From assembly GCF_001468465.1 (NCBI RefSeq), contig NZ_LNSA01000002.1, positions 62,001-126,000 on the forward strand: DNA of 64,000 nt, written 5' to 3'. Of this stretch, positions 1 through 64,000 are shown in pieces. The stretch's first letter is position 1. Each line of letters starts with the position of its first letter. The notes beneath the pieces were generated by a model. The model searched no databases. It had not been told where the DNA came from and worked only from the letters and a program-made list of their open reading frames with translations. The DNA is from Sphingopyxis sp. H115 (GTDB lineage Bacteria > Pseudomonadota > Alphaproteobacteria > Sphingomonadales > Sphingomonadaceae). The translations under genes were made by a program, and so were the position numbers.

Positions 1-844
1 TCGCGTCGGTCACCGTGTCGCCGACGCGCGCCTGCGCGACGTCCTTGATCTGCGCGGTGATGAAGCCGATCTCGCCGGGGCCGATCTCGGTCAGTTCCTC
101 GCGCTTGGGCGTGAAACAGCCGACGCGGTCGATCAGGTGGGTGGTGCCCGCCTGCATGAACTTGATCTGCTGACCTTTTTTCAACACGCCGTCGATCACG
201 CGGACGAGGATGACGACGCCGAGATAGGGATCGTACCAGCTGTCGACGAGCATCGCGACGAGCGGCGCCGCGGCGTCGCCCTTCGGCGGCGGGATCTTCG
301 TCACGATCGCCTCGAGGCATTCCTCGATGCCGATCCCCGATTTAGCCGACGCGAGCACCGCGTCGTCGGCGGGGAGGCCGATGATATCCTCGATCTCGGC
401 CTTCACCTTGTCGACGTCGGCGGCGGGCAGGTCGATCTTGTTGATCACCGGCACGATTTCATGGTCGTGCTCGATCGACTGATAGACGTTCGCGAGCGTC
501 TGCGCCTCGACCCCCTGCGCCGCATCGACGACGAGCAACGCGCCCTCGCACGCGGCGAGGCTGCGCGACACTTCATAGGCGAAGTCGACGTGCCCCGGCG
601 TGTCCATGAGATTCAGCTCATAGGTTTCGCCGTCCTTCGCGGTATATTTGAGCCGCACCGTCTGCGCCTTGATCGTGATCCCGCGCTCTTTCTCGATATC
701 CATATTATCAAGGACTTGCGCCGACATTTCGCGCGCTGTCAGCCCGCCGGTGAACTGGATCAGCCGGTCGGCGAGCGTCGACTTGCCATGGTCGATGTGC
801 GCGATGATCGAAAAATTGCGGATATGGGACAAGGGCGTGGTCAT
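1..844 (-). CDS. lepA: Elongation factor 4 (LepA), N-terminal part
   Basis: This is a ribosome-associated translational GTPase that acts on stalled or mistranslocated ribosomes in the cytoplasm. About 281 codons are present and the gene runs off the left edge of the window. The G1 loop AHIDHGKST lies near residues 15-23. DTPGH (G3), NKID (G4) and SAKSG (G5) follow in order, and the start of the second beta-barrel domain is visible before the edge. The ATG at 844 gives the standard LepA N-terminus [20 protein letters not shown], with no room for an upstream extension. It is a core housekeeping gene and marks the chromosomal boundary of the restriction-modification island that follows. Confidence 0.97.
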
Positions 845-1261
845 GCGCGGCGCCCTAGCAGGGGTTTGCGGCGCTGTCAGCAGGGAGTGGACGGCGCGGC
901 GCCGCGGGCGTCGCTTTCGGCCAAAAGTCAGTAAAGGTCAGCCCAACATGCGTCTGTTTTGACCCCCGATCGCCAATGAGGCGCGCGGCAGGCGGAAGTT
1001 GTCAAGCTTGCCACCGCATCGACACCGGAAACAAGGGGTTGACGGCCAGCCATGGGCGGAAAGTCACCAATGTCGCCCAGCGCGGCGGCGGCAGGAAAGA
1101 TCGCAAAAAATCGCGCGCGGCCGCGATGTTTGGCGCGCGATGAAGCAGCGGTTCGGACAAGTCAAAGAGCCAGACCCCGAGGCTGGCATGGCGGAATAAT
1201 GTAGGAAAGGGGTTTTTCGCGGTGTGGCCGAAGATTTTGCGCCGGATTATACGTAAAACCG
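845..1261. other. Intergenic region between lepA and vsr, no gene seen
   Basis: About 417 bases hold no coding frame with convincing codon use or family resemblance, and no tRNA-like cloverleaf was found by reading. It must contain the lepA promoter and the left edge of the restriction-modification island. No direct repeat or attachment site could be identified by eye. Confidence 0.6.
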
Positions 1262-1678
1262 TCAGGAAATTTCGAGGAATGACCTTAGCTTCGCTTCCAA
1301 ATCTGATCCCAATGTCTCACACTCCCACAATGTAAGCACCGACCAACCGGTGCCTACTAATGCCCTTTCGTTTCGGATGTCCCGTTCCCGCGTTTTTTCA
1401 AACTTTCGCGACCAAAACCCGCTGTTGCTTGAAGGTCGACGGACGATTGGACAGGTTAGGTCGCCGTGTTGATGCCAAAAGCAACCATGTACAAAAATTG
1501 CTTTTTTCCGCCCAATCAATGCAATGTCAGGACGCCCCGGCAAATCGTTCCGGTGCAACCGATAACCAATGCCCAGCCGTCTTAGCACCCGCCTTACTGC
1601 AATCTCCGGCCTAGTATCCTTTCCTTTCGACCCGCGCATGATCCGAGATCGCTTTTCGGGCGAAACAAAATCAATCAA
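1262..1678 (-). CDS. vsr: Very short patch repair endonuclease (Vsr)
   Basis: Vsr nicks DNA 5' of the T in T:G mismatches that arise when 5-methylcytosine deaminates, protecting the methylated recognition site from C-to-T mutation. The 138-residue product has the usual family length. It carries the N-terminal block SPEKRSRIMRGSKGKDTRPE, the core LPGRPDIAL, the zinc/active-site segment VFVHGCFWHQH in slightly changed form (IFVHGCFWHQH), and the C-terminal GWSVLTLWECE. The start is probably the TTG at 1678, with AGGGCG about seven bases upstream. It lies eight bases after the methyltransferase stop, so the two are almost certainly cotranscribed. This pairing is typical of Dcm-like systems. Codon use is less GC-rich than in the neighbouring core genes. 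Confidence 0.93.
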   Translation of the reverse strand: MIDFVSPEKRSRIMRGSKGKDTRPEIAVRRVLRRLGIGYRLHRNDLPGRPDIALIGRKKAIFVHGCFWHQHGDLTCPIVRRPSSNSGFWSRKFEKTRERDIRNERALVGTGWSVLTLWECETLGSDLEAKLRSFLEIS

Positions 1679-1686
1679 GGGACGCC

Positions 1687-3072
1687 CTACAAACCAGCAT
1701 ACTTCAATAACTCATCGAAATGCTTGGCTACAGCTTCCGCAAGCTTAACGGGAACCGCGTTTCCAATTTGAGTGTACTTTGGCACCTCTCGTTCAAAGTT
1801 CCCCTCGCGTGGATTACCGGCACGTCGCAAGCCACCTGTCGTTCGCTTGCCCTTAAAGACATAGGTGTCAGGAAATGTTTGTAGACGCGCCCACTCTCGC
1901 ACCGTCAATGATCGGGGTTGCTGGTAGTGCACATAGTCATCAGCCAGCGAGCAGGCGGTGATTGTCGGCCCGTGATTGCTCCAACGACGAGGCAACACAC
2001 GCTGAGCGAACTTCTTTGTTTGGAACTCCGGCGGAATTCGGCCCCCATTAGCGATCATTGCAGCGAACTTCTGCACAACGTGCAATGAGTGCTTGCTATA
2101 TTCCTGCTCCTGCAATGGCGCCCGAGCTTGGGCTAGCTCGCCAGGGCGGAAATATTGTTGCCATTTCCCGATGGCCGGTCGGGGATAAGCGCTCGTAGAA
2201 AAATTCCCGCCAAATTCCTGATCGTGCAAACTTTTAAGAATCGTAGAATCTTCCAGATCAGAGAAGATATCCTCAAGGTGAGGTGCAATTTCGCCATGAG
2301 GCGGCAACATTCCACACGCGACGGCATCTTCCTCATGCGCAGCAAGCGAAAGCCGAGAACCCATCTTGTCTACAATGTCAGAACGAATGCCAACTATTAA
2401 GACACGCGGTCGATTTTGAGGGACGCCATAGTCCTTCGCGTGAACCAATTTCCAGCGCACGACATACCCGTGCTCAAGACCGAGGCGCTTAAAACGTCCA
2501 TAGACGTCACGCCAAATCTCTCCCTTTGTTCCTTCGGCGGTCCATCGAGAGGACAACAGACCTCTAACATTTTCAAAAAGAAATATTCGTGGCCGTATTT
2601 GCTCGATTACGAAAGCCATTCGTTCGTAAAGTCGATTTGACGGCAGTTCGGCCTTGTCCACAGAATATGAGCGCCGATGCCCGATGCCCGAATAACCTTG
2701 ACATGGCGGTCCGCCAGCCAGCACGTCCAAATTGCTGCTTCCCCCAAAATTCAAACCCAGGTTCAAACCTTCTAGGCGCAGCTTGAGGGCCGAAATTCTA
2801 TCGCCGTCCAGTTCATGAATATCGGCCGAATGCAGATCGGTTCGCTGATTAAAAGGTATTCCAGCGATGAGATGGTCGCGGTTCGCAAGATATGTTGATC
2901 GCGCATCTGCGTTCAATTCATTCACGAAAACAGGGGTGAACCCAGCTTGCTCAAATCCGAGCGACAACCCGCCACACCCCGCAAACAGGTCGATCATCGG
3001 CCGGTGCACCTTGACGATCGCCTCGACGGGGCTTTCATCGATCCTTAATGCGGGAGTTCGCTCAAGCAGCAT
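1687..3072 (-). CDS. DNA (cytosine-5-)-methyltransferase, type II modification enzyme
   Basis: This enzyme transfers a methyl group from S-adenosylmethionine to C5 of a target cytosine. At 461 residues it has the ordered motifs of the m5C family. Motif I is DLFAGCGGLSLGFEQAGF near residue 28, motif IV is GGPPCQGYS with the catalytic cysteine near residue 122, and motif VI is FLFENVRG. Motif VIII is PQNRPRVLIVG and motif X is QIGNAVPVKLAEAVAKHF near the end. The variable region between motifs VIII and IX should be the target recognition domain; its site cannot be read from sequence. The ATG at 3072 has GGAG eight bases upstream. It sits between a candidate endonuclease upstream and vsr downstream on the same strand, so it is probably the protective half of a restriction-modification system. 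Confidence 0.95.
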   Translation of the reverse strand: MLLERTPALRIDESPVEAIVKVHRPMIDLFAGCGGLSLGFEQAGFTPVFVNELNADARSTYLANRDHLIAGIPFNQRTDLHSADIHELDGDRISALKLRLEGLNLGLNFGGSSNLDVLAGGPPCQGYSGIGHRRSYSVDKAELPSNRLYERMAFVIEQIRPRIFLFENVRGLLSSRWTAEGTKGEIWRDVYGRFKRLGLEHGYVVRWKLVHAKDYGVPQNRPRVLIVGIRSDIVDKMGSRLSLAAHEEDAVACGMLPPHGEIAPHLEDIFSDLEDSTILKSLHDQEFGGNFSTSAYPRPAIGKWQQYFRPGELAQARAPLQEQEYSKHSLHVVQKFAAMIANGGRIPPEFQTKKFAQRVLPRRWSNHGPTITACSLADDYVHYQQPRSLTVREWARLQTFPDTYVFKGKRTTGGLRRAGNPREGNFEREVPKYTQIGNAVPVKLAEAVAKHFDELLKYAGL

Positions 3073-3131
3073 ACATCGTCTCCAGAAGGGAGTTTCTTTC
3101 TGTCATAGACTGAGAACAAATCAAGCCCATC

Positions 3132-3989
3132 CTAGGGCACTGAAATGGAAATTGATCCATTCTTGATTTGGTTGTCGATATGACCCCGAATGCCACCATC
3201 GAACGCCGACTTGAACACTCGCTTGAAGATTTCCGAAAGGCTTTCCGCGACACCAGCCTGACTCGAACGACCCCAATAGTTCCCGCCAGAAAGCGATTCC
3301 ACGCGGCGAACAGCCATCGAATTTGGCTTTATCGGTTTTGACTGAGTTGGCACCGTCACAAACGAGTAGGTAAAATCTGCCAAATCATCCAAATCAACGC
3401 CCGAGACGCCAATCCTTACGCTATGCTTCTTCACGCCTCTAAACTGGTAAATCATGTCCCAAAGCATTGGAATCTGCGCGTTATCGTTCCAATTAGTCTT
3501 ACATTGTATATTGTGAAGAGAAATATCTGATATATTATTTTCAATAAAAGAATTCAATATAGATGTATCATAAACATCAGATATATCTCGAATTTTTTGT
3601 GGAAATATTATTCCCGAAAGATCTGATTCGGTATTTGTCGGCACATTTTTATAAGTCACAGTCATGGCATCCGACAGAGTTTTTGGGATCAAACTTTTGC
3701 TTTGCTTCACCACGACAGCTCGGGATCCGGTCATCACGAGATTCAGATACCAGCAAACCAGGCCTTCCCACGCGGCTCCGCCGCCCGAAAGTGACCCCTG
3801 ATCGCGCCCAGCGCCGCCCGTCATCTTGAAAACGTCACTTAGATGATCCCCAAGTTCGTAAACCTTGCCTGCATCAGTCAGGTTGTCGGTCAATTCTGCA
3901 ATCGCAGGCCTCCATGTCCGCCAAGAAGTCGAAAAACTCGACATGGCAAAAACGGAATTCATTGCTCTCGCCCTTAGGTCTTCGATCAT
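3132..3989 (-). CDS. Candidate type II restriction endonuclease partner of the adjacent methyltransferase
   Basis: This 285-residue protein is not recognised with certainty. Its position first in a tight three-gene run with a cytosine-5 methyltransferase (59-base gap) and vsr suggests it is the cognate restriction enzyme. A supporting feature is the segment ISLHNIQCKTNWNDNAQIP at about two thirds of the length. It contains a Q-x-K triad preceded by acidic residues, compatible with a degenerate PD-(D/E)xK nuclease core. The central region is strongly AT-rich at the DNA level, unlike all surrounding genes, which suggests recent transfer. The ATG at 3989 is preferred over the GTG at 3995 because GGAG lies five bases before it. 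The alternative is an unrelated island passenger. Confidence 0.6.
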   Translation of the reverse strand: MIEDLRARAMNSVFAMSSFSTSWRTWRPAIAELTDNLTDAGKVYELGDHLSDVFKMTGGAGRDQGSLSGGGAAWEGLVCWYLNLVMTGSRAVVVKQSKSLIPKTLSDAMTVTYKNVPTNTESDLSGIIFPQKIRDISDVYDTSILNSFIENNISDISLHNIQCKTNWNDNAQIPMLWDMIYQFRGVKKHSVRIGVSGVDLDDLADFTYSFVTVPTQSKPIKPNSMAVRRVESLSGGNYWGRSSQAGVAESLSEIFKRVFKSAFDGGIRGHIDNQIKNGSISISVP

Positions 3990-4285
3990 GCGCACTCCAT
4001 GCCCCTTAATGCAGCGGAACCATAGACGAGTTCACCAAGGTAATCGAGGCCTCAGAACGTCAGCGACGCGATACGAATAGATCGAGGGCGCCAAGCGTGT
4101 GCTTCCGATATCCCTTCTCAGACGCCGGGTGCCCAAAGGTACGCCACTCTGGACAGGCGGCGTGAAGGGTCATGCTTAATCCTGTGGCATGACGTCGGCG
4201 GTGCTATGGATCCCAGATCAAGTTCGGGATGACAAAGTTGGGGCAGGTTTGTCTGCTTTACATGCCGAAGGCGCGAGATCGGCTA
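3990..4285. other. Right edge of the restriction-modification island, no gene seen
   Basis: About 296 bases contain no supported gene. The promoter for the island operon must lie in the left part. Near 4207-4233 there is a short imperfect palindrome, GGATCCC...TCGGGATGAC, of the same type as the dispersed palindromic repeats elsewhere in this window. It could mark the junction between acquired and resident DNA. No integrase or tRNA is present. Confidence 0.5.
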
Positions 4286-5191
4286 TCATGCGCGGAGGCC
4301 CAGCCACCTCTCACAATCATCCCTGACCCGCGCGTCCGCGTCGCGCATCCCGCGCTCCAGCACCGCCGCCCTGCCCGCGCCTTCCTCTACCGCCGCCAGC
4401 GCGGCGATGGCGTTGGCACGGACGCGGGGGACAGGATGCGCTTTCGCGAAATGGTCGGCCACGTCCCGGCCGTTTTCCGTCAGATGCACCGCGCAGCGGA
4501 GCAGCATTTCGCCGCTGGTCAGCGTCGGGCGCCTGGCGATCGTGCCGCGCTTGTCCGCTTCTTGGCCGAGATCGACGATATATTGGTCGCGCCAAGGGAC
4601 ATGCTCGCCCTCGTCCATGATGTTGAGGCTGACCGACAGGCTTTCGGGGGGGAGCTGGCTGTGGATGTCGCGGTGGGCGCGGTAGAGCATTAGCTTGCCC
4701 TCGCTCAGGCTGCTGCGCTCGACGAATTTGAGGTTCAGCGGCTCGTCGAGGCGGCCGTCAACCGCTTCGGGGTCATAGTCATAATAGTCGCTGATATAGC
4801 CGGGGCCGAAATAGCCGGCGGTGAGGAAATGGAAATTATGGTCGTGCGGCACGCCGTAGGAGAAGGCGGCGGAGCCGCTCGCGGCATAGACGGCGTCGGT
4901 CGCGGCGGGCCAGAGGTTGGCGCGGAGGTAATAGCCGCGCGGGCTGCGGTGCAGGAGGAAGACCTGCGCCGAATAGCGGTTGATTTCGAGCTGGTCGGCG
5001 TAGCTCGCCTTGAGCGCCGCGACGACGCGGTCGGCAAGAAAGTCGCGGTTGCGCCGCAGACCGGCGAGCAGCGCGGCGCAATGCGCGATGCTGCCTTCGT
5101 CCGCGAGGTCGACGCCGCTTTCGTCGAGGCGCGCGACGACTTCGGCAAGGTCGAGCGCGGGGGTGCCCGGCGGGTCGATCAGGCGCGGCAC
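4286..5191 (-). CDS. Cupin-like putative metalloenzyme with HEAT-like C-terminus, unknown function
   Basis: A 301-residue protein not assigned to a named family. The middle has a histidine cluster, GVPHDHNFHFLTAGYFGPGY near residues 112-131. A second block, RAHRDIHSQLPPESLSVSLN, follows near residues 171-190. The spacing and the H-x-H then H...N layout resemble the two metal-binding motifs of cupin-type oxygenases, but the usual glutamate is not obvious. After about residue 225 come helical repeats with the D-x-x-x-R-V-R spacing of HEAT repeats, for example ADARVRDDCERWLG. The likely start is the GTG at 5191, overlapping the upstream HEAT gene by 13 bases with GAGG upstream; a TTG at 5242 is the alternative. 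It is the last gene of a three-gene operon. An oxidative tailoring enzyme is one guess; no substrate can be named. Confidence 0.75.
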   Translation of the reverse strand: MPRLIDPPGTPALDLAEVVARLDESGVDLADEGSIAHCAALLAGLRRNRDFLADRVVAALKASYADQLEINRYSAQVFLLHRSPRGYYLRANLWPAATDAVYAASGSAAFSYGVPHDHNFHFLTAGYFGPGYISDYYDYDPEAVDGRLDEPLNLKFVERSSLSEGKLMLYRAHRDIHSQLPPESLSVSLNIMDEGEHVPWRDQYIVDLGQEADKRGTIARRPTLTSGEMLLRCAVHLTENGRDVADHFAKAHPVPRVRANAIAALAAVEEGAGRAAVLERGMRDADARVRDDCERWLGLRA

Positions 5192-5691
5192 GGCTGCGCA
5201 TCCTCGCGGCGACAAGGGGCGGAGGGCGCAGGGCTTGTGCAAGGCCCCGGCCCTCCGCCCCCCTTCCGCCCCGTCTCACCGGAAGGCGGAAAGAGCGCCA
5301 GCGTCGCCACCGCCGCGCGGCGCACCTCGGGATGCGGATCGCCCGCGGCCATCGCGGCGAGCAAGCGATGCGCGGCGGCGGAATCGAGCGCGACCAGTTC
5401 GCGCATCGCGTGCCAGCGCGCGGCGAAATCGCCGGCCTGCGTCTCGGCCGCGAACAGCGGCGCGGCGTCGGTACGGCCAAGCTGGCGGAGCAGCGTCAGC
5501 GCCATCGCGCGAAAGCTGCTGTCGCGGCGCGAGGCGCTGACATGGATGAGGCGGCCGCTCGCCGCGTCATAGCTGCGGATCGGCAGCGGCGAGGGCGGCT
5601 GGACGGCGAGTTCGAGCAGCAACACGTCGGCGCGCGCGGCGGCGAGCGTGAAGCCCTGGCGCGCGGTGTCGAGGTGCAGGATCGCGCTCAT
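5179..5691 (-). CDS. Small HEAT-like repeat protein, unknown function
   Basis: A predicted 170-residue cytoplasmic protein. The N-terminal 50 residues are not recognised. From about residue 55 there are helical repeats typical of HEAT scaffolds, such as SSFRAMALTLLRQLG, ARWHAMRELVALD and DPHPEVRRAAVATLAL. The last 35 or so residues are rich in Gly, Pro and Cys and look less conserved; a frameshift near the G-rich tract at 5258-5275 is possible. The ATG at 5691 is chosen; a TTG at 5697 is in frame. The start lies inside one arm of a perfect 31-bp inverted repeat, and no clear Shine-Dalgarno site precedes it. Translation may therefore depend on ribosomes finishing the upstream peptide gene 30 bases away. 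Confidence 0.72.
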   Translation of the reverse strand: MSAILHLDTARQGFTLAAARADVLLLELAVQPPSPLPIRSYDAASGRLIHVSASRRDSSFRAMALTLLRQLGRTDAAPLFAAETQAGDFAARWHAMRELVALDSAAAHRLLAAMAAGDPHPEVRRAAVATLALFPPSGETGRKGGGGPGPCTSPAPSAPCRREDAQPCRA

Positions 5692-5745
5692 CGTCAACGA
5701 CTGACCCGCCGCCGCGGCGGGTCAGTCGTTGACGATGAGCGCGAT
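5681..5745. repeat. Perfect 31-bp inverted repeat joining the peptide gene and the HEAT gene
   Basis: The left arm 5681-5711 and right arm 5715-5745 are exact reverse complements with a 3-base centre. In the minus-strand transcript the repeat contains the last codons and TGA (5722-5724) of the 48-residue peptide gene and the ATG (5691) of the next gene. The RNA hairpin would be very stable and would hide the second start. It has no T-run, so a simple terminator is less likely than attenuation or RNA processing. Confidence 0.9.
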
Positions 5746-5868
5746 GGTGACCGCGATCTCGAACACCGACGGTCCCGACGACGCGCTGTCGCCGATCAGC
5801 GACCCGAACAGCCCGACCGCGGTTTCCAGCAGCGGCACGCTGTCGATATCGATCGATGGCAATTCCAT
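5722..5868 (-). CDS. 48-residue peptide gene, first gene of an orphan operon
   Basis: This is a short gene supported by a near-ideal ribosome site (AGGAGG, six bases before the ATG at 5868), by its place at the head of a three-gene operon, and by composition. The product starts MELPSIDIDSVPLLETAVGL, continues with FGSLIGDSASSGPSV, and ends FEIAVTIALIVND. The first 20 residues are acidic. The next part could form an amphipathic helix around GLFGSLIG, and the C-terminus is hydrophobic. There are no cysteines and no basic residues. It could be a precursor peptide modified by the two downstream proteins, a small membrane-active peptide, or a regulatory leader peptide. It resembles no family I can name. 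Its last nine codons lie inside the 31-bp inverted repeat. Confidence 0.75.
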   Translation of the reverse strand: MELPSIDIDSVPLLETAVGLFGSLIGDSASSGPSVFEIAVTIALIVND

Positions 5869-5874
5869 AGTCCC

Positions 5875-5880
5875 CCTCCT
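5875..5880 (-). promoter_or_regulatory. Consensus Shine-Dalgarno site of the 48-residue peptide gene
   Basis: AGGAGG on the minus strand lies six bases before the ATG at 5868. It is among the strongest ribosome sites in the window and is the main reason for accepting the short gene. The downstream HEAT gene has no comparable site, which suggests much higher output of the peptide than of its neighbours. Confidence 0.8.
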
Positions 5881-6038
5881 CCGTCGCTCTGCGGCCCCGG
5901 GCCGCCCGACCGGGGTAAGGGGACCCTCCGCAATCGCCGAGTTAACTTATCGTAATGGCGCGCCCGTCACTCGTCGAAGCGCGGTTGCGGGGCGCGCGCC
6001 GCGGGATAGGATGGGCGGCCGTAACCGGGAGACCCGCC

Positions 6039-6986
6039 ATGCACCGTGCCGCCGCCCTCGCCATCCTGCTTCTGACTGCGCCCGCCGCGGCGGCCGAAAC
6101 GCTGCTGGTCGGCAACAAGGCCGAAGATACGCTGAGCATCATATCGCTAGCGACGGGACGCGAGCTGGCGCGGCTGCCGACGGGGAAGATGCCGCACGAA
6201 ATCGCGATTTCGCCCGACGGCAAACAGGCGGCGGTCGTGGCCTATGGTGGGACGACGATCGATGTGTTCGACATCGCGAAGCGGACGAAATTGCGCACGA
6301 TCGACCTGAGCCCCAACCGGCGGCCGCACGGGTTGCTGTGGCTTGGCGACGGGCGACTGGTTGCTACGACCGAGGGCAGCGAGTCGGTCGCAGTGGTCGC
6401 GCCGGACGGCGCACTGACTTCGATTCCGACCGGGCAGAAGGGGACGCACATGATCGTCGTCGCACCCGACGGCCGCACCGCCTATACCACCAATATCGGG
6501 TCGGGGACGGTGAGCGTGCTCGACCTGAATGCGGGCGCGAAGCTGCGCGACCTGACCGTCGGCGGCAAGCCCGAGGGGCTGGCGCTGACCAAGGGCGGGC
6601 GCGAGCTGTGGGTGGGCGACCTCGACGCGCCGCGCGTATCGGTGTGGGATACCGCGACGGGCGAGAAAATCGCCGAACGGCCGGTCGACCCGGTCGCGAT
6701 CCGCGTGCTGGCGAGCCCCGACGGCAAGCTGGTCGCGACCAGCAATATCGCGTCGGGAACGATCAGCCTGTTCGATGCCGAGACGCGCGCGCCGCTGAAG
6801 ACGATCACCGTGTCGGGCGAGCAGGCGAAAGGACAGGTAACCTTGCTGTTCAGCGCCGATTCGACGCGAATCTATGCCGCCGAGACGGGTCACGACAAGG
6901 TCGCCGAAATCGATGTCGCGAGCGGGCAGGTGCTGCGGCGGATCGCGGCGGGGAAAAATGGCGACGGGCTGGCGATCGCGCCGTAA
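6039..6986 (+). CDS. Secreted YVTN-type beta-propeller protein
   Basis: A 315-residue periplasmic or secreted protein of the 40-residue YVTN repeat family (YncE-like). The start at 6039 (after GGGAGA) gives a clean signal peptide, AILLLTAPAAAAETLLVGNK, cut near residue 20. Repeated blades are visible: LVGNKAEDTLSIISLATG, TIDVFDIAKRTKLRTIDL, VAVVAPDGALTSIP, TTNIGSGTVSVLDLNAG, RVSVWDTATGEKIAERPV and TISLFDAETRAPLKTITV. Such propellers commonly bind ligands or partners; the partner here is unknown. An open frame continues upstream to 5955 but would bury the signal peptide, so the shorter form is preferred. It is transcribed divergently from the peptide operon. Confidence 0.88.
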   Translation: MHRAAALAILLLTAPAAAAETLLVGNKAEDTLSIISLATGRELARLPTGKMPHEIAISPDGKQAAVVAYGGTTIDVFDIAKRTKLRTIDLSPNRRPHGLLWLGDGRLVATTEGSESVAVVAPDGALTSIPTGQKGTHMIVVAPDGRTAYTTNIGSGTVSVLDLNAGAKLRDLTVGGKPEGLALTKGGRELWVGDLDAPRVSVWDTATGEKIAERPVDPVAIRVLASPDGKLVATSNIASGTISLFDAETRAPLKTITVSGEQAKGQVTLLFSADSTRIYAAETGHDKVAEIDVASGQVLRRIAAGKNGDGLAIAP

Positions 6987-6992
6987 GCGCGA

Positions 6993-7082
6993 TCAGCCGA
7001 GCGCGTGCGTCTTTGCGAGCTCGGCAAAGATCGGGTGGTCCGAATGAATGTGGTTTTCGATCACATAGCCGTCTTTCAGCAT
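6993..7082 (-). pseudogene. Possible small gene or gene remnant
   Basis: A minus-strand frame of 29 codons starts MLKDGYVIENHIHSDHPIF and ends ELAKTHALG before TGA. It has protein-like composition and native codon use. The frame continues upstream of the ATG for about 20 codons (PDQIAGVGRSM) before a stop, so this may be the C-terminal stub of a degraded gene. No family is recognised and no ribosome site is evident. Confidence 0.3.
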
Positions 7083-7201
7083 CGACCGGCCGACACCGGC
7101 AATCTGGTCGGGGCGTGGCGGCTCCCGGCATCGCCGATCCAGCCGTTCTCACCAAAAGTTGCACTTTTGATTGTCTGCGCTAGCCTTTCCACAAGGGGGG
7201 A

Positions 7202-7726
7202 ATGATGGAAAAAGCGATTTCGGCAGGCGTCCAGCCGTCGCGCAAATTGTGGGGTTATCAGCCAGGGGCGATGGATTATGTCCTGTCCGTCGGTAGCGTG
7301 GGCATGCTGGCGGCGATGGGGTTGGCCATCTGGCGCGGGCGTGATCAGATGGCACTGGTCCCGATCACATATCCGATCCATTTCGGAACCTTGGCAATCG
7401 CGCTGGCGCTGACGCCCTTTTTGTTGCTGCGGGCGAAAGGTGACCGGCTGCACCGCATGACCGGTTATGTGTGGATCACCGCGATGGTAATCACCGCGAT
7501 CGACACCTTCTTCATTCGCGACCTCAACGCCGGTCAGTTCAGCCTGATCCACCTGCTGTCCGTTCTGACGCTTTATGTCAGCTGGCGCATCGTCGCCAGC
7601 GCGCGAAAGGGCGATCATGTCGCGCATCGCAAACATATTCACGGCATCGTTATCGGCGCGTTGCTGATCGCGGGGACATTCACCTTCATGTTCAATCGGC
7701 TGTTCGACATGTGGCTCAACCGATAA
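7202..7726 (+). CDS. DUF2306-like integral membrane protein
   Basis: A 174-residue inner-membrane protein with four or five predicted hydrophobic segments: about residues 25-43, 58-78, 90-105, 118-133 and 145-165. Conserved-looking polar residues lie at membrane edges, such as PIHFGTLAIALALTPF, LHRMTGYVWI and AHRKHIHGIVIGALLIAG. This histidine pattern is typical of DUF2306 and related haem- or quinone-like four-helix proteins; function is not known. Two adjacent ATG codons (7202 and 7205) follow a GGGGGG ribosome site; spacing slightly favours 7205. It stands alone on the plus strand, convergent with the siroheme synthase gene. Confidence 0.75.
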   Translation: MMEKAISAGVQPSRKLWGYQPGAMDYVLSVGSVGMLAAMGLAIWRGRDQMALVPITYPIHFGTLAIALALTPFLLLRAKGDRLHRMTGYVWITAMVITAIDTFFIRDLNAGQFSLIHLLSVLTLYVSWRIVASARKGDHVAHRKHIHGIVIGALLIAGTFTFMFNRLFDMWLNR

Positions 7727-7813
7727 AATTGGCGACCGGCACGGCATAAGACAGGTCGCTGCCCCCTGCCGATCGCAAGCCGATGGCGAGGTTCGGATAT
7801 CGGCTTCGGGTCT

Positions 7814-8602
7814 TTAGTCGCTGCGCCGGCTCGTCGGCATCTCCAGCCACAGCGACAGGCCCGTCGGCGCATCGCGCGGCGGTGCATCGACGACATGCCG
7901 CACCGCGTCGGCGCGGGCGCGGGTCAGGATCGCCGCGGGGATTTTCGCGGGGTGGAAGATATGATCGGCCTCGCCGAGCAGGCGCGCGGCGCGGAGGGTC
8001 AGGTCGTCGGGGTCGGGGCTGGTCAGTTGGATGGTTTCGAGGCGCGATGGCGGGGTGGCGGTGTCGCTGGCCAGCCAGGCATCGACCTTGTCCGGCGCGG
8101 TCGCGTCGAGCGGGTCGAGCGCGCCGCCGCTTGCCAGCGCGGCGTCGATGGCGCGGCGGCGGTCGGCGGGGGTGGGCCAGCGCGCCTTCATCACACCGCG
8201 CGCGGACTGCAGCGCCGAGGCGAGCGCGCCGAGCCGCGCGGGGAGCAAGGCTTCGACGCGTTGCCGGATCGCCTTCGCCAGCCCCGCCGACGCGCCGCCG
8301 GTGCCGATGGCGATGGTAACCGGGGCGCGGTCGACGATTGCGGGGGTGGTGAAATCGCAGAGATCGGGGCGGTCGACGACGTTGACGAGCAAGCCGCGCG
8401 CGCGCAATTCTTCGGCGGCGGCGCGCGCCGCGGCGTCATCGTCGAGCGCGACGAAGGCCAGCGCCGCGCCCGCTTCCCACGCCGGAACGATGCGCCCGCC
8501 GGCGCGCTCGATCAGCCGCGCCTTGGCATCGGCAGCCTCCCCCTCGCCCACCAGCACGACGGTGCGGCCGGTCAGGTTCAGGAAGATCGGGAGTTGGTGC
8601 AT
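7814..8602 (-). CDS. cysG: Siroheme synthase, dehydrogenase/ferrochelatase type (CysG N-domain, Met8-like)
   Basis: Oxidises precorrin-2 to sirohydrochlorin with NAD+ and inserts iron to give siroheme, the cofactor of sulfite and nitrite reductases. The protein has 262 residues from the ATG at 8602. The N-terminus MHQLPIFLNLTGRTVVLVG with GEGEAADAK is the Rossmann nucleotide-binding loop. The block VDRPDLCDFTTPAIV and the later APVTIAIGTGGASAGLAK match the bifunctional domain, which carries both activities. The C-terminal SAM uroporphyrinogen methyltransferase domain of long CysG is absent. An in-frame extension to 8644 is rejected because it is encoded by a dispersed palindromic repeat. AAGGG lies upstream of 8602. 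Confidence 0.88.
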   Translation of the reverse strand: MHQLPIFLNLTGRTVVLVGEGEAADAKARLIERAGGRIVPAWEAGAALAFVALDDDAAARAAAEELRARGLLVNVVDRPDLCDFTTPAIVDRAPVTIAIGTGGASAGLAKAIRQRVEALLPARLGALASALQSARGVMKARWPTPADRRRAIDAALASGGALDPLDATAPDKVDAWLASDTATPPSRLETIQLTSPDPDDLTLRAARLLGEADHIFHPAKIPAAILTRARADAVRHVVDAPPRDAPTGLSLWLEMPTSRRSD

Positions 8603-8611
8603 CAGTTCGCC

Positions 8612-8708
8612 CTTTTCTTCGTCATGCCGGACTTGGTCCGGCATTCATGATCCCTGCCGCGCCGTTGGGCCATGGACCCCGGACCAAGTCCGGGGTGACG
8701 AAGAAAAG
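8612..8708. repeat. Dispersed palindromic repeat between cysG and lysA
   Basis: Two imperfect copies of the palindromic unit CCGGACTTGGTCCGG face each other. The outer arms, from CTTTTCTTCGTCA on the left to TGACGAAGAAAAG on the right, are complementary. This is the REP-like palindrome common in sphingomonad intergenic regions. It may act as a transcript-stabilising or terminating structure downstream of lysA. Confidence 0.8.
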
Positions 8709-8743
8709 ATAGCGTCGCCGCGTATCCGCGCAACTGCGCCGTA

Positions 8744-10003
8744 TCAGTCGATCCAGTCGGGCACGCGTTCGGCGGCCATGATCGTTCCCGCTGCGATGCG
8801 GTCGGCGACGACGACATAGCGCTCGCCATCGACGAGCACCTCGGGCACCAGGCTGCGGCTGTTGTACGTCGACGCCATCGTCGCGCCATAGGCGCCCGCG
8901 GTGCGGAACACGGCGAGGTCGCCCGCCTCGACCCGATCGGTCACGCGGTCGCGCGCGAAGGTGTCGCCGGTTTCGCACACCGGGCCGACGATCGACGCGG
9001 TCATCGTCTCGCCCGACGGCTTCACCGCGACAAAGTCGTGATACGCATCGTAGAGCGCGGGGCGCGCGAGATCGTTCATCGCCGCATCGACGATGACGAA
9101 GGGGTTGGTCGCGCCGGGCTTGACCCACAGGACTTCGGTCAGCAGCACCCCGGTGTTGCCCGCGATGACGCGGCCGGGTTCGAACATCAAGGTGACATCC
9201 CAATCCTTGGTCACGCGCGCGACCATCGCGCCATATTCGGCCGGGCTCGGCGGATTGTCGTCGGGCTTGTACGGGACGCCGAGCCCGCCGCCGAGGTCGA
9301 CATGCGTGATGCTGTGCCCCGCGGCGCGCAGGTCGGCGATCAAGCGGCCAACGCGTTCGAACGCCGCCTCGAGCGGATCGAGACTAGTCAGCTGGCTGCC
9401 GATGTGGAGCGCGATGCCGCGCATCTGGAGCCCCGGCAGTCCGGCGAGCCGGCCAAAGATTTCGGGCGCGACGTCGATGCCGACGCCGAACTTGTTCTCG
9501 GCCTTGCCGGTCGAGATCTTGGCATGGGTGCCTGCATCAACGTCGGGATTGACGCGCAGCACCGCGCGCGCCGTCATTTCCTTGCGCGCCGCGATTTCGG
9601 CAAGCGCGACGCCCTCGGGCTCATGCTCGATATTGAACTGGCCGATCCCGCGATCGAGCCCCAGCGCCAGTTCGGCGCGCGTCTTGCCGACCCCCGAAAA
9701 GACGATGTCCTCGGGCGCCATGCCAGCCGCGAGCGCGCGTTCGAGCTCGCCGCCCGAGACGACGTCGGCGCCATAGCCCTGCCGCGCGAGGACGCGCAGC
9801 ACGCCGAGGTTGGGGTTGCACTTGATCGCGAAGGCGATGTGCTTTTTCGGGATATCGTTCAGCGCGTCGCGGAACACCTGCGCATGGCGTTCGAGCGTTG
9901 CGCGCGAATAGACATACACGGGGGTGCCGATTTCCTCGGCGATACGCGGCAGGGGGATGTCTTCGGCGTGGAGAACGCCGTCACGATAGTCAAAATGATC
10001 CAT
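8744..10003 (-). CDS. lysA: Diaminopimelate decarboxylase
   Basis: Catalyses the last step of lysine synthesis, meso-diaminopimelate to L-lysine and CO2, using pyridoxal phosphate. The 419-residue length is standard for the fold III PLP family. HIAFAIKCNPNLGVLRVLA near residue 52 contains the PLP lysine. HIGSQLTSLDP, VDLGGGLGVPY and FEPGRVIAGNTG are the PLP-phosphate and substrate motifs, and VGPVCETGDTFARD holds the cysteine contributed to the partner active site. The ATG at 10003 gives the family start MDHFDYRDGVLHAEDIPL. It follows the small lipoprotein gene with a 15-base gap and belongs to the argH-lipoprotein-lysA operon. Confidence 0.97.
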   Translation of the reverse strand: MDHFDYRDGVLHAEDIPLPRIAEEIGTPVYVYSRATLERHAQVFRDALNDIPKKHIAFAIKCNPNLGVLRVLARQGYGADVVSGGELERALAAGMAPEDIVFSGVGKTRAELALGLDRGIGQFNIEHEPEGVALAEIAARKEMTARAVLRVNPDVDAGTHAKISTGKAENKFGVGIDVAPEIFGRLAGLPGLQMRGIALHIGSQLTSLDPLEAAFERVGRLIADLRAAGHSITHVDLGGGLGVPYKPDDNPPSPAEYGAMVARVTKDWDVTLMFEPGRVIAGNTGVLLTEVLWVKPGATNPFVIVDAAMNDLARPALYDAYHDFVAVKPSGETMTASIVGPVCETGDTFARDRVTDRVEAGDLAVFRTAGAYGATMASTYNSRSLVPEVLVDGERYVVVADRIAAGTIMAAERVPDWID

Positions 10004-10018
10004 TGAAAAGTCCTAAGC

Positions 10019-10270
10019 TCAGCCCGGAGGCGGCAAGTCAAAATCGTCGGCTTCGCGGCGTTCGGACCGTTTGAGAAGTTCGTCGCTGCGCGCGGGCCGG
10101 GCCTGCGCGTCAGGCGTCGTAAGCTCCTCCGTGGTCGGGGCGCGGGTCGCGCCGACGGGAATGGCTGCCGCAGGCTGGCCTGCAACGGGCTTCAAATCTT
10201 CCTTGCTGCCGCACGCGCCGAGCAGCGCAACAACGGCAAAACCGGCTATGACGAGGCGCTTGGTCGCCAT
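10019..10270 (-). CDS. Small LptM-like lipoprotein
   Basis: An 83-residue predicted lipoprotein. The signal peptide IAGFAVVALLGACGSK ends in the lipobox LGAC, so the mature protein starts at Cys21 or thereabouts. The sequence after the cysteine, CGSKEDLKP, resembles the CGxKGPL signature of LptM (YifL), which helps mature the LptD/E outer-membrane LPS translocon in enterobacteria. A small lipoprotein of this kind next to lysA is a common arrangement in proteobacteria. The rest is low-complexity and probably disordered. The ATG at 10270 shares its A with the argH stop codon (TGATG), indicating translational coupling. Function here is inferred from context and a short motif. Confidence 0.8.
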   Translation of the reverse strand: MATKRLVIAGFAVVALLGACGSKEDLKPVAGQPAAAIPVGATRAPTTEELTTPDAQARPARSDELLKRSERREADDFDLPPPG

Positions 10271-11673
10271 CAATCCTGTCCTTCCAGCGCGGCACGCGCC
10301 GCGGCGATCGCCTGCCTTACCCGTTCGGGCGCCGTTCCGCCATAGCTGGTGCGGCTGGCGACCGACGCCTCGACGGTGAGCGCGGCGAGGACGTCGGGCG
10401 TGACCGCCGCGTGGATCGCGGCGGCGTCCTCTGCCGGCAACGCCGAGAGCTCGACGCCCAGTTCCTCGGCGCGCTTCACGCAGGCGCCGACGACATGATG
10501 CGCCTCGCGGAACGGCAGGCCGTTTTCGCGCACCAGCCAGTCGGCCAAGTCGGTCGCGGTCGAATAGCCCGACGCGGCAAGCGCGCGCATCCGGTCGGTG
10601 CGGAAGGTCAGCGTTTCGACCATGCCCGTCATCGCCGCGAGCGACAGCGCAAGCGCATCGAACGCGCCGAAGACGGTTTCCTTGTCGTCCTGCAAATCCT
10701 TCGAGTAAGTGAGCGGCAGCCCCTTCACGATCACCGACAGACGCTGGAAGGCGCCGAGCAGCAGGCCGGCACGGCCGCGCACCAGTTCGGCGGCATCGGG
10801 GTTGCGTTTTTGCGGCATGATCGAGCTACCCGTCGACCAGGCGTCGGGCAGGCTGATGAAACCGAAAGGCTGGCTCGCCCAGATCACGATTTCCTCGGCA
10901 AGCCGCGACAGGTGGATCGCGGCGATCGACGCCGATGCGCAAAATTCGAGCGCGAAGTCGCGATCGGACACCGCATCGATGCTGTTCGCCATCGGGCGGT
11001 CGAACCCGAGCGCCGATGCGGTGGCGTCGCGATCGAGCGGAAAGCTGGTGCCCGCGAGCGCGGCGGCGCCGAGCGGCGATTCGTTGAGGCGGCGGCGCGC
11101 ATCGGCGAAGCGGCTGCGGTCGCGGCCGAACATTTCGACATAGGCGAGCAGGTGATGGCCAAGCGTCACCGGCTGCGCGACCTGCAGGTGGGTGAAGCCG
11201 GGCATGATGCTGTCCGCATGGTCGTCGGCGCGCGTCAGCAGCGCCGCCTGGATCGCCGCGAGCCCTGCATCGATGCGTTCGCAGGCGGTGCGCGTCCACA
11301 GGCGGAAATCGGTCGCGACCTGATCGTTGCGCGAGCGCGCGGTGTGGAGCCGCCCGGCGGCGTCGCCGACGAGCTCCTTCAGCCGCGCCTCGACGGTCAT
11401 GTGGATATCTTCGAGGCTGAGGTCGACCGGAACGCCGTTCGCGGCGAATTCGTCGGCGATCTGCGCGAGGCCGCGGTCGATGACCACGGCGTCCCCCGAA
11501 TCGATGATTCCGGTGGCGCCGAGCATCGCCGCATGCGCGCGGCTGGCGGTGATATCTTCTTCCCACAGGCGCTTGTCGACGGGGATCGACGCGTTAATCT
11601 CTTGCATGATCGCGGCGGGTCCGCCACCGAAGCGGCCGCCCCACATGCTGTTGCTGTCCGGAGTATTCGCCAT
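10270..11673 (-). CDS. argH: Argininosuccinate lyase
   Basis: Splits argininosuccinate into arginine and fumarate, the last step of arginine synthesis. The 467-residue protein from the ATG at 11673 begins [20 protein letters not shown], the standard start with the WGGRF motif. [37 protein letters not shown] in near-identical form, and the signature [20 protein letters not shown] near residue 283 hold the catalytic residues. An open frame continues upstream to 12012 but lies over the tlpA coding region and is not real. It is followed directly by the lipoprotein gene and lysA, and is transcribed divergently from tlpA with overlapping 5' ends. Confidence 0.97.
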
Positions 11674-12268
11674 TCGCCGCGTTCCAAATCCGTCGCTGTT
11701 GATCCTCGCCCTAGCTCTGGCCGGATCGGTCGCGGGCTGCGATAGGCAAAAGGCAGGCAGCGAGCAAGCCGCGCAAGGCCAAGCAAATGTTTCGGCGGGC
11801 CAAGCGAAGGGCGTCAGCGCCTTCGAATATATGATCGACCGCAGCCACAAGGGCGAAGCCGCGCCCAAGGCCGCCTTCAGCGGTCCCGACGACGCGGCGG
11901 TGACGCTCGCCGCCTTTCGCGGCAAGCCGCTGCTCGTCAATCTGTGGGCGACTTGGTGCGCGCCGTGCGTGGCCGAGATGCCGACGCTCGACGCGCTCGC
12001 GGCGAAGAGCAAGGACCGGATGACGGTGATCGCGGTCGCGCAGGATCTGCAGGGCGCCGAGATCGTCGATCCGTGGTTCCAGAAAGCGGGGTTGACGGCG
12101 CTGCAACCCTATCTCGACCCCGAAAACGGCCTGCTCGACGCCGCGAACAGCGCGCTGCCGACGAGCATTTATTATGACGCGGAAGGCCGCGAAATCTGGC
12201 GCGTCGTCGGCGCGATCGACTGGCAGGGCGCCGAGGCGAAGGCGCTGCTGGCGGAGGGCGTTTCCTAG
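11645..12268 (+). CDS. TlpA-like thioredoxin-fold lipoprotein
   Basis: A membrane-anchored periplasmic thiol-disulfide reductase of the TlpA/ResA type, about 207 residues. The N-terminus is hydrophobic ([18 protein letters not shown]) and ends in a lipobox, so it is probably a lipoprotein. The redox motif is [15 protein letters not shown] near residue 101. [18 protein letters not shown] and the cis-proline region [12 protein letters not shown] complete the fold. In alphaproteobacteria TlpA proteins reduce copper-site cysteines of cytochrome oxidase, and placement divergent from argH is common; the role here is inferred. The ATG at 11645 overlaps the argH start by 29 bases, so the exact start is uncertain. 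Confidence 0.85.
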
Positions 12269-12300
12269 GCATCGAATAATTTCGTCATTCCCGAACAAGA

Positions 12301-12330
12301 AAGGGCGGGTGCCCCATGACACCCGCCCTT
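12301..12330. terminator. Hairpin between tlpA and the convergent secreted-protein gene
   Basis: An 11-bp perfect stem, AAGGGCGGGTG with CACCCGCCCTT, and an 8-base loop. It lies 32 bases after the tlpA stop and about 40 bases from the end of the convergent gene, so it may terminate both. No long T-run follows. Confidence 0.6.
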
Positions 12331-12370
12331 CCGTGCGACCCGGAGAGGGCTCCGGGAAAATTGGCGCGGC

Positions 12371-12709
12371 TTAACCGCCGACCGTGACGCGGCCGGTGCG
12401 ATAGCCCTTCTTGCGCATTTCCTTCACATAGTCCTTGTCGGCGTCGACGACTTCGACGGTCCATTCGTCCCACGCGTCCCAGCGGTCTTCACGGTCGGTG
12501 GCGCGGCGAAGATCGCTGGTCAGCTCCTTCTCGGCCTCCATGATATCGGCCTTGTAATTATACCATTGCTGGTTGACGACGCCCGCGATCGGGGCGGTGC
12601 GGATGTGCGGCGCCTCGAAGCCCGGCGGCATCGCGCCATAGGGAACGGCGGCCACGGCGGCGGTGGCGGGGAGAGCCAAGATTGCGGCGAGGGTGGTCCA
12701 TTTTTTCAT
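12371..12709 (-). CDS. Small secreted protein of unknown function
   Basis: A 112-residue protein with a clear signal peptide (KKWTTLAAILALPATAAVAA, cut near residue 21). The mature part is unrecognised. It is rich in charged and aromatic residues, with a helical acidic/basic middle such as ADIMEAEKELTSDLRRATD followed by DRWDAWDEWTVEVVDADKDY and a short basic end. No cysteines are in the mature chain. The ATG at 12709 is set by GGAGATGG upstream; an in-frame extension to 12805 would hide the signal peptide. It lies 124 bases downstream of gpsA on the same strand, but it may have its own promoter. Confidence 0.7.
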   Translation of the reverse strand: MKKWTTLAAILALPATAAVAAVPYGAMPPGFEAPHIRTAPIAGVVNQQWYNYKADIMEAEKELTSDLRRATDREDRWDAWDEWTVEVVDADKDYVKEMRKKGYRTGRVTVGG

Positions 12710-12833
12710 CGTCCATCTCCTGATTGCCTGCCCGCGTGCGGGCCGGTCAGGGGAGTCAACGAAGCACCGCGTCCTTTTCTTCCCGGCTGGTCGCCGAAAT
12801 GCCACGGGTCGCGGCGGAATCGTCCAAAAATCC

Positions 12834-13835
12834 TCAGCCGGGGTGCGCTTCGTCGCCGACGGCGGACCGCAGGAGGCCGCGAAATACCTCCTGCGCGCTG
12901 CGTTTTCCCTGCGTCACATCATAGACGTCGCGCGCGATCGGCATGTCGAGGCCATGGCGTTCGGCGAGCGCGATCACGGTGGGCGCGCTCTTCACCCCCT
13001 CGGCAACCATGTTCATGCCCGCGATGATCGCGTCGATCGAGCGCCCCTTGCCGAGTTCGACCCCGACGTGGCGGTTGCGCGACAAGGGGCTGGTACAGGT
13101 GGCGATCAGGTCCCCCATTCCGGTGAGGCCCGCAAAGGTTTCGGGCCGCCCGCCCATCGCCACGCCGAGCCGCGTGATCTCCGCGAGCCCGCGCGTCATC
13201 AGCGCCGACCTTGTATTGTCGCCCGCGCCAAGCCCGTCGCCCATGCCGACCGCAATCGCGATGATATTCTTGAGCACCCCCCCGAGTTCGCAGCCCAAGA
13301 GGTCGGTGTTGGTGTAGACGCGGAACAGGCCCGAGTGGAACACGGGCTGGAGCGCGCGCACGACGATCTCGTCCTCCATCGACAGCACGCTCGCCGCCGC
13401 CTGGCCCGTCATGATCTCGCGCGCGAGGTTGGGGCCGGTGAGCACGCCGACGGGGTGGCCGGGCAGCACTTCCTCGATCAGTTCGGTCATCCGCTTGCCC
13501 GAGGAGAGTTCGAGCCCCTTGGTCAGGCTGATCACCGGGACCCAGGGACGAAGATGCTGCTTCGCCTCTTCGAGGACGGCGCGAAAACTGTGCGAGGGGA
13601 CGCCCATGACGAGCACATCGGCGCCCGCGACGACCTGGGCCATGTCGTGCGTCGCGCGCAGCGCGGAAGGCAGCTTGATGCCGGGCAGATATTTGCGGTT
13701 CTCGTTGTCGGCGTTGATACCGTCGACCGTCTCGGCGTCGCGCGCCCACAGCGTGATCGGCGCGTTGCGCGACACCACCGATGCGACCGTCGTCCCCCAA
13801 CTGCCCCCGCCGAGCAGCCCCACTTTGAGGCGCAT
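12834..13835 (-). CDS. gpsA: Glycerol-3-phosphate dehydrogenase [NAD(P)+]
   Basis: Reduces dihydroxyacetone phosphate to sn-glycerol-3-phosphate, the backbone of phospholipids and triacylglycerol. At 333 residues it has the usual length. The N-terminal VGLLGGGSWGTTVASVVSRN holds the GxGxxG nucleotide loop. Further motifs are VISLTKGLE, VLTGPNLAREIM, the catalytic lysine region LGGVLKNIIAIAVGMGDGL, NTRSALMTRGLAEI and FAGLTGMGDLIATCTSPLSRN. It lies about 190 bases before the large lipid gene run, which would use its product through the PlsB-type acyltransferase. It is also near glpD, which consumes the same metabolite. Confidence 0.97.
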   Translation of the reverse strand: MRLKVGLLGGGSWGTTVASVVSRNAPITLWARDAETVDGINADNENRKYLPGIKLPSALRATHDMAQVVAGADVLVMGVPSHSFRAVLEEAKQHLRPWVPVISLTKGLELSSGKRMTELIEEVLPGHPVGVLTGPNLAREIMTGQAAASVLSMEDEIVVRALQPVFHSGLFRVYTNTDLLGCELGGVLKNIIAIAVGMGDGLGAGDNTRSALMTRGLAEITRLGVAMGGRPETFAGLTGMGDLIATCTSPLSRNRHVGVELGKGRSIDAIIAGMNMVAEGVKSAPTVIALAERHGLDMPIARDVYDVTQGKRSAQEVFRGLLRSAVGDEAHPG

Positions 13836-14025
13836 ATGTCTCTCCCGCTATTTTCGGGAGAGACTGACGCGGGATTAAAGGGTTGGCAAGGCAAGTTCCT
13901 CTCTGTCGCGCAGCGATGGGACGGTGGCAGCGCGGAGCGCTGACGGGGGGGGGGGTATAGCGCGCCCCTCCACCACGCGCTTTGCACGCGCCCCCCCTTC
14001 CCCACGGCTTCGCCGCAGGGAGGAT

Positions 14026-14958
14026 TTAATGCTCCGCCAGAAACGCGCGTTGGATCTCGGCAGTCGCCTTCGGGTCCTCCATCATCGGCACGTGCGCGAC
14101 ATGTTCGAAGATGTGGGTGCGGCTGTTCGCGATGCCGTTTTCGAGCACCGCGACGCAGCTGACGTCGATCAGCTTGTCGTGGCGGCCCCAGATGATCAGC
14201 GTCGGCACCGTCACCTTGCCGAGTTCGTCGTTGAGCGGTCGCTGCTCCATTTCGTCGGCGATAACCCAGAAAATCTTGTCGAGAAGGTCGCGGTGCCTGA
14301 GCGCGTCGGCGTAGATGACCGGCTTCAGGCGCGCGGGCACAAAAGTCGGCTTGTGCACGACGAAGGCGATCAACCGGTCGGCATCTTCGAGGCTGGCGAG
14401 CACGAGCGGGTTGTAATCGCGGTCGGCGGCAAGCTTCTGGAGTTCGCTTTCATCCGCGCCGAGTATGCCGGCATTGTTCATCAGCGTCAGTGTGCGAAGG
14501 GCGCCCGGATAGTCGATCGCATAGCGCAGCGCGATCCAGCCGCCCATGCTGTTGCCGCCAAGGTGCGGGCGTTCGACGCCGAGCGCATCGAGAAAGGCCC
14601 GGAGCCGTGCCGCCTGACTTGCGACGTCGAAGGGCAGTTCGCCGTCACGGTCATTTTCGCCGAAGCCCGGCAGGTCGGGCGCGATCAGGCGATAGTCCTT
14701 GGTCAGCCAGGGGGCATAGAAGGTCCAGTGATCCTTGTCGGCGCCGAAACCGTGCACCATCACGAGGGTGGGTTTAGACGGATCGCCGCCCTCCAGATAG
14801 GGCCAGGTCCGGCCGTCGACGACGACGGTCTTGCGCACCACCCGCGCACGTTTGCGCATCAGCCAGCGCATGAGCTGCACAAGCTGTTCGGGAAAGAGGA
14901 AATAGAGCAGCGCGAGCGTGATGAGCGGGGAAAAGATCAGGACGAGGAGGATTTTCAT
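14026..14958 (-). CDS. Membrane-anchored alpha/beta hydrolase
   Basis: A 310-residue serine hydrolase with an N-terminal membrane segment (ILLVLIFSPLITLALLYFLF, residues 3-22), so probably tethered to the inner membrane. The oxyanion region MVHGFGADKDHW, the nucleophile elbow GGNSMGGWIALR near residue 131, the acid region IWGRHDKLIDV and the terminal histidine HVAHVPMMEDP form the catalytic triad. It resembles lipases and esterases that release fatty acids from small esters. The ATG at 14958 overlaps the upstream lipase gene stop by four bases (ATGA), so the two are coupled. It is the last gene of the lipid run. Confidence 0.88.
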   Translation of the reverse strand: MKILLVLIFSPLITLALLYFLFPEQLVQLMRWLMRKRARVVRKTVVVDGRTWPYLEGGDPSKPTLVMVHGFGADKDHWTFYAPWLTKDYRLIAPDLPGFGENDRDGELPFDVASQAARLRAFLDALGVERPHLGGNSMGGWIALRYAIDYPGALRTLTLMNNAGILGADESELQKLAADRDYNPLVLASLEDADRLIAFVVHKPTFVPARLKPVIYADALRHRDLLDKIFWVIADEMEQRPLNDELGKVTVPTLIIWGRHDKLIDVSCVAVLENGIANSRTHIFEHVAHVPMMEDPKATAEIQRAFLAEH

Positions 14959-15815
14959 GCGGCGCCCCGTTCCTTTACATGCGCGTCGAACCATTCGATC
15001 AGGTCGCCCAGCACCGCACCCTGTTCGGGCTCGTTGTAGATTTCGTGGAACAGGCCCGGATAGATTTCGAGGCGCTTGTCCTGCGATGCCACATTGTCGA
15101 ACAGATAGCGCGAGCCCGCGGGCGCGGTGAGGCGATCGGCCGCGCCATGCTGGATCAGGATCGGCAGGCGGATTTTCGGCGCGTCGGCCTGCGCGACCGC
15201 CATCGCGTCCATGAATTCCTTACCGAGGCGCGCGCCGATCTTGCCGCCATAGACCAGCGGATCGGCCCGATAGGCGTCGACCACCGCCGGGTCGCGGCTG
15301 ACGCCGCTCGCATCCAATGACAACACGCCAAGGCGGGGAAAGAAGCGCGAGAGGAAACGGCTGATCCAGACGGTAAAACGCGACGGCGGTTCGGCGGGCA
15401 GAATCGCGGGACCCGAAAGCGCGGCGGCGACGAACGCCTGCTGCCGTTCGACGAGGAACAGCGTCGCGATGAGCCCGCCCATACTGTGCCCCAGCAGCAG
15501 GCGCGGCGTCTCGCCATGGTTGATTTCGACGAGCGTCAGCAGTTCGCTCATCCCGTCGAGAAAGGCCGAAAAGCGCGGGACATAGCCGCCCTCCCCATCC
15601 GATTGGCCATGCCCCCAATGATCGACGGCATAAATCGCGTAGCCGGCGTCGGTCAGCCGCGTCGCGACATGGGTGTAGCGCCCGGCATGTTCGGCATAGC
15701 CGTGCGCAAGGAGGACGATGGCGCGCGGGCGGCCTTCGGGAAGCCAGTGAGTGACGTGCAGCCGCGCCCCCGCACCGGCGGATTCGGCTGGCAGGATGAC
15801 GGCGCCGGCCGCCAT
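14955..15815 (-). CDS. Monoacylglycerol lipase-like alpha/beta hydrolase
   Basis: A 286-residue soluble serine hydrolase of the lysophospholipase/monoacylglycerol lipase type. The family signature HGYAEHAGRYTHVATRL near residues 39-55 and the pattern VDHWGHGQSDG are typical. GHSMGGLIATLFLVERQQ near residue 109 holds the nucleophile, and QHGAADRLTAPAGSRYLF and PGLFHEIYNEPE supply the acid and histidine. It would release fatty acid and glycerol from monoacylglycerol, completing triacylglycerol breakdown begun by the patatin-like enzyme encoded just upstream (2-base gap). A longer in-frame start at 16169 lies inside the patatin gene and is rejected. Confidence 0.9.
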   Translation of the reverse strand: MAAGAVILPAESAGAGARLHVTHWLPEGRPRAIVLLAHGYAEHAGRYTHVATRLTDAGYAIYAVDHWGHGQSDGEGGYVPRFSAFLDGMSELLTLVEINHGETPRLLLGHSMGGLIATLFLVERQQAFVAAALSGPAILPAEPPSRFTVWISRFLSRFFPRLGVLSLDASGVSRDPAVVDAYRADPLVYGGKIGARLGKEFMDAMAVAQADAPKIRLPILIQHGAADRLTAPAGSRYLFDNVASQDKRLEIYPGLFHEIYNEPEQGAVLGDLIEWFDAHVKERGAA

Positions 15816-15817
15816 GC

Positions 15818-17287
15818 TCAGCGAACCGCCTTTTGCAGCGCGCCGCTGCGGTGCCCGGGGCCATCGTCGCCCGCCTTGTCGATTTTCGCCAATATCGCTT
15901 CGAGCGCGCGGCTGATCGCGGTCTGGGTGCGGACCATCTCGATCTTGGGCCAGGCGGTGCGCATGCCGGTGTCGATGAGCTCGTCGATGTCGTCCTGTCC
16001 GAGGTCCGAGAGAATTTTCGCCGGCGACCAGAATTTGGGCGGGCGGATGATGTTGATGTCGCCAGTATATTCCTGGTTGATCACCGAGCGCGCCATATTG
16101 GCGATGCTGTTCAAGGGCGGGATCAGTTCGAGCGGCTTCTGGAAAATCACCATATTGGCGTTGAGCCACGCCTTGAAGGTCGTCATCGAGGCGTGCTGAA
16201 TCGCCTCGATCGGCGCCATCTGCTTACGCGTGTCGGTCGCGAAGGGCAGCGCGATCGGGTTCGCCTGGCTGACGATATGATGGTTGACGCCATAGAGGCG
16301 TTCGAGGCGCTTGGTCGGGATATCGTGCGTCACCGACCCGTCGACCCAGCGGCGGTCGGGCTGGTAGGGAACGCGCTCTCCCGCATCGTCGCGCGCCATC
16401 AGCATCACCGGCGGAAAGACGCCCGGAACCGCGCACGACGCCAGCACAGCTTCGCGGATCAGCACGTTGGGCGCAGTGATCGCGTTCAAGAGCCGGCCAT
16501 TCTGATGCTTTTCGGCGGGCGCGACCGAAACGTTGAGATGCCGACCGCTGACCTCATAGGCTTCCTGGAAGGTCAGGTCGGGGATAAGGTCAGCGAGGCG
16601 GTCGCGTACCTCGTCGGGCGCGAGGCGGCGTCCCTCGGGATCGCGGTCGGGGTTGGCGAGGCGTTCGCTTTCGAGGAAGGCGCCGATGTCGGCGTCCTTG
16701 CGCGTGCAGACGACCGCGGCGACGATCGACCCGCCGCTCGCGCCCGACATGATCGCGGGAAGAACGCCTTCGGACCAGAGCGCCTTGACGACGCCGATAT
16801 GGAAAAACAGAAAGCTGCCCGACCCCGAGAGCAGCAGCGCCGAACGGCCGTAGCAATGCTGCGCGCGGCGGAAGAAATCGCGCTTTTCCTCGCGGGGGAT
16901 GCTGCGCGCGGCGGCGATTTTGTGCAGCGACGCGACGACCTCGGCGATATAATCTTCGACCAGCTTTTTCGTGCCGAAACGCGCCTTTTGGTACAGCCGT
17001 TCGTGCCCCATGCCGTCGATATTGCCGTGGATGCCCTCGTTCAGCACGAAGAGCAGCCCCTTGACGTCGCCCGCCGCCGACAGCGCGCGCAGTTTTTCGA
17101 GCCGGGCGCGGATCGCTTTATAGTCGAAATGCTTGCTCTCGTCGGCGTCGCGCCAAGTCTGAAGCCCCGATTTCTTGTCATGTTCGCGGGCTGCCTTGCT
17201 CCAGGCGGCATAGTCGGGCGCGGTCGCAAGATCGCGGTCGGCGCTGAGCGTCGGGGTGAAGAGCATTCGGTAATCCTGCGAGAGCAT
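15818..17287 (-). CDS. Patatin-like phospholipase/triacylglycerol lipase with DUF3336 region
   Basis: A 489-residue Ser-Asp dyad lipase resembling the yeast Tgl3/plant SDP1 triacylglycerol lipase group. The N-terminal part (about residues 1-140) matches the DUF3336 type with DYAAWSKAAREHDKKSGLQ. The patatin core has the oxyanion loop LSGSGSFLFFHIGVVKAL, the nucleophile GASGGSIVAAVVCTRKD near residue 180, and the dyad aspartate WVDGSVTHDIPTKRL near residue 316. It probably hydrolyses stored triacylglycerol or phospholipid. The start at 17287 is three bases after the WS/DGAT stop; the in-frame extension to 17482 lies inside that gene. A storage-lipid synthase followed at once by a lipase suggests coordinated turnover. 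Confidence 0.92.
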   Translation of the reverse strand: MLSQDYRMLFTPTLSADRDLATAPDYAAWSKAAREHDKKSGLQTWRDADESKHFDYKAIRARLEKLRALSAAGDVKGLLFVLNEGIHGNIDGMGHERLYQKARFGTKKLVEDYIAEVVASLHKIAAARSIPREEKRDFFRRAQHCYGRSALLLSGSGSFLFFHIGVVKALWSEGVLPAIMSGASGGSIVAAVVCTRKDADIGAFLESERLANPDRDPEGRRLAPDEVRDRLADLIPDLTFQEAYEVSGRHLNVSVAPAEKHQNGRLLNAITAPNVLIREAVLASCAVPGVFPPVMLMARDDAGERVPYQPDRRWVDGSVTHDIPTKRLERLYGVNHHIVSQANPIALPFATDTRKQMAPIEAIQHASMTTFKAWLNANMVIFQKPLELIPPLNSIANMARSVINQEYTGDINIIRPPKFWSPAKILSDLGQDDIDELIDTGMRTAWPKIEMVRTQTAISRALEAILAKIDKAGDDGPGHRSGALQKAVR

Positions 17288-17289
17288 CG

Positions 17290-18846
17290 TTATTTTTTCG
17301 GAGTCTTGCGGGTTGCGTTGCCTTTGGCAACCGGTTTCGCCCGGCTCTTTGCAGCCGGTTTCGGCGCGGCTTTCGGTTTGGCTTTGGGCTTCGCGGCCGT
17401 TTTTGGCTTTGCCGTAACGGCTTTTGGCTTTTCGGGCTTTGGCGCCGCCGCCATCAGATCGGCGAAACTTTCGTCGATGCACTCCCGAAAAAAGGCGATG
17501 TCGGGCATGATCGCGCGTTCCGAGATGATCGAAAAGGCGATGCGGCCGTTATAGCTGGGGGTCGCGACGAACAGTCCCATATTGTTCGCAAGCGGCGCCA
17601 TGCCGTGCTGCTGAACGAGCTTTGCGCCCGCTAGGTAAAGCGGCACCTGCGCACCCGGCACGTTCGAAATGAACAGGTTGGTCCCGCGCACGGCAAAACG
17701 CTCGCTGGTGACGAGCCGCGCGACCGCGGCCATCGTCGCGCCCGGAATATGCTGCGACAGGTCGGTCATGATCCGCGCGCTGACGCCAGCCTTCGCCTCC
17801 TTCGCCTCGACCGTATAGTCGCGCACCGCCGCGAGGCGTTCGAGCGGATCGGCGATATCGGTGCGCACCGGCACGCTCATCGCCGACACTTGATTGCCGG
17901 GGGTCGACGCCTTGCCGCCCTTGCCGCGCAGATTGACCGGCGCGACCGCGACGAGGCTCTCTTTCGGCAATTCCTTGTGCTTCAGAAGATATTTACGCAG
18001 CGCGCCGCCAACCGTCGTCAGCACGACGTCGTTGACCGTCGCACCGGGCACCTTCTTGCGGATTTCGGCGACGTCGGCCAGCGCAACCGTTGTCGCGTCG
18101 AACATCTTGTGTGGGCCGACGGGCACGTTGAAGCGCGTTTCGGGAACCCCCGCGGTCATCCCGCCCTCGGCAATCGACTTGCGCGCCGACGCGACGATCG
18201 CGGGCGACATCTTCATCAGCGCGTTCATGAACTTGACCGGCGACTGCATCGACGCCGACCAAGCGCGCGAGAGGGTTTCGGCGCTCGACGGCGCCTCGCC
18301 CAATTCCTCGACCGGCGGCGGTTCGGGGATCGCGGGGGTGCCCTTTGCGTCGATATCGCTCATCGCGATGAAGGCGTGCGCGCCCGACGCGCCATCGACC
18401 GCGGCGTGGTGGACGCGGTGGAGCATCGCGAAGCTGCCCTTCGGAATGCCGGGAATCCGGTCGAGCCCCTCGATGATATAAATGTCCCAGAGCGGACGGT
18501 TCATATCCATCGGCTTCGAGAACCAGCGCGCGACCGCGATGCAGAACTGCCGCCAGTCGCCCGGTTCGGGCAGGCGCGCGTGGCTCATATGCGCTTCGAT
18601 GTCGAAATGCTCGTCCTCGACCCAATAGGGGTGGTCGATATCGAAGGGCAGGCGGTGAAGGCGGCGCTTGAAGAGCGGCGAGGTGTCGACGCGGCTCTCG
18701 ACGTGGGCGATAATGTCCTTGAAGCGCACGAAGCCGCCCGGCGCGGTCGAGGGGTCGTAGATATAGACGCCCATGATGTGCGTCAGATTGTTCGCGGTCT
18801 GCGTATAGAGGAACTGGGCGTCCTGTGCGCTGAGCTGTTTGAGCAT
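17290..18846 (-). CDS. Wax ester synthase/diacylglycerol acyltransferase (WS/DGAT) with lysine-rich tail
   Basis: Makes triacylglycerol from diacylglycerol and acyl-CoA, or wax esters from fatty alcohols. The 518-residue protein starts MLKQLSAQDAQFLYTQTANN. It carries the acyltransferase signature HHAAVDG near residue 145 and the second conserved block NDVVLTTVGGALRKYL. Family members are usually about 450-480 residues. Here about 45 extra residues form a lysine/alanine/proline-rich C-terminal tail (TAKPKTAAKPKAKPKAAPK and onward). This tail resembles histone H1-like tails. The upstream gene encodes a PlsB-type acyltransferase and the downstream gene a lipase. A palindromic repeat lies in the gap before this gene, so it may have its own promoter. 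Confidence 0.95.
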   Translation of the reverse strand: MLKQLSAQDAQFLYTQTANNLTHIMGVYIYDPSTAPGGFVRFKDIIAHVESRVDTSPLFKRRLHRLPFDIDHPYWVEDEHFDIEAHMSHARLPEPGDWRQFCIAVARWFSKPMDMNRPLWDIYIIEGLDRIPGIPKGSFAMLHRVHHAAVDGASGAHAFIAMSDIDAKGTPAIPEPPPVEELGEAPSSAETLSRAWSASMQSPVKFMNALMKMSPAIVASARKSIAEGGMTAGVPETRFNVPVGPHKMFDATTVALADVAEIRKKVPGATVNDVVLTTVGGALRKYLLKHKELPKESLVAVAPVNLRGKGGKASTPGNQVSAMSVPVRTDIADPLERLAAVRDYTVEAKEAKAGVSARIMTDLSQHIPGATMAAVARLVTSERFAVRGTNLFISNVPGAQVPLYLAGAKLVQQHGMAPLANNMGLFVATPSYNGRIAFSIISERAIMPDIAFFRECIDESFADLMAAAPKPEKPKAVTAKPKTAAKPKAKPKAAPKPAAKSRAKPVAKGNATRKTPKK

Positions 18847-18865
18847 ATTATCCTCCCGCCACAGT

Positions 18866-18943
18866 CGTCATCCCGGCGAAGGCCGGGATCTCATCGTGGC
18901 AATCTGACGCAATGGCGAGATCCCGGCCTTCGCCGGGATGACG
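18866..18943. repeat. Perfect 27-bp inverted repeat between plsB-type gene and WS/DGAT gene
   Basis: The arms 18866-18892 and 18917-18943 are exact reverse complements around a 24-base loop. Each arm contains the smaller palindrome TCCCGGCGAAGGCCGGGAT. It belongs to the dispersed sphingomonad palindromic repeats and could attenuate transcription between the two acyltransferase genes. Confidence 0.9.
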
Positions 18944-18959
18944 AAAATGGGGCGGCAGT

Positions 18960-21302
18960 TCAGACATCGCTCGTCCCCGGCAACCGGTCGGCCAGCGCCA
19001 CGGTCGACAGTCGCATCGTTTCCATCACGTTCGCCAGCCCGCGCAGTTCCAACAGCAACGCGCGGCGCTGCGTAAGAATGTCCGGCGTTGCCTCCTCGGC
19101 CAGCCCCATATGGCGCATCAACGACAGGCCGTTGGCGAAGAGCAATTTGCCGATCGCCGCCTCGCTGCTGATCCGGCGGAGCAGATAGGCCTGCCGCCCC
19201 TCGGTCAGTGCGGCATCGAGCAGCGCCTTTTCGTCGACGGCGTCGCCGGGGTTCGCGCGCGCGAGCAGGTCGGCGACAACCGAATAGGCCTCGGCAAAGG
19301 GCAACAGGATCGCGTGGCCGACGACGGGCTGGCAGCGGCGCAGGAGCTGCGCGATGCCGCGGTCGCCGCTGGCGAGCCGTCGGTCCCAGACGGGGTCGAT
19401 GCGCGAAAGCTCGGCTTCGATCGCGGCGAGATGCTCGCCCCGCGGCGGATAGAAAAATTCGAATTTGAACAGGTCGCGGAGGCGATCGATCTTGGCCCAG
19501 AAGGCGGCGGTCGCGTCACCGCTGACGGCATCGCGCAGTTCGAACAACGCGAGTTCGACCATCGCGCGGTCGAGGAAATGATGCGCGATGATGTTGCGAT
19601 AATAGCTCGCCATCGGGTGTTTGGCGGGGTCGATCGAATAAATCGTCTCGCTGCCCGCTTCGTAGCGCGCGAGCAGCCCACTCGCGACGAGCGTATCGAC
19701 GGTGGCGGATAGCGCCCCATCGCCGCCGCTTTCGAGTTCCTTGCTGAGCCTGATGCCGCGCGCGCGCGCCCAGTCGGTCACCGCGCCAATCGCGCCGAGC
19801 AATTCGGCCGAGGTCGCGCCGCGCGGCGCCATGCCGAGCAGGATCAGGCACATCACCGACGTGACGGTCAGCGGGGTGACGCGGTTTGCCTCGACCGCGA
19901 CGGCAAAGGCGATTTTTTCGAGCGCGCGCCGATCGTCGGGGCCCGGCGCAGCGTCGATCACAACGGGTTCGCCGATGTCGAGGCGGATACGCCCCGACGG
20001 TTCCTTCAGGCTCTTCATATAGCCGATGAACCACGACAGGCTTTCGGGCTTCTTGTTCCGCCCCGTCTGTTCGGCGGCATATTCCTCGACGTCGCGGATC
20101 AGGTCGAAACTAGTGACGAACGGCACGAAATACACGCCGCGCGTCCCCGTCGCATGCGCCGCGTCGAGGACATATTTCATCAGGCCGTACTTCGGCGGCA
20201 TCAGCTTGCCGAGCCTCGAGCGCGTGCCCTCGAACGCCCAGCTCAGCGGAAAACGCTTGGCGAGCAGCCATGCGATATAGTGGCGCAGCACCAGCTTGTA
20301 GACGGGCTGGTCCTGGAAACTGCGCCGGATGAAGATCATCCCCGAGCGGCGGAAAAATTCCCCCATAACAGCGAAGTCGAGGTTCGCGCCGCCGAAGCTG
20401 TGCAGCATCGGCATGTCCTTTTCATAGGTCAGCCGACTGGGCGTCGCGCCGTCGATATAGGTTTTGTGGGTGAAAAGGATCGCGGTCGGGTGCTCGCGAA
20501 GGATATTGCGGAGCTTTGCCAGCTCGGCGGCGTCGATCTCCATCTCGGGCGCATAGCCGCCGAACATCATGCGATCGAGGCGCGCGCGCAGGTCGAGGAA
20601 CAGCGCGCTGGGTCGCGCGATGACCTCTTTCATCAACGGCCGCGCTTCGCGGTAAAGGTCGGCGACTGGGCGACCGGTGGCCTCGGCCAGATCGGCGAGC
20701 GCAGCACGGAATTTGGGGCTGGTGCGCAGGCCATCGGCGACGAAGCGGGGTACCTTGTACCGCGTTCCGCGAATGCCGCGCTCGGCCACGTCAAGCGCAA
20801 GCGCCGCCTGACGCGCGACGAAGCGCGCAAATTCCGGACTGCCCTCGCCTTCGCCGTCGCCGCCGCCGGTCTGCGCGCAGAAACGTGTCCGCAGCATGTC
20901 GAGCGTCGCCGCCTCTCCCACCAATATTTGCGCGCGGCGGCGGTCGCGGAGCAGAATCGCACGCGCGCGGAGCGGCCCCGGGTGGCGCGGGTCGCCGAAA
21001 ATCAGGTGACGGAATTTGAGCGCGCGGTCCTTGTCGAAACCCGGGATGCGCCACGCGACGCGCAGCGGCACGACCAGCCGCGACGAGGCACCGCCAAGCC
21101 GCGCCTGCAATACATCGACGGGCAGCGCATGGTCGCCGTCCTCGATATCGAGGCTCGCCCAGACGGGCTCGTCATCGCCACTCGTCGAATGAATCCAGTC
21201 GAGCAATATGCGCCGTTCGACGCCGTTGCGCGCGTCGATGATGTAAAGCCGGTCGGCCGCCTGCTCCGCCACGATTTCGGCGCGGGGCGTTCCGTCGGCC
21301 AC
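18960..21302 (-). CDS. Glycerol-3-phosphate acyltransferase, PlsB type
   Basis: Acylates sn-glycerol-3-phosphate at position 1 to give lysophosphatidate at the inner membrane. The 780-residue length and domain layout fit the PlsB family, with long N- and C-terminal regions around the acyltransferase core. Core motifs are FTHKTYIDGATPSRL (HX4D) near residue 279, GGANLDFAVMGEFFRRSGMIF, and SWAFEGTRSRLGKLMPPKYG (EGTRSR) near residue 359, then YFVPFVTSFD. The start is the GTG at 21302, three bases after the HAD-AGPAT stop. Sphingomonads normally use PlsX/PlsY for membrane lipid, so a PlsB enzyme beside WS/DGAT may be dedicated to neutral lipid; this is inference. Confidence 0.9.
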   Translation of the reverse strand: MADGTPRAEIVAEQAADRLYIIDARNGVERRILLDWIHSTSGDDEPVWASLDIEDGDHALPVDVLQARLGGASSRLVVPLRVAWRIPGFDKDRALKFRHLIFGDPRHPGPLRARAILLRDRRRAQILVGEAATLDMLRTRFCAQTGGGDGEGEGSPEFARFVARQAALALDVAERGIRGTRYKVPRFVADGLRTSPKFRAALADLAEATGRPVADLYREARPLMKEVIARPSALFLDLRARLDRMMFGGYAPEMEIDAAELAKLRNILREHPTAILFTHKTYIDGATPSRLTYEKDMPMLHSFGGANLDFAVMGEFFRRSGMIFIRRSFQDQPVYKLVLRHYIAWLLAKRFPLSWAFEGTRSRLGKLMPPKYGLMKYVLDAAHATGTRGVYFVPFVTSFDLIRDVEEYAAEQTGRNKKPESLSWFIGYMKSLKEPSGRIRLDIGEPVVIDAAPGPDDRRALEKIAFAVAVEANRVTPLTVTSVMCLILLGMAPRGATSAELLGAIGAVTDWARARGIRLSKELESGGDGALSATVDTLVASGLLARYEAGSETIYSIDPAKHPMASYYRNIIAHHFLDRAMVELALFELRDAVSGDATAAFWAKIDRLRDLFKFEFFYPPRGEHLAAIEAELSRIDPVWDRRLASGDRGIAQLLRRCQPVVGHAILLPFAEAYSVVADLLARANPGDAVDEKALLDAALTEGRQAYLLRRISSEAAIGKLLFANGLSLMRHMGLAEEATPDILTQRRALLLELRGLANVMETMRLSTVALADRLPGTSDV

Positions 21303-21305
21303 CGC

Positions 21306-22889
21306 TTAGCCGGTCTTTCCCTTGCGGGCGGCCGGCTTTTGCGCCGGCGCCTTTTTCTTTGGGGCGGGCGTCTTCCCCGCCGCCCTCTTTGCCTTCGGCT
21401 TTTCAGTCTTTGCCATAGGAGGCGTTTCGGTCGCGACCGATTCCGCAACACTCTCCTCGGGCTGGCCGAGCGTACGCAGGAACATGTTGCGCACATCGCG
21501 GACATGGCTGTTGATGGTCCTCGGGGTCCATTTGGAGGTGTCGACCGGCGGCAGGACGGTGACGCGCACCGTTGCGGGGCGCATCACGAACTCGTTCTTG
21601 GGCGCGACATCGGTGGCGTTGTGGATCACGATCGGGACGATCGGTACCCCTGCCTGCATCGCGAGGTGGAAGGCGCCCTTTTTGAAGGGTTCGAGCTTCG
21701 GCGTCAGGCTGCGCGTGCCCTCGGGCGCGATGCAGATCGACTTGCCCTCTTTCTGGATCGCGTCGACCAGCGGCTCCATTGCCTTGATCGCGCTCTTGCC
21801 GTCGGCGCGATCGACGAAAACGGTGCCGCCCCATTCCATCAGCTTGCCGAGGATGGGGATGTCCTTGATCTCCTTCTTGCCCACCCCGCCCATGTCGCGG
21901 CGGATGAGCTTGGCGAGGATCATCACGTCCGCCTTGCTCTGGTGGTTGAAGATGAAGACGCACGGGCGCGACGACCAGAGGTGGCGTTCGTCCTCGACCT
22001 CGAGCTCGACGCCGGTGATCGCGGTCGCGAAGTCGCCGAACAGGCCGATCGAGAAATTCGCCGCTTCGCGCTGCGAGCGGGTGAGCGCCCAGATCGGCAG
22101 GCCTGCGGCGAAGGCGCCGACAAGCGAGCCCGTGGCATAGATGGTGCGGGTGTAATCGACCCAGCTCGGCGTGCCGCGGCTTGCGAACCGCTGGACGGGC
22201 CAGCCATGTTCGTCGGCGATGGCTTTCAATTTCATGTTCGGGTTAAGCGGGCGCGGTTTGCCGACGCGTTCGAGCAGCTCGATATCGTCGTCGCTGTCCG
22301 AATAGAAAAAGCTCTGGTCGAGATCGAGGCCATATTCGGCGGCCAATTCCTCGGCGGCCAGCACCTTGCCCTCGCCGAAGCAGAGCGGACGGATGATATC
22401 GCCGGTGAAAACGCCGTCCTCGATTTCATAGGCGGAACATTTGATATCGGTGATGCCGAGGTCGCGCGCGGTCGGTTCGATCTGGTAGATCGTCGCCGAC
22501 GAGATGATCGCGACGCGGTGCCCCTTCGCCTGGTGCGCTTCGATGATCGCGCGCGTTTCGGGATAGATTTTGCGCGCGATATGCTTTTTGTAGAGTTCCT
22601 CGCCGAAGTCGACGAAGCTTTGTTCGTCGACGCCCTTCATGAATTTGGCGGCGGCGGACATCAGGCCGGAGAAACCGATCTGGCCAAGGCTGTGCTGCGC
22701 GACGACCTGCGCGGTCTCGGCGATCTCCTCGACCGACATTTCGCGGCGCTGGAATTTCTCGCGCAGCATCGCGGTCGCCGAATAGCCCGAGATGATCGTG
22801 CCGTCGAAATCGAAGAGCGCGGCGATGTGCGGCCCGGGTTCGGAACTCAGAACTTCTTCCAAATGCGGCTGCGGTCTTGGCACGCACAT
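21306..22889 (-). CDS. HAD-family phosphatase fused to 1-acylglycerol-3-phosphate acyltransferase, lysine-rich tail
   Basis: A 527-residue fusion. Residues about 20-230 form a HAD-IB phosphatase: AALFDFDGTIISGYSATAML near residue 23, IISSATIYQIEPTARDLG and FYSDSDDDIELLERVG. Residues about 280-475 form a PlsC-like acyltransferase: FIFNHQSKADVMILAKL (HX4D) near residue 316, GTVFVDRADGKSAIKAMEPL and CIAPEGTRSLTPKLEPFKKG near residue 389. The phosphatase might convert phosphatidate to diacylglycerol, so the protein could do two successive steps; this is inference. The last 35 residues are lysine-rich (KAKRAAGKTPAPKKKAPAQK). It is the first gene of the lipid run. Confidence 0.9.
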   Translation of the reverse strand: MCVPRPQPHLEEVLSSEPGPHIAALFDFDGTIISGYSATAMLREKFQRREMSVEEIAETAQVVAQHSLGQIGFSGLMSAAAKFMKGVDEQSFVDFGEELYKKHIARKIYPETRAIIEAHQAKGHRVAIISSATIYQIEPTARDLGITDIKCSAYEIEDGVFTGDIIRPLCFGEGKVLAAEELAAEYGLDLDQSFFYSDSDDDIELLERVGKPRPLNPNMKLKAIADEHGWPVQRFASRGTPSWVDYTRTIYATGSLVGAFAAGLPIWALTRSQREAANFSIGLFGDFATAITGVELEVEDERHLWSSRPCVFIFNHQSKADVMILAKLIRRDMGGVGKKEIKDIPILGKLMEWGGTVFVDRADGKSAIKAMEPLVDAIQKEGKSICIAPEGTRSLTPKLEPFKKGAFHLAMQAGVPIVPIVIHNATDVAPKNEFVMRPATVRVTVLPPVDTSKWTPRTINSHVRDVRNMFLRTLGQPEESVAESVATETPPMAKTEKPKAKRAAGKTPAPKKKAPAQKPAARKGKTG

Positions 22890-22949
22890 CTCCCCACGGC
22901 GGCTATGTTGCCGCTTGTCCCTGCACGATGACAGGTAAGATGGGGTTAA

Positions 22950-23570
22950 TCAATGGGCCGAAAGCGCCGATGCCTCGCGCGCCAATGTCTCGATCCGGGC
23001 CGGGTCGAGCGGCCCCGACGGGACGACCCAGCTGCCGCCGACGCACAGCACCGCTTCGAGTGCGAGCCATTCGGGGGCGGTCGCGGCGCTGATCCCGCCC
23101 GTCGGGCAGAAGCGCGCGTTGCCGAAGGGCCCCGCGAGCGCCTTCAGCGCCGGAATGCCGCCGCTCGTCGCCGCGGGGAAGAATTTGAAACGCTCGAGAC
23201 CAAGGTCCATCCCGCGCATGATGTCGCCGGCGTTGGCAGTGCCGGGCAGGAAGGGAATGCCGCTGGCAACGGCGGCCTCGCCCAGCTTGTCGGTCAGACC
23301 GGGCGAGACGATGAATTCGGAGCCTGCATCGATCGCGTCCTTCAGCATCGCGGGATTGAGCACCGTTCCCGCGCCAACGACAGCGCCGGGCACCGCCTTC
23401 ATCGCCCGGATCGCATCGAGCGCGGCGGGGGTACGCAGCGTCACTTCGAGGACGCGGAGCCCGCCCGCGACGAGCGCCTCGGCCATCGGCACCGCATCCT
23501 CGACGCGGTCGATGACGATCACCGGGATGACCGGCGCGAGGCGCATGATCTGGTCGATGGACTGGCTCAA
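22950..23570 (-). CDS. eda: 2-dehydro-3-deoxyphosphogluconate (KDPG) aldolase
   Basis: Cleaves KDPG to pyruvate and glyceraldehyde-3-phosphate, the last step of the Entner-Doudoroff pathway. The 206-residue protein has [20 protein letters not shown], the glutamate region [30 protein letters not shown], the segment [13 protein letters not shown], and the Schiff-base lysine in [20 protein letters not shown] followed by FCPTGGIS. The TTG at 23570 is preferred: it overlaps the edd stop (TTGA) and has GGAG nine bases upstream. No ATG gives the full N-terminus. It is translationally coupled to edd. Confidence 0.93.
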
Positions 23571-25408
23571 ATGACGGACTCCATGGCAGCAAGAACGGCC
23601 GAGCCGCCCTTTTCGGCTTCGTCGGCGTGGTGGCGGAACAGCGCGAACAGCTCGCGGCCGACGCCCAGCGCGGGCGGCGGTGCGGTGGCGGGGGTGCGAG
23701 CGACCCATTCGGCCTCGTCGACGAGCGCAATCGCCTCGCCTTTCACCGCGCAAACGCGGACGACGTCGCCGTCCCGAAGATAGGCGAGCGGGCCGCTGAC
23801 CCCGTCGGGGCCGGGCAGCGCCTCGGGCGACAAATGGATGACGGCGGGCACCTTACCGCTGGCGCCCGACATGCGGCCGTCGGTGAGCAGCGCCACGCGG
23901 AAACCCTTGTCTTGCAGCACGCCCAGCGCCGGGGTCAGCTTGTGCAGTTCGGGCATCCCATTGGCGCGCGGCCCCTGGAAGCGGACGACGACGACGACGT
24001 CGCGATCGAGCTCGCCCGTCTTGAACGCGGTGAGCACCTGATTCTGGTCGTCGAAGATCCGGCACGGCGCCTCGATCGTCCAGCGGTCTTCGGCGACTGC
24101 GCTGGTCTTGATGATCGCGCGCCCAAGATTGCCCGCGAGAAGGCGCATCCCGCCGTCGGGCGAAAAGGGCGCGGCGACAGGGCGCAGCATCGTATCGTCG
24201 CGGCTCTCGACGGGCGCGGCTTGCCAGCGAAGTTTATCGTCGACGAGAACGGGCTCGGCCGCATAGTCGGCCATCGTCCCGCCGACGGTGAGCACATCGC
24301 CGTGCAGCAGTCCGGCACCGAGCAGCTCGCGCACGACAAAGCCGATCCCGCCCGCGGCGTGAAAATTATTCACGTCGCCCGCGCCATTCGGATAAACGCG
24401 CGCGAGCAGCGGCACCGCGTGGCTGAGTTCGTCGAAATCCTGCCAGTCGATGATAATCCCCGCCGCGCGCGCGATCGCGGGCAAGTGAATCGCGTGGTTG
24501 GTCGAACCGCCGGTCGCGAGCAGGCCGATCGCGGCGTTGACGATCGCCTTTTCGTCGATGCAGCGCGCGAGCGGGCGGTAATCGTCGCCGTCCCAGCCGA
24601 TCGCGGCGATCCGGTGCGTCGCAGCGCGCGTCAGTTCCTGGCGGAGCTTGGTGCCGGGGTTGGTGAAAGCGCTGCCGGGGATGTGCAGCCCCATCAGCTC
24701 CATCATCATCTGGTTCGAGTTCGCGGTGCCATAGAAGGTGCAAGTGCCCGCACCGTGATAGCTTGCCGCCTCGGCTTCGAGCAGTTCGTCGCGGGTCGCC
24801 TTTCCCTCGGCATAAAGCTGGCGGACGCGCTGCTTTTCCTTGTTCGCGAGGCCCGAGGGCATCGGCCCGGCAGGAATCAGGATTTGCGGCAAATGGCCGA
24901 AGCGCAGCGCGCCGATGAGCAGGCCGGGGACGATCTTGTCGCAGATGCCGAGCAGCAGCGCGCCCTCGAACATCGCATGGCTGAGCGCGATTGCGGTGCC
25001 CTGCGCGATATTGTCGCGGCTGAACAGCGACAGGTCCATACCCGCCTGCCCCTGCGTCACGCCGTCGCACATCGCCGGGACGCCGCCCGCGACCTGCGCG
25101 GTGACGCCCACTTCGCGCGCGAACAGCTTGATCTGCTCGGGGTAGCGGCCATAGGGCTGATGCGCCGACAGCATGTCGTTGTAGCTGGTGACGATGCCGA
25201 TATTCATCGCCGCGCCGGTGCGGATCGCGGGCTTGTCCTCGCCCGAGGCGGCGAAGCCATGCGCGAGATTACCGCACGACAGGTTGCCGCGGTTTGTTCC
25301 GGCCTCGCGCTGGCGATCCATCAGCTCGAGATAGGCGGCGCGGCGCGGGCGGCTGCGTTCGATGATGCGGTCGGTGACCGCGGCGATGGTGGGGTGGAGA
25401 GGGGTCAT
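23567..25408 (-). CDS. edd: Phosphogluconate dehydratase
   Basis: Dehydrates 6-phosphogluconate to KDPG using an iron-sulfur cluster. The 613-residue enzyme of the IlvD/Edd family has [20 protein letters not shown] and [20 protein letters not shown] near the N-terminus. Cluster cysteines lie in [31 protein letters not shown] and [40 protein letters not shown] is near the C-terminus. The ATG at 25408 gives the usual [20 protein letters not shown]; in-frame sequence up to 25558 comes from a palindromic repeat. It lies between zwf and eda on the same strand. Pgl and glucokinase genes, often in this operon in sphingomonads, are absent. Confidence 0.96.
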
Positions 25409-25417
25409 GACAATTCC

Positions 25418-25594
25418 AAAACCCTCTCCCCTTGGGGAAGAGGGATGCGCAGACTTGCGAGTTTGCTCGCTGGTCGAAGCTGGGTGAGGGTGTGAACGGC
25501 AGGGGCGAAAGCGACGGCAGCGACCCTCATCCAACTGCGCCCAATCGCTACGCGACAAGGCTTCCTATCCCTCTCCCCCAAGGGGAGAAGGTTT
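25418..25594. repeat. Palindromic repeat element between zwf and edd
   Basis: Near-identical 27-base arms at 25418-25444 and 25568-25594 are inverted, each built on CTCTCCCCTTGGGGAAGAG or a one-base variant. About 120 bases of non-coding sequence separate them. This is the inverted-pair layout of REP-type elements, and it may lower edd-eda transcription relative to zwf. Confidence 0.8.
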
Positions 25595-25603
25595 TCAGTG
25601 CGC

Positions 25604-27067
25604 TCAATCATGCCAGCTCGCTCCGTCGCGTTCGATCAGCGCGATCGATGAACTCGGCCCCCAGCTTCCCGCGGTGTAAGTCTGCGGCGCCATGTCGACC
25701 GCCGCCCAGGCGTCGCGGATCGAATCGATCCACTGCCACTGCGCCTCGACCTCGTCGCGGCGCACGAACAGCGTCTGGTCGCCCTCGATAAAATCGAGCA
25801 GCAGTCGCTCATAGGCGATCCGCCGCCGCTCGCCGGCGAAACTGTGCGAGAGCGAGACGTCCATCGTCACCTCTTTCAGCTTCACCCCGTCGCGGTCGAG
25901 GCCGGGCTGTTTCGCCATCACCTTGACCCGGATATTTTCCTCGGGCTGGAGGTTGATGATCATGCTGTTGGCATCGAGCTTGCCCGCGCCGACGCGCGCG
26001 AAGATATTGTGCGGCACCGGCTTGAACTGGATCAGCACCTCGGACTTTCGCTGCGGCATGCGTTTGCCGGTGCGCAGGTAGAAAGGCACGCCCTTCCAGC
26101 GCCAATTGTCGATATAGGCCTTCAGCGCGACGAAAGTTTCGGTGTTCGACGGATTGCCGAGTTCGTCGGCATAGCCCGCGACCGCGCCGCCATTGACCGC
26201 GCCGCTGCTATATTGGCCCTTCACGCTGTGCGCCTTCACATCGTCGGCGCTCATCTTGCGAAGCGAGCGCAGCAGCTTGACCTTTTCGTCGCGCACCGCG
26301 GTCGACGAAACGCTCGCGGGCGGCTCCATCGCGATGATCGCGAGCAGCTGGAGCATATGGTTCTGCACCATGTCCTTCAATGCACCGACGCCGTCATAAT
26401 AGGAAACGCGGCCTTCGAGCCCGACGGTTTCGGCGACGGTGATCTGGACATGGTCGATCGCCTGCGCATTCCAGAGCGGCTCGAAAAGCATGTTGGCGAA
26501 GCGCAGCGCGAGCAGGTTCTGGACCGTTTCCTTGCCGAGATAATGGTCGATGCGAAAGACGCGATCCTCGGCAAAGGCATCGCCGACCTCGGCATTCACC
26601 TCGCGCGACGAGGCAAGGTCGTGACCGATCGGCTTTTCCATCGCGATGCGGCACTCAGCGCACGCGATATTCGCGGCCTTCAGCCCCTGCGCGATCGGGC
26701 CGAACATCGACGGCGGGGTCGATAGATAGGCTCCGATCGGGCGGCCGAGCCGGTCGCCGAGCATTATCGCGAGCTCGTCATAGCCGGTGCCCGCGCCGGC
26801 ATCGACCGGACAATAATCGATGCGTTCGAGGAAGCGCGCGATCGCGCCGTCGTCGAGCCGGTCATCGGGCAGATGCTCGGTCAGCGCCTCGCGCACCATT
26901 TGGTGACACGCCGCGCGATCCATCTTCGAACGTCCCGACGCGACGACCGTCAGCGCCTCTTCGAGCAGGCCGTCCATGTGGAGATTGTAGAGCGAGGGAA
27001 AGAGCATGCGCTGCGCAAGGTCGCCCGTTGCGCCGAACAGGATCAGGGTTTCGACTTTCACGCTCAA
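25604..27067 (-). CDS. zwf: Glucose-6-phosphate 1-dehydrogenase
   Basis: Oxidises glucose-6-phosphate to 6-phosphogluconolactone with NAD(P)+, feeding the Entner-Doudoroff pathway. The 487-residue enzyme has the nucleotide loop LILFGATGDLAQRMLFPSLY at residues 8-27, AMEKPIGHDLASSREVNAEV, the catalytic signature RIDHYLGKETVQNLLALRFA near residue 172, and GVPFYLRTGKRM. The start is a TTG at 27067, preceded by AAGGGGA; a GTG at 27061 is the alternative. It is first in the zwf-edd-eda run and is transcribed divergently from glpD. Confidence 0.97.
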   Translation of the reverse strand: MSVKVETLILFGATGDLAQRMLFPSLYNLHMDGLLEEALTVVASGRSKMDRAACHQMVREALTEHLPDDRLDDGAIARFLERIDYCPVDAGAGTGYDELAIMLGDRLGRPIGAYLSTPPSMFGPIAQGLKAANIACAECRIAMEKPIGHDLASSREVNAEVGDAFAEDRVFRIDHYLGKETVQNLLALRFANMLFEPLWNAQAIDHVQITVAETVGLEGRVSYYDGVGALKDMVQNHMLQLLAIIAMEPPASVSSTAVRDEKVKLLRSLRKMSADDVKAHSVKGQYSSGAVNGGAVAGYADELGNPSNTETFVALKAYIDNWRWKGVPFYLRTGKRMPQRKSEVLIQFKPVPHNIFARVGAGKLDANSMIINLQPEENIRVKVMAKQPGLDRDGVKLKEVTMDVSLSHSFAGERRRIAYERLLLDFIEGDQTLFVRRDEVEAQWQWIDSIRDAWAAVDMAPQTYTAGSWGPSSSIALIERDGASWHD

Positions 27068-27192
27068 CTACGGTCCCCTTGGATAGTTTTTCAGAATTGG
27101 AGGATGCACCCCGCGAATGCAACGCGCATACGTAAGCCGCATACGATGTCGCCCCCTTGGCAAATTCGTCACACTTGCCATAGGGAACGGCG

Positions 27193-28743
27193 ATGTCCGA
27201 TGCCCCGTCCCCCTATGATGTCATCGTGGTCGGCGCCGGTGTCAATGGCGCCGGCGTTGCGCGCGATGCCGCCGGGCGCGGCGCGCGCGTGCTGCTGATC
27301 GAGGCGAACGACCTTGCAGGGGGCACCTCGTCGAAATCGACCAAGCTGATCCACGGGGGGCTGCGATACCTAGAACATTATGAATTCGGCCTGGTGCGCG
27401 AAGCGCTGAAGGAACGCGAGGTCTTATGGGGCATCGCGCCGCATATCATCCGGCCGCTGCGCTTCGTCCTCCCCTATCGCGACGGGCTGCGCCCGCGCTG
27501 GCTGCTGCGGCTCGGCCTGTTTCTTTACGACCATATCGGCGGCCGCAAGAAGCTGCCCGCGACGCGGTCGATCGACCTTCGCCGCCACACCGCGGGCGCG
27601 CCGCTCCAACCGCAATATGTCAAGGGCTTCGAATATTCGGACGGCTGGGTCGACGATGCGCGGCTGGTGGCGCTCAACGCACGCGACGCCGCCGACCGCG
27701 GTGCGCGCGTCCGCACACGAACGCGCGCCGAAATGCTGCGCTGCGAGGACGGGCTGTGGATCGTCGACGCGCGCGACGACCAGGGGCATCAATATCGCTT
27801 TACCGGGCGCAGCGTCGTCAATGCGGCAGGCCCGGCGGTGCTCGACCTGCTGAAGCGCGCCGATGCCGAACCCGACCACCAGATGCGGCTGGTTCGCGGG
27901 TCGCATATCGTCGTGCGCAAGGTCTTCGAGCATGGCTATGCCTATTTCTTCCAGCTCCCCGACGGGCGCATCTTCTTTGCCATCCCTTACGAACGCGACT
28001 TCACGCTGATCGGGACGACCGATCAGGATCACGAGGGTCCGGCGAGCGAAGCGAGGGCGAGCGACGAGGAAATCGCCTATCTGTGCGAAGGCGCGAGCCT
28101 CTATTTCCGCGCGCCCGTCACTCCCGCCGACGTCGTGTGGACCTATTCGGGCGTGCGGCCGCTGGTCGAGGACGGATCGGGGCGCCCCGAGGCGGCGACG
28201 CGCGGCTACCGCATCGATCTCGACATGGCCGAGGGCGCGCCGCTGCTCACCATCTATGGCGGCAAGATCACCAGCTATCGCCATGTCGCGCAAGATGCCG
28301 TCGACCAGCTCACCGGCCATATCGACGCGCTGGCGCGCAAGCATTGGACCGGCAAGGCATCGCTGCCCGGCGGCGATTTCGCGACCGACGGCATTGCGGC
28401 GCTGAAGGCCGAATATAAGCTCGCCTATCCCTTCCTGCCCGCCGCGACGGTCGACCGCATTGCGCAGGCTTATGGCACCGATGCGCGCCGCTGGCTGGCG
28501 GGCGCGGACGGTTGGGACGCGTTGGGCGGCGAGATCGCGCACGGGCTCAGCCTCGCCGAAGTTCGCTGGATGGTGACGCACGAATGGGCGCGCACGACCG
28601 ACGATATCCTCTGGCGGCGCAGCAAGCTGGGGCTGCATTTCAGCGCCGACGAGGTGGCGGCCCTCGCCGAACAGACCGCCCGCCTCGTCGCCGAGGCGCG
28701 GCTCGCCGATCCGGAATATTTCGAGGGCCGCGTGGATAGCTGA
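27193..28743 (+). CDS. glpD: Aerobic glycerol-3-phosphate dehydrogenase
   Basis: A FAD enzyme at the inner membrane that oxidises sn-glycerol-3-phosphate to dihydroxyacetone phosphate and passes electrons to quinone. The 516-residue length is standard. The N-terminus YDVIVVGAGVNGAGVARDAA holds the FAD loop. GGTSSKSTKLIHGGLRYLE is the GlpD signature, FFAIPYERDFTLIGTTDQDH is present, and the sequence continues with WTYSGVRPLVEDGSGRPEAA and YGGKITSYRHVAQDAVDQL. The ATG at 27193 follows AGGGAACG. No glpK or glpF lies beside it. It would oppose gpsA in setting the glycerol-3-phosphate pool used by the lipid genes. Confidence 0.96.
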   Translation: MSDAPSPYDVIVVGAGVNGAGVARDAAGRGARVLLIEANDLAGGTSSKSTKLIHGGLRYLEHYEFGLVREALKEREVLWGIAPHIIRPLRFVLPYRDGLRPRWLLRLGLFLYDHIGGRKKLPATRSIDLRRHTAGAPLQPQYVKGFEYSDGWVDDARLVALNARDAADRGARVRTRTRAEMLRCEDGLWIVDARDDQGHQYRFTGRSVVNAAGPAVLDLLKRADAEPDHQMRLVRGSHIVVRKVFEHGYAYFFQLPDGRIFFAIPYERDFTLIGTTDQDHEGPASEARASDEEIAYLCEGASLYFRAPVTPADVVWTYSGVRPLVEDGSGRPEAATRGYRIDLDMAEGAPLLTIYGGKITSYRHVAQDAVDQLTGHIDALARKHWTGKASLPGGDFATDGIAALKAEYKLAYPFLPAATVDRIAQAYGTDARRWLAGADGWDALGGEIAHGLSLAEVRWMVTHEWARTTDDILWRRSKLGLHFSADEVAALAEQTARLVAEARLADPEYFEGRVDS

Positions 28744-28752
28744 CGCATATCG

Positions 28753-29490
28753 TCAGGCGACCAGTGCGAGCGCATCGGCCCCGGCTGGGAAATGGGACCG
28801 GCCGCTCTCGTCGTGCACCGCCTGCCACACCGCCTTGGCGACATCGGCCTCGGTCGTGAACAGCGCCGGTTCGGCCATGCCCGCAAGGATCGGCTGCGCA
28901 TAGGACCAATAGGGTTCGGGCAGCACGTCTTCGAGCCGGATCTCGGTATTCTGCGCAAAAGCGGTGGTCGGGCCGTAGCCGGGCTCGACGAGTTTCACCG
29001 CGATCCCGAGCGGCGCCAGTTCGTGGGCAAGGCTGCGCGTGAAGCCCTGGATCGCGGTCTTGCTGCCGGTATAGGCGGCGGCGAGCGGAAAGGGCGCGAG
29101 CGTCGTCGTCGAAGTGATGTTGACAATGACGCCCGAACCGCGTGCGCGCATCTGCGGGATCGCCGCCTGCGTCATCGCGATCGTGCCGAGCGTGTTGGTT
29201 TCGAAAATGTCGCGAATCTTCTGCATCGGCGAATGTTCGAGCGCGCCGAACAGGCCGATGCCGGCATTGTTGACGAGCACGTCGATGGGGCCTGCGCGTT
29301 CGAGCGCGAGGGCGATGCTGTCGGGGTTGGTGACGTCGAGCGCAAGCGTGTGGAGGCGGTCGGAAGCTGTCAAAGGTGCCGCGGAGGGGCGCCGCATGGT
29401 GGCGACCACATTCCAGCCGAGCGCGTGGAAATGACGCGCGGTTTCAAGGCCATAGCCCGACGAACAGCCGGTGATGAGGATGGTTTTCAT
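28753..29490 (-). CDS. Short-chain dehydrogenase/reductase
   Basis: A 245-residue classical SDR with the cofactor loop ITGCSSGYGLETARHFHALG at residues 6-25, NNAGIGLFGALEHSPMQ near residue 74, and the catalytic Ser in VIVNITSTTTLAPF. The Y-x-x-x-K pair lies in AAYTGSKTAIQGFTRSLAHE near residue 138. The basic residues after the first beta-strands (TMRRPS) favour NADP(H). The substrate cannot be told from sequence. It is divergent from the AraC-type regulator that starts 95 bases away, a layout that usually means direct regulation. It is convergent with glpD, with only nine bases between the stops. Confidence 0.9.
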   Translation of the reverse strand: MKTILITGCSSGYGLETARHFHALGWNVVATMRRPSAAPLTASDRLHTLALDVTNPDSIALALERAGPIDVLVNNAGIGLFGALEHSPMQKIRDIFETNTLGTIAMTQAAIPQMRARGSGVIVNITSTTTLAPFPLAAAYTGSKTAIQGFTRSLAHELAPLGIAVKLVEPGYGPTTAFAQNTEIRLEDVLPEPYWSYAQPILAGMAEPALFTTEADVAKAVWQAVHDESGRSHFPAGADALALVA

Positions 29491-29585
29491 ATATGTTCCT
29501 TTCGCGGGGGTGATGAAAGGAGCCTAGACGGCGAACATCGGACTATCTATAATATGAAGTCCATATTTTGTTCGAGATAGTCCAT

Positions 29586-30482
29586 ATGACTGACCCCCTG
29601 TCCGACCTGATCGCGCTGCTGCGCCCGCGCACCGTCTTTTCCAAAGCGATCAGCGGCGCGGGCGCGTGGAGCGTGCGCTATGGCGATTTCGGGTATCCGG
29701 GGTTCTGCACGGTGATCGAGGGACGCTGCCGCCTGTCGGTCGATGAGGCCGATCCGGTGACGATCGAGGCGGGCGATTTCGTGTTCCTGCCCGCGACGCC
29801 CGGCTTCACCATGGGAGGGTTCGAGCCCGCCGAGCCCGTCGAGATCGATCCGCACGCGGCGGCGGACCTGACCGGCGAAGTGCGCCACGGCCGGCAGGAG
29901 GGCGCGCCCGATGTGACGATGCTCGGCGGCTATTTCGTCTTTGAGTCGCCCGACGCCGCGCTGCTCGTGTCGCAGCTTCCGGCGCTCATCCACCTGCGCG
30001 GCGCCGAACGGCTGGCGACGCTGGTGCGGCTGGTGCGCGAAGAAGCGGGCGAAGAGCGGCCCGGATGCAACCTGATCCTGTCGCGGCTGGTCGAGGTGCT
30101 GATCGTCGAGGCGCTGCGATCGGTCGAGGGCGACGACGCGCCGCCGGGGCTGCTGCGCGGCCTGCGCGACCCACGGCTCGCGGCGGCGATCCGGCAGATC
30201 CACGGCGCGCCCGCGCGGCCGTGGACGGTCGCGGCGCTAGCGAAGGAAGCCGCGCTGTCGCGCTCGGCCTTCTTCGACCGGTTCGCGCGGACGGTGGGCG
30301 TGCCGCCGATGGAATATCTGCAAAGCTGGCGGATGAGCATCGCCAAAGACTTGCTGCGCCGCGGCGCGGGAAAGCTCGACGAGATTGCAAGCCAGGTCGG
30401 TTATGGATCGGCGAGCGCGTTCAGCACCGCCTTTACCCGCCATGTCGGGTTGCCGCCGAAGCGTTTTGCGATGACCGCCTAA
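29586..30482 (+). CDS. AraC-family regulator with cupin sensor domain
   Basis: A 298-residue transcription factor. The N-terminal half is a cupin-type ligand domain (about residues 10-170) with YGDFGYPGFCTVIEGRCRLS and the two-barrel pattern DFVFLPATPGFTM. The C-terminal 100 residues carry two helix-turn-helix motifs: WTVAALAKEAALSRSAFFDR and LDEIASQVGYGSASAFSTAF, followed by the usual RHVGLPPKRF end. The ATG at 29586 is chosen over an upstream in-frame start at 29568. It probably controls the divergent SDR gene and perhaps itself. Its 3' end overlaps the convergent MOSC gene by four bases. Confidence 0.92.
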   Translation: MTDPLSDLIALLRPRTVFSKAISGAGAWSVRYGDFGYPGFCTVIEGRCRLSVDEADPVTIEAGDFVFLPATPGFTMGGFEPAEPVEIDPHAAADLTGEVRHGRQEGAPDVTMLGGYFVFESPDAALLVSQLPALIHLRGAERLATLVRLVREEAGEERPGCNLILSRLVEVLIVEALRSVEGDDAPPGLLRGLRDPRLAAAIRQIHGAPARPWTVAALAKEAALSRSAFFDRFARTVGVPPMEYLQSWRMSIAKDLLRRGAGKLDEIASQVGYGSASAFSTAFTRHVGLPPKRFAMTA

Positions 30483-31138
30483 TCGGCGCCGAACTGTTCG
30501 GCGAGCTTGGCGCGGCGGACCTTCCAGGTTTCGGCGAGTACGGGCACCTCGCGGAGCGCGCGGAGATCGGCGACGCGATCTTTCGCCTCGCCGCCGATCA
30601 ACAGGCCGAAAAGCGAGGCGAGCGGCCATTCGGGATACGGCCGGTCGACCAGATCGAGATCGTCGCCCGCGCGCACGGTGCCGGGTTCGAGCACGCGGTA
30701 ATACCAGCCCGAACGCCGCGACTTGACGACCCCCGCCATCACGCCCTTCGTTCCGAACCGATGGTCGAGCTTCCAGCATGGCTGGCGCGCCTGCGTCACT
30801 TCGACGAGCGCACTGCCGAGGCGGAAGCGGTCGCCGAGGAAGACGCTGTTTTCGTCGAGCCCGATGGTCGAGATATTCTCGCCGAACGCGCCCGCCGCAT
30901 CGAGCAACGGCGTGGCGCCGAGCTGGCCGCGCCACCAGTCATAATGGTCGGCGGGATAATGATGGATCGCCTTGTCGATGCCGCCATGAACACTGCGGTC
31001 GGCCTGTTCGTCGCCGACGAGCCCCATCGCGTCGACCGCGACCGCATCGGCGACCGGCAGCTTGCCGATCGCGCTCGGCTCGTCACCGCGAAAAGGGCGT
31101 GCCTTGCCCGTCAGGACAGCGAGAATCAGGGTCTTCAT
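30479..31138 (-). CDS. MOSC domain protein (YiiM-like)
   Basis: A 219-residue cytoplasmic protein of the MOSC superfamily, related to the molybdenum cofactor sulfurase C-terminal domain. GLVGDEQADRSVHGGIDKAI with HHYPADHYDWW near residues 40-70 and GAFGENISTIGLDENSVFLG are YiiM-type motifs. The sulfur-carrying cysteine is in VTQARQPCWKLDHRFG. YiiM proteins use molybdenum cofactor to reduce N-hydroxylated bases. The C-terminal 60 residues, ending KVRRAKLAEQFGAD, look like the helical tail of the same subfamily. It stands alone between AraC and MFS genes. Confidence 0.88.
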   Translation of the reverse strand: MKTLILAVLTGKARPFRGDEPSAIGKLPVADAVAVDAMGLVGDEQADRSVHGGIDKAIHHYPADHYDWWRGQLGATPLLDAAGAFGENISTIGLDENSVFLGDRFRLGSALVEVTQARQPCWKLDHRFGTKGVMAGVVKSRRSGWYYRVLEPGTVRAGDDLDLVDRPYPEWPLASLFGLLIGGEAKDRVADLRALREVPVLAETWKVRRAKLAEQFGAD

Positions 31139-31175
31139 GCCGCCGATTGCATAGGGCCCGCCGCCGAAATGGCAA

Positions 31176-32339
31176 TCAGGCTTTGGCCAGCGCGGGAGCC
31201 TTTTGCGTCCGCGTCGCCACTACGATCGCAAGTCCCGTCACCGCCATCGCCGCCCCCGCGAACGAGACCGCCGGATAGCCGAGCCCGAGGCCGATCACCC
31301 CGCCGCCGACCGCAGCGCCAACGGCGTTGCCGAGGTTGAAGGCGCCGATATTGACCGCCGAGGCCAGATTGGGCGCATCGGACGCCGCCTCCATCACGCG
31401 CATCTGGAGCGGCGGGACGATCGCGAAGGTCGCGACTCCCCAGACGAAAATGGTGACCGCCGCCGCGAGCGGCTGGAACATCGCACCCGCGAAAATCACG
31501 AGCGTCGCGGCGAGCCCGGCGAGCGAGACGATCAGGGTGCGGTCGATCGACTTGTCGGCGAACAGGCCGCCGAGCCAGTTGCCCGCGGTGAGCCCGAGCC
31601 CGTAGACGACGAGCATCGCGGTCACGAACAAGGTCCCCGCCCCCGCGGCGTCGCGCAGGATCGGCGCGATATAGGTGAAGACGGTGAACATCGCCGACGA
31701 ACCGATCGCGGTGAGCGCGAGCGCGATCAGCACCTCGCGGCGCTTCAGCACGCCGAGTTCGGCGAGCATGTTGCCACCCGTATCGCGGCCGATGTCGGGA
31801 AGCGCAAAGCGCAGCGCCGCGATGGTGATCAGCCCCCAGACGGCGATCGCGCCGAAGGCGGCGCGCCAGCCGAACGTCTCGCCGACCCAGGGCGCGAGCG
31901 GCACGCCGATGACATTCGCAAGTGTCAGCCCCATGAACATCGCCGCGACCGCGCTCGCGCGCTTCTCGGGCGGAACGAGGCTCGCCGCGACGACCGAGCC
32001 GACGCCGAAAAAGGCGCCGTGATTGAGCGAGGTGATCACGCGCGCGACCATCAGCGTCGTGTAGTCGCCCGCGATGGCGGACAGGAAATTGCCGAGCGTG
32101 AAGATCGCCATCAGGCCGATCAGAAGGGTGCGGCGGTTCATCCGTGCGGTGGCAAGCGTCATCAGCGGCGCGCCGAGCATGACGCCGAGCGCATAGGCCG
32201 AAACGAGCAGCCCGGCGGCGGGGATCGAGACGCCCAGCCCCTTGGCCATGTCGGGGAGCAGCCCCATCGGGGCAAATTCGGTGATGCCGATGCCGAAGGC
32301 GCCCGTCGCGAGCGCGAGCAGGGGAAAGTTGATTTTCAT
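31176..32339 (-). CDS. Major facilitator superfamily transporter, sugar/drug efflux type
   Basis: A 387-residue inner-membrane protein with twelve predicted helices, starting MKINFPLLALATGAFGIGIT. The segment SAYALGVMLGAPLMTLATAR contains the loop 2-3 motif in variant form, and ITSLNHGAFFGVGSVVAASL is typical of the AraJ/YdhP efflux group. The C-terminal end is AVTGLAIVVATRTQKAPALAKA or close to it. Export of sugars, drugs or small metabolites is likely; the substrate is unknown. It begins 14 bases after the aldo-keto reductase stop and so forms an operon with it, probably under the divergent LysR regulator. Confidence 0.9.
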   Translation of the reverse strand: MKINFPLLALATGAFGIGITEFAPMGLLPDMAKGLGVSIPAAGLLVSAYALGVMLGAPLMTLATARMNRRTLLIGLMAIFTLGNFLSAIAGDYTTLMVARVITSLNHGAFFGVGSVVAASLVPPEKRASAVAAMFMGLTLANVIGVPLAPWVGETFGWRAAFGAIAVWGLITIAALRFALPDIGRDTGGNMLAELGVLKRREVLIALALTAIGSSAMFTVFTYIAPILRDAAGAGTLFVTAMLVVYGLGLTAGNWLGGLFADKSIDRTLIVSLAGLAATLVIFAGAMFQPLAAAVTIFVWGVATFAIVPPLQMRVMEAASDAPNLASAVNIGAFNLGNAVGAAVGGGVIGLGLGYPAVSFAGAAMAVTGLAIVVATRTQKAPALAKA

Positions 32340-32353
32340 GTCGGTTCTTCCGA

Positions 32354-33388
32354 TCAGACGAGCGGCGGGTTGAGGCGCGCGAAGCCCGCCTGTTGCCGGT
32401 ACGGCGTGTGCGGATAGGGCGGCAGCACGTCGCTTGCCGCGTCGAGTGCTGCTATCTGTTCGGCGTTCAGTTCCCAGCCGACCGCGCCAAGGTTCTGGCG
32501 AAGCTGTTCCTCGTTCCGCGCGCCGATGATCACCGACGACACGGTGGGGCGCCGGAGCAGCCAGTTGATCGCGACCTGCGGCACCGTCTTGCCGGTTTCG
32601 GCGGCGATCGCTTCGAGCGCGTCGATCACGCGGTAGAGCAGTTCTTCGGCGACCGGCGGCGCGAACTGTTCGGTTTCGTGGAGGCGGCTGCCCGCGGGGA
32701 GCGGGCGCCCGCGCCCGATCTTGCCGGTGAGGCGTCCCCAGCCGAGCGGGCTCCACACCAGCGCGCCGATCCCCTGATCGGCGGCGAGCGGCATCAGGTC
32801 GGCTTCATAAGCGCGCCCGATCAGCGAATAATAGACCTGGTGCGCGACGAAGCGCGGCGTGCCGCGCCGGCCGGCCGCCGCCTGCGCCTTCATCAGCTGC
32901 CAGCCCGGATAGTTCGAGACGCCGGCGTAGCGGAGCTTGCCCGCGGCGATCAGCGTCGCCAGCGTGTCCATCAGTTCTTCGACGGGAGTCGACGCGTCGA
33001 AGGCGTGGAGCTGGAGCAGGTCGATATGGTCGGTGCCGAGCCGGCGGAGCGCGGCGTCGACCGCGCCGATCAACCGGCTGCGCGAGGCGCCCCAGTCCTG
33101 CGGCCCGTCGCCCATCGGCAGCCCGGTCTTGGTCGAGATGAGTACCGCGTCGCGGCGGCCCTTGATCGCTTCGCCCAAAATCTCCTCCGACGCACCGTTC
33201 GAATAGACGTCGGCGGTGTCGAACAGGGTCACCCCGGCGTCGAGGCTGATGTCGATCAGGCGCCGCGCCTCGGCCGCGTCGCTCGTGCCCCACGCGCCGA
33301 ACAGCGGTCCCTGCCCGCCGAAGGTGCCGGTCCCGAAACTCAAGGCCGGGACGCGCAGCCCCGACGATCCCAATTGGCGATATTCCAT
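32354..33388 (-). CDS. Aldo/keto reductase
   Basis: A 344-residue NADPH-dependent TIM-barrel oxidoreductase. It begins MEYRQLGSSGLRVPALSFGT and has the catalytic Asp/Tyr region GVTLFDTADVYSNGASEEIL, the Lys in AVLISTKTGLPMGD and the His in DHIDLLQLHAFDASTPVEEL. The C-terminal cofactor block VSSVIIGARNEEQLRQNLGA is complete. It resembles the AKR groups acting on sugars or aldehydes. It precedes the MFS gene by 14 bases and is divergent from LysR with an 86-base gap. An upstream in-frame extension to 33535 overlaps LysR and is rejected. Confidence 0.93.
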   Translation of the reverse strand: MEYRQLGSSGLRVPALSFGTGTFGGQGPLFGAWGTSDAAEARRLIDISLDAGVTLFDTADVYSNGASEEILGEAIKGRRDAVLISTKTGLPMGDGPQDWGASRSRLIGAVDAALRRLGTDHIDLLQLHAFDASTPVEELMDTLATLIAAGKLRYAGVSNYPGWQLMKAQAAAGRRGTPRFVAHQVYYSLIGRAYEADLMPLAADQGIGALVWSPLGWGRLTGKIGRGRPLPAGSRLHETEQFAPPVAEELLYRVIDALEAIAAETGKTVPQVAINWLLRRPTVSSVIIGARNEEQLRQNLGAVGWELNAEQIAALDAASDVLPPYPHTPYRQQAGFARLNPPLV

Positions 33389-33474
33389 TATCCGTCCTTT
33401 CGATTGCGTTGCACGCATAGATGGACGGGGACATGTGGCTGGTGTAGCGCCGCACGAAGCGAAGGATTTTTGAA

Positions 33475-34389
33475 ATGAACGCAAAGATCGATGGCGGCAG
33501 CGATCGGGCGCGGTCGATGGAGGTCTTTGTCGCAACCGTCGCGGAGGGCAGTTTTTCCGCGGCGGGCCGCTGCCTTGGCCTCACCCCGTCGGCGGTCAGC
33601 CGCACGATAGACCGGATCGAGGCCAGATTGGGCGTGCGGCTGTTGCTGCGGTCGACGCGCGCGCTTGCGCTCACGCCCGAGGGGGAGGCCTATCTGCGCG
33701 CGGCGCGGCGCATCCTGGCCGACCTTGGCGACGCCGAACAGGCGATCGCCGATCAGGGAGCCCCGCGCGGGCGGCTGCGCGTCAGCGCGGCCCAAGCGCA
33801 TGGCCGGCTGCGCATCGTGCCGCTGCTCGGCGATTTCGTGCGCCTCTATCCGCATATCCTGGTCGACATCAGCCTGGCGGACCGGCTTGTCGATATCGCC
33901 GCGGGACAGGCCGACGTCGCGATCCGCTTCGGCCCGCTGGCCGACAGCCCGCTCACCGCGCGCAAGCTTGGTGAAGGCCGCCGCGTCATCGTCGCCTCGC
34001 CCGCCTATCTGGCGGCGCACGGCACGCCGCGCCGTCCGGAGGATCTGCACGATCATAACTGCCTGAATTTCAATTTCCGCCGCGCCGAACCAACCTGGCC
34101 TTTTCGCGACGACACGCGCGACTATGCGCTGGCGGTGCAGGGCAATATCGAGGCGAACAATGGCGAGACGCTGGGGCAGCTCGCCGCTGCCGGGGTCGGC
34201 ATCGCCCGCGTCGGCGCGTTCAGCATCGCCGACCAGATCGCGAGCGGCGCGCTCGTCCCGATCCTCGAGGAGTATAATCCGGGCGACGTCGAGGTGATCC
34301 ACGCGGTTTTCGCGGGCGGCGCGAACACCCCGGCGCGGGTGCGGGTGTTCGTCGACTTCCTGGTCGAGCGGCTGGGGCGCGGGGGGTGA
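33475..34389 (+). CDS. LysR-family transcriptional regulator
   Basis: A 304-residue regulator. The winged helix-turn-helix is in residues about 12-70 (FVATVAEGSFSAAGRCLGLT, then PSAVSRTIDRIEARLGVRLL), and the linker helix and periplasmic-binding-protein-like sensor domain follow (RLRVSAAQAHGRLRIVPLLG, LADRLVDIAAGQADVAIRFG). It most likely controls the divergent aldo-keto reductase-MFS operon from the 86-base intergenic region 33389-33474. The inducer is not known. The start is supported by the divergent arrangement and the standard distance to the helix-turn-helix. Confidence 0.94.
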   Translation: MNAKIDGGSDRARSMEVFVATVAEGSFSAAGRCLGLTPSAVSRTIDRIEARLGVRLLLRSTRALALTPEGEAYLRAARRILADLGDAEQAIADQGAPRGRLRVSAAQAHGRLRIVPLLGDFVRLYPHILVDISLADRLVDIAAGQADVAIRFGPLADSPLTARKLGEGRRVIVASPAYLAAHGTPRRPEDLHDHNCLNFNFRRAEPTWPFRDDTRDYALAVQGNIEANNGETLGQLAAAGVGIARVGAFSIADQIASGALVPILEEYNPGDVEVIHAVFAGGANTPARVRVFVDFLVERLGRGG

Positions 34390-34469
34390 TAGGAACCGCG
34401 ACGCGGGGAGGCGTGGGTCCGGGAAGACGCAGGAAGGGGCCGGCGGAAACCGGCCGCGCCTGCGCGGCT

Positions 34470-35576
34470 TCAGGCCGCGGCGCCCTTCGCCGAACCCGCG
34501 ACCAGGTTCATCACCAGCCTGGGCAGGCTGTCGTAATTCGCGCCATGATATTGCGAATCGGCGGGCAGCGCGTCCTTGAGGCGGCGGTGCGCCTCGGGCA
34601 GCGCGTGATAGGGCACGCCGGGCAGCAGATGGTGCAGCGCGTGATAGCGCAGGCCCACCGGCGCCCACAATTCGGGCAGGAGGCCCGGGGGCGGCACGTT
34701 GACGCTGTCGAGGAACTGGCCGGTCACGGTCAGCACGTCGCCGTCATTTTCCCACAGATGCGCGACGAGCGTGCGGATCTGGTTGAGGACCAGCGTCGCC
34801 GATGCGATCGCGCCGAAGATGACCAGCGCGCGCAAAGGCACCCAGCCGAATAGGCCCGCAGCGATCAGCAGCGTCGACCACGCCCAGGCGCCGCCTTCCT
34901 GCCACGCCCACTGGCGGCGGAACTCGCCCTCGGGCGGCTTGCGGCGGAACAGCGGGTTGATGATCATCCCCGAATAGCGTTCGACCACGACCCGGCGCAG
35001 CGGCGGGATCAGGAAGGATAGCGGGGTCAGAATGCCATAGCGGAAAACGAGTGCGAGCGGCGCGAACGCCGCGGCGACGACGAACAGCGGCACAGTCCAG
35101 GGCTTCATCAGCGCGAGCGGCAGATATTCGGGATCGTCGACCGTGCCATATTTGGTGCGGTTGTGGTGCAGGCTGTGAATCCCTTCATACATGAAAGAGG
35201 GGATCAGCATCGGCACGCCGACGAGGATGTTCCAGCCAAGGCGGAAGCCCGGCAGCGCATTCTTGCGAATATGCGTGAGTTCGTGGATGAAGCTGCCCGC
35301 GCGGTAGAGCGCAACGACCGAAATCGCCGCGGCGACGAGCATCCATAGCGTCGACGGCGCAAAAATCGCCGCCGCGATGCCGGCATAGCCGATGAAGGCC
35401 GACGCCAGCATGTCGGTCCAATAGATGCGCGCCGACGGCTGCACGAGATCGCGCGTCAGCTCCGACGCCGCGCGGATCATCGCCATATCGTCCGCAATCG
35501 CGGATTTGGGCGTCTTTGGGGCCGACGGCGCGAAGGGAGTCGCGACCCGATCGGCGGGGGGATTGATCGTCGTCAT
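34470..35576 (-). CDS. Membrane fatty acid desaturase family protein
   Basis: A 368-residue integral membrane di-iron enzyme of the fatty acid desaturase/hydroxylase superfamily. Three histidine clusters are visible: FIHELTHIRKNALPG (HELTH) near residue 96, EGIHSLHHNRTKYGT (HSLHH) near residue 131, and GLRYHALHHLLPGVPYHALP (HALHH) near residue 310. Hydrophobic pairs lie between them. It would use oxygen to desaturate an acyl chain or oxidise a related lipid; the substrate is not clear. The ATG at 35576 gives a hydrophilic N-terminus of about 40 residues. It is divergent from the GNAT-like gene, with 117 bases between them. Confidence 0.9.
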   Translation of the reverse strand: MTTINPPADRVATPFAPSAPKTPKSAIADDMAMIRAASELTRDLVQPSARIYWTDMLASAFIGYAGIAAAIFAPSTLWMLVAAAISVVALYRAGSFIHELTHIRKNALPGFRLGWNILVGVPMLIPSFMYEGIHSLHHNRTKYGTVDDPEYLPLALMKPWTVPLFVVAAAFAPLALVFRYGILTPLSFLIPPLRRVVVERYSGMIINPLFRRKPPEGEFRRQWAWQEGGAWAWSTLLIAAGLFGWVPLRALVIFGAIASATLVLNQIRTLVAHLWENDGDVLTVTGQFLDSVNVPPPGLLPELWAPVGLRYHALHHLLPGVPYHALPEAHRRLKDALPADSQYHGANYDSLPRLVMNLVAGSAKGAAA

Positions 35577-35693
35577 AGCGAGTCCAGAACCATAGTTTCG
35601 TGGCAGCAAAATGGCCGAATGCGGGTCGCCAGCGCCCTATCTATGCCCTAATGCGTCGCCATCCATGTAGGGTTGGCATTTCAGGAAACCAGT

Positions 35694-36860
35694 ATGAGCG
35701 CGCATAACGAAGGCCCGATCACGATCGTCCCGGTCAAGGACAAGGCCGATCTGCGCGAATTTGTCGAACTCGCCTATCGGCTCAATCGCGGCGATCCGGC
35801 GTGGGTCCCGCCGCTGAAGGGCGAAGTGTACGGCCTGCTCACGCCCGGCAAGAATCCATGGTTTGAACATGGCAAGGCGCAATATTTCCTCGCGCGCCGC
35901 GATGGCCGCACGACCGGGCGCATCTCGGCGCATATCGACGAACTCGCGCTCGCGCAGCCGGCCGAACAGGGCATGGGGCCGGGCACCGGCAACTGGGGGC
36001 TGCTCGAAGCCGAGGACGAAGCGAGCGCGCAGGCGCTGCTCGTCGCCGCCGAAGACTGGCTGCGGACGCGGGGCATGACGCGCGCGCTGGGGCCGCTGTC
36101 GATTTCGATCTGGGACGAGCCCGGCCTCTTGATCGAGGGGTTCGATACGCCGCCGACGATCATGCTCGGCCACAACAGTCCGCTCTATCGCGGCTGGATC
36201 GAGGGCGCGGGCTATGCCCCCGCCAAGCAGCTTCTGAACTATTCGGTCGCCATTGCCGACGGCTTTCCGCCGCTGGTCAACCGCATCGTCGCGGCGGGTG
36301 AGAAGAACGCGCGGATCCGTATCCGCAAGGTCGACAAGCGCCGCTTCGACGCCGAAGCGACGCTGATCATGGGGCTGCTCAACGACGCCTGGTCGGACAA
36401 TTGGGGCTTCGTACCGCTGACCGACAGCGAAATCGCCTATGTCGGCAAGAAGCTGAAGGACATCGTGTTCGAGGATCTGATCCGTGTCGCCGAACTCGAT
36501 GGCGAACCGGTCGCGTTCATGATCGTGCTGCCCAACATCAACCAGCTGCTGATCGACATGGATGGCTCGCTGCTGCCCTTCAACTGGGCGCGATTGCTGT
36601 GGTGGCTGCGCAAACCCAAGAGCCGCATCCTGCGCGTTCCGTTGATGGGCGTCGCAAAAAAGCTGCAGAACAGCCGCATGGCCAGCACGCTGGCGTTCAT
36701 GATGATCGAGTTCATCCGCCGCGACGCGGTGCGTGACTATGACGCCAAACAAGGCGACATCGGCTGGGTGCTCGACGACAATCAGGGAATGAATGCCGTC
36801 GCCGAGGCGATCGAGGCGAAGGTCAACCGGGTGTACCAGATTTACGACAAATCGCTCTGA
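35694..36860 (+). CDS. GNAT-like N-acetyltransferase fold protein
   Basis: A 388-residue cytoplasmic protein that resembles the double-GNAT 'YghO-like' family often annotated as N-acetyltransferase. N-terminal features are ITIVPVKDKADLREFVELAY, then the conserved DPAWVPPLKGEVYGLLTPGK and NPWFEHGKAQYFLARRDGRT. The later block LLNDAWSDNWGFVPLTDSEI with AELDGEPVAFMIVLPNINQL fits the second acetyl-CoA fold. Substrate and reaction are unknown. The ATG at 35694 is chosen over an in-frame 35673. The gene is monocistronic, 64 bases before the DUF1800 gene. Confidence 0.8.
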   Translation: MSAHNEGPITIVPVKDKADLREFVELAYRLNRGDPAWVPPLKGEVYGLLTPGKNPWFEHGKAQYFLARRDGRTTGRISAHIDELALAQPAEQGMGPGTGNWGLLEAEDEASAQALLVAAEDWLRTRGMTRALGPLSISIWDEPGLLIEGFDTPPTIMLGHNSPLYRGWIEGAGYAPAKQLLNYSVAIADGFPPLVNRIVAAGEKNARIRIRKVDKRRFDAEATLIMGLLNDAWSDNWGFVPLTDSEIAYVGKKLKDIVFEDLIRVAELDGEPVAFMIVLPNINQLLIDMDGSLLPFNWARLLWWLRKPKSRILRVPLMGVAKKLQNSRMASTLAFMMIEFIRRDAVRDYDAKQGDIGWVLDDNQGMNAVAEAIEAKVNRVYQIYDKSL

Positions 36861-36924
36861 TCGCTGGGACAGCTTTGCGACAAATGGCCGTCATCGTGCG
36901 TTTGGGGGCACGGAAAGGTTTGTC

Positions 36925-38355
36925 ATGGCAGTCCAGTATCTTGCCGCCAACCGTTTCGGGCTCGGCCGCCGTTTCGACGATCCGGCGGTGGACGACCCGA
37001 AAGACTGGCTGACCCGCCAGATCGGCGACTATGACCCCGCGCCCGCGGCGATCGCGGGGCTGGCGGGGCGCGAGGCGATCGCCATCGCCTATGCCGAATA
37101 TCGCGACGAGCGGCAGGCAATGCGCCGCGACGCGACAAATGCGCAAATGGGCGACGACGGCGGCGACGCGGCCGAAGCGATGCGCCGCATGGCGCGCGCG
37201 GGGTTCCGCCGCCATTACGGCGAGGCCGCGAGCGCGCGCCTTGCCGCGGCGGTCGCGACGCCGACGCCCTTCGCCGAGCGCCTCGTTCATTTCTGGGCCA
37301 ATCATTTCGCGATCTCGGCCGACAAGCAGACGGTCGTGGGCTTCGCCGGCAATTACGAGAATGAGGCAATCCGCCCGCATATCATGGGCAAATTTTCCGA
37401 CCTGCTGGTCGCTGCGGTCCATCATCCCGCGATGCTGCTGTTCCTCGACCAGGCGCAAAGCTTCGGACCCGACAGCGTCTTTGCGACGCGCGTGCGGAAC
37501 CGCGGCAAACGGCAGGCACCGGGGCTCAACGAGAATCTGGCGCGCGAAATCATGGAGCTGCATACGCTCGGCGTGCGCGCCGGCTATACGCAGGCCGATG
37601 TCACGAATTTCGCCAAGGCGCTGACGGGGCTGACCGTCGCCGGGCTCGGGCGGGGGGCAGGACAGCGGCTGATGCCGGCCAACGCACGACCGGGCGAGAC
37701 CGTCTTCGTCGACCGGCTCCACCAGCCGGGGGCGCAGACGATCCTGGGCAAGAGTTACGGCCAGCCCGGGGCGAAACAGGCCGAGGAGGTGCTGCGCGAT
37801 CTGGCCGTCCATCCCGCGACCGCGCGCCATGTCGCGACCAAGCTTGCGCGCCACTTCACCGGCGACGAACCGCCCGCGCCGCTCGTCGGCCGGCTGGCGC
37901 AGGATTTCGAACGCACCGGCGGCGACTTGCCCTCGCTCTATCGCACGCTCATCGCCTCACCCGAGCCCTGGGCGGCCGAACCCGCGATGTTCAAATCGCC
38001 ATGGGACTGGACGGTGTCGATGCTGCGCGCCCTGAAAGCGCCGGGGCTTGGCGAGCGCCAGAATATCGCCGCGATGTTTGCCCAGCTCGGCCAGCCGGTG
38101 TGGCGCCCCGGATCGCCCAAGGGCTATGACGACATGGTCGCGACCTGGGCCGGATCGGCGGCGCTGATGCAGCGCGTCGAACTGGCGAGCCGCATCGCGG
38201 GGCGGATCGGCGACCGCGCCGATGCGCGCGTGCTGGCGCCGCTCGTCCTCGCCGACGCACTCACCCCCGAAACGGCACAGGCGATCTCGCGCGCCGACAG
38301 CCCCGGACAGGGTATCGCGATGCTGTTCGCGAGCCCGGCTTTTTTGCGGAGATAG
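36925..38355 (+). CDS. DUF1800 domain protein
   Basis: A 476-residue DUF1800 protein of unknown biochemical role. Family marks are visible: LAANRFGLGRRFDDP at the N-terminus, ERLVHFWANHFAISADKQTV near residue 120, NENLAREIMELHTLGVRAGY near residue 196 and TQADVTNFAKALTG. The C-terminal region with SPWDWTVSMLRALKAPGLG and QPVWRPGSPKGYDDMVATW completes it. DUF1800 and DUF1501 genes almost always occur as a pair, as here with a three-base gap. No clear signal peptide is seen, unlike its partner. An in-frame extension upstream to 36793 lies in the preceding gene. Confidence 0.9.
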   Translation: MAVQYLAANRFGLGRRFDDPAVDDPKDWLTRQIGDYDPAPAAIAGLAGREAIAIAYAEYRDERQAMRRDATNAQMGDDGGDAAEAMRRMARAGFRRHYGEAASARLAAAVATPTPFAERLVHFWANHFAISADKQTVVGFAGNYENEAIRPHIMGKFSDLLVAAVHHPAMLLFLDQAQSFGPDSVFATRVRNRGKRQAPGLNENLAREIMELHTLGVRAGYTQADVTNFAKALTGLTVAGLGRGAGQRLMPANARPGETVFVDRLHQPGAQTILGKSYGQPGAKQAEEVLRDLAVHPATARHVATKLARHFTGDEPPAPLVGRLAQDFERTGGDLPSLYRTLIASPEPWAAEPAMFKSPWDWTVSMLRALKAPGLGERQNIAAMFAQLGQPVWRPGSPKGYDDMVATWAGSAALMQRVELASRIAGRIGDRADARVLAPLVLADALTPETAQAISRADSPGQGIAMLFASPAFLRR

Positions 38356-38358
38356 ACG

Positions 38359-39480
38359 ATGATCCTCTCGCGCCGTTCCATCATCCTGTCGGGCATCACC
38401 GTCGCCGCCGCGGGCGCGCTGCCCCGCTTTGCCTATGCCGCCGCGGGCACGCCGAAGCGCCTCGTCTTCGTCATCCAGCGCGGCGCCGCCGACGGGCTCG
38501 CCACCGTTGCGCCGACGGGCGACCCGGCCTTTGCCGCCGCGCGCCGCGCGCTGGCCGACGAAAGCGCGGGCGGCGTGAAGCTCGACGCCCTGTTTACCTT
38601 GCACCCGTCGCTTGCGCAGACCGCGAGCCTTTACACCGGCAAGCAGGCACATTTCGCGCACGCGGTCGCAACGGCCTATCGCGACCGGTCGCATTTCGAC
38701 GGACAGAATATGCTCGAAGGCGGCGGGGCGCGGCCCTATGGCCGCGACGACGGCTGGGTCGGGCGGCTGCTGACCCTGCTGCCCGCCGCCGAGCGCGATG
38801 CGATCGCCATCGCACCCGCCGTCCCGCTCGCGCTGCGCGGGTCGGTGCAGGTCGGCACCTATGCGCCGAGCCGCCTGCCGCAGGCCGACGCCGACTTGAT
38901 CGCGCGGCTGACCGCCATGTATGCGAACGACCCGCTGCTCCATCCCTTGTGGGACAGCGCGGTCAGGACGCAGGAACTGGCGAGCGACATCGGCGGCAAC
39001 AATGGCCGCAACGGCGCCGACCTCGGCAAGCTCGCCGCGTCGCTGATGATGCCCGCCGATGGCGCGCGCGTGATGATGGTCGAAACCGGCGGCTGGGACA
39101 CGCACAGCGGCCAGCGCGGGCGGCTTGCCGCGCAGCTGCGCGGGCTCGACCAGCTGATCGGCGCGTTGCAGACGGGGCTCGGTCCGGCGTGGAACGAGAC
39201 GCTCGTGATCGTCGCGACCGAATTCGGCCGCACGGTCGAGGTCAACGGCACCGGCGGCACCGACCATGGCACCGCATCGACGGCGATGCTACTGGGCGGC
39301 AGGCTGGCGGCAGGCGGCAAGGTCTCGGCGGATTGGCCGGGGCTGGCGACCGCCGCGCGATACGAAGGCCGCGACCTCAAGCCGACACGCAGTCTCGAAA
39401 GCGTAATCGCGGGGGCGGTCGCGCATCATTATGCGCTCGATCCCAAGCGGGTGATGACGACCCTGTATCCCGACGCGTGA
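38359..39480 (+). CDS. DUF1501 protein with Tat signal
   Basis: A 373-residue exported protein. The N-terminus ILSRRSIILSGITVAAAGAL has the twin-arginine SRRSIIL motif and a hydrophobic run, with a cut after FAYA near residue 28. The fold is of the alkaline phosphatase/sulfatase-like DUF1501 type: RLVFVIQRGAADGLATVAPT, HPSLAQTASLYTGKQAHFAH, FDGQNMLEGGGARPYG, MMVETGGWDTHSGQRGRLAA, and the metal-site block VIVATEFGRTVEVNGTGGTD with DHGTAS. It is translated after the DUF1800 gene. A strong inverted repeat follows the stop. Confidence 0.92.
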   Translation: MILSRRSIILSGITVAAAGALPRFAYAAAGTPKRLVFVIQRGAADGLATVAPTGDPAFAAARRALADESAGGVKLDALFTLHPSLAQTASLYTGKQAHFAHAVATAYRDRSHFDGQNMLEGGGARPYGRDDGWVGRLLTLLPAAERDAIAIAPAVPLALRGSVQVGTYAPSRLPQADADLIARLTAMYANDPLLHPLWDSAVRTQELASDIGGNNGRNGADLGKLAASLMMPADGARVMMVETGGWDTHSGQRGRLAAQLRGLDQLIGALQTGLGPAWNETLVIVATEFGRTVEVNGTGGTDHGTASTAMLLGGRLAAGGKVSADWPGLATAARYEGRDLKPTRSLESVIAGAVAHHYALDPKRVMTTLYPDA

Positions 39481-39504
39481 GGGTCGCTTCGGCGCGGCCG
39501 AAGC

Positions 39505-39593
39505 AGAGCGGCACCGGCCCGCTCCCCCACCCGGCCTCCCATAGACCACTATCGTCGGGGAGGCCGGGTGGGGGAGCGGGCCGGTGCCGCTCT
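39505..39593. repeat. Perfect 36-bp inverted repeat between DUF1501 gene and xthA
   Basis: The arms 39505-39540 and 39558-39593 are exact reverse complements with a 17-base loop. The core is GCTCCCCCACCCGGCCTCCC. It lies between the convergent DUF1501 and xthA genes, 24 bases after one stop and 19 bases before the other. A bidirectional terminator is likely, although the arms are far longer than needed, which also suggests a small palindromic mobile-type repeat. Confidence 0.88.
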
Positions 39594-39612
39594 TCCACGT
39601 CAGTGGAAAAAT

Positions 39613-40383
39613 CTACGACAAAACCGCCCAGGTCGGCGCATGGTCGCTCGCCTTCTCGCGCCCGCGGTGATCCTTGTCGACGCCGGCATCGACCAGCCGG
39701 TCGGCGAGCGCGGGGCTCAAGAGCAGATGGTCGATGCGAAAGCCATGGTCGCGCTGCCACCCGCCCGCCTGATAGTCCCAGAAGGTCCACACACCGCCCG
39801 CCGGATGACGGCTGCGGATCGCGTCGGTCCAGCCGTCGCCGAGCAGGCGGAACCACGCATCGCGCGAATCGGGCTGCATCAGCGCGTCGGTCGACATCGC
39901 GCGCGGGTCCCACACATCGTCGTCGTGCGGGATGACATTGTAGTCGCCGGTCAGGATGGTCGGAATTTCGGAAGCGAGAAGAACTTTCGCGCGCTCGCGC
40001 AGCCGCGCCATCCAGCGCAGCTTGTAATCGAATTTGGGGCCGGGTTGGGGATTGCCGTTGGGCAGGTAGATGCAACCGACGCGCAGGCCGTGGACGTCGG
40101 CCTCGAGATAACGCGACTGCTCATCCTCGTCCTCGCCCGCCAGCCCGCGCTGCGTTTCGACCGGCTGCGTGCCCTTGGCGAGGATCGCGACGCCGTTGAA
40201 GCCCTTTTGCCCGTGATAGAGGAAGCCGTAACCCGCCGCCTCGATCTCCTTCGTCGGCATCGTTTCGTCGCTCGATTTCAATTCCTGCAGGCAGGCGATA
40301 TCGGGCTGCGTTTCTTCGAGCCATTCGACGAGGCGCGGCAAGCGGGCCTTGATCCCGTTAATATTGAAGGTCGCGATTTTCAT
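39613..40383 (-). CDS. xthA: Exodeoxyribonuclease III
   Basis: Apurinic/apyrimidinic endonuclease and 3' exonuclease of base excision repair. The 256-residue protein starts MKIATFNINGIKARLPRLVE. It has the metal-binding Glu in IACLQELKSSDETMP near residue 34, the block GYGFLYHGQKGFNGVAILAK, ILTGDYNVIPHDDDVWDPRA near residue 147, and the C-terminal SDHAPTWAVL with catalytic Asp-His. All active-site residues of the EEP nuclease family appear intact. It sits alone upstream of the long inverted repeat and 40 bases downstream of the erpA stop. Confidence 0.96.
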   Translation of the reverse strand: MKIATFNINGIKARLPRLVEWLEETQPDIACLQELKSSDETMPTKEIEAAGYGFLYHGQKGFNGVAILAKGTQPVETQRGLAGEDEDEQSRYLEADVHGLRVGCIYLPNGNPQPGPKFDYKLRWMARLRERAKVLLASEIPTILTGDYNVIPHDDDVWDPRAMSTDALMQPDSRDAWFRLLGDGWTDAIRSRHPAGGVWTFWDYQAGGWQRDHGFRIDHLLLSPALADRLVDAGVDKDHRGREKASDHAPTWAVLS

Positions 40384-40423
40384 GGCCGCAGCTATGCCAG
40401 CAAGCAGGCGGCGGGGAAAGGCG

Positions 40424-40765
40424 TCAGATCGAGAAGCTGGACCCGCAGCCGCAACCCGAGGCGGCGTTGGGATTTTCGACCTTGAACGACGAGCCGCCGA
40501 GCGAATCGACGAAATCGACGATGCAGCCGCGCACCAGGTCGATGCTGACCGGATCGACGACGAGCTTCACACCGTCGGTTTCGCTGACGATGTCGTCGGC
40601 GTCGATGCTGTCGGCGAGGCCAAAGCGATAGGTGAAGCCCGAACAGCCGCCGCCATCGACCGCGAGGCGCAACGCTGCGTCGGCCTCGCCCTTGCGGTCG
40701 GCGATCCAGCGGACGCGCGCCGCGGCGGCGGGCGACAGGGTGATATCGGAAAGCTGCGTGGCCAT
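40424..40765 (-). CDS. erpA: Iron-sulfur cluster insertion protein ErpA
   Basis: An A-type carrier that delivers Fe-S clusters to apoproteins. The 113-residue protein has the HesB fold: ITLSPAAAARVRWIADRKGE, the first cysteine in LAVDGGGCSGFTYRFGLADS near residue 40, VVDPVSIDLVRGCIVDFVDS, and the last two cysteines in NPNAASGCGCGSSFSI. The ATG at 40765 is set by the family start MATQLSDITLS. No suf or isc operon lies beside it. It reads in the same direction as xthA, and both may share a transcript. Confidence 0.93.
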   Translation of the reverse strand: MATQLSDITLSPAAAARVRWIADRKGEADAALRLAVDGGGCSGFTYRFGLADSIDADDIVSETDGVKLVVDPVSIDLVRGCIVDFVDSLGGSSFKVENPNAASGCGCGSSFSI

Positions 40766-40790
40766 GGCGTCAAGATAGGGCGTCGGTTGC

Positions 40791-40830
40791 AAAAGAAAAG
40801 GGCGCCCCGGCATCAGCCGTGGAGCGCCCT
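40791..40830 (-). terminator. Intrinsic terminator of the M23 peptidase gene
   Basis: On the minus strand a GC stem (AGGGCGC paired with GCGCCCT around a 17-18 base loop) is followed directly by TTTTCTTTT. It lies about 30 bases after the peptidase stop and before erpA, so it separates the two genes. Confidence 0.8.
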
Positions 40831-40861
40831 CCTCTCCGACCCAGGAAAGCCTGGTTAATTC

Positions 40862-41647
40862 TTATTCGGGGCCGCCCATCGCGACATTCTTGCCGGTGAT
40901 CGCGGCGATCGCCATCTGATCCGAGCGAACGAAAGGCATCGGATTGACCGGGGCGCCTTCGATGCGGACTTCATAATGGAGGTGGTTGCCGGTCGAACGG
41001 CCGGTCGAACCGACATAGCCGAGGATGTCGCCCTTTTTCACCTGTTGCCCGGGGCGCACGATGTAGGACGACATATGGCCGTAGCGCGTCTGGATCGCGT
41101 TGCCATGTTCGACTTCGACATAATTGCCATAGCCGCCGAGGCGCTGGGCGCGGCCGACGATGCCGTCGGCGGTTGCGTAGATCGGGGTGCCGTGCGGCGC
41201 CGGAATATCGATGCCATTGTGGCGTGCGACCTTGCCGGTGACCGGGTGGACGCGCATGCCATAGGAGGACGAGAGCGACATTTTTTCGATCGGGCGACGC
41301 GACGGAACCGAAACCCCGATCGACGCCGTCAGGCCGGTATCGAGACGCTTCCACGCCTGGAAGATCGCGCGTGCTTCGCTGTCTTCGCTGGCCGAGGGCA
41401 CGCCAGCGGTAAAGCTGTCGTCATCGGGCTCGTCGGGAACGATGATGCCGGCATCGGCGCTGGTTTCGACGGCGTGGACGGCCGGAGCGGCCAATCCGAA
41501 ACTTGCTGCTACGCAAAGAATTGCGACTTGGTGCAACTTCTGCGCCAGAAGAGTGTTAATCAAAACGACGACCCCGCGTTTGCCATGTCGCCAAAGTCCA
41601 TAAACGGGCCTTGGCGCCGGTGTTTCTTGGTTTGGATGATTGCTCAT
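40862..41647 (-). CDS. M23 family metallopeptidase, exported
   Basis: A 261-residue LytM-type peptidase acting on peptidoglycan peptides in the periplasm. An N-terminal cytoplasmic stretch of about 35 residues precedes the hydrophobic signal or anchor KLHQVAILCVAASFGLAAPA. An acidic linker (IIVPDEPDDDSFTAG) follows. The zinc site is complete: SYGMRVHPVTGKVARHNGID (H-x3-D) near residue 144 and STGRSTGNHLHYEVRIEG (HLH) near residue 220, with RYGHMSSYIVRPGQQVKKG between. No LysM or coiled coil is seen. It ends in an intrinsic terminator and appears monocistronic. Confidence 0.92.
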   Translation of the reverse strand: MSNHPNQETPAPRPVYGLWRHGKRGVVVLINTLLAQKLHQVAILCVAASFGLAAPAVHAVETSADAGIIVPDEPDDDSFTAGVPSASEDSEARAIFQAWKRLDTGLTASIGVSVPSRRPIEKMSLSSSYGMRVHPVTGKVARHNGIDIPAPHGTPIYATADGIVGRAQRLGGYGNYVEVEHGNAIQTRYGHMSSYIVRPGQQVKKGDILGYVGSTGRSTGNHLHYEVRIEGAPVNPMPFVRSDQMAIAAITGKNVAMGGPE

Positions 41648-41679
41648 CCCCCGCGGAAGCCTGTGTGCTGTTCCAATCC

Positions 41680-42471
41680 TTACGAAGCAATAACAGCGTA
41701 GAATTCTTGCGTTAAACCGGCACGCTCACGCGCCGAGTCGTTGAATGGCGGCTTCAAACTGCCGCGAAATCGCGATTTTACGAGCGCCTGCCACGTTTCG
41801 ACGACGTTGAATCCCCTTTCGTCGCACTTTTGCCGGAACCAGTCTGTGCCCGCGCTCACATGACGGATTTCGTCGTTGTAAATGCGCGATAAAATCTTCG
41901 CAGAAGCTTCGTCGCCGGCACCCCGGAAGCGCTCGACGGTCATCGGCGTCACGTCGAGGCCGCGCGCTTCGAGCACCATCGGGACGATCGCAAGGCGCGC
42001 GAGCGCGTCGTCGGCGGTGAGCTGCGCCGCTTCCCACAACCCCGCATGCGCGGGCAGATCGCCATAGAAGCTGCCGATCTGGCGCAGCCGCCGGTCGAGC
42101 AGCGCGAAATGCATCGCCTCGTCGGCCGCAACGCCGATCCAGTCGTCGACGAAGCCGCGCGGAAACTCGCCGCCGAACCGGCCGACCAGATCGACCGCTA
42201 GGTCGATCGCGACGAACTCGATATGCGCGAGCGCGTGGAGCATGGCGATGCGGCCCCGGTCCGACCCGCCCTTGCGGCGACGCGGCATCTGGCTGGGCGT
42301 GAGCAGTTCGGGCCGCGCGGGCCACGCGGGCTGGCCTGGCATCGGAACGTCGCAGCGATGTTCGAGCTCGCCGCGCCGCCACGCCCGCGCGAGACGGCGC
42401 GCCGCGCGGCGTTTATCGTGCGGATCCGCGGTCAGCAGGACCGCACGCGCGGCTTCGCCCAGCGTCGGCAT
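41680..42471 (-). CDS. DUF455 ferritin-like protein
   Basis: A 263-residue protein with a ferritin-like four-helix bundle and a probable di-iron centre. Iron ligands are in ALAHIEFVAIDLAVDLVGRF, AADEAMHFALLDRRLRQIGS, PMVLEARGLDVTPMTVERF and RIYNDEIRHVSAGTDWF (E and E-x-x-H pairs). Upstream, RPELLTPSQMPRRRKGGSDR is a DUF455 hallmark. The function of the family is not established; it is related to tRNA hydroxylase MiaE-type folds. The ATG at 42471 starts one base after the bcp stop, so the two are coupled in one operon with glnE. Confidence 0.9.
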   Translation of the reverse strand: MPTLGEAARAVLLTADPHDKRRAARRLARAWRRGELEHRCDVPMPGQPAWPARPELLTPSQMPRRRKGGSDRGRIAMLHALAHIEFVAIDLAVDLVGRFGGEFPRGFVDDWIGVAADEAMHFALLDRRLRQIGSFYGDLPAHAGLWEAAQLTADDALARLAIVPMVLEARGLDVTPMTVERFRGAGDEASAKILSRIYNDEIRHVSAGTDWFRQKCDERGFNVVETWQALVKSRFRGSLKPPFNDSARERAGLTQEFYAVIAS

Positions 42472-42472
42472 G

Positions 42473-42937
42473 TCAAAGCGCCTTTGCGGCCTCCAGCACG
42501 GCGTCGGCATGGCCTTTCACCCGCACCTTTCGCCACTCTTTCGCCAGCTTGCCGTCGCGGCCGAAGAGGAAAGTGGACCGTTCGATCCCCATGTAGGTGC
42601 GGCCGTAATTCTGCTTTTCGACCCACGTCCCAAATGCCTCGCACACCGCGCCATCCTCGTCCGACGCGAGGCGGACGGTGAGCCCATATTTGTCGCGGAA
42701 CTTGCAGAGTTTTGCCGGCGCGTCGCGCGACACCGCGAGCACCTGCGCCTCCAGATGCGCGAATTCGGGGGCGAGGCGAGTGAAGTCCTGCGCCTCGGTC
42801 GTGCAGCCCGGCGTATCGGCCTTTGGATAGAAATAGACGATAAGCGGCGCGCCCTTCATCGCGGCAAGATCGATCGCCGCGCCGTCGGCGTCGAGCAGCT
42901 TGACCGGGGGAATGGCGTCTCCGATGGCGAGTGTCAC
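42473..42937 (-). CDS. bcp: Thioredoxin-dependent peroxiredoxin, Bcp type
   Basis: Reduces hydrogen peroxide and organic peroxides in the cytoplasm. The 154-residue protein has the peroxidatic cysteine in VYFYPKADTPGCTTEAQDFT near residue 47 and the family blocks VLAVSRDAPAKLCKFRDKYG, then RSTFLFGRDGKLAKEWRKVR. The second cysteine five residues after the first, typical of many Bcp proteins, is replaced (CTTEAQ), so it may be a 1-Cys type or use the cysteine in KLCKF. The start is the GTG at 42937, overlapping the glnE stop as GTGA. Confidence 0.93.
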   Translation of the reverse strand: MTLAIGDAIPPVKLLDADGAAIDLAAMKGAPLIVYFYPKADTPGCTTEAQDFTRLAPEFAHLEAQVLAVSRDAPAKLCKFRDKYGLTVRLASDEDGAVCEAFGTWVEKQNYGRTYMGIERSTFLFGRDGKLAKEWRKVRVKGHADAVLEAAKAL

Positions 42938-45642
42938 GGCTTTGTCTCCTGCTGTGCGGGGCGAATCGAGGCCCACCAATTTGCGATCTCCTGCCGCGCT
43001 GCGTCGTGCGCGGCAAGCATCTGCGGCCAGCCGGGCTCGCCGCACTGGCTTGCCACCAACTGCCGCGCCGCCGCCGTCGGCGGCTCGCCCTCGGGCGCGG
43101 TGAGGCGCAGCATGACGAGCATGCGCGCAAGCAGGCCGTGCGCGTCGCACACCGCGGCGGGCGCCAGCCCGGCGGCCTTGAGGCACGCCAGCGCCGCCGC
43201 AATATTCGGATCGTGGCACCGGCCGCTCACAAGCTGCGTCACCTGCATCGCGAATTCCAGATCGACGAGCCCGCCCGGTCCGCCCTTGATATCGAGCGCG
43301 CCCTTCGCCGGCTTGTGTGCGGCGATCTTGTCGCGCATTCCGGCGGCATCGGCGGCAATCCTCCCCGCATCGCGCGGGATGGCGAGCAGGTCGCCGATGA
43401 CCGTCTGCACTGCCGCCTTTGCGGCATCGGAGCCATAGACCGGCCGCGCGCGGAGGAGCGCCATATGCTCCCACGTCCACGCCTCTTCGCGCTGATAGCG
43501 TTCGAAGCTGTCGAGCGTGACCACCAACGGCCCCTGCGCGCCCTGGGGCCTGAGGCGCGTGTCAACATCGTAGAGCTTGCCCGCCGCGGTCGGCACCGAC
43601 ATCGCCGCGGTCACGCGCTGCGCGAGCCGGTTGTAATAGGTCGTCGCGCCGAGCGGCCGCGGTCCGTCGGATTCGGCGAGATGGTCGCCGGTGAACAGAT
43701 AGATGAGGTCGAGGTCCGACGCATGCGTCAGCGCCCTCCCCCCGAGCCGCCCCAGCGCGAGCACCACCAATTCGCTGTCCGCGATCCGTCCATGCGCCTC
43801 GACAAATTCGGCGACCGTCGCGTCGGCCAGCAATTGCAACGCCGCCTCGGCCAGTTCGGAATAGCCGCACGCGATCGCGAGCGGATCGGTCGCCCCGGCG
43901 ATCAGTTGTACGCCATAAGCGAAACGCCGTTCGCCGACGCGGTCGCGCACACGGTCGAGCAGGCGCTCATAGTCGAGCCCGGCAAGCCCGGCCTCCCACT
44001 CGGCAAGCAGTTCGGCCTTGGCCGCAGGCGCTTCGAACGCGCGCTTGTCGATCAGGCCCTCGATCAGTTCGACGCGCGCGCCAAGCGCATCGGCAAGCGT
44101 CGGCGCGAGCGAAAGCGTGCGCGTCGCGATCTTCGCCAGCTCGGGCTGCGCGGCGAGCAGGTGGAAAAAACCCACCGCGCTCGGCAGGCCCGCCACCAGC
44201 TTGTCGAAGCGCGTCAGCGCCGCTTGCGGATCGGGCGCCGCGCCGAGCGCCCTCACCAGTTCGGGCAGCACGGTTTCGAGCGCGTCGAGGGCCGCCGGGC
44301 TGCGCAGCGCGCGCAGCTTGCCGCCGCGCCATTCGGCGATGGTGCGCAGCGCGGCGTCGGGCGGGTCGAAGCCCGCCGCCACCAGATGTGTCGCAAGGCC
44401 GCCCTCGTCGCGGGGCAGGCCGGTCGTCACCGCGCGCTCGGCGACGAGCCGGTCGTAACAGGCACCGACGTCGGCGGCGACGGGTTCGAGCATCGCGAGC
44501 AGCGCCGCACCGTCGGTTTCGCCATCGAGCCGCGCGACGCAATCGAGCGCCGCTTCCTGGGTGGGCAGGCAATGCGTCTGCTGGTCCTCGATCATCTGAA
44601 GCCGGTGTTCGATCCGGCGGAGCGTCGCATAATGGCCCGAAAGCCGCGTCGCGACATCGGGCTCGATCCGCCCGACCGCAGCCAACGCCGCGAGCGCATC
44701 GACCGTCGCGGGAACGCGCAGCGACGGATCGCGCCCGCCATAGATGAGCTGGTGGACCTGCGCGAAAAACTCGATCTCGCGGATGCCGCCACGCCCGCGT
44801 TTCAGGTCAAACCCCGGCCCGAACGCCTGCCCCTGCGCGAAATGATCGCGGATCCGGTCGCTCATCGCGCCAATTTCCTTGAGTTGCCGGAAATCGAGGC
44901 TGCGGCGCCAGATGAAGGGCTGGATCGCCGCAAGGAAATCTTCGCCGAGCGCGCGGTCGCCCGCCGACGCGCGGCTGCGGATGAAGGCGGCCTGTTCCCA
45001 TGCCAGCGCCTCGGACTCATAATAGGATATCGCCGCGCTTTCGGGCAGCACGATCGGCGTCACCTCGGGATGCGGACGCAGGCGCAGGTCGACGCGCAGC
45101 ACATGCCCGTCGCCGGTGCGCGCCGACAAAATCTCGGTCATCCGCCGCGCGATCCGTACCGCCGCCTCGCCCGGATCGTCGCGCGAACGGCGCGGCAGCG
45201 TGTCGGGGTTGAAGATCAGGATCGGGTCGATGTCGGACGAATAATTGAGTTCGTGGCTGCCGAGCTTGCCGAGCGCGATCACCGACAGGCCGCGCGGTTC
45301 CTCGCCGGGCACGCGCTCGGCAAAGGCGGCGGCGAGCGCGGAGTCGCACGCCCGATCGGCAAAGTCCGAAAGCAGCCGCGTCGTCGCCCGGACATCATGT
45401 TCGCCCGACAGGTCGCCGAGCGCGAGCAGCAGCGCCATCCGGCCGCGCCAAAGGCGCAGCGACCGCATGATATCGTCGTCGACGGGCGGTGGTGCGACGT
45501 CGGCCAGTGCCGCGTCGGTTCCGTCGGCAAGGAAACGCGTCACATCGTCGGGGTTGAGCTCGGCGAGCCGCGCGAGGAAAGGCGCATGGGCGGTGAGCCG
45601 GTCAAGCGCGGACTGGCGCGCGAAAGCGTCTGGTGCGGTCAT
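42934..45642 (-). CDS. glnE: Bifunctional glutamine synthetase adenylyltransferase/adenylyl-removing enzyme
   Basis: Adds and removes AMP on glutamine synthetase in response to PII signals. The 902-residue protein has two nucleotidyltransferase domains. The N-terminal one (deadenylylation) has VIALGKLGSHELNYSSDIDP near residue 125. The C-terminal one (adenylylation) has VLALGRLGGRALTHASDLDL near residue 634. The linkers include GRGGIREIEFFAQVHQLIYG and GGPGGLVDLEFAMQVTQLVS, the paired family signatures. The ATG at 45642 is suited to the domain layout. It is followed by bcp and the DUF455 gene in overlapping order. A long antisense open frame over this gene is not real. Confidence 0.96.
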   Translation of the reverse strand: MTAPDAFARQSALDRLTAHAPFLARLAELNPDDVTRFLADGTDAALADVAPPPVDDDIMRSLRLWRGRMALLLALGDLSGEHDVRATTRLLSDFADRACDSALAAAFAERVPGEEPRGLSVIALGKLGSHELNYSSDIDPILIFNPDTLPRRSRDDPGEAAVRIARRMTEILSARTGDGHVLRVDLRLRPHPEVTPIVLPESAAISYYESEALAWEQAAFIRSRASAGDRALGEDFLAAIQPFIWRRSLDFRQLKEIGAMSDRIRDHFAQGQAFGPGFDLKRGRGGIREIEFFAQVHQLIYGGRDPSLRVPATVDALAALAAVGRIEPDVATRLSGHYATLRRIEHRLQMIEDQQTHCLPTQEAALDCVARLDGETDGAALLAMLEPVAADVGACYDRLVAERAVTTGLPRDEGGLATHLVAAGFDPPDAALRTIAEWRGGKLRALRSPAALDALETVLPELVRALGAAPDPQAALTRFDKLVAGLPSAVGFFHLLAAQPELAKIATRTLSLAPTLADALGARVELIEGLIDKRAFEAPAAKAELLAEWEAGLAGLDYERLLDRVRDRVGERRFAYGVQLIAGATDPLAIACGYSELAEAALQLLADATVAEFVEAHGRIADSELVVLALGRLGGRALTHASDLDLIYLFTGDHLAESDGPRPLGATTYYNRLAQRVTAAMSVPTAAGKLYDVDTRLRPQGAQGPLVVTLDSFERYQREEAWTWEHMALLRARPVYGSDAAKAAVQTVIGDLLAIPRDAGRIAADAAGMRDKIAAHKPAKGALDIKGGPGGLVDLEFAMQVTQLVSGRCHDPNIAAALACLKAAGLAPAAVCDAHGLLARMLVMLRLTAPEGEPPTAAARQLVASQCGEPGWPQMLAAHDAARQEIANWWASIRPAQQETKP

Positions 45643-45694
45643 CGACCGCCGCTATCGCCCGCCACCCCTGCGGTATCAACCCCTCGCCCGATAT

Positions 45695-46489
45695 TCAGGC
45701 CGGGATCGTCGATTCGTCGAAGAACAGCACCTGCGAGATGGCCGCGCGGAGCGTCGCGGGCTGGTACGGCTTGGTGAGCAGGAAGGCCGGCTCGGGCCGG
45801 TCGCCGGTGAGCAGCCGTTCGGGAAAGGCGGTGATGAAGATGACCGGCACCTTGAGATCGGTGAGGATTTCCTGCACCGCCTCGATCCCCGAGCTGTTGT
45901 CGGCAAGCTGGATGTCGGCGAGCACGAGGCCCGGCTGGTGCTTCTGCGCTTCGTCGACCGCCTCGCGATGCGTCGTCGCGACGGCGACGACATCGTGGCC
46001 GAGGTCGCGGACGATCATTTCGATATCCATCGCGATGATCGGCTCGTCCTCGATGATCAGGATGCGCGCGCGCGTCTGGCGGTCGATCTCGTCGGTCGCT
46101 TCGTCGATCAGGGCGCGCACCGCTTCGGCATCGCGCCCGATGATCCGCCCCGTATCCTCGAAGCTGAAACCTTCGACCGCTGTGAGCAGCAGCGCCTGCC
46201 GCGCCAGCGACGGAATGCGGCGAAGCCGCGCGTCGGCAATGGCGATGTCGCTGTGCGCGATTTCCTCGCCGGCGCCCGTCTGTTCGGCCATCAGCCCGAA
46301 ATTGTCGTGCACCATCCGGTAAAGCTGGATGCGCAGATCGCCGGCCGCATCGACCGCGCCCGGATTGACGACAAGCGTTTCGAGCAGGCGAGCGACCAGC
46401 GCATCGCCATTTTTCTGGCTCCCGGAAATGGACCGGCCATAGCGCCGCAGATAGGGAAGATGCGGTGCAACCGACTGACCCAATGACAT
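45695..46489 (-). CDS. phyR: General stress response regulator PhyR
   Basis: The anti-anti-sigma response regulator of the alphaproteobacterial general stress response. The 264-residue protein has an N-terminal sigma-like domain (PYLRRYGRSISGSQKNGDAL; then RQALLLTAVEGFSFEDTGRI, the sigma-4-like part) and a C-terminal receiver domain. The receiver has ARILIIEDEPIIAMDIEMIV, the phosphoacceptor Asp in GLVLADIQLADNSSG near residue 194, and KPYQPATLRAAISQ. When phosphorylated it sequesters NepR and frees the EcfG sigma factor. It is divergent from nepR, and AGGAGG lies just upstream of the ATG. Confidence 0.96.
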   Translation of the reverse strand: MSLGQSVAPHLPYLRRYGRSISGSQKNGDALVARLLETLVVNPGAVDAAGDLRIQLYRMVHDNFGLMAEQTGAGEEIAHSDIAIADARLRRIPSLARQALLLTAVEGFSFEDTGRIIGRDAEAVRALIDEATDEIDRQTRARILIIEDEPIIAMDIEMIVRDLGHDVVAVATTHREAVDEAQKHQPGLVLADIQLADNSSGIEAVQEILTDLKVPVIFITAFPERLLTGDRPEPAFLLTKPYQPATLRAAISQVLFFDESTIPA

Positions 46490-46590
46490 ATTCTACCTCC
46501 TGATTAGCGTCGAAATCGGCGGTGACCGTCCGGAAAAGGGACAGGTCTTTTTGCCCCCCAGCCCACCATTCCGATATATTTCGACCTTAG

Positions 46591-46616
46591 GGAACGATTT
46601 AGCCGCAAATTGGTTT
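46591..46616 (+). promoter_or_regulatory. Candidate EcfG-type promoter upstream of nepR
   Basis: GGAAC at 46591-46595 and GTTT at 46613-46616 are 17 bases apart, close to the general-stress sigma consensus GGAAC-N16/17-GTT. It lies about 85 bases before the nepR start, as expected for autoregulation of this system. Recognition is by eye only. Confidence 0.55.
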
Positions 46617-46700
46617 CATGGGAAAGAACCAAACGCGCCATTGCTCTTTGGTTCATGCGCGGTTAGCAAAAGGCCCCATGTCCCAGCGGATGCCCCTATA

Positions 46701-46871
46701 ATGTCGTCGAAAACCGGTTCGCCGCACGGTGAAAATTCGGGAAAGACCTTGGAAAAGAAGCCATCCGCCAAGGGGCAGGATGTCAACGGTGCCTTGCGCC
46801 GCGCCTATGAATCGACCGTCGACGAGACAATTCCCCAATCGCTGCTCGACCTGCTGAGCAAGCTCGATTGA
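46701..46871 (+). CDS. nepR: Anti-sigma factor NepR
   Basis: A 56-residue anti-sigma factor that holds the EcfG sigma factor inactive until PhyR binds it. The family core is RRAYESTVDETIPQSLLDLL in the C-terminal half; the N-terminus is a variable, charged tail. The ATG at 46701 gives the usual length; an in-frame frame open to 46551 has no family support. It is divergent from phyR. The ecfG gene, normally just downstream of nepR, is absent: the next gene (tgt) is convergent with a one-base gap. Confidence 0.93.
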   Translation: MSSKTGSPHGENSGKTLEKKPSAKGQDVNGALRRAYESTVDETIPQSLLDLLSKLD

Positions 46872-46872
46872 A

Positions 46873-48006
<1,134 letters not shown>

Positions 48007-48044
48007 CTATGGCGGGACGCGCGCCGAAAGTCGAGGCCGGGCGC

Positions 48045-48533
48045 TCAGGCCTTTGCGTGTTCGCTCGATGGTTCCTCGTCCGCCGCCTTGGCCTTTTCCT
48101 TCGGCTTCTCCTTTTCGAAAATCTTGACGAGTTCGCGCTTCTTTGCCTCCGAAAGGCCCTTTTCGGCCTCGGGGAACATCTCTTCCTCTTCCTCGTCGAT
48201 ATGGTGGAGATAGCGTTCCTTCATCGTGCGAAAGCGCGTCAGCCAGCCGGTCGAGGAAAAGTCCATTTCATAAAGTTCGGTCAGATAATCCTCGATTTCC
48301 TTGTGCTCGGCGACGCTGTGCTGCGCCTCGTCGCGCAGGTCCGGGTTCGCGAGCATCGTCGCATAGAGCGACATTTCCTCGGACGCCGCATGCGCGGTCA
48401 CCTCGACGCGAAAGGTCTCGAAGAGCGCGCGTCGCTCGTCGCTGTCGCCATGGGTCGCGTCGATGCGGTCGAGCAGTTCGCGGTGGCGGTCGTGATCGGC
48501 CTTCAGCCGCGCAAAGATTTTGGTCTGGCTCAT
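48045..48533 (-). CDS. Hemerythrin HHE-domain protein
   Basis: A 162-residue predicted di-iron four-helix protein. Metal-ligand histidines and acids occur in the HHE pattern: ARLKADHDRHRELLDRIDAT (H18, H22 region), TAHAASEEMSLYATML, SVAEHKEIEDYLTELYEMDF and RYLHHIDEEEEEMFPEAEK. The C-terminal 35 residues are a charged Lys/Glu-rich tail (KIFEKEKPKEKAKAADEEP). It may bind oxygen or nitric oxide, or store iron; the exact role is unknown. It is followed by the PAS-GGDEF-EAL gene in the opposite order on the same strand, 61 bases apart. Homologues are often under general stress control, which would fit the phyR/nepR locus nearby, but no promoter motif was identified. Confidence 0.9.
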   Translation of the reverse strand: MSQTKIFARLKADHDRHRELLDRIDATHGDSDERRALFETFRVEVTAHAASEEMSLYATMLANPDLRDEAQHSVAEHKEIEDYLTELYEMDFSSTGWLTRFRTMKERYLHHIDEEEEEMFPEAEKGLSEAKKRELVKIFEKEKPKEKAKAADEEPSSEHAKA

Positions 48534-48594
48534 GTTGGTCTCCGTCCGGTGATGGTCGAAGACAAAACGGGTCAGCGCCCGCCGGGTTCCGGTG

Positions 48595-50784
48595 TCAGGC
48601 GGCTTTCCAGTCGCTGGTCGTCGTAAAGGACGGCAGCGCGAGCGCGCTGTCGGTCTGCTGCGCCGCCGCCGCGATCAGATAGGGCGAAACGCGATGCCGC
48701 GTGCAGAGGCCGCCATTGCCGTCGCTGACCATCGTCTGTTCGAATTCGACGCCCTGCTGGTGCTTGATCGACCGGCGGACGGTTGCGGTGACGAGTTGCC
48801 CCTCGCCGAAATCGATGACGAAGCGCGTGCCGACGGGCACGTCCAAAATGCCTTCGATAAAGGCCCCCGTCGCCGACAGGTTGCGGATCACGACATTGTA
48901 GCGGTGGTTGTCGTGGATCGCGCCGACCTTGCGGAACAGCGAAAAGCGATCGTTGCGCTGGCGCGCTGGACCGGCGGGCTTGATCGTCCATGTTCCGGCC
49001 TCGGCATGGTCGAGCAATTCCGCATTCGCCACCGGCTTGCTGTAAACATAGCCCTGCACATGGCTAACGTTGAGCCGGCGGATCAGGTCGAGCTGGTCGA
49101 GCGATTCGATCCCTTCGGCGGTCGTTTCCATCTCCAGCGCTTCGGCGAGCGCCACGATCGCGGCGATGATGGCGCTGTTGCGCGATTCGGGCTCGGTGGC
49201 GCCGCGCACGAAGCTCTGGTCGATCTTGATCTTGTCGAACGGCGCCGTCTGCAAATAGCCGAGCGACGAATAGCCGGTGCCGAAATCGTCGAGGGCGAGA
49301 CGGACGCCCAGCCCTTTCAGCGCCTTGAACATGCGGCCGGTTTCGGCCGAATCGCCGAGGAACACACTTTCGGTAATTTCCAGTTCGAGCCGGTCGGGTG
49401 CAAGACCCGTCGCGGCGAGCGCGTTGGCGACGACTTTCGGCAGGTCGGCGTTGGCGAACTGGATCGGCGACACATTGACGGCCACGCGCATGTCGCCCGG
49501 CCAGCGCGACGCGTCCTCGCACGCCTTGCGCAGCACCCATTCGCCAAGCTGCCAGATCAGATTGGCTTCCTCGGCGATCGGGATGAACACAGCGGGCGAG
49601 ATCAGCCCGCGTTCGGGATGCGTCCAGCGAACCAGCGCCTCGACGCCCGTCACGATGTTCGACTTGGCGTGGACGACCGGCTGGTACCGCAATTCGATCT
49701 CGCCGCGGGCCAGCGCGTCGCGCAAATCTTCTTCGAGCGCGCGGCGCTGTTCGGCTGCCTGGTGAAGGTCGCTCGAATAGAATGCGAAACGGCCGCGCCC
49801 GTTGCCCTTGGCCGCGTAGAGCGCGAGGTCGGCATTGCGGACGAGATCGTCGCTGCTGACGCCGTCGAAGGGGGCGATCGCCACGCCCACCGACGCGCCG
49901 ATGATGCAGCGGCTGCCCTCGACCGAATAGGGCTGCGACAGGCTGGCGATGATATCGGCCGCCATGTCGCCGAGCTTGCCGCGATCCTCGATGTCGGGGA
50001 GGATGATCTGGAATTCGTCGCCGCCGAGCCGGCTGACCATTTCCTTGTCGCCAACGATCTTGAGCAGGCGTTCGGCAACCTGTTTCAGCAGCGCATCGCC
50101 CGCCGGGTGGCCGAGCGTATCGTTGACCTGCTTGAACCTGTCGAGGTCGAGCAGCATGATCGCGCACGCGCGCTGCTGCTGCGAAAAGGCGGCGAGCGTC
50201 GTGTCGAGCTTTTTCGAAATATTGAAGCGATTGGCGAGCCCGGTCAGCGAATCGTAAAGCGCCAGCCGCGACGCATCCTCGGCCGATCGGCGCTGCGCGG
50301 TGATATCGGTGCCGCTGCCGCGATAGCCGGTGAACCGGTCGCCGTCGAACTGGGGCCGCCCCGATATCGCCCACCAGCGGCCGTCGCCTTCGAACGCGCT
50401 GCGCAGCGGCAATTCCTCGAACTTCGATTGCCGGGTGAGCAGGAAGGGCAAGGTGCGCTGGCGTTCGCCATGGCTGTCGGCGGGCAGGAACAGGTCGGTG
50501 AACATCGTGCCGAGCAGCGTGGCGCGCGTTCGTCCCATCAACCGCGCGACCGAATCGGTGATATAGGTCAGCCGCCCCTTGGCGTCGGTCGACCAGAACC
50601 ATCCCTGGCCGCTTTCTTCATAATTCTGGAGCAGGAGCAGCGCTTCGCGCGTGTGCAGGTTGGGTACGGCATCGCCGCGCTGTTTGCCGATACGTGAGCC
50701 GATCATGCCGAAGAAGCCGCGCTGGCCCTCTTCGCCACTGTCATCCCCCCGGTCCCCGAAATCCATCTGCGATGGAACATCCAT
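48595..50784 (-). CDS. PAS-GGDEF-EAL-PilZ c-di-GMP turnover protein
   Basis: A 729-residue cytoplasmic signalling protein. Order: PAS domain (about residues 50-165, with GQGWFWSTDAKGRLTYITDS), GGDEF (about 170-335, with SRLGGDEFQIILPDIEDRG), EAL (about 345-595, with GVEALVRWTHPERGLISPA, VAVNVSPIQFANADLP, LALDDFGTGYSSLGYLQTA and ETTAEGIESLDQLDLI), then a PilZ-like domain (about 600-705, with HRYNVVIRNLSATGAFIEGI). The GGDEF and EAL motifs are intact, so both synthase and phosphodiesterase activity are possible. The C-terminal PilZ would sense c-di-GMP. The ATG at 50784 follows GATTG; a TTG at 50787 also fits. It neighbours the pilus genes. Confidence 0.95.
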   Translation of the reverse strand: MDVPSQMDFGDRGDDSGEEGQRGFFGMIGSRIGKQRGDAVPNLHTREALLLLQNYEESGQGWFWSTDAKGRLTYITDSVARLMGRTRATLLGTMFTDLFLPADSHGERQRTLPFLLTRQSKFEELPLRSAFEGDGRWWAISGRPQFDGDRFTGYRGSGTDITAQRRSAEDASRLALYDSLTGLANRFNISKKLDTTLAAFSQQQRACAIMLLDLDRFKQVNDTLGHPAGDALLKQVAERLLKIVGDKEMVSRLGGDEFQIILPDIEDRGKLGDMAADIIASLSQPYSVEGSRCIIGASVGVAIAPFDGVSSDDLVRNADLALYAAKGNGRGRFAFYSSDLHQAAEQRRALEEDLRDALARGEIELRYQPVVHAKSNIVTGVEALVRWTHPERGLISPAVFIPIAEEANLIWQLGEWVLRKACEDASRWPGDMRVAVNVSPIQFANADLPKVVANALAATGLAPDRLELEITESVFLGDSAETGRMFKALKGLGVRLALDDFGTGYSSLGYLQTAPFDKIKIDQSFVRGATEPESRNSAIIAAIVALAEALEMETTAEGIESLDQLDLIRRLNVSHVQGYVYSKPVANAELLDHAEAGTWTIKPAGPARQRNDRFSLFRKVGAIHDNHRYNVVIRNLSATGAFIEGILDVPVGTRFVIDFGEGQLVTATVRRSIKHQQGVEFEQTMVSDGNGGLCTRHRVSPYLIAAAAQQTDSALALPSFTTTSDWKAA

Positions 50785-51043
50785 CAATCAAACTCTTGCT
50801 GATCCCCACACTTTGGCCGCTATGCCCGCAATGCCTTGCGATAGTGTAAATAAGCCGTCCCGGAGCGGGACAGCGATCACCGCAGAACAGCGGCCGGGGA
50901 ATTGGCATATCGACGCCCCGCCCATCGCACCGTGACCTCGAATTTCAGCGTTTACGGCATGAATTGTTAACCAGAATGGGAGAACAGGGCATTAACTACT
51001 TGCCCGGTATGAAGGTCCTCGAACTTGTAGGGGCTTTCGTGAA

Positions 51044-51463
51044 ATGGCGACTGCGATACAGAATGTGACGAAGCTGGGCTGCATTGCGGCCCTGCTCGCG
51101 TCCACACCGGCCGCGGCGGCAAGCCAGCAGGCCATGGGAACGTTTCAAGTCACCGCCACGGTGCCGATGGCGTGCTGGGTCGATCACAGCATCTATGCCG
51201 ACGCGCTCGGCAATTCGCCGGGTCTCGTGACCGAAGGGTGCAACAATGCGTCGGGCTATATGGTCTCGGCGCAATATCGCCCGCTGGCGCAGACCGAGCG
51301 TGCGCGCCTGCTCTATGGCGACAGCACCGTCGAACTGTCGGCGCTCGGCATACAGGAAGTGCACCGCGAATATGGCCCGCGCATCCAGCAGATCGCCTAT
51401 CGTTTCGACGAGGTGTCGCTGGAAACGCCGCTGACGCTTTCGCTGACGATCCAGCCGATCTGA
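51044..51463 (+). CDS. Secreted pilin-like protein convergent with the pilus operon
   Basis: A 139-residue exported protein with a signal peptide (KLGCIAALLASTPAAAASQQ, cut near residue 26). The mature part begins GTFQVTATVPMACWVDHSIY and has two cysteines (about residues 44 and 65), as in pilin subunits. It ends ETPLTLSLTIQPI, a beta-strand like the ends of the other subunits here. It resembles a spore-coat-U/pilin-type subunit shortened at the C-terminus. It is convergent with the last pilus gene, with only one base between the stops, so antisense overlap of transcripts is likely. Role inferred from context. Confidence 0.65.
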   Translation: MATAIQNVTKLGCIAALLASTPAAAASQQAMGTFQVTATVPMACWVDHSIYADALGNSPGLVTEGCNNASGYMVSAQYRPLAQTERARLLYGDSTVELSALGIQEVHREYGPRIQQIAYRFDEVSLETPLTLSLTIQPI

Positions 51464-51464
51464 A

Positions 51465-52376
51465 TTACAGCGCGGCGACCGTGAAGGTCACCGTATCCAT
51501 ATAGCCGCCGGCACGTTTGCCGGCGGTTTCGCCGATTTCGATCCTGACCGGGTAATTGTCGAAACGCGCCCGGTTCGAGACGATTTCGAAACCGGCCGGC
51601 GACGTCAGGTCGAGGTCGAACCGCCCCATCCGCAACCGGTAGTCGACATACCATCCGGCATTTTCATGCTTGAGCCGGCCCTGGTTTTCCGAGACGACCG
51701 ATACCCGGTACCCTCCCGTCGAGATCACGTACAGCGTGATCGGGAGGTCCTTCGTTCCCGGGACCAGTTCACCCAGATCGACCGAGTTGGTACCCCGCGC
51801 GCGCGCGAGCTGCCCCTTCAGGCCGATCATGGCGGCGGGCAGGACGTCGATCCCCAGCGTCAGCGGCCTGGTGCCGAGCAGCATGCCGTCGTCACCGGAT
51901 ACCGTCAGGTCGAGCGATTGCGTATAGCGGCCCTGCGATGTCGCGCTATCGGGGGCGGCGGCGACCGACAGCAATTCCATCGTCCGTTCGCCTGGCATCA
52001 GCCGGATGAGCCGCCCGCCCATACCCTGGATGTTCCGGCCGGCACGCGGCGTAATGTCGTTGCTGCCCTTCTCGTCGACAAGCTGGTAAGGGATCGGCGC
52101 CGCGCCATCCTCGGATCGGAAACCGAAGGTTTCCCCCCGCAGCGATGCGCCCAGCCGGCCGACACATTCGCCGTCGCCCCGGTTGACGATATTGATCTCC
52201 AACGTGCCGAAGGCCGCGCCATCCTCGAGCGGATTATGGCGGATGATCAGCTGGTCCTGCACCGGTTCGACCGACAGCGTGCACGCCTGTGCCGCGGCCG
52301 GCACCAAGGCCCCGACGCAAACGGCGGCGGCGCCGAGAAACAGCCGGCTCCTTCCAGTCTTGCGCGATATCGTCAT
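51465..52376 (-). CDS. Pilus tip or adhesin-like subunit
   Basis: A 303-residue exported protein, last in the chaperone-usher operon. Signal peptide LFLGAAAVCVGALVPAAAQA precedes ACTLSVEPVQDQLIIRHNPL. The chain looks like two Ig-like halves; the second ends VRIEIGETAGKRAGGYMDTV, then TFTVAAL, the pilin-type terminal strand. Its position after the usher gene, larger size than the pilins and two-part layout suggest the tip adhesin; the ligand is unknown. The ATG at 52376 follows the usher stop by one base (TAGCATG), so translation is coupled. Confidence 0.8.
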   Translation of the reverse strand: MTISRKTGRSRLFLGAAAVCVGALVPAAAQACTLSVEPVQDQLIIRHNPLEDGAAFGTLEINIVNRGDGECVGRLGASLRGETFGFRSEDGAAPIPYQLVDEKGSNDITPRAGRNIQGMGGRLIRLMPGERTMELLSVAAAPDSATSQGRYTQSLDLTVSGDDGMLLGTRPLTLGIDVLPAAMIGLKGQLARARGTNSVDLGELVPGTKDLPITLYVISTGGYRVSVVSENQGRLKHENAGWYVDYRLRMGRFDLDLTSPAGFEIVSNRARFDNYPVRIEIGETAGKRAGGYMDTVTFTVAAL

Positions 52377-52377
52377 G

Positions 52378-54930
52378 CTACTGGCCTTCCCTGCGCCCGA
52401 GTTCGACAATGCCGAGATCCAAAAGCCCGTCATTGTCTTCCGGTACCTTGAACGTGAAGCCGCTGTGGCCACCCGAATGGAACTGTACATTATATTCGGC
52501 GCCGGGCTCCAGCTTGGCGATAGCGAAGCGACCAACCGTATTGGTAAAGAACGGTTCTTCCTTCGCATCGGCCCGATCGGTGCGCCGCATGATTCCGCTG
52601 ACCAGCTTGAGCGGCTGGCCGTCGCGACCCTTCAGCGTGCCGATCGCGCTGACGAATGCGGCGCTTCCGACCTCGATGACATAGCCGCTCTTGTAAGCCG
52701 GTCTTACGCGTTTGACCCCGTCCCCGATATCATAGCCGCGCGGCGGGTCGATTACGTCATAGCGGACCGACTGGTTGAGGAACGACGTCAGCGAATTTTG
52801 CACCGCCGGGCCAAGCGCGCCGCTCTTGCTGACATAGGTGCCGCCCTCCAGCGCGTCGCCGACAATGACCTGCCGGTCCTTCAGCGTCTTGTGCGGATAG
52901 ACGAGCGCGAAGCTGTCGTTGATCGTGCGTCCGACCGCGACCCGGCCGCCGGCATAGGCGATCGAACTGCCGACCCGCAGCGTCGTGACCTGATTGTCGC
53001 CGATATTGTCGAAGTTTTCGCCGAAGACCGTGTGCGTGAGGTTCGCATCGAACCGGTTGCCGACATAGTCGAGCTGACCGCCGATCGAGGTCGATCCATC
53101 GTTGTAATTGCTCGCCAGCGAATAGCCGAACGAACCGGCGCGGTTGTCGACGGTCTTCTGGTAACGCGCGCTGCCATTGTTGCGCAGCGAATTATAGCGC
53201 GCCTCGGCACGGCGATTGTAGCTCGGCTGCCAGATCAGCCCGACCGTCACGCCGAAACCATTGTTGCGGCCGAACCCGTTCGGGAAACCCGATTTCACAT
53301 ATTCAGCGCCGAACTGAAGCGTCCATTCCTTGTTGAACCGGTAGTTGGCGGTCGAGGAAATGCTGTAGGAATCGTCGAACAGCGGGCTCCGGCTCTTGCG
53401 GAAAGAGACATTGGTGCTCGCGAACAGCTTGTGCGAGAACCGCTTGGTATAAGCGGCGCTGAGATTGAAGGAGATCGGATTGACGCCCTCGATCGAGCTT
53501 ACCGTCGCATAATTCCGCGACGTATAGTCGAGAACGACGGTCAGCGTGTCGTAGCCGGTGGCCCCGCCAATGATCTGGTCATAGCCGACCGTCGCGGCGA
53601 AACCCGCTCCCTCGTCCTTGCTGTGGCTGCCGCCGACATCGACGCGGATGCGACCGCTGTTCGCGAGCAGGAACTGGGTCTGTCCGGTGATGTTCTGGAC
53701 GTCTTCGGAAAGCTGCGTACCAAAACCGATCGCCGGCCGGTTCAAAAAGGCTTTTCGCCAGAAGCCGGTGAAAACGGGCGTCCCGCTGGAATAATCGGGA
53801 TTGCCGAACCCGCCATCATCGAGGACGCCGAGATAGGCGCCATATTCGTAGTCGCCGGGTTCGAGGTCGATCGTATCGAGATAGGCCTGATAGTCGAAGG
53901 TTTCGCGCGCGCCGGAAATGCCCTGGACCTCGATCTGGATATTGTTGCTGCCCGTATCGAGCGGCAGGTTCGAGATATCATATTGCCCCGGGTCGAGCGT
54001 GAATTCGCGCTGGTAGATGCCGTTGCGCATGACGCGCACGGTCGACTGTTCCTGCAACACGAGCCGCCGACCACCCGACAGGACATTGTTGCGAAACGAG
54101 TCGAACCGCTGGCGCTGGCGCACCACGCCGATCCCGCCCATGTTGAGGAAGCTCTGGCGGCCGCGGGTCTCGGGCTCGAGATCGCCGAGGAACCAGCGCC
54201 GCGCCTGCTCCGGCTGGTCGTAAACCAGCCGCGCGTAGCGGCGCTCAACCTTATATTTGTCGGTAAAGAAATCGCGGCGTGCCTGGGCATCCGCTTCGAG
54301 GACCAGGTTATTGTACCGAACGGCCCCGTTCAGGAACAGCTCCGGCTTTTCGATATTGCCGGTCTGCGAAAGGCGCGAGACCGTCGTGCTGATGTTCATG
54401 AAGGCGCTGAACGGCACGGGCGGGTCGCCGGGCTCTTCCGCCTGGCGGTTCTGGTAGAGAGTTTCGATCGAGCGCTTTTCGGGCGCGATCTTGAGCACGA
54501 GGACCGCGAGCTGCTCGGGATCATATTCGAGCCGGATCCCCGACACCGCGACCTCTTCGGGCAGGAAGCGCGGCTTGTCACCGAGCAGCGCGCGCAGTTC
54601 GCCCTGCGCCTCGGACGTCAGCAGCGGACCGATCAGCGAAAGAAACCCTTCGGTGCCCACGACGAAGCGGTCATCGGCGGTCAGCAGCACGGGCAGTTCG
54701 CCCAATATCCGCCGGTTGAATTGGAGCGGGGCGGTAATCTCGATATCGCGATTATAGGGATTGATGTCGGCGCGCCGCACGGCCTCAGGCGCGGCGGGAA
54801 CCGCGCTCTGGGCGAGATTCGTGACTGGCAGAGCAGGTTGCACGACGCCCGAGGCCGAAGCATGGCCTGCGCTCAACATCCCGACGCTGATGGCGATCGC
54901 GCTGCCCGCGGCGCGGACCCAGGCCCTCAC
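52378..54930 (-). CDS. Fimbrial outer-membrane usher
   Basis: The 850-residue pore and assembly platform for a chaperone-usher pilus. The start is the GTG at 54930, overlapping the chaperone stop as GTGA. It gives the signal peptide RAAGSAIAISVGMLSAGHAS, cut near residue 27; the open frame farther upstream lies in the chaperone gene. The chain contains the N-terminal domain (NPYNRDIEITAPLQFNRRIL), a beta-barrel rich in FLNMGGIGVVRQRQRFDSFR-like strands, a plug-like region near VRVMRNGIYQREFTLDPGQY with LPLDTGSNNIQIEV, and C-terminal domains (GRFAIAKLEPGAEYNVQFHS). It is in the size range of classical ushers. Confidence 0.92.
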   Translation of the reverse strand: MRAWVRAAGSAIAISVGMLSAGHASASGVVQPALPVTNLAQSAVPAAPEAVRRADINPYNRDIEITAPLQFNRRILGELPVLLTADDRFVVGTEGFLSLIGPLLTSEAQGELRALLGDKPRFLPEEVAVSGIRLEYDPEQLAVLVLKIAPEKRSIETLYQNRQAEEPGDPPVPFSAFMNISTTVSRLSQTGNIEKPELFLNGAVRYNNLVLEADAQARRDFFTDKYKVERRYARLVYDQPEQARRWFLGDLEPETRGRQSFLNMGGIGVVRQRQRFDSFRNNVLSGGRRLVLQEQSTVRVMRNGIYQREFTLDPGQYDISNLPLDTGSNNIQIEVQGISGARETFDYQAYLDTIDLEPGDYEYGAYLGVLDDGGFGNPDYSSGTPVFTGFWRKAFLNRPAIGFGTQLSEDVQNITGQTQFLLANSGRIRVDVGGSHSKDEGAGFAATVGYDQIIGGATGYDTLTVVLDYTSRNYATVSSIEGVNPISFNLSAAYTKRFSHKLFASTNVSFRKSRSPLFDDSYSISSTANYRFNKEWTLQFGAEYVKSGFPNGFGRNNGFGVTVGLIWQPSYNRRAEARYNSLRNNGSARYQKTVDNRAGSFGYSLASNYNDGSTSIGGQLDYVGNRFDANLTHTVFGENFDNIGDNQVTTLRVGSSIAYAGGRVAVGRTINDSFALVYPHKTLKDRQVIVGDALEGGTYVSKSGALGPAVQNSLTSFLNQSVRYDVIDPPRGYDIGDGVKRVRPAYKSGYVIEVGSAAFVSAIGTLKGRDGQPLKLVSGIMRRTDRADAKEEPFFTNTVGRFAIAKLEPGAEYNVQFHSGGHSGFTFKVPEDNDGLLDLGIVELGRREGQ

Positions 54931-55781
54931 CGGACAAATCGCATCGTCATCGGTTTGGCTGGGTCGAGCGCCGTTCCGGTCGGAATCGAGAAAGTACGCT
55001 TTCCGCCCGCGGGCGCCAGATAGCCCACGCCGACAAGCTGCGCCACTTCCTCGTTGCCGTAGGTGCGTTCGAACGGCTTGCCATCGGCGGTCGTCGCGGT
55101 GAGCACCCATTTCGCGCCGCTCATCAGGGCATAGCGATTGCCCTTGTTCACGACGACGACCTTCAAACCGGGCTGCGGTTCGGGCGGCTTGGCATCCGCA
55201 GGCGTGGCCGACTGCAGCGACGGGTCGATGTCGGGTGTCGGCGGTACGATCATTTCGGGCACCAGCGACGCCACTTCGACTTCGGGCTTCGCGCCCGGCG
55301 GGGCGACGATGATCAGCGCCTTCATCGTGTAAAGAATATCGATCGACACCGACGCGTCGGTGCCCTGGATCTTTTGCGGGTTGGTTTCGACCGGCAACTG
55401 GCGGACCCACAGATAATAGGCCTGCGACGTCGGGATGTCGGGGCGACCGATCCACTGGACGCGGACGACCTGCCGGCCCGATACGGGAACCAGCCCCTGC
55501 GGCGGAAAGGTGATGAAATCCTCATCACCAGGAGTTTCGATCAGCTTGCCGTCTTCGTCGAAATCGATGCGGGTGATCTTGGTTTCGAACGGCATCGAAA
55601 CCGAGCCGACATTGCCGACTTCGATACGCGCGACGGCGCCGCTGCCCGATGTCGACAGTTCGGAGACCATCGGCGAAACCCGCATCGCGAGCGCCGATGT
55701 CGACGCGATGATGCCCAGAACGAGAAGAACCGCGCCCAGACGCAGTTTCGTGAAAAGGCCCGTCAGCCGGAATTTTGCCAT
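54927..55781 (-). CDS. Periplasmic pilus chaperone with long interdomain insert
   Basis: A 284-residue PapD-like chaperone that carries pilin subunits through the periplasm by donor-strand complementation. Signal peptide LRLGAVLLVLGIIASTSALA precedes the first Ig domain (RVSPMVSELSTSGSGAVARI, ETKITRIDFDEDGK, FTFPP-like FITFPPQGLVPVSGRQVVRV and AYYLWVRQLPVETNP). The second domain is GLKVVVVNKGNRYALMSGAK onward. Between them about 30 residues (VPEMIVPPTPDIDPSLQ with ATPADAKPPEPQP) form a proline-rich linker not seen in ordinary 220-240 residue chaperones. It is third in the operon after two pilin-like genes. Motifs are those of alternative chaperone-usher families rather than Pap or Fim. Confidence 0.9.
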   Translation of the reverse strand: MAKFRLTGLFTKLRLGAVLLVLGIIASTSALAMRVSPMVSELSTSGSGAVARIEVGNVGSVSMPFETKITRIDFDEDGKLIETPGDEDFITFPPQGLVPVSGRQVVRVQWIGRPDIPTSQAYYLWVRQLPVETNPQKIQGTDASVSIDILYTMKALIIVAPPGAKPEVEVASLVPEMIVPPTPDIDPSLQSATPADAKPPEPQPGLKVVVVNKGNRYALMSGAKWVLTATTADGKPFERTYGNEEVAQLVGVGYLAPAGGKRTFSIPTGTALDPAKPMTMRFVR

Positions 55782-55897
55782 TTACCCCTCGCACGAGGGA
55801 GAATTGTCGTGCGAACTGCGCCCGCACATCCCCCGTCCCCCAAAAAGCAAATGCCGGGGGGACATAAAGTCCCCCACGACATCTATTGTCCAGCGCC

Positions 55898-56551
55898 TTA
55901 GATGGCAGCCAGTTCAACCGTCACGGTGTCCGAATAGGTGCCGGCAACCAGCGCCTTCGTCGGATCCGAGATGTCGATGCGGAACGCCGCACCCGACTTC
56001 CAGGCTGCATTTTCCTTGAAGTCCTGGTCTTCGGTCGTGCTGACCGAGAACTGGCTGATCGAAGCCTGCGGCACCATCGTGCCGACGGCACCCGCCGTGT
56101 ACTGGGCGGCGATCGAGTAAGGAATGTTCGCCTGGAACACGTTGCCGTCATAACCACCGGTGTTGGTGGTGTTGCGCAGGCCGTCGACACCATTGCCCTT
56201 GCGGACGGTCATGCGGTTTGCGGTGTTGCAACCCGCGAGGTTGGTGCGGGTGTGGCCGTTGGCCGGGCCGACCGAGGTGAACACGTTTTCAACGGTGCTC
56301 GTCGCATCGGCATAGATGCCGATCGTGCCGAAGTTCACGTCGTTCAGGTCGCCGCCGGCGCCCAGGACGCAAGCCTGGCTGACGGTGCCCTGGATCGTGA
56401 AGTCGGCGGTTTCCGACGAGCTCGCCGTGCCGACGTTGCCCGGGTTGGCCGGATTGACGTAGGTTGCGTTCGAAACGGTGGTCTGGGCCGAAACGGCGGT
56501 GCTGCTCAGAGCGGCAACCGAAGCGGCGATAATCAGATGCGAAAACTTCAT
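55898..56551 (-). CDS. Major pilin-like subunit
   Basis: A 217-residue exported subunit, probably the main shaft pilin. Signal peptide HLIIAASVAALSSTAVSAQ precedes TTVSNATYVNPANPGNVGTA. The first cysteine is in GTVSQACVLGAGGDLNDVNF (near residue 66) and the second in TRTNLAGCNTANRMTVRKGN (near residue 106), as in pilin folds. The C-terminus ALVAGTYSDTVTVELAAI matches the terminal strand of coat-U/pilin subunits. The ATG at 56551 is the family start; the longer open frame to 56569 is rejected. It has Asn/Thr/Gly-rich composition, unlike most neighbours, consistent with an abundant surface protein. Confidence 0.88.
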   Translation of the reverse strand: MKFSHLIIAASVAALSSTAVSAQTTVSNATYVNPANPGNVGTASSSETADFTIQGTVSQACVLGAGGDLNDVNFGTIGIYADATSTVENVFTSVGPANGHTRTNLAGCNTANRMTVRKGNGVDGLRNTTNTGGYDGNVFQANIPYSIAAQYTAGAVGTMVPQASISQFSVSTTEDQDFKENAAWKSGAAFRIDISDPTKALVAGTYSDTVTVELAAI

Positions 56552-56627
56552 TTTATTACTCCCTTTCACGTTTACTTACATGCACTTACTTACCAACGAC
56601 CCTACTGGCTTCACGAGCCAGCATCTT

Positions 56628-57215
56628 TCAGACGCGGGGATTGATGACGATCGTGATCGAATCCACATATTGGCCGGCCAGCAGATCGCGGCCCTGCGTC
56701 ATTTCTGTCTGGAGGCGGATTTCGCCGCCCCCGGCTGCGATGGCGTCGCCGCTGTTGAGCGCGGCGCCCGCGATCATCTGATTGCTTGTGAAATCGGCGT
56801 GAAGTTGCGTCGGCAGTGGCGACAGCGCTGGAACGGTCACGCCCAGCCGATAAGGGACGAGGCCGACATACGGCCCCTCGCCCTGCGGTCGCGTGGCATG
56901 GGCAATCCCGCCCGAAGCCGACCGGAAAATCATTTCAAAAGGAACGTTGCACCCGACGTCGAAACGCGCGGTAGCCTGCTTGTCACCGGCCAGTTCGCCG
57001 AGGTTGACCGTGCCGCCGCCGCCGACCGAACATTTCGCCGTGATATGGCCCGAAAGAACGACATTGAGCGACACGCCATCGAACGCAACGCCGCTGTCCT
57101 TGGCATTCGCAGTGGTCGCCCCCGCCGACAACAGCATAAGCGCTGCAGCCGCGCAGAATCGCGCCACGAACTGACGATCGATATATGCCAAAAATACCCC
57201 CAATCCCGCAAACAT
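56628..57215 (-). CDS. Minor pilin-like subunit
   Basis: A predicted 195-residue exported protein and first gene of the pilus operon. The signal peptide FVARFCAAAALMLLSAGATT with NAKDSG follows a short N-terminus. The mature part has cysteines near residues 62 (HITAKCSVGGGGTVNLGELA) and 88 (ARFDVGCNVPFEMIFR). The C-terminus DLLAGQYVDSITIVINPRV is a pilin-type strand. The ATG at 57215 is chosen, but a TTG at 57287 in the same frame has a better ribosome site (GAAGGGA), so the start is uncertain. It is about 75 bases before the major pilin gene. Confidence 0.78.
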   Translation of the reverse strand: MFAGLGVFLAYIDRQFVARFCAAAALMLLSAGATTANAKDSGVAFDGVSLNVVLSGHITAKCSVGGGGTVNLGELAGDKQATARFDVGCNVPFEMIFRSASGGIAHATRPQGEGPYVGLVPYRLGVTVPALSPLPTQLHADFTSNQMIAGAALNSGDAIAAGGGEIRLQTEMTQGRDLLAGQYVDSITIVINPRV

Positions 57216-57745
57216 GCCTTTGTTGGTCCAAGGCACGTCGCGGGCCCAATCCTGTCGTCCACCGCAGTGAACTAAAGAATCGTTCAAATCCCTTCGGGAA
57301 AATAAACAAATAATTTACATAAGCAATCCCGGGCGCTTAGGATTCGCCCGGCCCGGCCGCAGCGCGCACGGCCTGTTCGAGTTTGAGACAGTGGACGATC
57401 AAATGTTAAGGCGGCCGGAAGGTCGATAAACTTCACGATCTTAACAACTTATGGCGCTATGAGTGCCAAAATCGCTGGACTGCCCCCGGAAATCGGTATG
57501 CGACGAAGCGAATTGAGGCGACTTAGCCAATAGCTAAGTTCCCGCCACGGCAGGCATGATCGAACACCGGCCGGGCCTGTATCGAACGCCTCCGGGCCCC
57601 GGCGAGCAAGGCGAGTCGTTTGTGATTTCGAGGAAATTTGGGCGGGCAGGAACCGGCAGCGGTCGCCGCGATCGCACATATGGTCGCACGGCATTTGCGT
57701 GGGCGGTAACGCGCCCTTAACGCCAGCGGGCTGATCAGGCAGGCT
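57216..57745. other. Intergenic region between the pilus operon and the PilZ-HTH gene
   Basis: About 530 bases hold no supported gene. The region must contain the promoters of the pilus operon (leftward) and the PilZ-HTH gene (rightward). It is richer in A and T near 57280-57330 than the flanking genes, and it contains the inverted repeat at 57521-57539. No other structured element was seen. Confidence 0.6.
57521..57539. promoter_or_regulatory. Inverted repeat, candidate operator
   Basis: ACTTAGC and GCTAAGT are perfect 7-base inverted repeats around CAATA. Dyads of this size are typical binding sites of dimeric helix-turn-helix proteins. It lies between the pilus operon and the PilZ-HTH gene, so the PilZ-HTH protein is a plausible binder. 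This is inference from position; no second copy was found by eye. Confidence 0.45.
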
Positions 57746-58411
57746 ATGGCGATTCCAGCATATATCGACACCAGCGGAGCCTCGCGCGGCAAGCTGCGCA
57801 GCGCTCGCCACACGCTTCGGCTGCAATTGCAGGGCGCGAAGCCGAGCGGCGGCGATGTGTCCGTGTTGGTGCACAATATTTCATCGACCGGCCTGCTGAT
57901 CGAAAGCGAAATCGCGCTGGATATCGGCGACCGGATCGAAATCGGCCTGCCGCACGCCGGGCCGACCTGGGCCAAGGTCGTCTGGACCAGCGCGCGCATT
58001 CATGGCTGTCAGTTCGACGCGCCCGTCTCGTCGGCGACGCTCAGCGCCGCGCAGCTGCGCAGCGTCGTCGGACCACAGGGGAGCACCTTGCCCGCGTCGG
58101 AACCGCCGAAGGCCGAAAGTCTTGGTGCCCGGCTGCAGCGGCTGCGGACGACGAGGGGGCTGACCCAGTCGCAAATTGCAAAACAGCTCGGCGTCAGCGA
58201 ACCGTCGATTTCGGCGTGGGAACAGGACAAGGCGCGGCCCAAAGCCGGCCGGATGGAAACGCTGGCGGTCTTGCTGGGGGTCGAGCTTTCCGAATTGCTC
58301 GGTATCGAAGAAGCCGAAAGCCTGGGCGACGTCATCGCACGCGCGAAGGACGACATCGCCAAGGCGGCCGAGGTCGATCTCGACAAGATCAGGATCATCA
58401 TCGAAATCTAA
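57746..58411 (+). CDS. PilZ-helix-turn-helix (XRE) fusion regulator
   Basis: A 221-residue cytoplasmic protein with two recognisable parts. The N-terminal half (about 10-105) is a PilZ-like domain: RSARHTLRLQLQGAKPSGGD, VLVHNISSTGLLIESEIALD and WTSARIHGCQFDAPVSSATL. The first arginines (R-x-x-R type, here RGKLRSARH) are near the usual c-di-GMP motif but not an exact R-x3-R. The C-terminal half (about 123-185) is an XRE domain: ARLQRLRTTRGLTQSQIAKQ and LGVSEPSISAWEQDKARPKA. It faces away from the pilus operon across a 530-base gap. A c-di-GMP-responsive repressor or activator of the pilus is the obvious idea; unproven. Confidence 0.82.
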   Translation: MAIPAYIDTSGASRGKLRSARHTLRLQLQGAKPSGGDVSVLVHNISSTGLLIESEIALDIGDRIEIGLPHAGPTWAKVVWTSARIHGCQFDAPVSSATLSAAQLRSVVGPQGSTLPASEPPKAESLGARLQRLRTTRGLTQSQIAKQLGVSEPSISAWEQDKARPKAGRMETLAVLLGVELSELLGIEEAESLGDVIARAKDDIAKAAEVDLDKIRIIIEI

Positions 58412-58463
58412 AGCGGACCGGGATCGGCCGCCCGCGCCGGCGCACCGCCCTGCCCCCCCGGAC

Positions 58464-58491
58464 AAGCCGGAAAGCCGCGCTCTTCCGGCTT
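58464..58491. terminator. Hairpin between the PilZ-HTH gene and queA
   Basis: A 9-bp stem, AAGCCGGAA with TTCCGGCTT, around a 10-base loop overlaps the queA stop codon. It sits between convergent genes and may stop both. No T-run follows, so this is a weak call. Confidence 0.45.
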
Positions 58492-59551
58492 ACCGCGTCG
58501 GCAACAACAGACTGGCGTCCCCATAGCTGTAGAAGCGGTAGCCTTCCGCGATTGCGTGCCCGTACGCCGATTGCATCGTGTCCAGCCCCATCAGTGCGCT
58601 GACGAGCATGAACAAGGTCGAACGCGGCAGGTGGAAATTGGTCATCAACCCGTCGATCGCCTTGAAACGATAGCCGGGGGTGATGAAGATCGCCGTGTCG
58701 CCCGCGAATGGTCCGATCTGTCCATCGTCGCGCGCGGCGCTTTCGAGCAGGCGCAGGCTGGTGGTGCCGACCGCGAGGACGCGTCCGCCCGCTGCCCGGA
58801 CCGCGTTGAGCCGCGCCGCGGTTTCGGCGTCGATCCGGCCCCATTCGGCATGCATGACATGATCTTCGGTATCGTCGGCCTTTACCGGCAGGAAGGTGCC
58901 CGCGCCGACGTGGAGCGTCAGTGTCTCGGTCTTAACTCCCGCCGCCGCGAGCGCCTCGAGCAAGCCCGGCGTGAAATGCAGCGCCGCAGTCGGCGCCGCG
59001 ACCGCGCCGTCTTCGCGCGCGAACATCGTCTGATAGTCGCGGCGGTCGTCCTCATCGGTCGCCCGCTTGCCCGCGATATAGGGCGGCAGCGGCATGGTTC
59101 CGGCGCGTTCGAGCAACAGTTCGACGGGCTCGTCGCCGGCAAAGGCGAGGATGAAGCTGCCGTCGGCCAGTCGCTCCTCGGCCAGCGCGGCTACGCCCTC
59201 GCCAAAATCGACCGTTTCGCCGACGCGCAGCCGCTTGGCGTTCCGGATGAACGCCTGCCAGCGGCGCAAGTCGATGCGTTTGTGCAGCGTCGCGCCGATT
59301 TTTGCCCCCGGGGCGCTCTGCGCGCCATCATCTCGAACGCCTCGACGGCCTTCGAGCTGGGCGGGGATCACGCGCGTATCGTTGAAGACAAGGCAGTCGC
59401 CGGGGCGGAGCCACGCCGGCAGGTCGCGCACCCCGGCATCGGCGATGGCCGCGCCATCGACCACCAGCATCCGCGCGGCATCGCGCGGGCGCGCCGGACG
59501 CAGCGCGATGCGATCGGTCGGCAAATCGAAATCGAAGGCGTCGACGCGCAT
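58490..59551 (-). CDS. queA: tRNA preQ1(34) S-adenosylmethionine ribosyltransferase-isomerase
   Basis: Transfers the ribosyl group of S-adenosylmethionine to preQ1 in tRNA, forming epoxyqueuosine. The 353-residue protein has [20 protein letters not shown] at the start, [20 protein letters not shown] near residue 52, [60 protein letters not shown], and the C-terminal [20 protein letters not shown]. All family blocks are intact. The ATG at 59551 gives the standard N-terminus. tgt is also in the window but about 11 kb away. Confidence 0.97.
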
Positions 59552-59575
59552 GTGGGTTCGCGCGCCTGCCTGCGA

Positions 59576-60382
59576 TTACTGCGCGATCGGCGCGTTGAGT
59601 TCGTCGACGCTCACGTCGGCAGCGGGCGGCGGCGCGGGTTGTGCCTCGACCAGCATCGATGCCGGCGGCATCGGCTTGTTGTCGGCGGCGACCGACACCT
59701 GGACCATGCGCGACATCACTTCGGGCGGCTCGCCCTTATGGATCGCGTCGATATATTGCATGCCCGAAACGACGCGGCCGAACGCCGTATAACGCCGGTC
59801 GAGCGCGAAGCGCGGCTGGAGCATGATGAAGAACTGGCTGTTCGCGCTGTCCTCATTCTCGGCGCGCGCCATCGACAACGTGCCGCGCAGGTGCGGCGTC
59901 GCGTTGAATTCGGCCTTGAGGTCGGGAAGCTGCGATCCGCCCTGCCCGGTCGCCGTCGGATCGCCCGTCTGCGCCATGAAGCCGTCGATCACGCGGTGAA
60001 ACTTGATCCCGTCATAGAAGCCCGCGCGGGCAAGCTGCTTGATCCGGTCGACATGGTTCGGCGCGACGTTGGGATAAAGCTGGATTACCACACGCCCGCC
60101 CGTCGAAAGGTCGAGGTTGAGCATATATTCGGGGTTGCCGATATATTGGTCGGGGGTCATCGCCGGGACCGCGGGCACCTCTGCCGCGGGCGCCGCGTCG
60201 GTCGCCTCCGCGGCGGGCGCGGGGGTTTCGACCGGAGCGGGAGCGGGCGTTTCCACCGGCGGCGCGGGCTGACTTGCCTCGGGGTTCGGCGCGGGCGCGG
60301 GCGGCGCCTCCTGCGCAGCGGCAGCCCCCGCGAGACCGAATGCCATCGCCATCAATACCAGGGGGCGGAAGGAAGATTTCAT
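59576..60382 (-). CDS. Exported cyclophilin-type peptidyl-prolyl isomerase
   Basis: A 268-residue periplasmic proline isomerase. The signal peptide SSFRPLVLMAMAFGLAGAAA precedes a long proline/alanine linker (residues 24-70), probably flexible. The cyclophilin domain follows: LDLSTGGRVVIQLYPNVAPN, FYDGIKFHRVIDGFMAQTGD with PTATGQGGS (the active-site block), RGTLSMARAENEDSANSQFF and RYTAFGRVVSGMQYIDAI. Catalytic arginine and phenylalanine positions look intact. The ATG at 60382 is used; the open frame to 60460 would bury the signal peptide. The C-terminus also ends in a short alanine/proline tail. It lies downstream of coaD, 87 bases away on the same strand. Confidence 0.92.
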   Translation of the reverse strand: MKSSFRPLVLMAMAFGLAGAAAAQEAPPAPAPNPEASQPAPPVETPAPAPVETPAPAAEATDAAPAAEVPAVPAMTPDQYIGNPEYMLNLDLSTGGRVVIQLYPNVAPNHVDRIKQLARAGFYDGIKFHRVIDGFMAQTGDPTATGQGGSQLPDLKAEFNATPHLRGTLSMARAENEDSANSQFFIMLQPRFALDRRYTAFGRVVSGMQYIDAIHKGEPPEVMSRMVQVSVAADNKPMPPASMLVEAQPAPPPAADVSVDELNAPIAQ

Positions 60383-60469
60383 GCTGGATCGGCCTTTGTG
60401 TAACATTCCGGAACTGCGCCCCGTCCGGCGCGCCCTAGCTGGAAAAAGCTGAACGCTCAATGGATGGTA

Positions 60470-60976
60470 TCACCCTTCGCCCTGACGAAGGCCACGTTCG
60501 GCGATACGCGCGGTGACCGCCTCGCACACGGCGGGCGTCACGAATTTATGGATGTCGCCGCCGAAGATCGCGATTTCCTTGACCAGACGCGAAGCGATCG
60601 GTTGCAGGCCGACGTCGGCCATCAGGAATATCGTTTCGATCCGGTCGTTGAGCTGCTGGTTCATCCCCGCCATCTGATATTCATATTCAAAGTCGGCGAC
60701 GGCGCGCAGCCCGCGGACGATGACGCTCGCCCCCTCGCGCTCGGCAAAATCCATCAGCAGCGAATTGAAGCCCACGACGCGGATGTCGCCCTCGATCGAG
60801 GCGACCTCGGCCTTCACCATAGCGATGCGTTCGTCGTCGTCGAACATCGGCGATTTGGTGATGTTCGTCGTCACCCCGATGACAAGCCGGTCGACGAGTT
60901 TCGCGCCGCGGCGGATGATGTCCATATGGCCGAGCGTGATCGGATCGAACGTGCCCGGATAAACCCCCACCCGCAT
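60470..60976 (-). CDS. coaD: Phosphopantetheine adenylyltransferase
   Basis: Transfers AMP from ATP to 4'-phosphopantetheine in coenzyme A synthesis. The 168-residue protein has the nucleotide motif VGVYPGTFDPITLGHMDIIR (T/H-x-G-H) near residue 4, ERIAMVKAEVASIEGDIRVV, and VIVRGLRAVADFEYEYQMAG with MNQQL near residue 88. The C-terminal block FLMADVGLQPIASRLVKEIA is present in slightly changed form. The ATG at 60976 overlaps the ispA stop (TGATG). An open frame reaching up to 61492 lies inside ispA. Confidence 0.95.
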   Translation of the reverse strand: MRVGVYPGTFDPITLGHMDIIRRGAKLVDRLVIGVTTNITKSPMFDDDERIAMVKAEVASIEGDIRVVGFNSLLMDFAEREGASVIVRGLRAVADFEYEYQMAGMNQQLNDRIETIFLMADVGLQPIASRLVKEIAIFGGDIHKFVTPAVCEAVTARIAERGLRQGEG

Positions 60977-61896
60977 CAACGGTCCCTTTCCACGACATAG
61001 CGCGCGATCGCGCGGAGCAGCGCCGCCTCTTCGCCGAAGCCGGCAAGGTGCTGGATCGCCTGATCGACGAGCAACGTCGCCTGTTCGCGCGCGCGCTCCA
61101 GCCCCATCAGCGTCACGAACGTCGCCTTGCCCGCCGCTTCGTCCTTGTGCAGCGCCTTGCCCGCGAGCGCCTCGTCGCCCTCGACGTCCATGATGTCGTC
61201 GGCGATCTGGAACGCCAGCCCGATGTCGCGCGCATAGCCGCGCAGCGGGCGGCGTCCGTCGGGCGGGATGCGCGCGAGGATCGCTCCCGCCTCGACCGAA
61301 AAGGCGATCAGCGCGCCGGTCTTGAGTTGCTGGAGCCGCGTCACCGTCGGCAGGTCGAAATCGGACGTTTCGGCGGCGAGGTCCATCATCTGCCCGCCCG
61401 CCATGCCCGCCGGCCCCGCGGCGCGTGCAAGTTCGCAGCACAGCTCGCCGCGCACGAAGGGGTCGGCGCTCGTCACCGGGTCGCAGAGCCATTCGAAGGC
61501 GAGTGCGTGGAGCGAATCGCCCGCGAGCACCGCGGTCGCCTCGTCGAACGCCTTGTGCACCGTCGGCTTGCCGCGGCGCATGTCGTCATCGTCCATGCAC
61601 GGCAGGTCGTCGTGGATCAGCGAATAGACGTGCATTGCCTCGACCGCCGCGCCGACGCGCAGGGTCAGCGCGCGATCGACATGGAACAGGTCGCCCGCCG
61701 CGCGGACGAGCATCGGACGCAGCCGTTTCCCACCTGCGATCGCGGCGTGTCGCATTGCTTCATAGAGCGGCCCGCGCGGGTCGGCCGGCACGGGCAGCAG
61801 CTGGTCGAACAGCCGGTCGATCCCCGCCATAACCTCGGCCTGAGTCGAGAGCAGCAACTGGGTTCCCCGCGAAAGCTGGTCGTCGGCGCGCGCCAT
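60976..61896 (-). CDS. ispA: Farnesyl diphosphate synthase (polyprenyl synthetase)
   Basis: Condenses dimethylallyl and isopentenyl diphosphates to geranyl and farnesyl diphosphate, precursors of quinones, carotenoids and undecaprenyl carriers. The 306-residue protein has AAIAGGKRLRPMLVRAAGDL near residue 50, the first Asp-rich motif LIHDDLPCMDDDDMRRGKPT near residue 92, and the second in GLAFQIADDIMDVEGDEALA near residue 233. GAVIF-like TGALIAFSVEAGAIL and LGRAAG-like RAAGPAGMAGGQMMDLAAE are typical of IspA. It is preceded by xseB six bases away and followed by coaD with overlapping codons. The xseB-ispA order is widely conserved. Confidence 0.95.
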   Translation of the reverse strand: MARADDQLSRGTQLLLSTQAEVMAGIDRLFDQLLPVPADPRGPLYEAMRHAAIAGGKRLRPMLVRAAGDLFHVDRALTLRVGAAVEAMHVYSLIHDDLPCMDDDDMRRGKPTVHKAFDEATAVLAGDSLHALAFEWLCDPVTSADPFVRGELCCELARAAGPAGMAGGQMMDLAAETSDFDLPTVTRLQQLKTGALIAFSVEAGAILARIPPDGRRPLRGYARDIGLAFQIADDIMDVEGDEALAGKALHKDEAAGKATFVTLMGLERAREQATLLVDQAIQHLAGFGEEAALLRAIARYVVERDR

Positions 61897-61902
61897 GGCG
61901 GA

Positions 61903-62166
61903 TCAGCCTTCGCCGAAGGGGATGGTTCCCGCGGGACGGCCGTCGGCACCCAGACTGACCTGCTCGATCCGCGCCTGCGCCGCCGCCAGCCGCGCTTCGC
62001 AATGGCCGCGCAGCGCGTGGCCGCGCTCGTAAAGCGTTACCGACTCTTCAAGGCTGACGTCGCCGCTTTCGAGCCGCCGCACGATCGTTTCAAGCTCGCC
62101 CATCGCGGCTTCGAACGACAGCGAGGCGATGTCGGGAGCGGCAGCGGGGTCGGGGGTATCCGTCAT
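61903..62166 (-). CDS. xseB: Exodeoxyribonuclease VII small subunit
   Basis: The small subunit that pairs with XseA to degrade single-stranded DNA to oligonucleotides. The 87-residue protein has the family core [20 protein letters not shown] with [20 protein letters not shown], then [20 protein letters not shown]. Length and coiled helical pattern are standard. It is directly upstream of ispA (six-base gap), as in many proteobacteria. Its xseA partner is not in this window. Confidence 0.95.
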
Positions 62167-62239
62167 GGCCCCTGCTTTGGCCCCTTCGCCCCCTCGCGGT
62201 CAAGCTTGACGTGGTGATTTTGCCCGATAGCGTCGCGCC

Positions 62240-62905
62240 ATGTTCATCGGCCATTTCGCCCCGGCGCTGGTCGCCGCAGCGCGCCCCAAGGCGGCGGGGC
62301 TCGGGACGCTGTTCGTCGCCGCCCAGCTCGTCGATATCGGCTTCGCGGCACTGCTCGTCCCCGGAATCGAGGCGATGCGGATCGTTCCCGGGATCACCGC
62401 GATGAACCCGATGGACCTGCATCACATGCCCTATACGCACAGCCTGCTCGGCACGTTGATCTTCGCAAAGATATTCGGCACGATCGTCTGGGTCGTAACA
62501 CGGAGCAAGGAAGCCGCCATCGGCGCCGCGCTCGTGGTCGTCTCGCACTGGTTCATCGACCTCATCGTCCATATCCCCGATTTGACGCTTTATGGCGCGC
62601 CGCCCAAGCTCGGGTTCGGGCTCTGGAACCACCCGATGGTCGCGATGCCGCTCGAACTGCTGCTGATCGGCGCCGCCTTCCTTTATTATGCCCGCCGTAC
62701 CGGGGCGCCGGGCGGCAATCGCCGGCTCTGGATACTCGCCGCGCTGCTCCTCTTCGTGCAGGCGATCGACTGGTTCGGCCCGAAAGAGCCCGCCTATTCG
62801 CTCGCCATCCCCGCGACGATGCTCTCTGCCTATGCGCTGCTCGCGGGGACGGCGGCGTGGGCGGGCGCGAACAGACGTCCTCGAAAGGCCGGAGAAACGC
62901 CATGA
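62240..62905 (+). CDS. Multi-pass membrane protein, metal-dependent hydrolase-like
   Basis: A 221-residue inner-membrane protein with five or six hydrophobic segments. Conserved polar residues near membrane ends include MFIGHFAPALVAAARPKAAG, MDLHHMPYTHSLLGTLIFAK (H-x2-PYTHS) and VVSHWFIDLIVHIPDLTLYG (SHW...D). This histidine/aspartate layout is like YdjM/DUF457 putative membrane-embedded hydrolases. The reaction is unknown. The ATG at 62240 gives a complete N-terminal segment. It overlaps the following DUF2177 gene by four bases (ATGA), so the two are coupled. Confidence 0.8.
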   Translation: MFIGHFAPALVAAARPKAAGLGTLFVAAQLVDIGFAALLVPGIEAMRIVPGITAMNPMDLHHMPYTHSLLGTLIFAKIFGTIVWVVTRSKEAAIGAALVVVSHWFIDLIVHIPDLTLYGAPPKLGFGLWNHPMVAMPLELLLIGAAFLYYARRTGAPGGNRRLWILAALLLFVQAIDWFGPKEPAYSLAIPATMLSAYALLAGTAAWAGANRRPRKAGETP

Positions 62906-63318
62906 TGCCGCAATTCGCCGCGGGCTATGTCGCGACTGCGATCCTTTTCGGCATCCTCGATGCGATATGGCTGCGGATCATGGTCGTCAAAATCTACCGC
63001 CCCGAAATCGGCGCGCTGTTGATGGACGGATGGCGACCGGCCCCCGCGCTGATCTTTTATGCCCTATACATTCTCGGCATCCAGATATTCGCGGTCGCGC
63101 CCGCGCTGACGGCGGGCAAGTGGCAGGTCGCGGCGCTTTGGGGCGCCCTGTTCGGCTTTTTCTGCTACATGACCTACGATCTCACCAACCATGCCACGAT
63201 GAAGATCTGGTCGACCAGGGTCACATTGCTTGACATCGCCTGGGGCACGCTCGCGACGGGTTTCGCCGCAGGCGCGGCGGCGCGGCTCGTGCTTGCCTGG
63301 ATGCCGCGCGGCGGCTGA
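62902..63318 (+). CDS. DUF2177 membrane protein
   Basis: A 138-residue inner-membrane protein with about four helices. Family-like blocks are ATAILFGILDAIWLRIMVVK near residue 11, FYALYILGIQIFAVAPALTA, GALFGFFCYMTYDLTNHATM near residue 81, and TRVTLLDIAWGTLATGFAAG. The aspartates in LDAIWL, YDLTNHAT and LDIAWG are the hallmark of DUF2177. Function is unknown. It is coupled to the preceding membrane protein gene through an ATGA overlap, which suggests the two work together. Confidence 0.88.
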   Translation: MMPQFAAGYVATAILFGILDAIWLRIMVVKIYRPEIGALLMDGWRPAPALIFYALYILGIQIFAVAPALTAGKWQVAALWGALFGFFCYMTYDLTNHATMKIWSTRVTLLDIAWGTLATGFAAGAAARLVLAWMPRGG

Positions 63319-63449
63319 CCCGCTTCACTCCGCGCAATCACATTTCTGTTTTTTGCAATTGCTGGCGCGCGCATCGCCCGCCATGCTGCACCGCACAAGA
63401 AGAGAGGGGCTCGAAGGCAAGTTTTGTTCAATCGACAAGGACTTGCACC

Positions 63450-63746
63450 ATGAAAAACTATATTCTCCCCGCCCTTGGCCTGCTCGCGCTGGCGCCGACC
63501 GCCGCGCTCGCCAAGGACGAAACGGTCAAGCGTTTCGAGCATGAAGGCGCGACCTACAGCTATACCGTCACCAAGGTGGGCGACACCCGCGTGATCAGCG
63601 GCGTCGAGGAGCGCACCGGCAAGCCGTTCACGCTCCGCGTCGGCGACCGCCGCGTCCGCGGCACCGTCGGTTCGCAGCAGGTGAGCTTCGCGCTTCGCGA
63701 CGTCAAGCCGCTCAAGACCGCGACGACCACGCTCGCTTCGCGCTGA
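63450..63746 (+). CDS. Small secreted protein of unknown function
   Basis: A 98-residue exported protein. The signal peptide YILPALGLLALAPTAALAKD is cut near residue 22. The mature part, about 76 residues, is basic and beta-rich: KRFEHEGATYSYTVTKVGDT, RVISGVEERTGKPFTLRVGD and GTVGSQQVSFALRDVKPLK. No cysteines are present. No named family is recognised; homologues occur as orphan secreted proteins in sphingomonads by my recollection, which is not certain. A strong terminator follows, so it is monocistronic. Confidence 0.75.
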   Translation: MKNYILPALGLLALAPTAALAKDETVKRFEHEGATYSYTVTKVGDTRVISGVEERTGKPFTLRVGDRRVRGTVGSQQVSFALRDVKPLKTATTTLASR

Positions 63747-63760
63747 ACCAGCTCCGACCG

Positions 63761-63802
63761 CAGACCCCATGATGTTTTCGCATCATGGGGTCTGTTCGTT
63801 TT
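63761..63802 (+). terminator. Intrinsic terminator of the small secreted protein gene
   Basis: A perfect 14-bp stem, CAGACCCCATGATG with CATCATGGGGTCTG, around the loop TTTTCG is followed by TTCGTTTT. It lies 14 bases after the stop codon and separates this gene from purL. Confidence 0.9.
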
Positions 63803-63827
63803 ACGCGCGCACAGCTAAAGGCGCGCC

Positions 63828-64000
63828 ATGACTCAGACAGCAACCGCGCCCGCCTCCGTCATCACCCCCGAGATCGTCGCCGAACACGGCCTGTCTCCGG
63901 AAGAATATGATCGCGTCCTCGCGGCGCTCGGGCGCGAGCCGAACCTCGTCGAACTCGGCATCTTCTCGGTCATGTGGTCCGAGCATTGCAGCTATAAAAG
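63828..64000 (+). CDS. purL: Phosphoribosylformylglycinamidine synthase subunit PurL, N-terminal part
   Basis: The glutamine-dependent amidotransferase synthetase subunit of purine synthesis, which converts FGAR to FGAM with ATP. Only the first 57 codons are present before the right edge. The recognisable N-terminus is [20 protein letters not shown] with [20 protein letters not shown] and CSYK, the small PurL (PurL/PurQ/PurS type) signature. The ATG at 63828 is the only fitting start. It begins a new transcript after the terminator at 63761-63802. Confidence 0.93.

Follow-up and report, generated by a model that had tools for sequence, protein, structure and literature searches.

The closest described systems are thiol dioxygenases of the cupin fold and cupin-like proteins encoded beside ribosomal peptides. 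The Ser-His-Tyr motif is conserved in the small-molecule thiol dioxygenases, whereas ADO and PCO, whose substrates are peptides or proteins, carry X-Asp-Leu instead (PMC10966181). PbsQ of the biphenomycin-like pathways is a cupin-like oxygenase that acts on a ribosomal peptide (PMC12257519). This enzyme has a JmjC-domain protein as a relative, and its partners are MNIO and radical-SAM enzymes. The Acinetobacter microcin locus mcaABCD encodes a peptide, a cupin-like protein, HlyD and SunT, and the cupin-like protein is sufficient for immunity (PMC10333792).

The window considered here is the whole stretch of 64,000 nucleotides analysed from Sphingopyxis sp. H115. It holds a trio of genes, designated A, B and C, which encode a short peptide, a HEAT-bearing partner and a cupin-HEAT protein, respectively. 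The trio is a genuine, apparently undescribed family. Among the titles listed in searches of the open-licence literature, none described such a peptide plus cupin-HEAT system, which is weak evidence of absence because only open-licence papers were covered. The features of the locus are the following:

5722..5868, minus strand: peptide gene A, 48 codons/48 amino acids, intact and kept in relatives
5681..5745, no strand: perfect palindrome of 65 bp (32+1+32), in which the inverted 3' end of the peptide gene is joined to the remnant of gene B; deletion site
5179..5691, minus strand: 3' remnant of gene B (probably a degenerate cupin/HEAT partner) within the middle ORF (5179-5697), from the layout of relatives
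4286..5191, minus strand: cupin-HEAT protein C, 301 amino acids, GTG start, with a 13-nt overlap with the end of gene B
4844-4846, 4838-4840 and 4661-4663, minus strand: predicted metal ligands H116, H118 and H177 of C
4622-4624, minus strand: N190 of C
From about residue 227 of C: HEAT tail
5955..6986, plus strand: divergent YncE-like beta-propeller gene, probably outside the system

The first-pass annotation of this DNA had read the locus as a tight operon for the modification of the peptide. This reading is confirmed in part: the peptide, its ribosome site and the histidine motifs of the last protein stand, and the middle ORF turned out not to be a whole gene.

The peptide family

The copy of peptide A in the window reads MELPSIDIDSVPLLET...VFEIAVTIALIVND. 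Its 48-codon frame is preceded by the near-ideal Shine-Dalgarno site first described (AGGAGG at 5880-5875 of the minus strand, six bases 5' of the ATG), and two further minus-strand ORFs come after it, in the gene order originally given. In Sphingopyxis, purifying selection acts on this peptide (dN/dS 0.31, custom script, 19 sequences including that of the window). One scan of a GTDB-derived collection gave 42 related loci, mostly from Sphingopyxis; peptide A was matched in 31 of them and the middle ORF in 35 (tblastn, E<0.01). Scans of Pfam, NCBIfam and PHROGs assigned the peptide to no family.

Across 121 distinct peptides, the consensus of the N-terminal block is (L)P-x-I-D-(I/L)-x-x-L-P-x-L-D-T-x-x-G-x-F-G-(S/A), or LPxIDxxxLPxLxTxxGxFGS in its short form. 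After this block come a linker of variable sequence, D-(D/E), some eight hydrophobic residues, Y-(E/D) and a tail that varies as well. The peptides are acidic (mean net charge -5) with a hydrophobic C-terminal part. Residue 2 is usually K, N, D, E or G and rarely Cys, and 12 of the 121 have a Cys within the last 25 residues.

A conserved N-terminus with a variable C-terminus had been named as the pattern that would support a modified peptide. With regard to the conserved leader and divergent core of RiPP precursors, the N-terminal motif is kept, and in the main family the C-terminal block is also kept in pattern and is not simply hypervariable. The C-termini diverge strongly in the tandem peptides of other lineages. 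Given the C-terminal pattern kept in the main family, from D[DE] through the eight hydrophobic residues to Y[DE], the peptide could be a structural subunit.

Co-occurrence and distribution of the trio

The loci examined held 166 instances of gene C, which correspond to 143 distinct cupin genes after removal of duplicates. Usable cases were the 121 genes with at least 1700 nt upstream; the remaining 22, with a shorter upstream region before a contig end or stretch end, were left out. Gene B is adjacent in 117 of the 121. A peptide A stands by 109 of the cupin genes at E<=1e-5, a weak match by four and none by eight. In the control, formed by the opposite strand and the downstream sequence (226 regions, 5660 ORFs), five hits were obtained, one at 3.5e-6 and four at 0.2-0.4, and all five fall in a real second tandem set of locus L075. 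Co-occurrence of the three genes, which had been proposed as a check, is thus borne out: the peptide is kept with the other two genes in 109/121 cases, against only the second set of L075 in the controls. Five of the eight loci without a peptide match (L047, L050, L160, L168 and L169) have at this place a short ORF that is preceded by a plausible ribosome site and whose product ends in hydrophobic residues. Of the others, L048 is a fragment and L049 adjoins what we take to be transposase-like ORFs.

A profile of C (33 rows) matched 144 of 396 genomes of the order, all of them in Sphingomonadaceae among the matches listed and mostly in single copy. At the class level it matched 6 of 385 genomes, two outside Sphingomonadaceae and one of these marginal; at the phylum level, 15 of 398 genomes, two outside that family. 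In two other families of the phylum the matches numbered 9/246 and 13/247 genomes. The carriers named outside Sphingomonadales are Alteromonas (two) and Pleionea.

Three single observations belong to the same searches. Genome G119 has a weak homologue (E 2e-14), the marginal match at the class level is in G402, and G1309 carries three C genes within 15 kb.

Two other identities were considered and set aside. As a defence system, the trio gave no match for C in PADLOC, and the remnant of B gave only a weak HEAT match (E 0.004). As a phage or plasmid gene, it had no match in PHROGs and occurred in one IMG/VR contig and in one of 72,556 plasmid records.

Gene B in the window and in relatives

The middle ORF matches Pfam HEAT_2 above the cut-off (E 3e-7), and NCBIfam gives weak HEAT-type matches, far below the cut-off. 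By comparison with the sequences of relatives, it is a truncated remnant of a longer gene. In locus L009, from the nearest relative Sphingopyxis sp. JAI128, the stretch homologous to the middle ORF starts 620 nt below the peptide, against about 25 nt in the window. Gene B is there a single frame of 357 residues (4940 to 6013). The matched part is its C-terminal half, and the first ~185 of the 357 residues have no counterpart in the window. The same layout is found in other relatives, with the matched part about 0.6 kb below the peptide, and full-length B proteins have 258-358 amino acids (14 full alignment rows). In a DNA search, 613 nt of the L009 region (query 193-805) had no match anywhere in the genome assembly of the window, and both flanks were found. 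A profile of whole B recovered from this genome the second half of B only, in one place.

The middle gene had been described as encoding a HEAT-like protein, in a tight operon with the peptide. Because relatives carry the missing half, the middle ORF is rejected as a complete HEAT protein; the gene is broken here. The tight spacing is likewise an effect of the deletion of about 0.6 kb, and the corresponding gap in relatives holds the first half of B. With this half of B missing, the pathway of the trio would probably not work in this strain, provided that the deletion is no assembly error.

Complete B resembles a degenerate cupin that carries a HEAT tail, and not a simple HEAT protein. The predicted model of the intact L009 protein (15-row alignment, pLDDT 81) contains N-terminal helices, a beta barrel and HEAT helices, in the same order as in C. 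Its matches among solved structures are assorted cupins with Z up to 10.4, including thiol dioxygenases at 9.0-9.2, a range in which chance matches occur. The profiles of B and C match collinearly but weakly (probability 26%, E 7e-4). In the B alignment, no conserved H-x-H is present in the barrel. An H-x-H occurs at residues 5-10, before the folded part, in the seven Sphingopyxis-type full rows and is absent there in the other seven; with this motif at its extreme N-terminus, B of the Sphingopyxis type may not wholly lack metal. Taken together, the model and the alignments indicate that B is likely a degenerate cupin-HEAT paralogue of C.

The palindromic joint

The palindrome at 5681-5745 is the only one in the window with arms of at least 20. 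The apparent start codon of the middle ORF sits within it, and the sequence GCGCGAT at the junction is common to the window and to the relative's sequence. When the joint was queried against 80 genomes of the genus, 66 had some match, some of these short and chance-like. Among the matches listed, the joint is spanned in one piece by the window's own genome only, and the next best match covers 164 of 309 bases. A conserved attenuator or terminator between the peptide and the enzymes was rejected, as the palindrome is absent from the other genus genomes among the matches listed.

The joint could have arisen by fold-back template switching followed by a second jump, or as a chimera in the 63-contig draft. 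Template-switch deletions show microhomology and fold-back at a short inverted repeat, and fold-back joints are known library artefacts too. Were the joint a chimera, the palindrome and the missing 0.6 kb would come from the assembly or the library and the strain would really carry an intact operon. This explanation, which concerns the window only, we regard as possible though somewhat doubtful. The genome is a draft in 63 contigs, library artefacts of this kind are known and the joint was seen in no other genome of the genus among the matches listed. Against this, the junction has the microhomology GCGCGAT and a fold-back at a short inverted repeat that is already present in the relative, and no second palindrome with arms of 20 or more occurs in the window.

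The cupin-HEAT protein C

HEAT repeats had been proposed for both proteins. They hold for the middle ORF; in C, Pfam gives HEAT families only at E<=1, below threshold (E 0.03), with no match to CDO_I. The NCBIfam scan of C gave nothing, and no meaningful sequence match of C to solved structures was found. The AlphaFold model has a mean pLDDT of 90 (33-row alignment), and in Foldseek its best solved matches are thiol dioxygenases (E 1e-7). With VIA-align, 4tlf matches at Z 13.5 (rmsd 3.2, 162 aligned residues over 11-223), and CDO, PCO, ADO and ergothioneine dioxygenase at Z 10.6-13.4. As modelled, C has the 3-His cupin fold of the thiol-dioxygenase type.

The H-x-H and second His noted at first correspond to residues 116/118 and 177, which are predicted to form the metal site. 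Of the 161 distinct C sequences (171 alignment rows after removal of genes present twice), 160 have H116, 160 have H118 and 159 have H177. The exceptions are L078 and L079, in which the peptides are unusual too. The cupin assignment of the last protein is upheld: the model folds as a cupin and the histidines are near-invariant. With the peptide frame also kept in relatives beside the other two genes, neither of the findings named beforehand as refuting the first-pass reading occurs.

A profile alignment of C with six CDO/MDO-type proteins is weak (probability 8%, P 0.004) and brings the histidines into register. In this alignment, S188-L-N190-I-M192 of C lies opposite Ser-x-His-x-Tyr. The six comparators were retained, out of 12 ORFs from other genomes, by a filter requiring the motif, so that the alignment cannot show how frequent the motif is in the CDO/MDO family. 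By this weak mapping, the His position of Ser-His-Tyr is occupied in the 161 sequences by Asn (157), Thr (3) or Ala (1) and never by His. The Tyr position is occupied by Met (111), Leu (26), Val (10), Ile (10), Cys (2), Ser (1) or Thr (1) and never by Tyr. Given the absence of Ser-His-Tyr, C stands on the thiol-dioxygenase scaffold and yet falls outside the CDO family.

Neighbouring genes, exporters and tandem peptides

The beta-propeller gene neighbours the trio in 23 of 164 loci, including that of the window; the carriers named are Sphingopyxis, a Sphingomonadaceae isolate and two MAGs. With this restricted occurrence, it was rejected as a part of the system.

Exporter genes lie beside the trio in several lineages. 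In L178 (Sphingomonadaceae), downstream of two tandem sets lie genes for an HlyD-type protein, an ABC ATPase, two MacB/FtsX-type permeases and an ABC exporter, which overlap or nearly overlap at their ends; an ECF sigma factor is encoded upstream. Alteromonas lipotrueiana (L047) has genes for an ABC ATPase and a MacB permease after the trio. The plasmid of Alteromonas stellipolaris (L198) carries HlyD, an ABC ATPase and a MacB permease before the trio, and an ABC ATPase and an ABC-2 permease after it. Two ORFs lie 3' of C in Pleionea (L050): one encodes an ABC ATPase, and the second, which has no Pfam match at E<=0.001, is treated as a putative permease by its place only.

In scattered clusters elsewhere in the phylum, the trio often adjoins MacAB/ABC transporter genes. 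Exporter or ABC genes accompany it in 11 of 26 clusters examined, a raw count by Pfam names, uncorrected for random positions, in which L223 and L224 are counted as one and the exporter genes of L235 are partly on the other strand. Four of these 11 clusters supplied search seeds, and the independent count is therefore 7 of 22. The other 15 of the 26 have no such exporter, with a weak HlyD-type match only in L169, L228 and L229. In the Sphingomonadaceae loci examined, in which the downstream flanks are often about 1.5 kb, exporters occur beside the trio on its strand in L075/L178 only. No C39 peptidase domain was detected by Pfam among the transporter proteins scanned.

The peptide could also be an unmodified toxic or membrane-active, bacteriocin-like peptide, and B and C could be immunity proteins or chaperones that sequester the hydrophobic peptide in the producer. 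The acidic peptides with hydrophobic C-termini are consistent with such a role. L198 and L050 also carry, after the trio, an ABC ATPase and a separate permease-like ORF, an arrangement used in self-protection. A precedent is the cupin-like protein of the Acinetobacter microcin, sufficient for immunity in a locus with HlyD and a PCAT transporter (PMC10333792). We consider this explanation unlikely, since the nearly invariant 3-His site and other near-invariant pocket residues suggest catalysis over binding, and a secreted toxin would require an exporter, which in the one family where the trio is frequent was mostly not seen alongside it.

L232 carries three tandem peptides and L233 two, all with the N-terminal motif; L198 has two in which the motif is weak. 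The survey of the loci kept the best peptide per locus only. Their C-termini are of two types, one with GxCxxxG/GxxxG patterns. The tandem hydrophobic C-termini of these three loci, some with GxxxG, recall the two-peptide (class IIb-like) bacteriocins.

Alternatively, A could belong permanently to a B-C complex, as a third subunit or a regulator, with a small molecule or another protein as the substrate in a cellular, non-secreted system. The presence of C in 144/396 genomes of the order, confined to Sphingomonadaceae among the matches listed and mostly in one copy, agrees with a cellular role. The same may be said of the beta-strand-like pattern kept in the C-terminal block and of the scarcity of Sphingomonadaceae exporters beside the trio, limited to L075/L178. 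A permanent subunit nevertheless accords poorly with other lineages, in which a single B-C pair may be preceded by two or three divergent peptides, exporters occur and the peptide C-termini diverge strongly. This idea is held to be rather improbable.

Proposed mechanism

The combination of a precursor-like peptide, a near-invariant metal site, a degenerate partner, tandem peptides and exporter neighbours favours a RiPP-like maturation system. It is probable, in our judgement, that the trio matures a bacteriocin-like peptide by means of a divergent cupin oxygenase, and that the copy in the window is a damaged one. The fold modelled for C is common to peptide-oxidising enzymes. In the proposed mechanism, A would be a short acidic precursor with LPxIDxxxLPxLxTxxGxFGS as its recognition part. 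This motif would be bound by the HEAT tails or the N-terminal helices of a B-C complex, in which B would be the catalytically degenerate cupin-HEAT partner of the 3-His protein C. C would hold a mononuclear metal, probably Fe(II), through H116, H118 and H177 and would oxidise a residue in the hydrophobic C-terminal part of A. In some lineages the product, sometimes two or three different peptides, may then be exported by MacAB/ABC pumps and act in a bacteriocin-like manner.

The peptide-modifying system suggested by the first-pass annotation has thus gained a conserved N-terminus, divergent tandem peptides and neighbouring exporters in some clusters, and the modification itself is still inferred. 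Several observations speak against maturation. In the Sphingomonadaceae loci examined, exporters are present only at L075/L178, and they are lacking in 15 of the 26 clusters; the C-terminal part of the peptide is conserved in pattern; and the profile similarity of C to CDO/MDO is weak (probability 8%, P 0.004).

A more specific form of this proposal is offered tentatively. The trio might represent a new RiPP class, in which a thiol-dioxygenase-like 3-His cupin devoid of Ser-His-Tyr, paired with its degenerate cupin-HEAT paralogue, oxidises residues other than cysteine in a short hydrophobic peptide. A cell-associated form would be common in Sphingomonadaceae, and other Pseudomonadota would have scattered forms that are exported, in part with two or three tandem peptides.

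If maturation is the correct reading, a thiol-oxidising enzyme fold has been turned to peptides that are mostly without cysteine, with the help of a degenerate HEAT-bearing partner. The peptides would be widespread and still unnamed, given a cupin gene in 144 of 396 genomes of the order. The trio can serve directly as a search profile, and its three genes form a small cassette for heterologous tests. A caution follows as well: when a gene neighbourhood is read from a single draft genome, the reading may depend on a deletion private to that genome.

Comparison with known systems

C resembles CDO/MDO (Pfam CDO_I, PF05995) in the cupin fold predicted over residues 11-223, with His-x-His and the third His in register. 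It differs from them in its HEAT tail, in the lack of a CDO_I match and in its operon with a peptide gene, and Ser-His-Tyr reads Ser-Asn-(Met/Leu/Ile/Val) in C.

ADO and PCO share the fold modelled for C (Z 10.6-12.2), and their X-Asp-Leu is near to the Ser-Asn-(Met/Leu) of C (PMC10966181). In contrast to what these enzymes use, the family peptides are as a rule without a Met-Cys start, and a Cys in the last 25 residues is limited to 12/121. Judged by their sequences, the peptides would lack the N-terminal Cys that marks ADO/PCO substrates, provided that the linked peptide is the untrimmed substrate.

The pathway of PbsQ likewise joins a cupin-like oxygenase to a ribosomal peptide (PMC12257519), whereas MNIO and radical-SAM enzymes are absent among the 19 neighbour proteins of the trio scanned with Pfam. 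By gene content, mcaABCD is similar in having a small peptide, a cupin-like protein, HlyD and an ABC exporter in one cluster; it differs by its single cupin-like gene, for the immunity protein, and by a PCAT instead of MacB (PMC10333792).

With respect to RiPP enzyme and recognition domains, Pfam, NCBIfam and PHROGs gave B and C only HEAT-type or weak sub-threshold matches. Two-peptide bacteriocins differ from the trio clusters, which carry the B and C proteins. The trio shares with RiPP clusters a short ribosomal precursor gene, which stands in 109/121 cases beside C, the putative modifying enzyme.

Palindrome and sequence features of the operon proteins

The joint between the peptide gene and the remnant of the middle gene carries a palindrome at 5681-5745, with two arms of 32 bases around a single central base, which is the only one in the window with arms of at least 20 bases. 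In 1.29 Mb of related loci, that arm length is reached by just one further palindrome, in locus L032 (arm of 22 bases).

The middle gene's product, probably a degenerate cupin/HEAT partner, has a conserved RH[DE]H[FY]P motif at residues 5-10 in the Sphingopyxis-type proteins (loci L009, L010, L012, L017, L021, L024 and L030); the motif was not found in the remaining full rows of the middle-protein alignment. This N-terminus could be a metal or cofactor tail.

The peptides of six loci (L154, L157, L116, L117, L040 and L132) contain EV(G/A)GxxC in their C-terminal half and differ in this from the main family. Close by in L117 lie genes for an ECF sigma factor and for a response regulator. A DDN[HYV] block marks another variant of the peptide, common to all four of L078, L079, L165 and L166. 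In L078 and L079 the cupin proteins have lost metal-ligand histidines, and the branch formed by these two loci, together with L165 and L166, is perhaps degenerate or neofunctionalised.

Genomic surroundings and carriers

The Pfam scan of the genes flanking the operon gave:

1687-3072 and 3132-3995, C5-cytosine methyltransferase gene and an adjoining ORF that matched no Pfam family

Positions 1262-1678 hold a further, short ORF that resembles a Vsr-type endonuclease. The genes at 1262-3995 look like a restriction-modification island adjoining the operon. In L009, the nearest relative (Sphingopyxis sp. JAI128), the cupin gene is directly followed by an ORF at 7076-9925 that differs from the flanking genes of the window and, by motif, is methylase-like.

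In the Sphingobium locus L049 (5064-6666) the 5' end of the cupin gene is apparently cut off, and the adjoining ORFs are transposase-like. A cupin-gene relative (37% identity) also lies at the end of L197, an IMG/VR contig classed as viral. The richest cluster among those seen is L223/L224 (G1309:C1:336000-370000), where about 15 kb hold three cupin/middle gene sets accompanied by HlyD, ABC and MacB genes.
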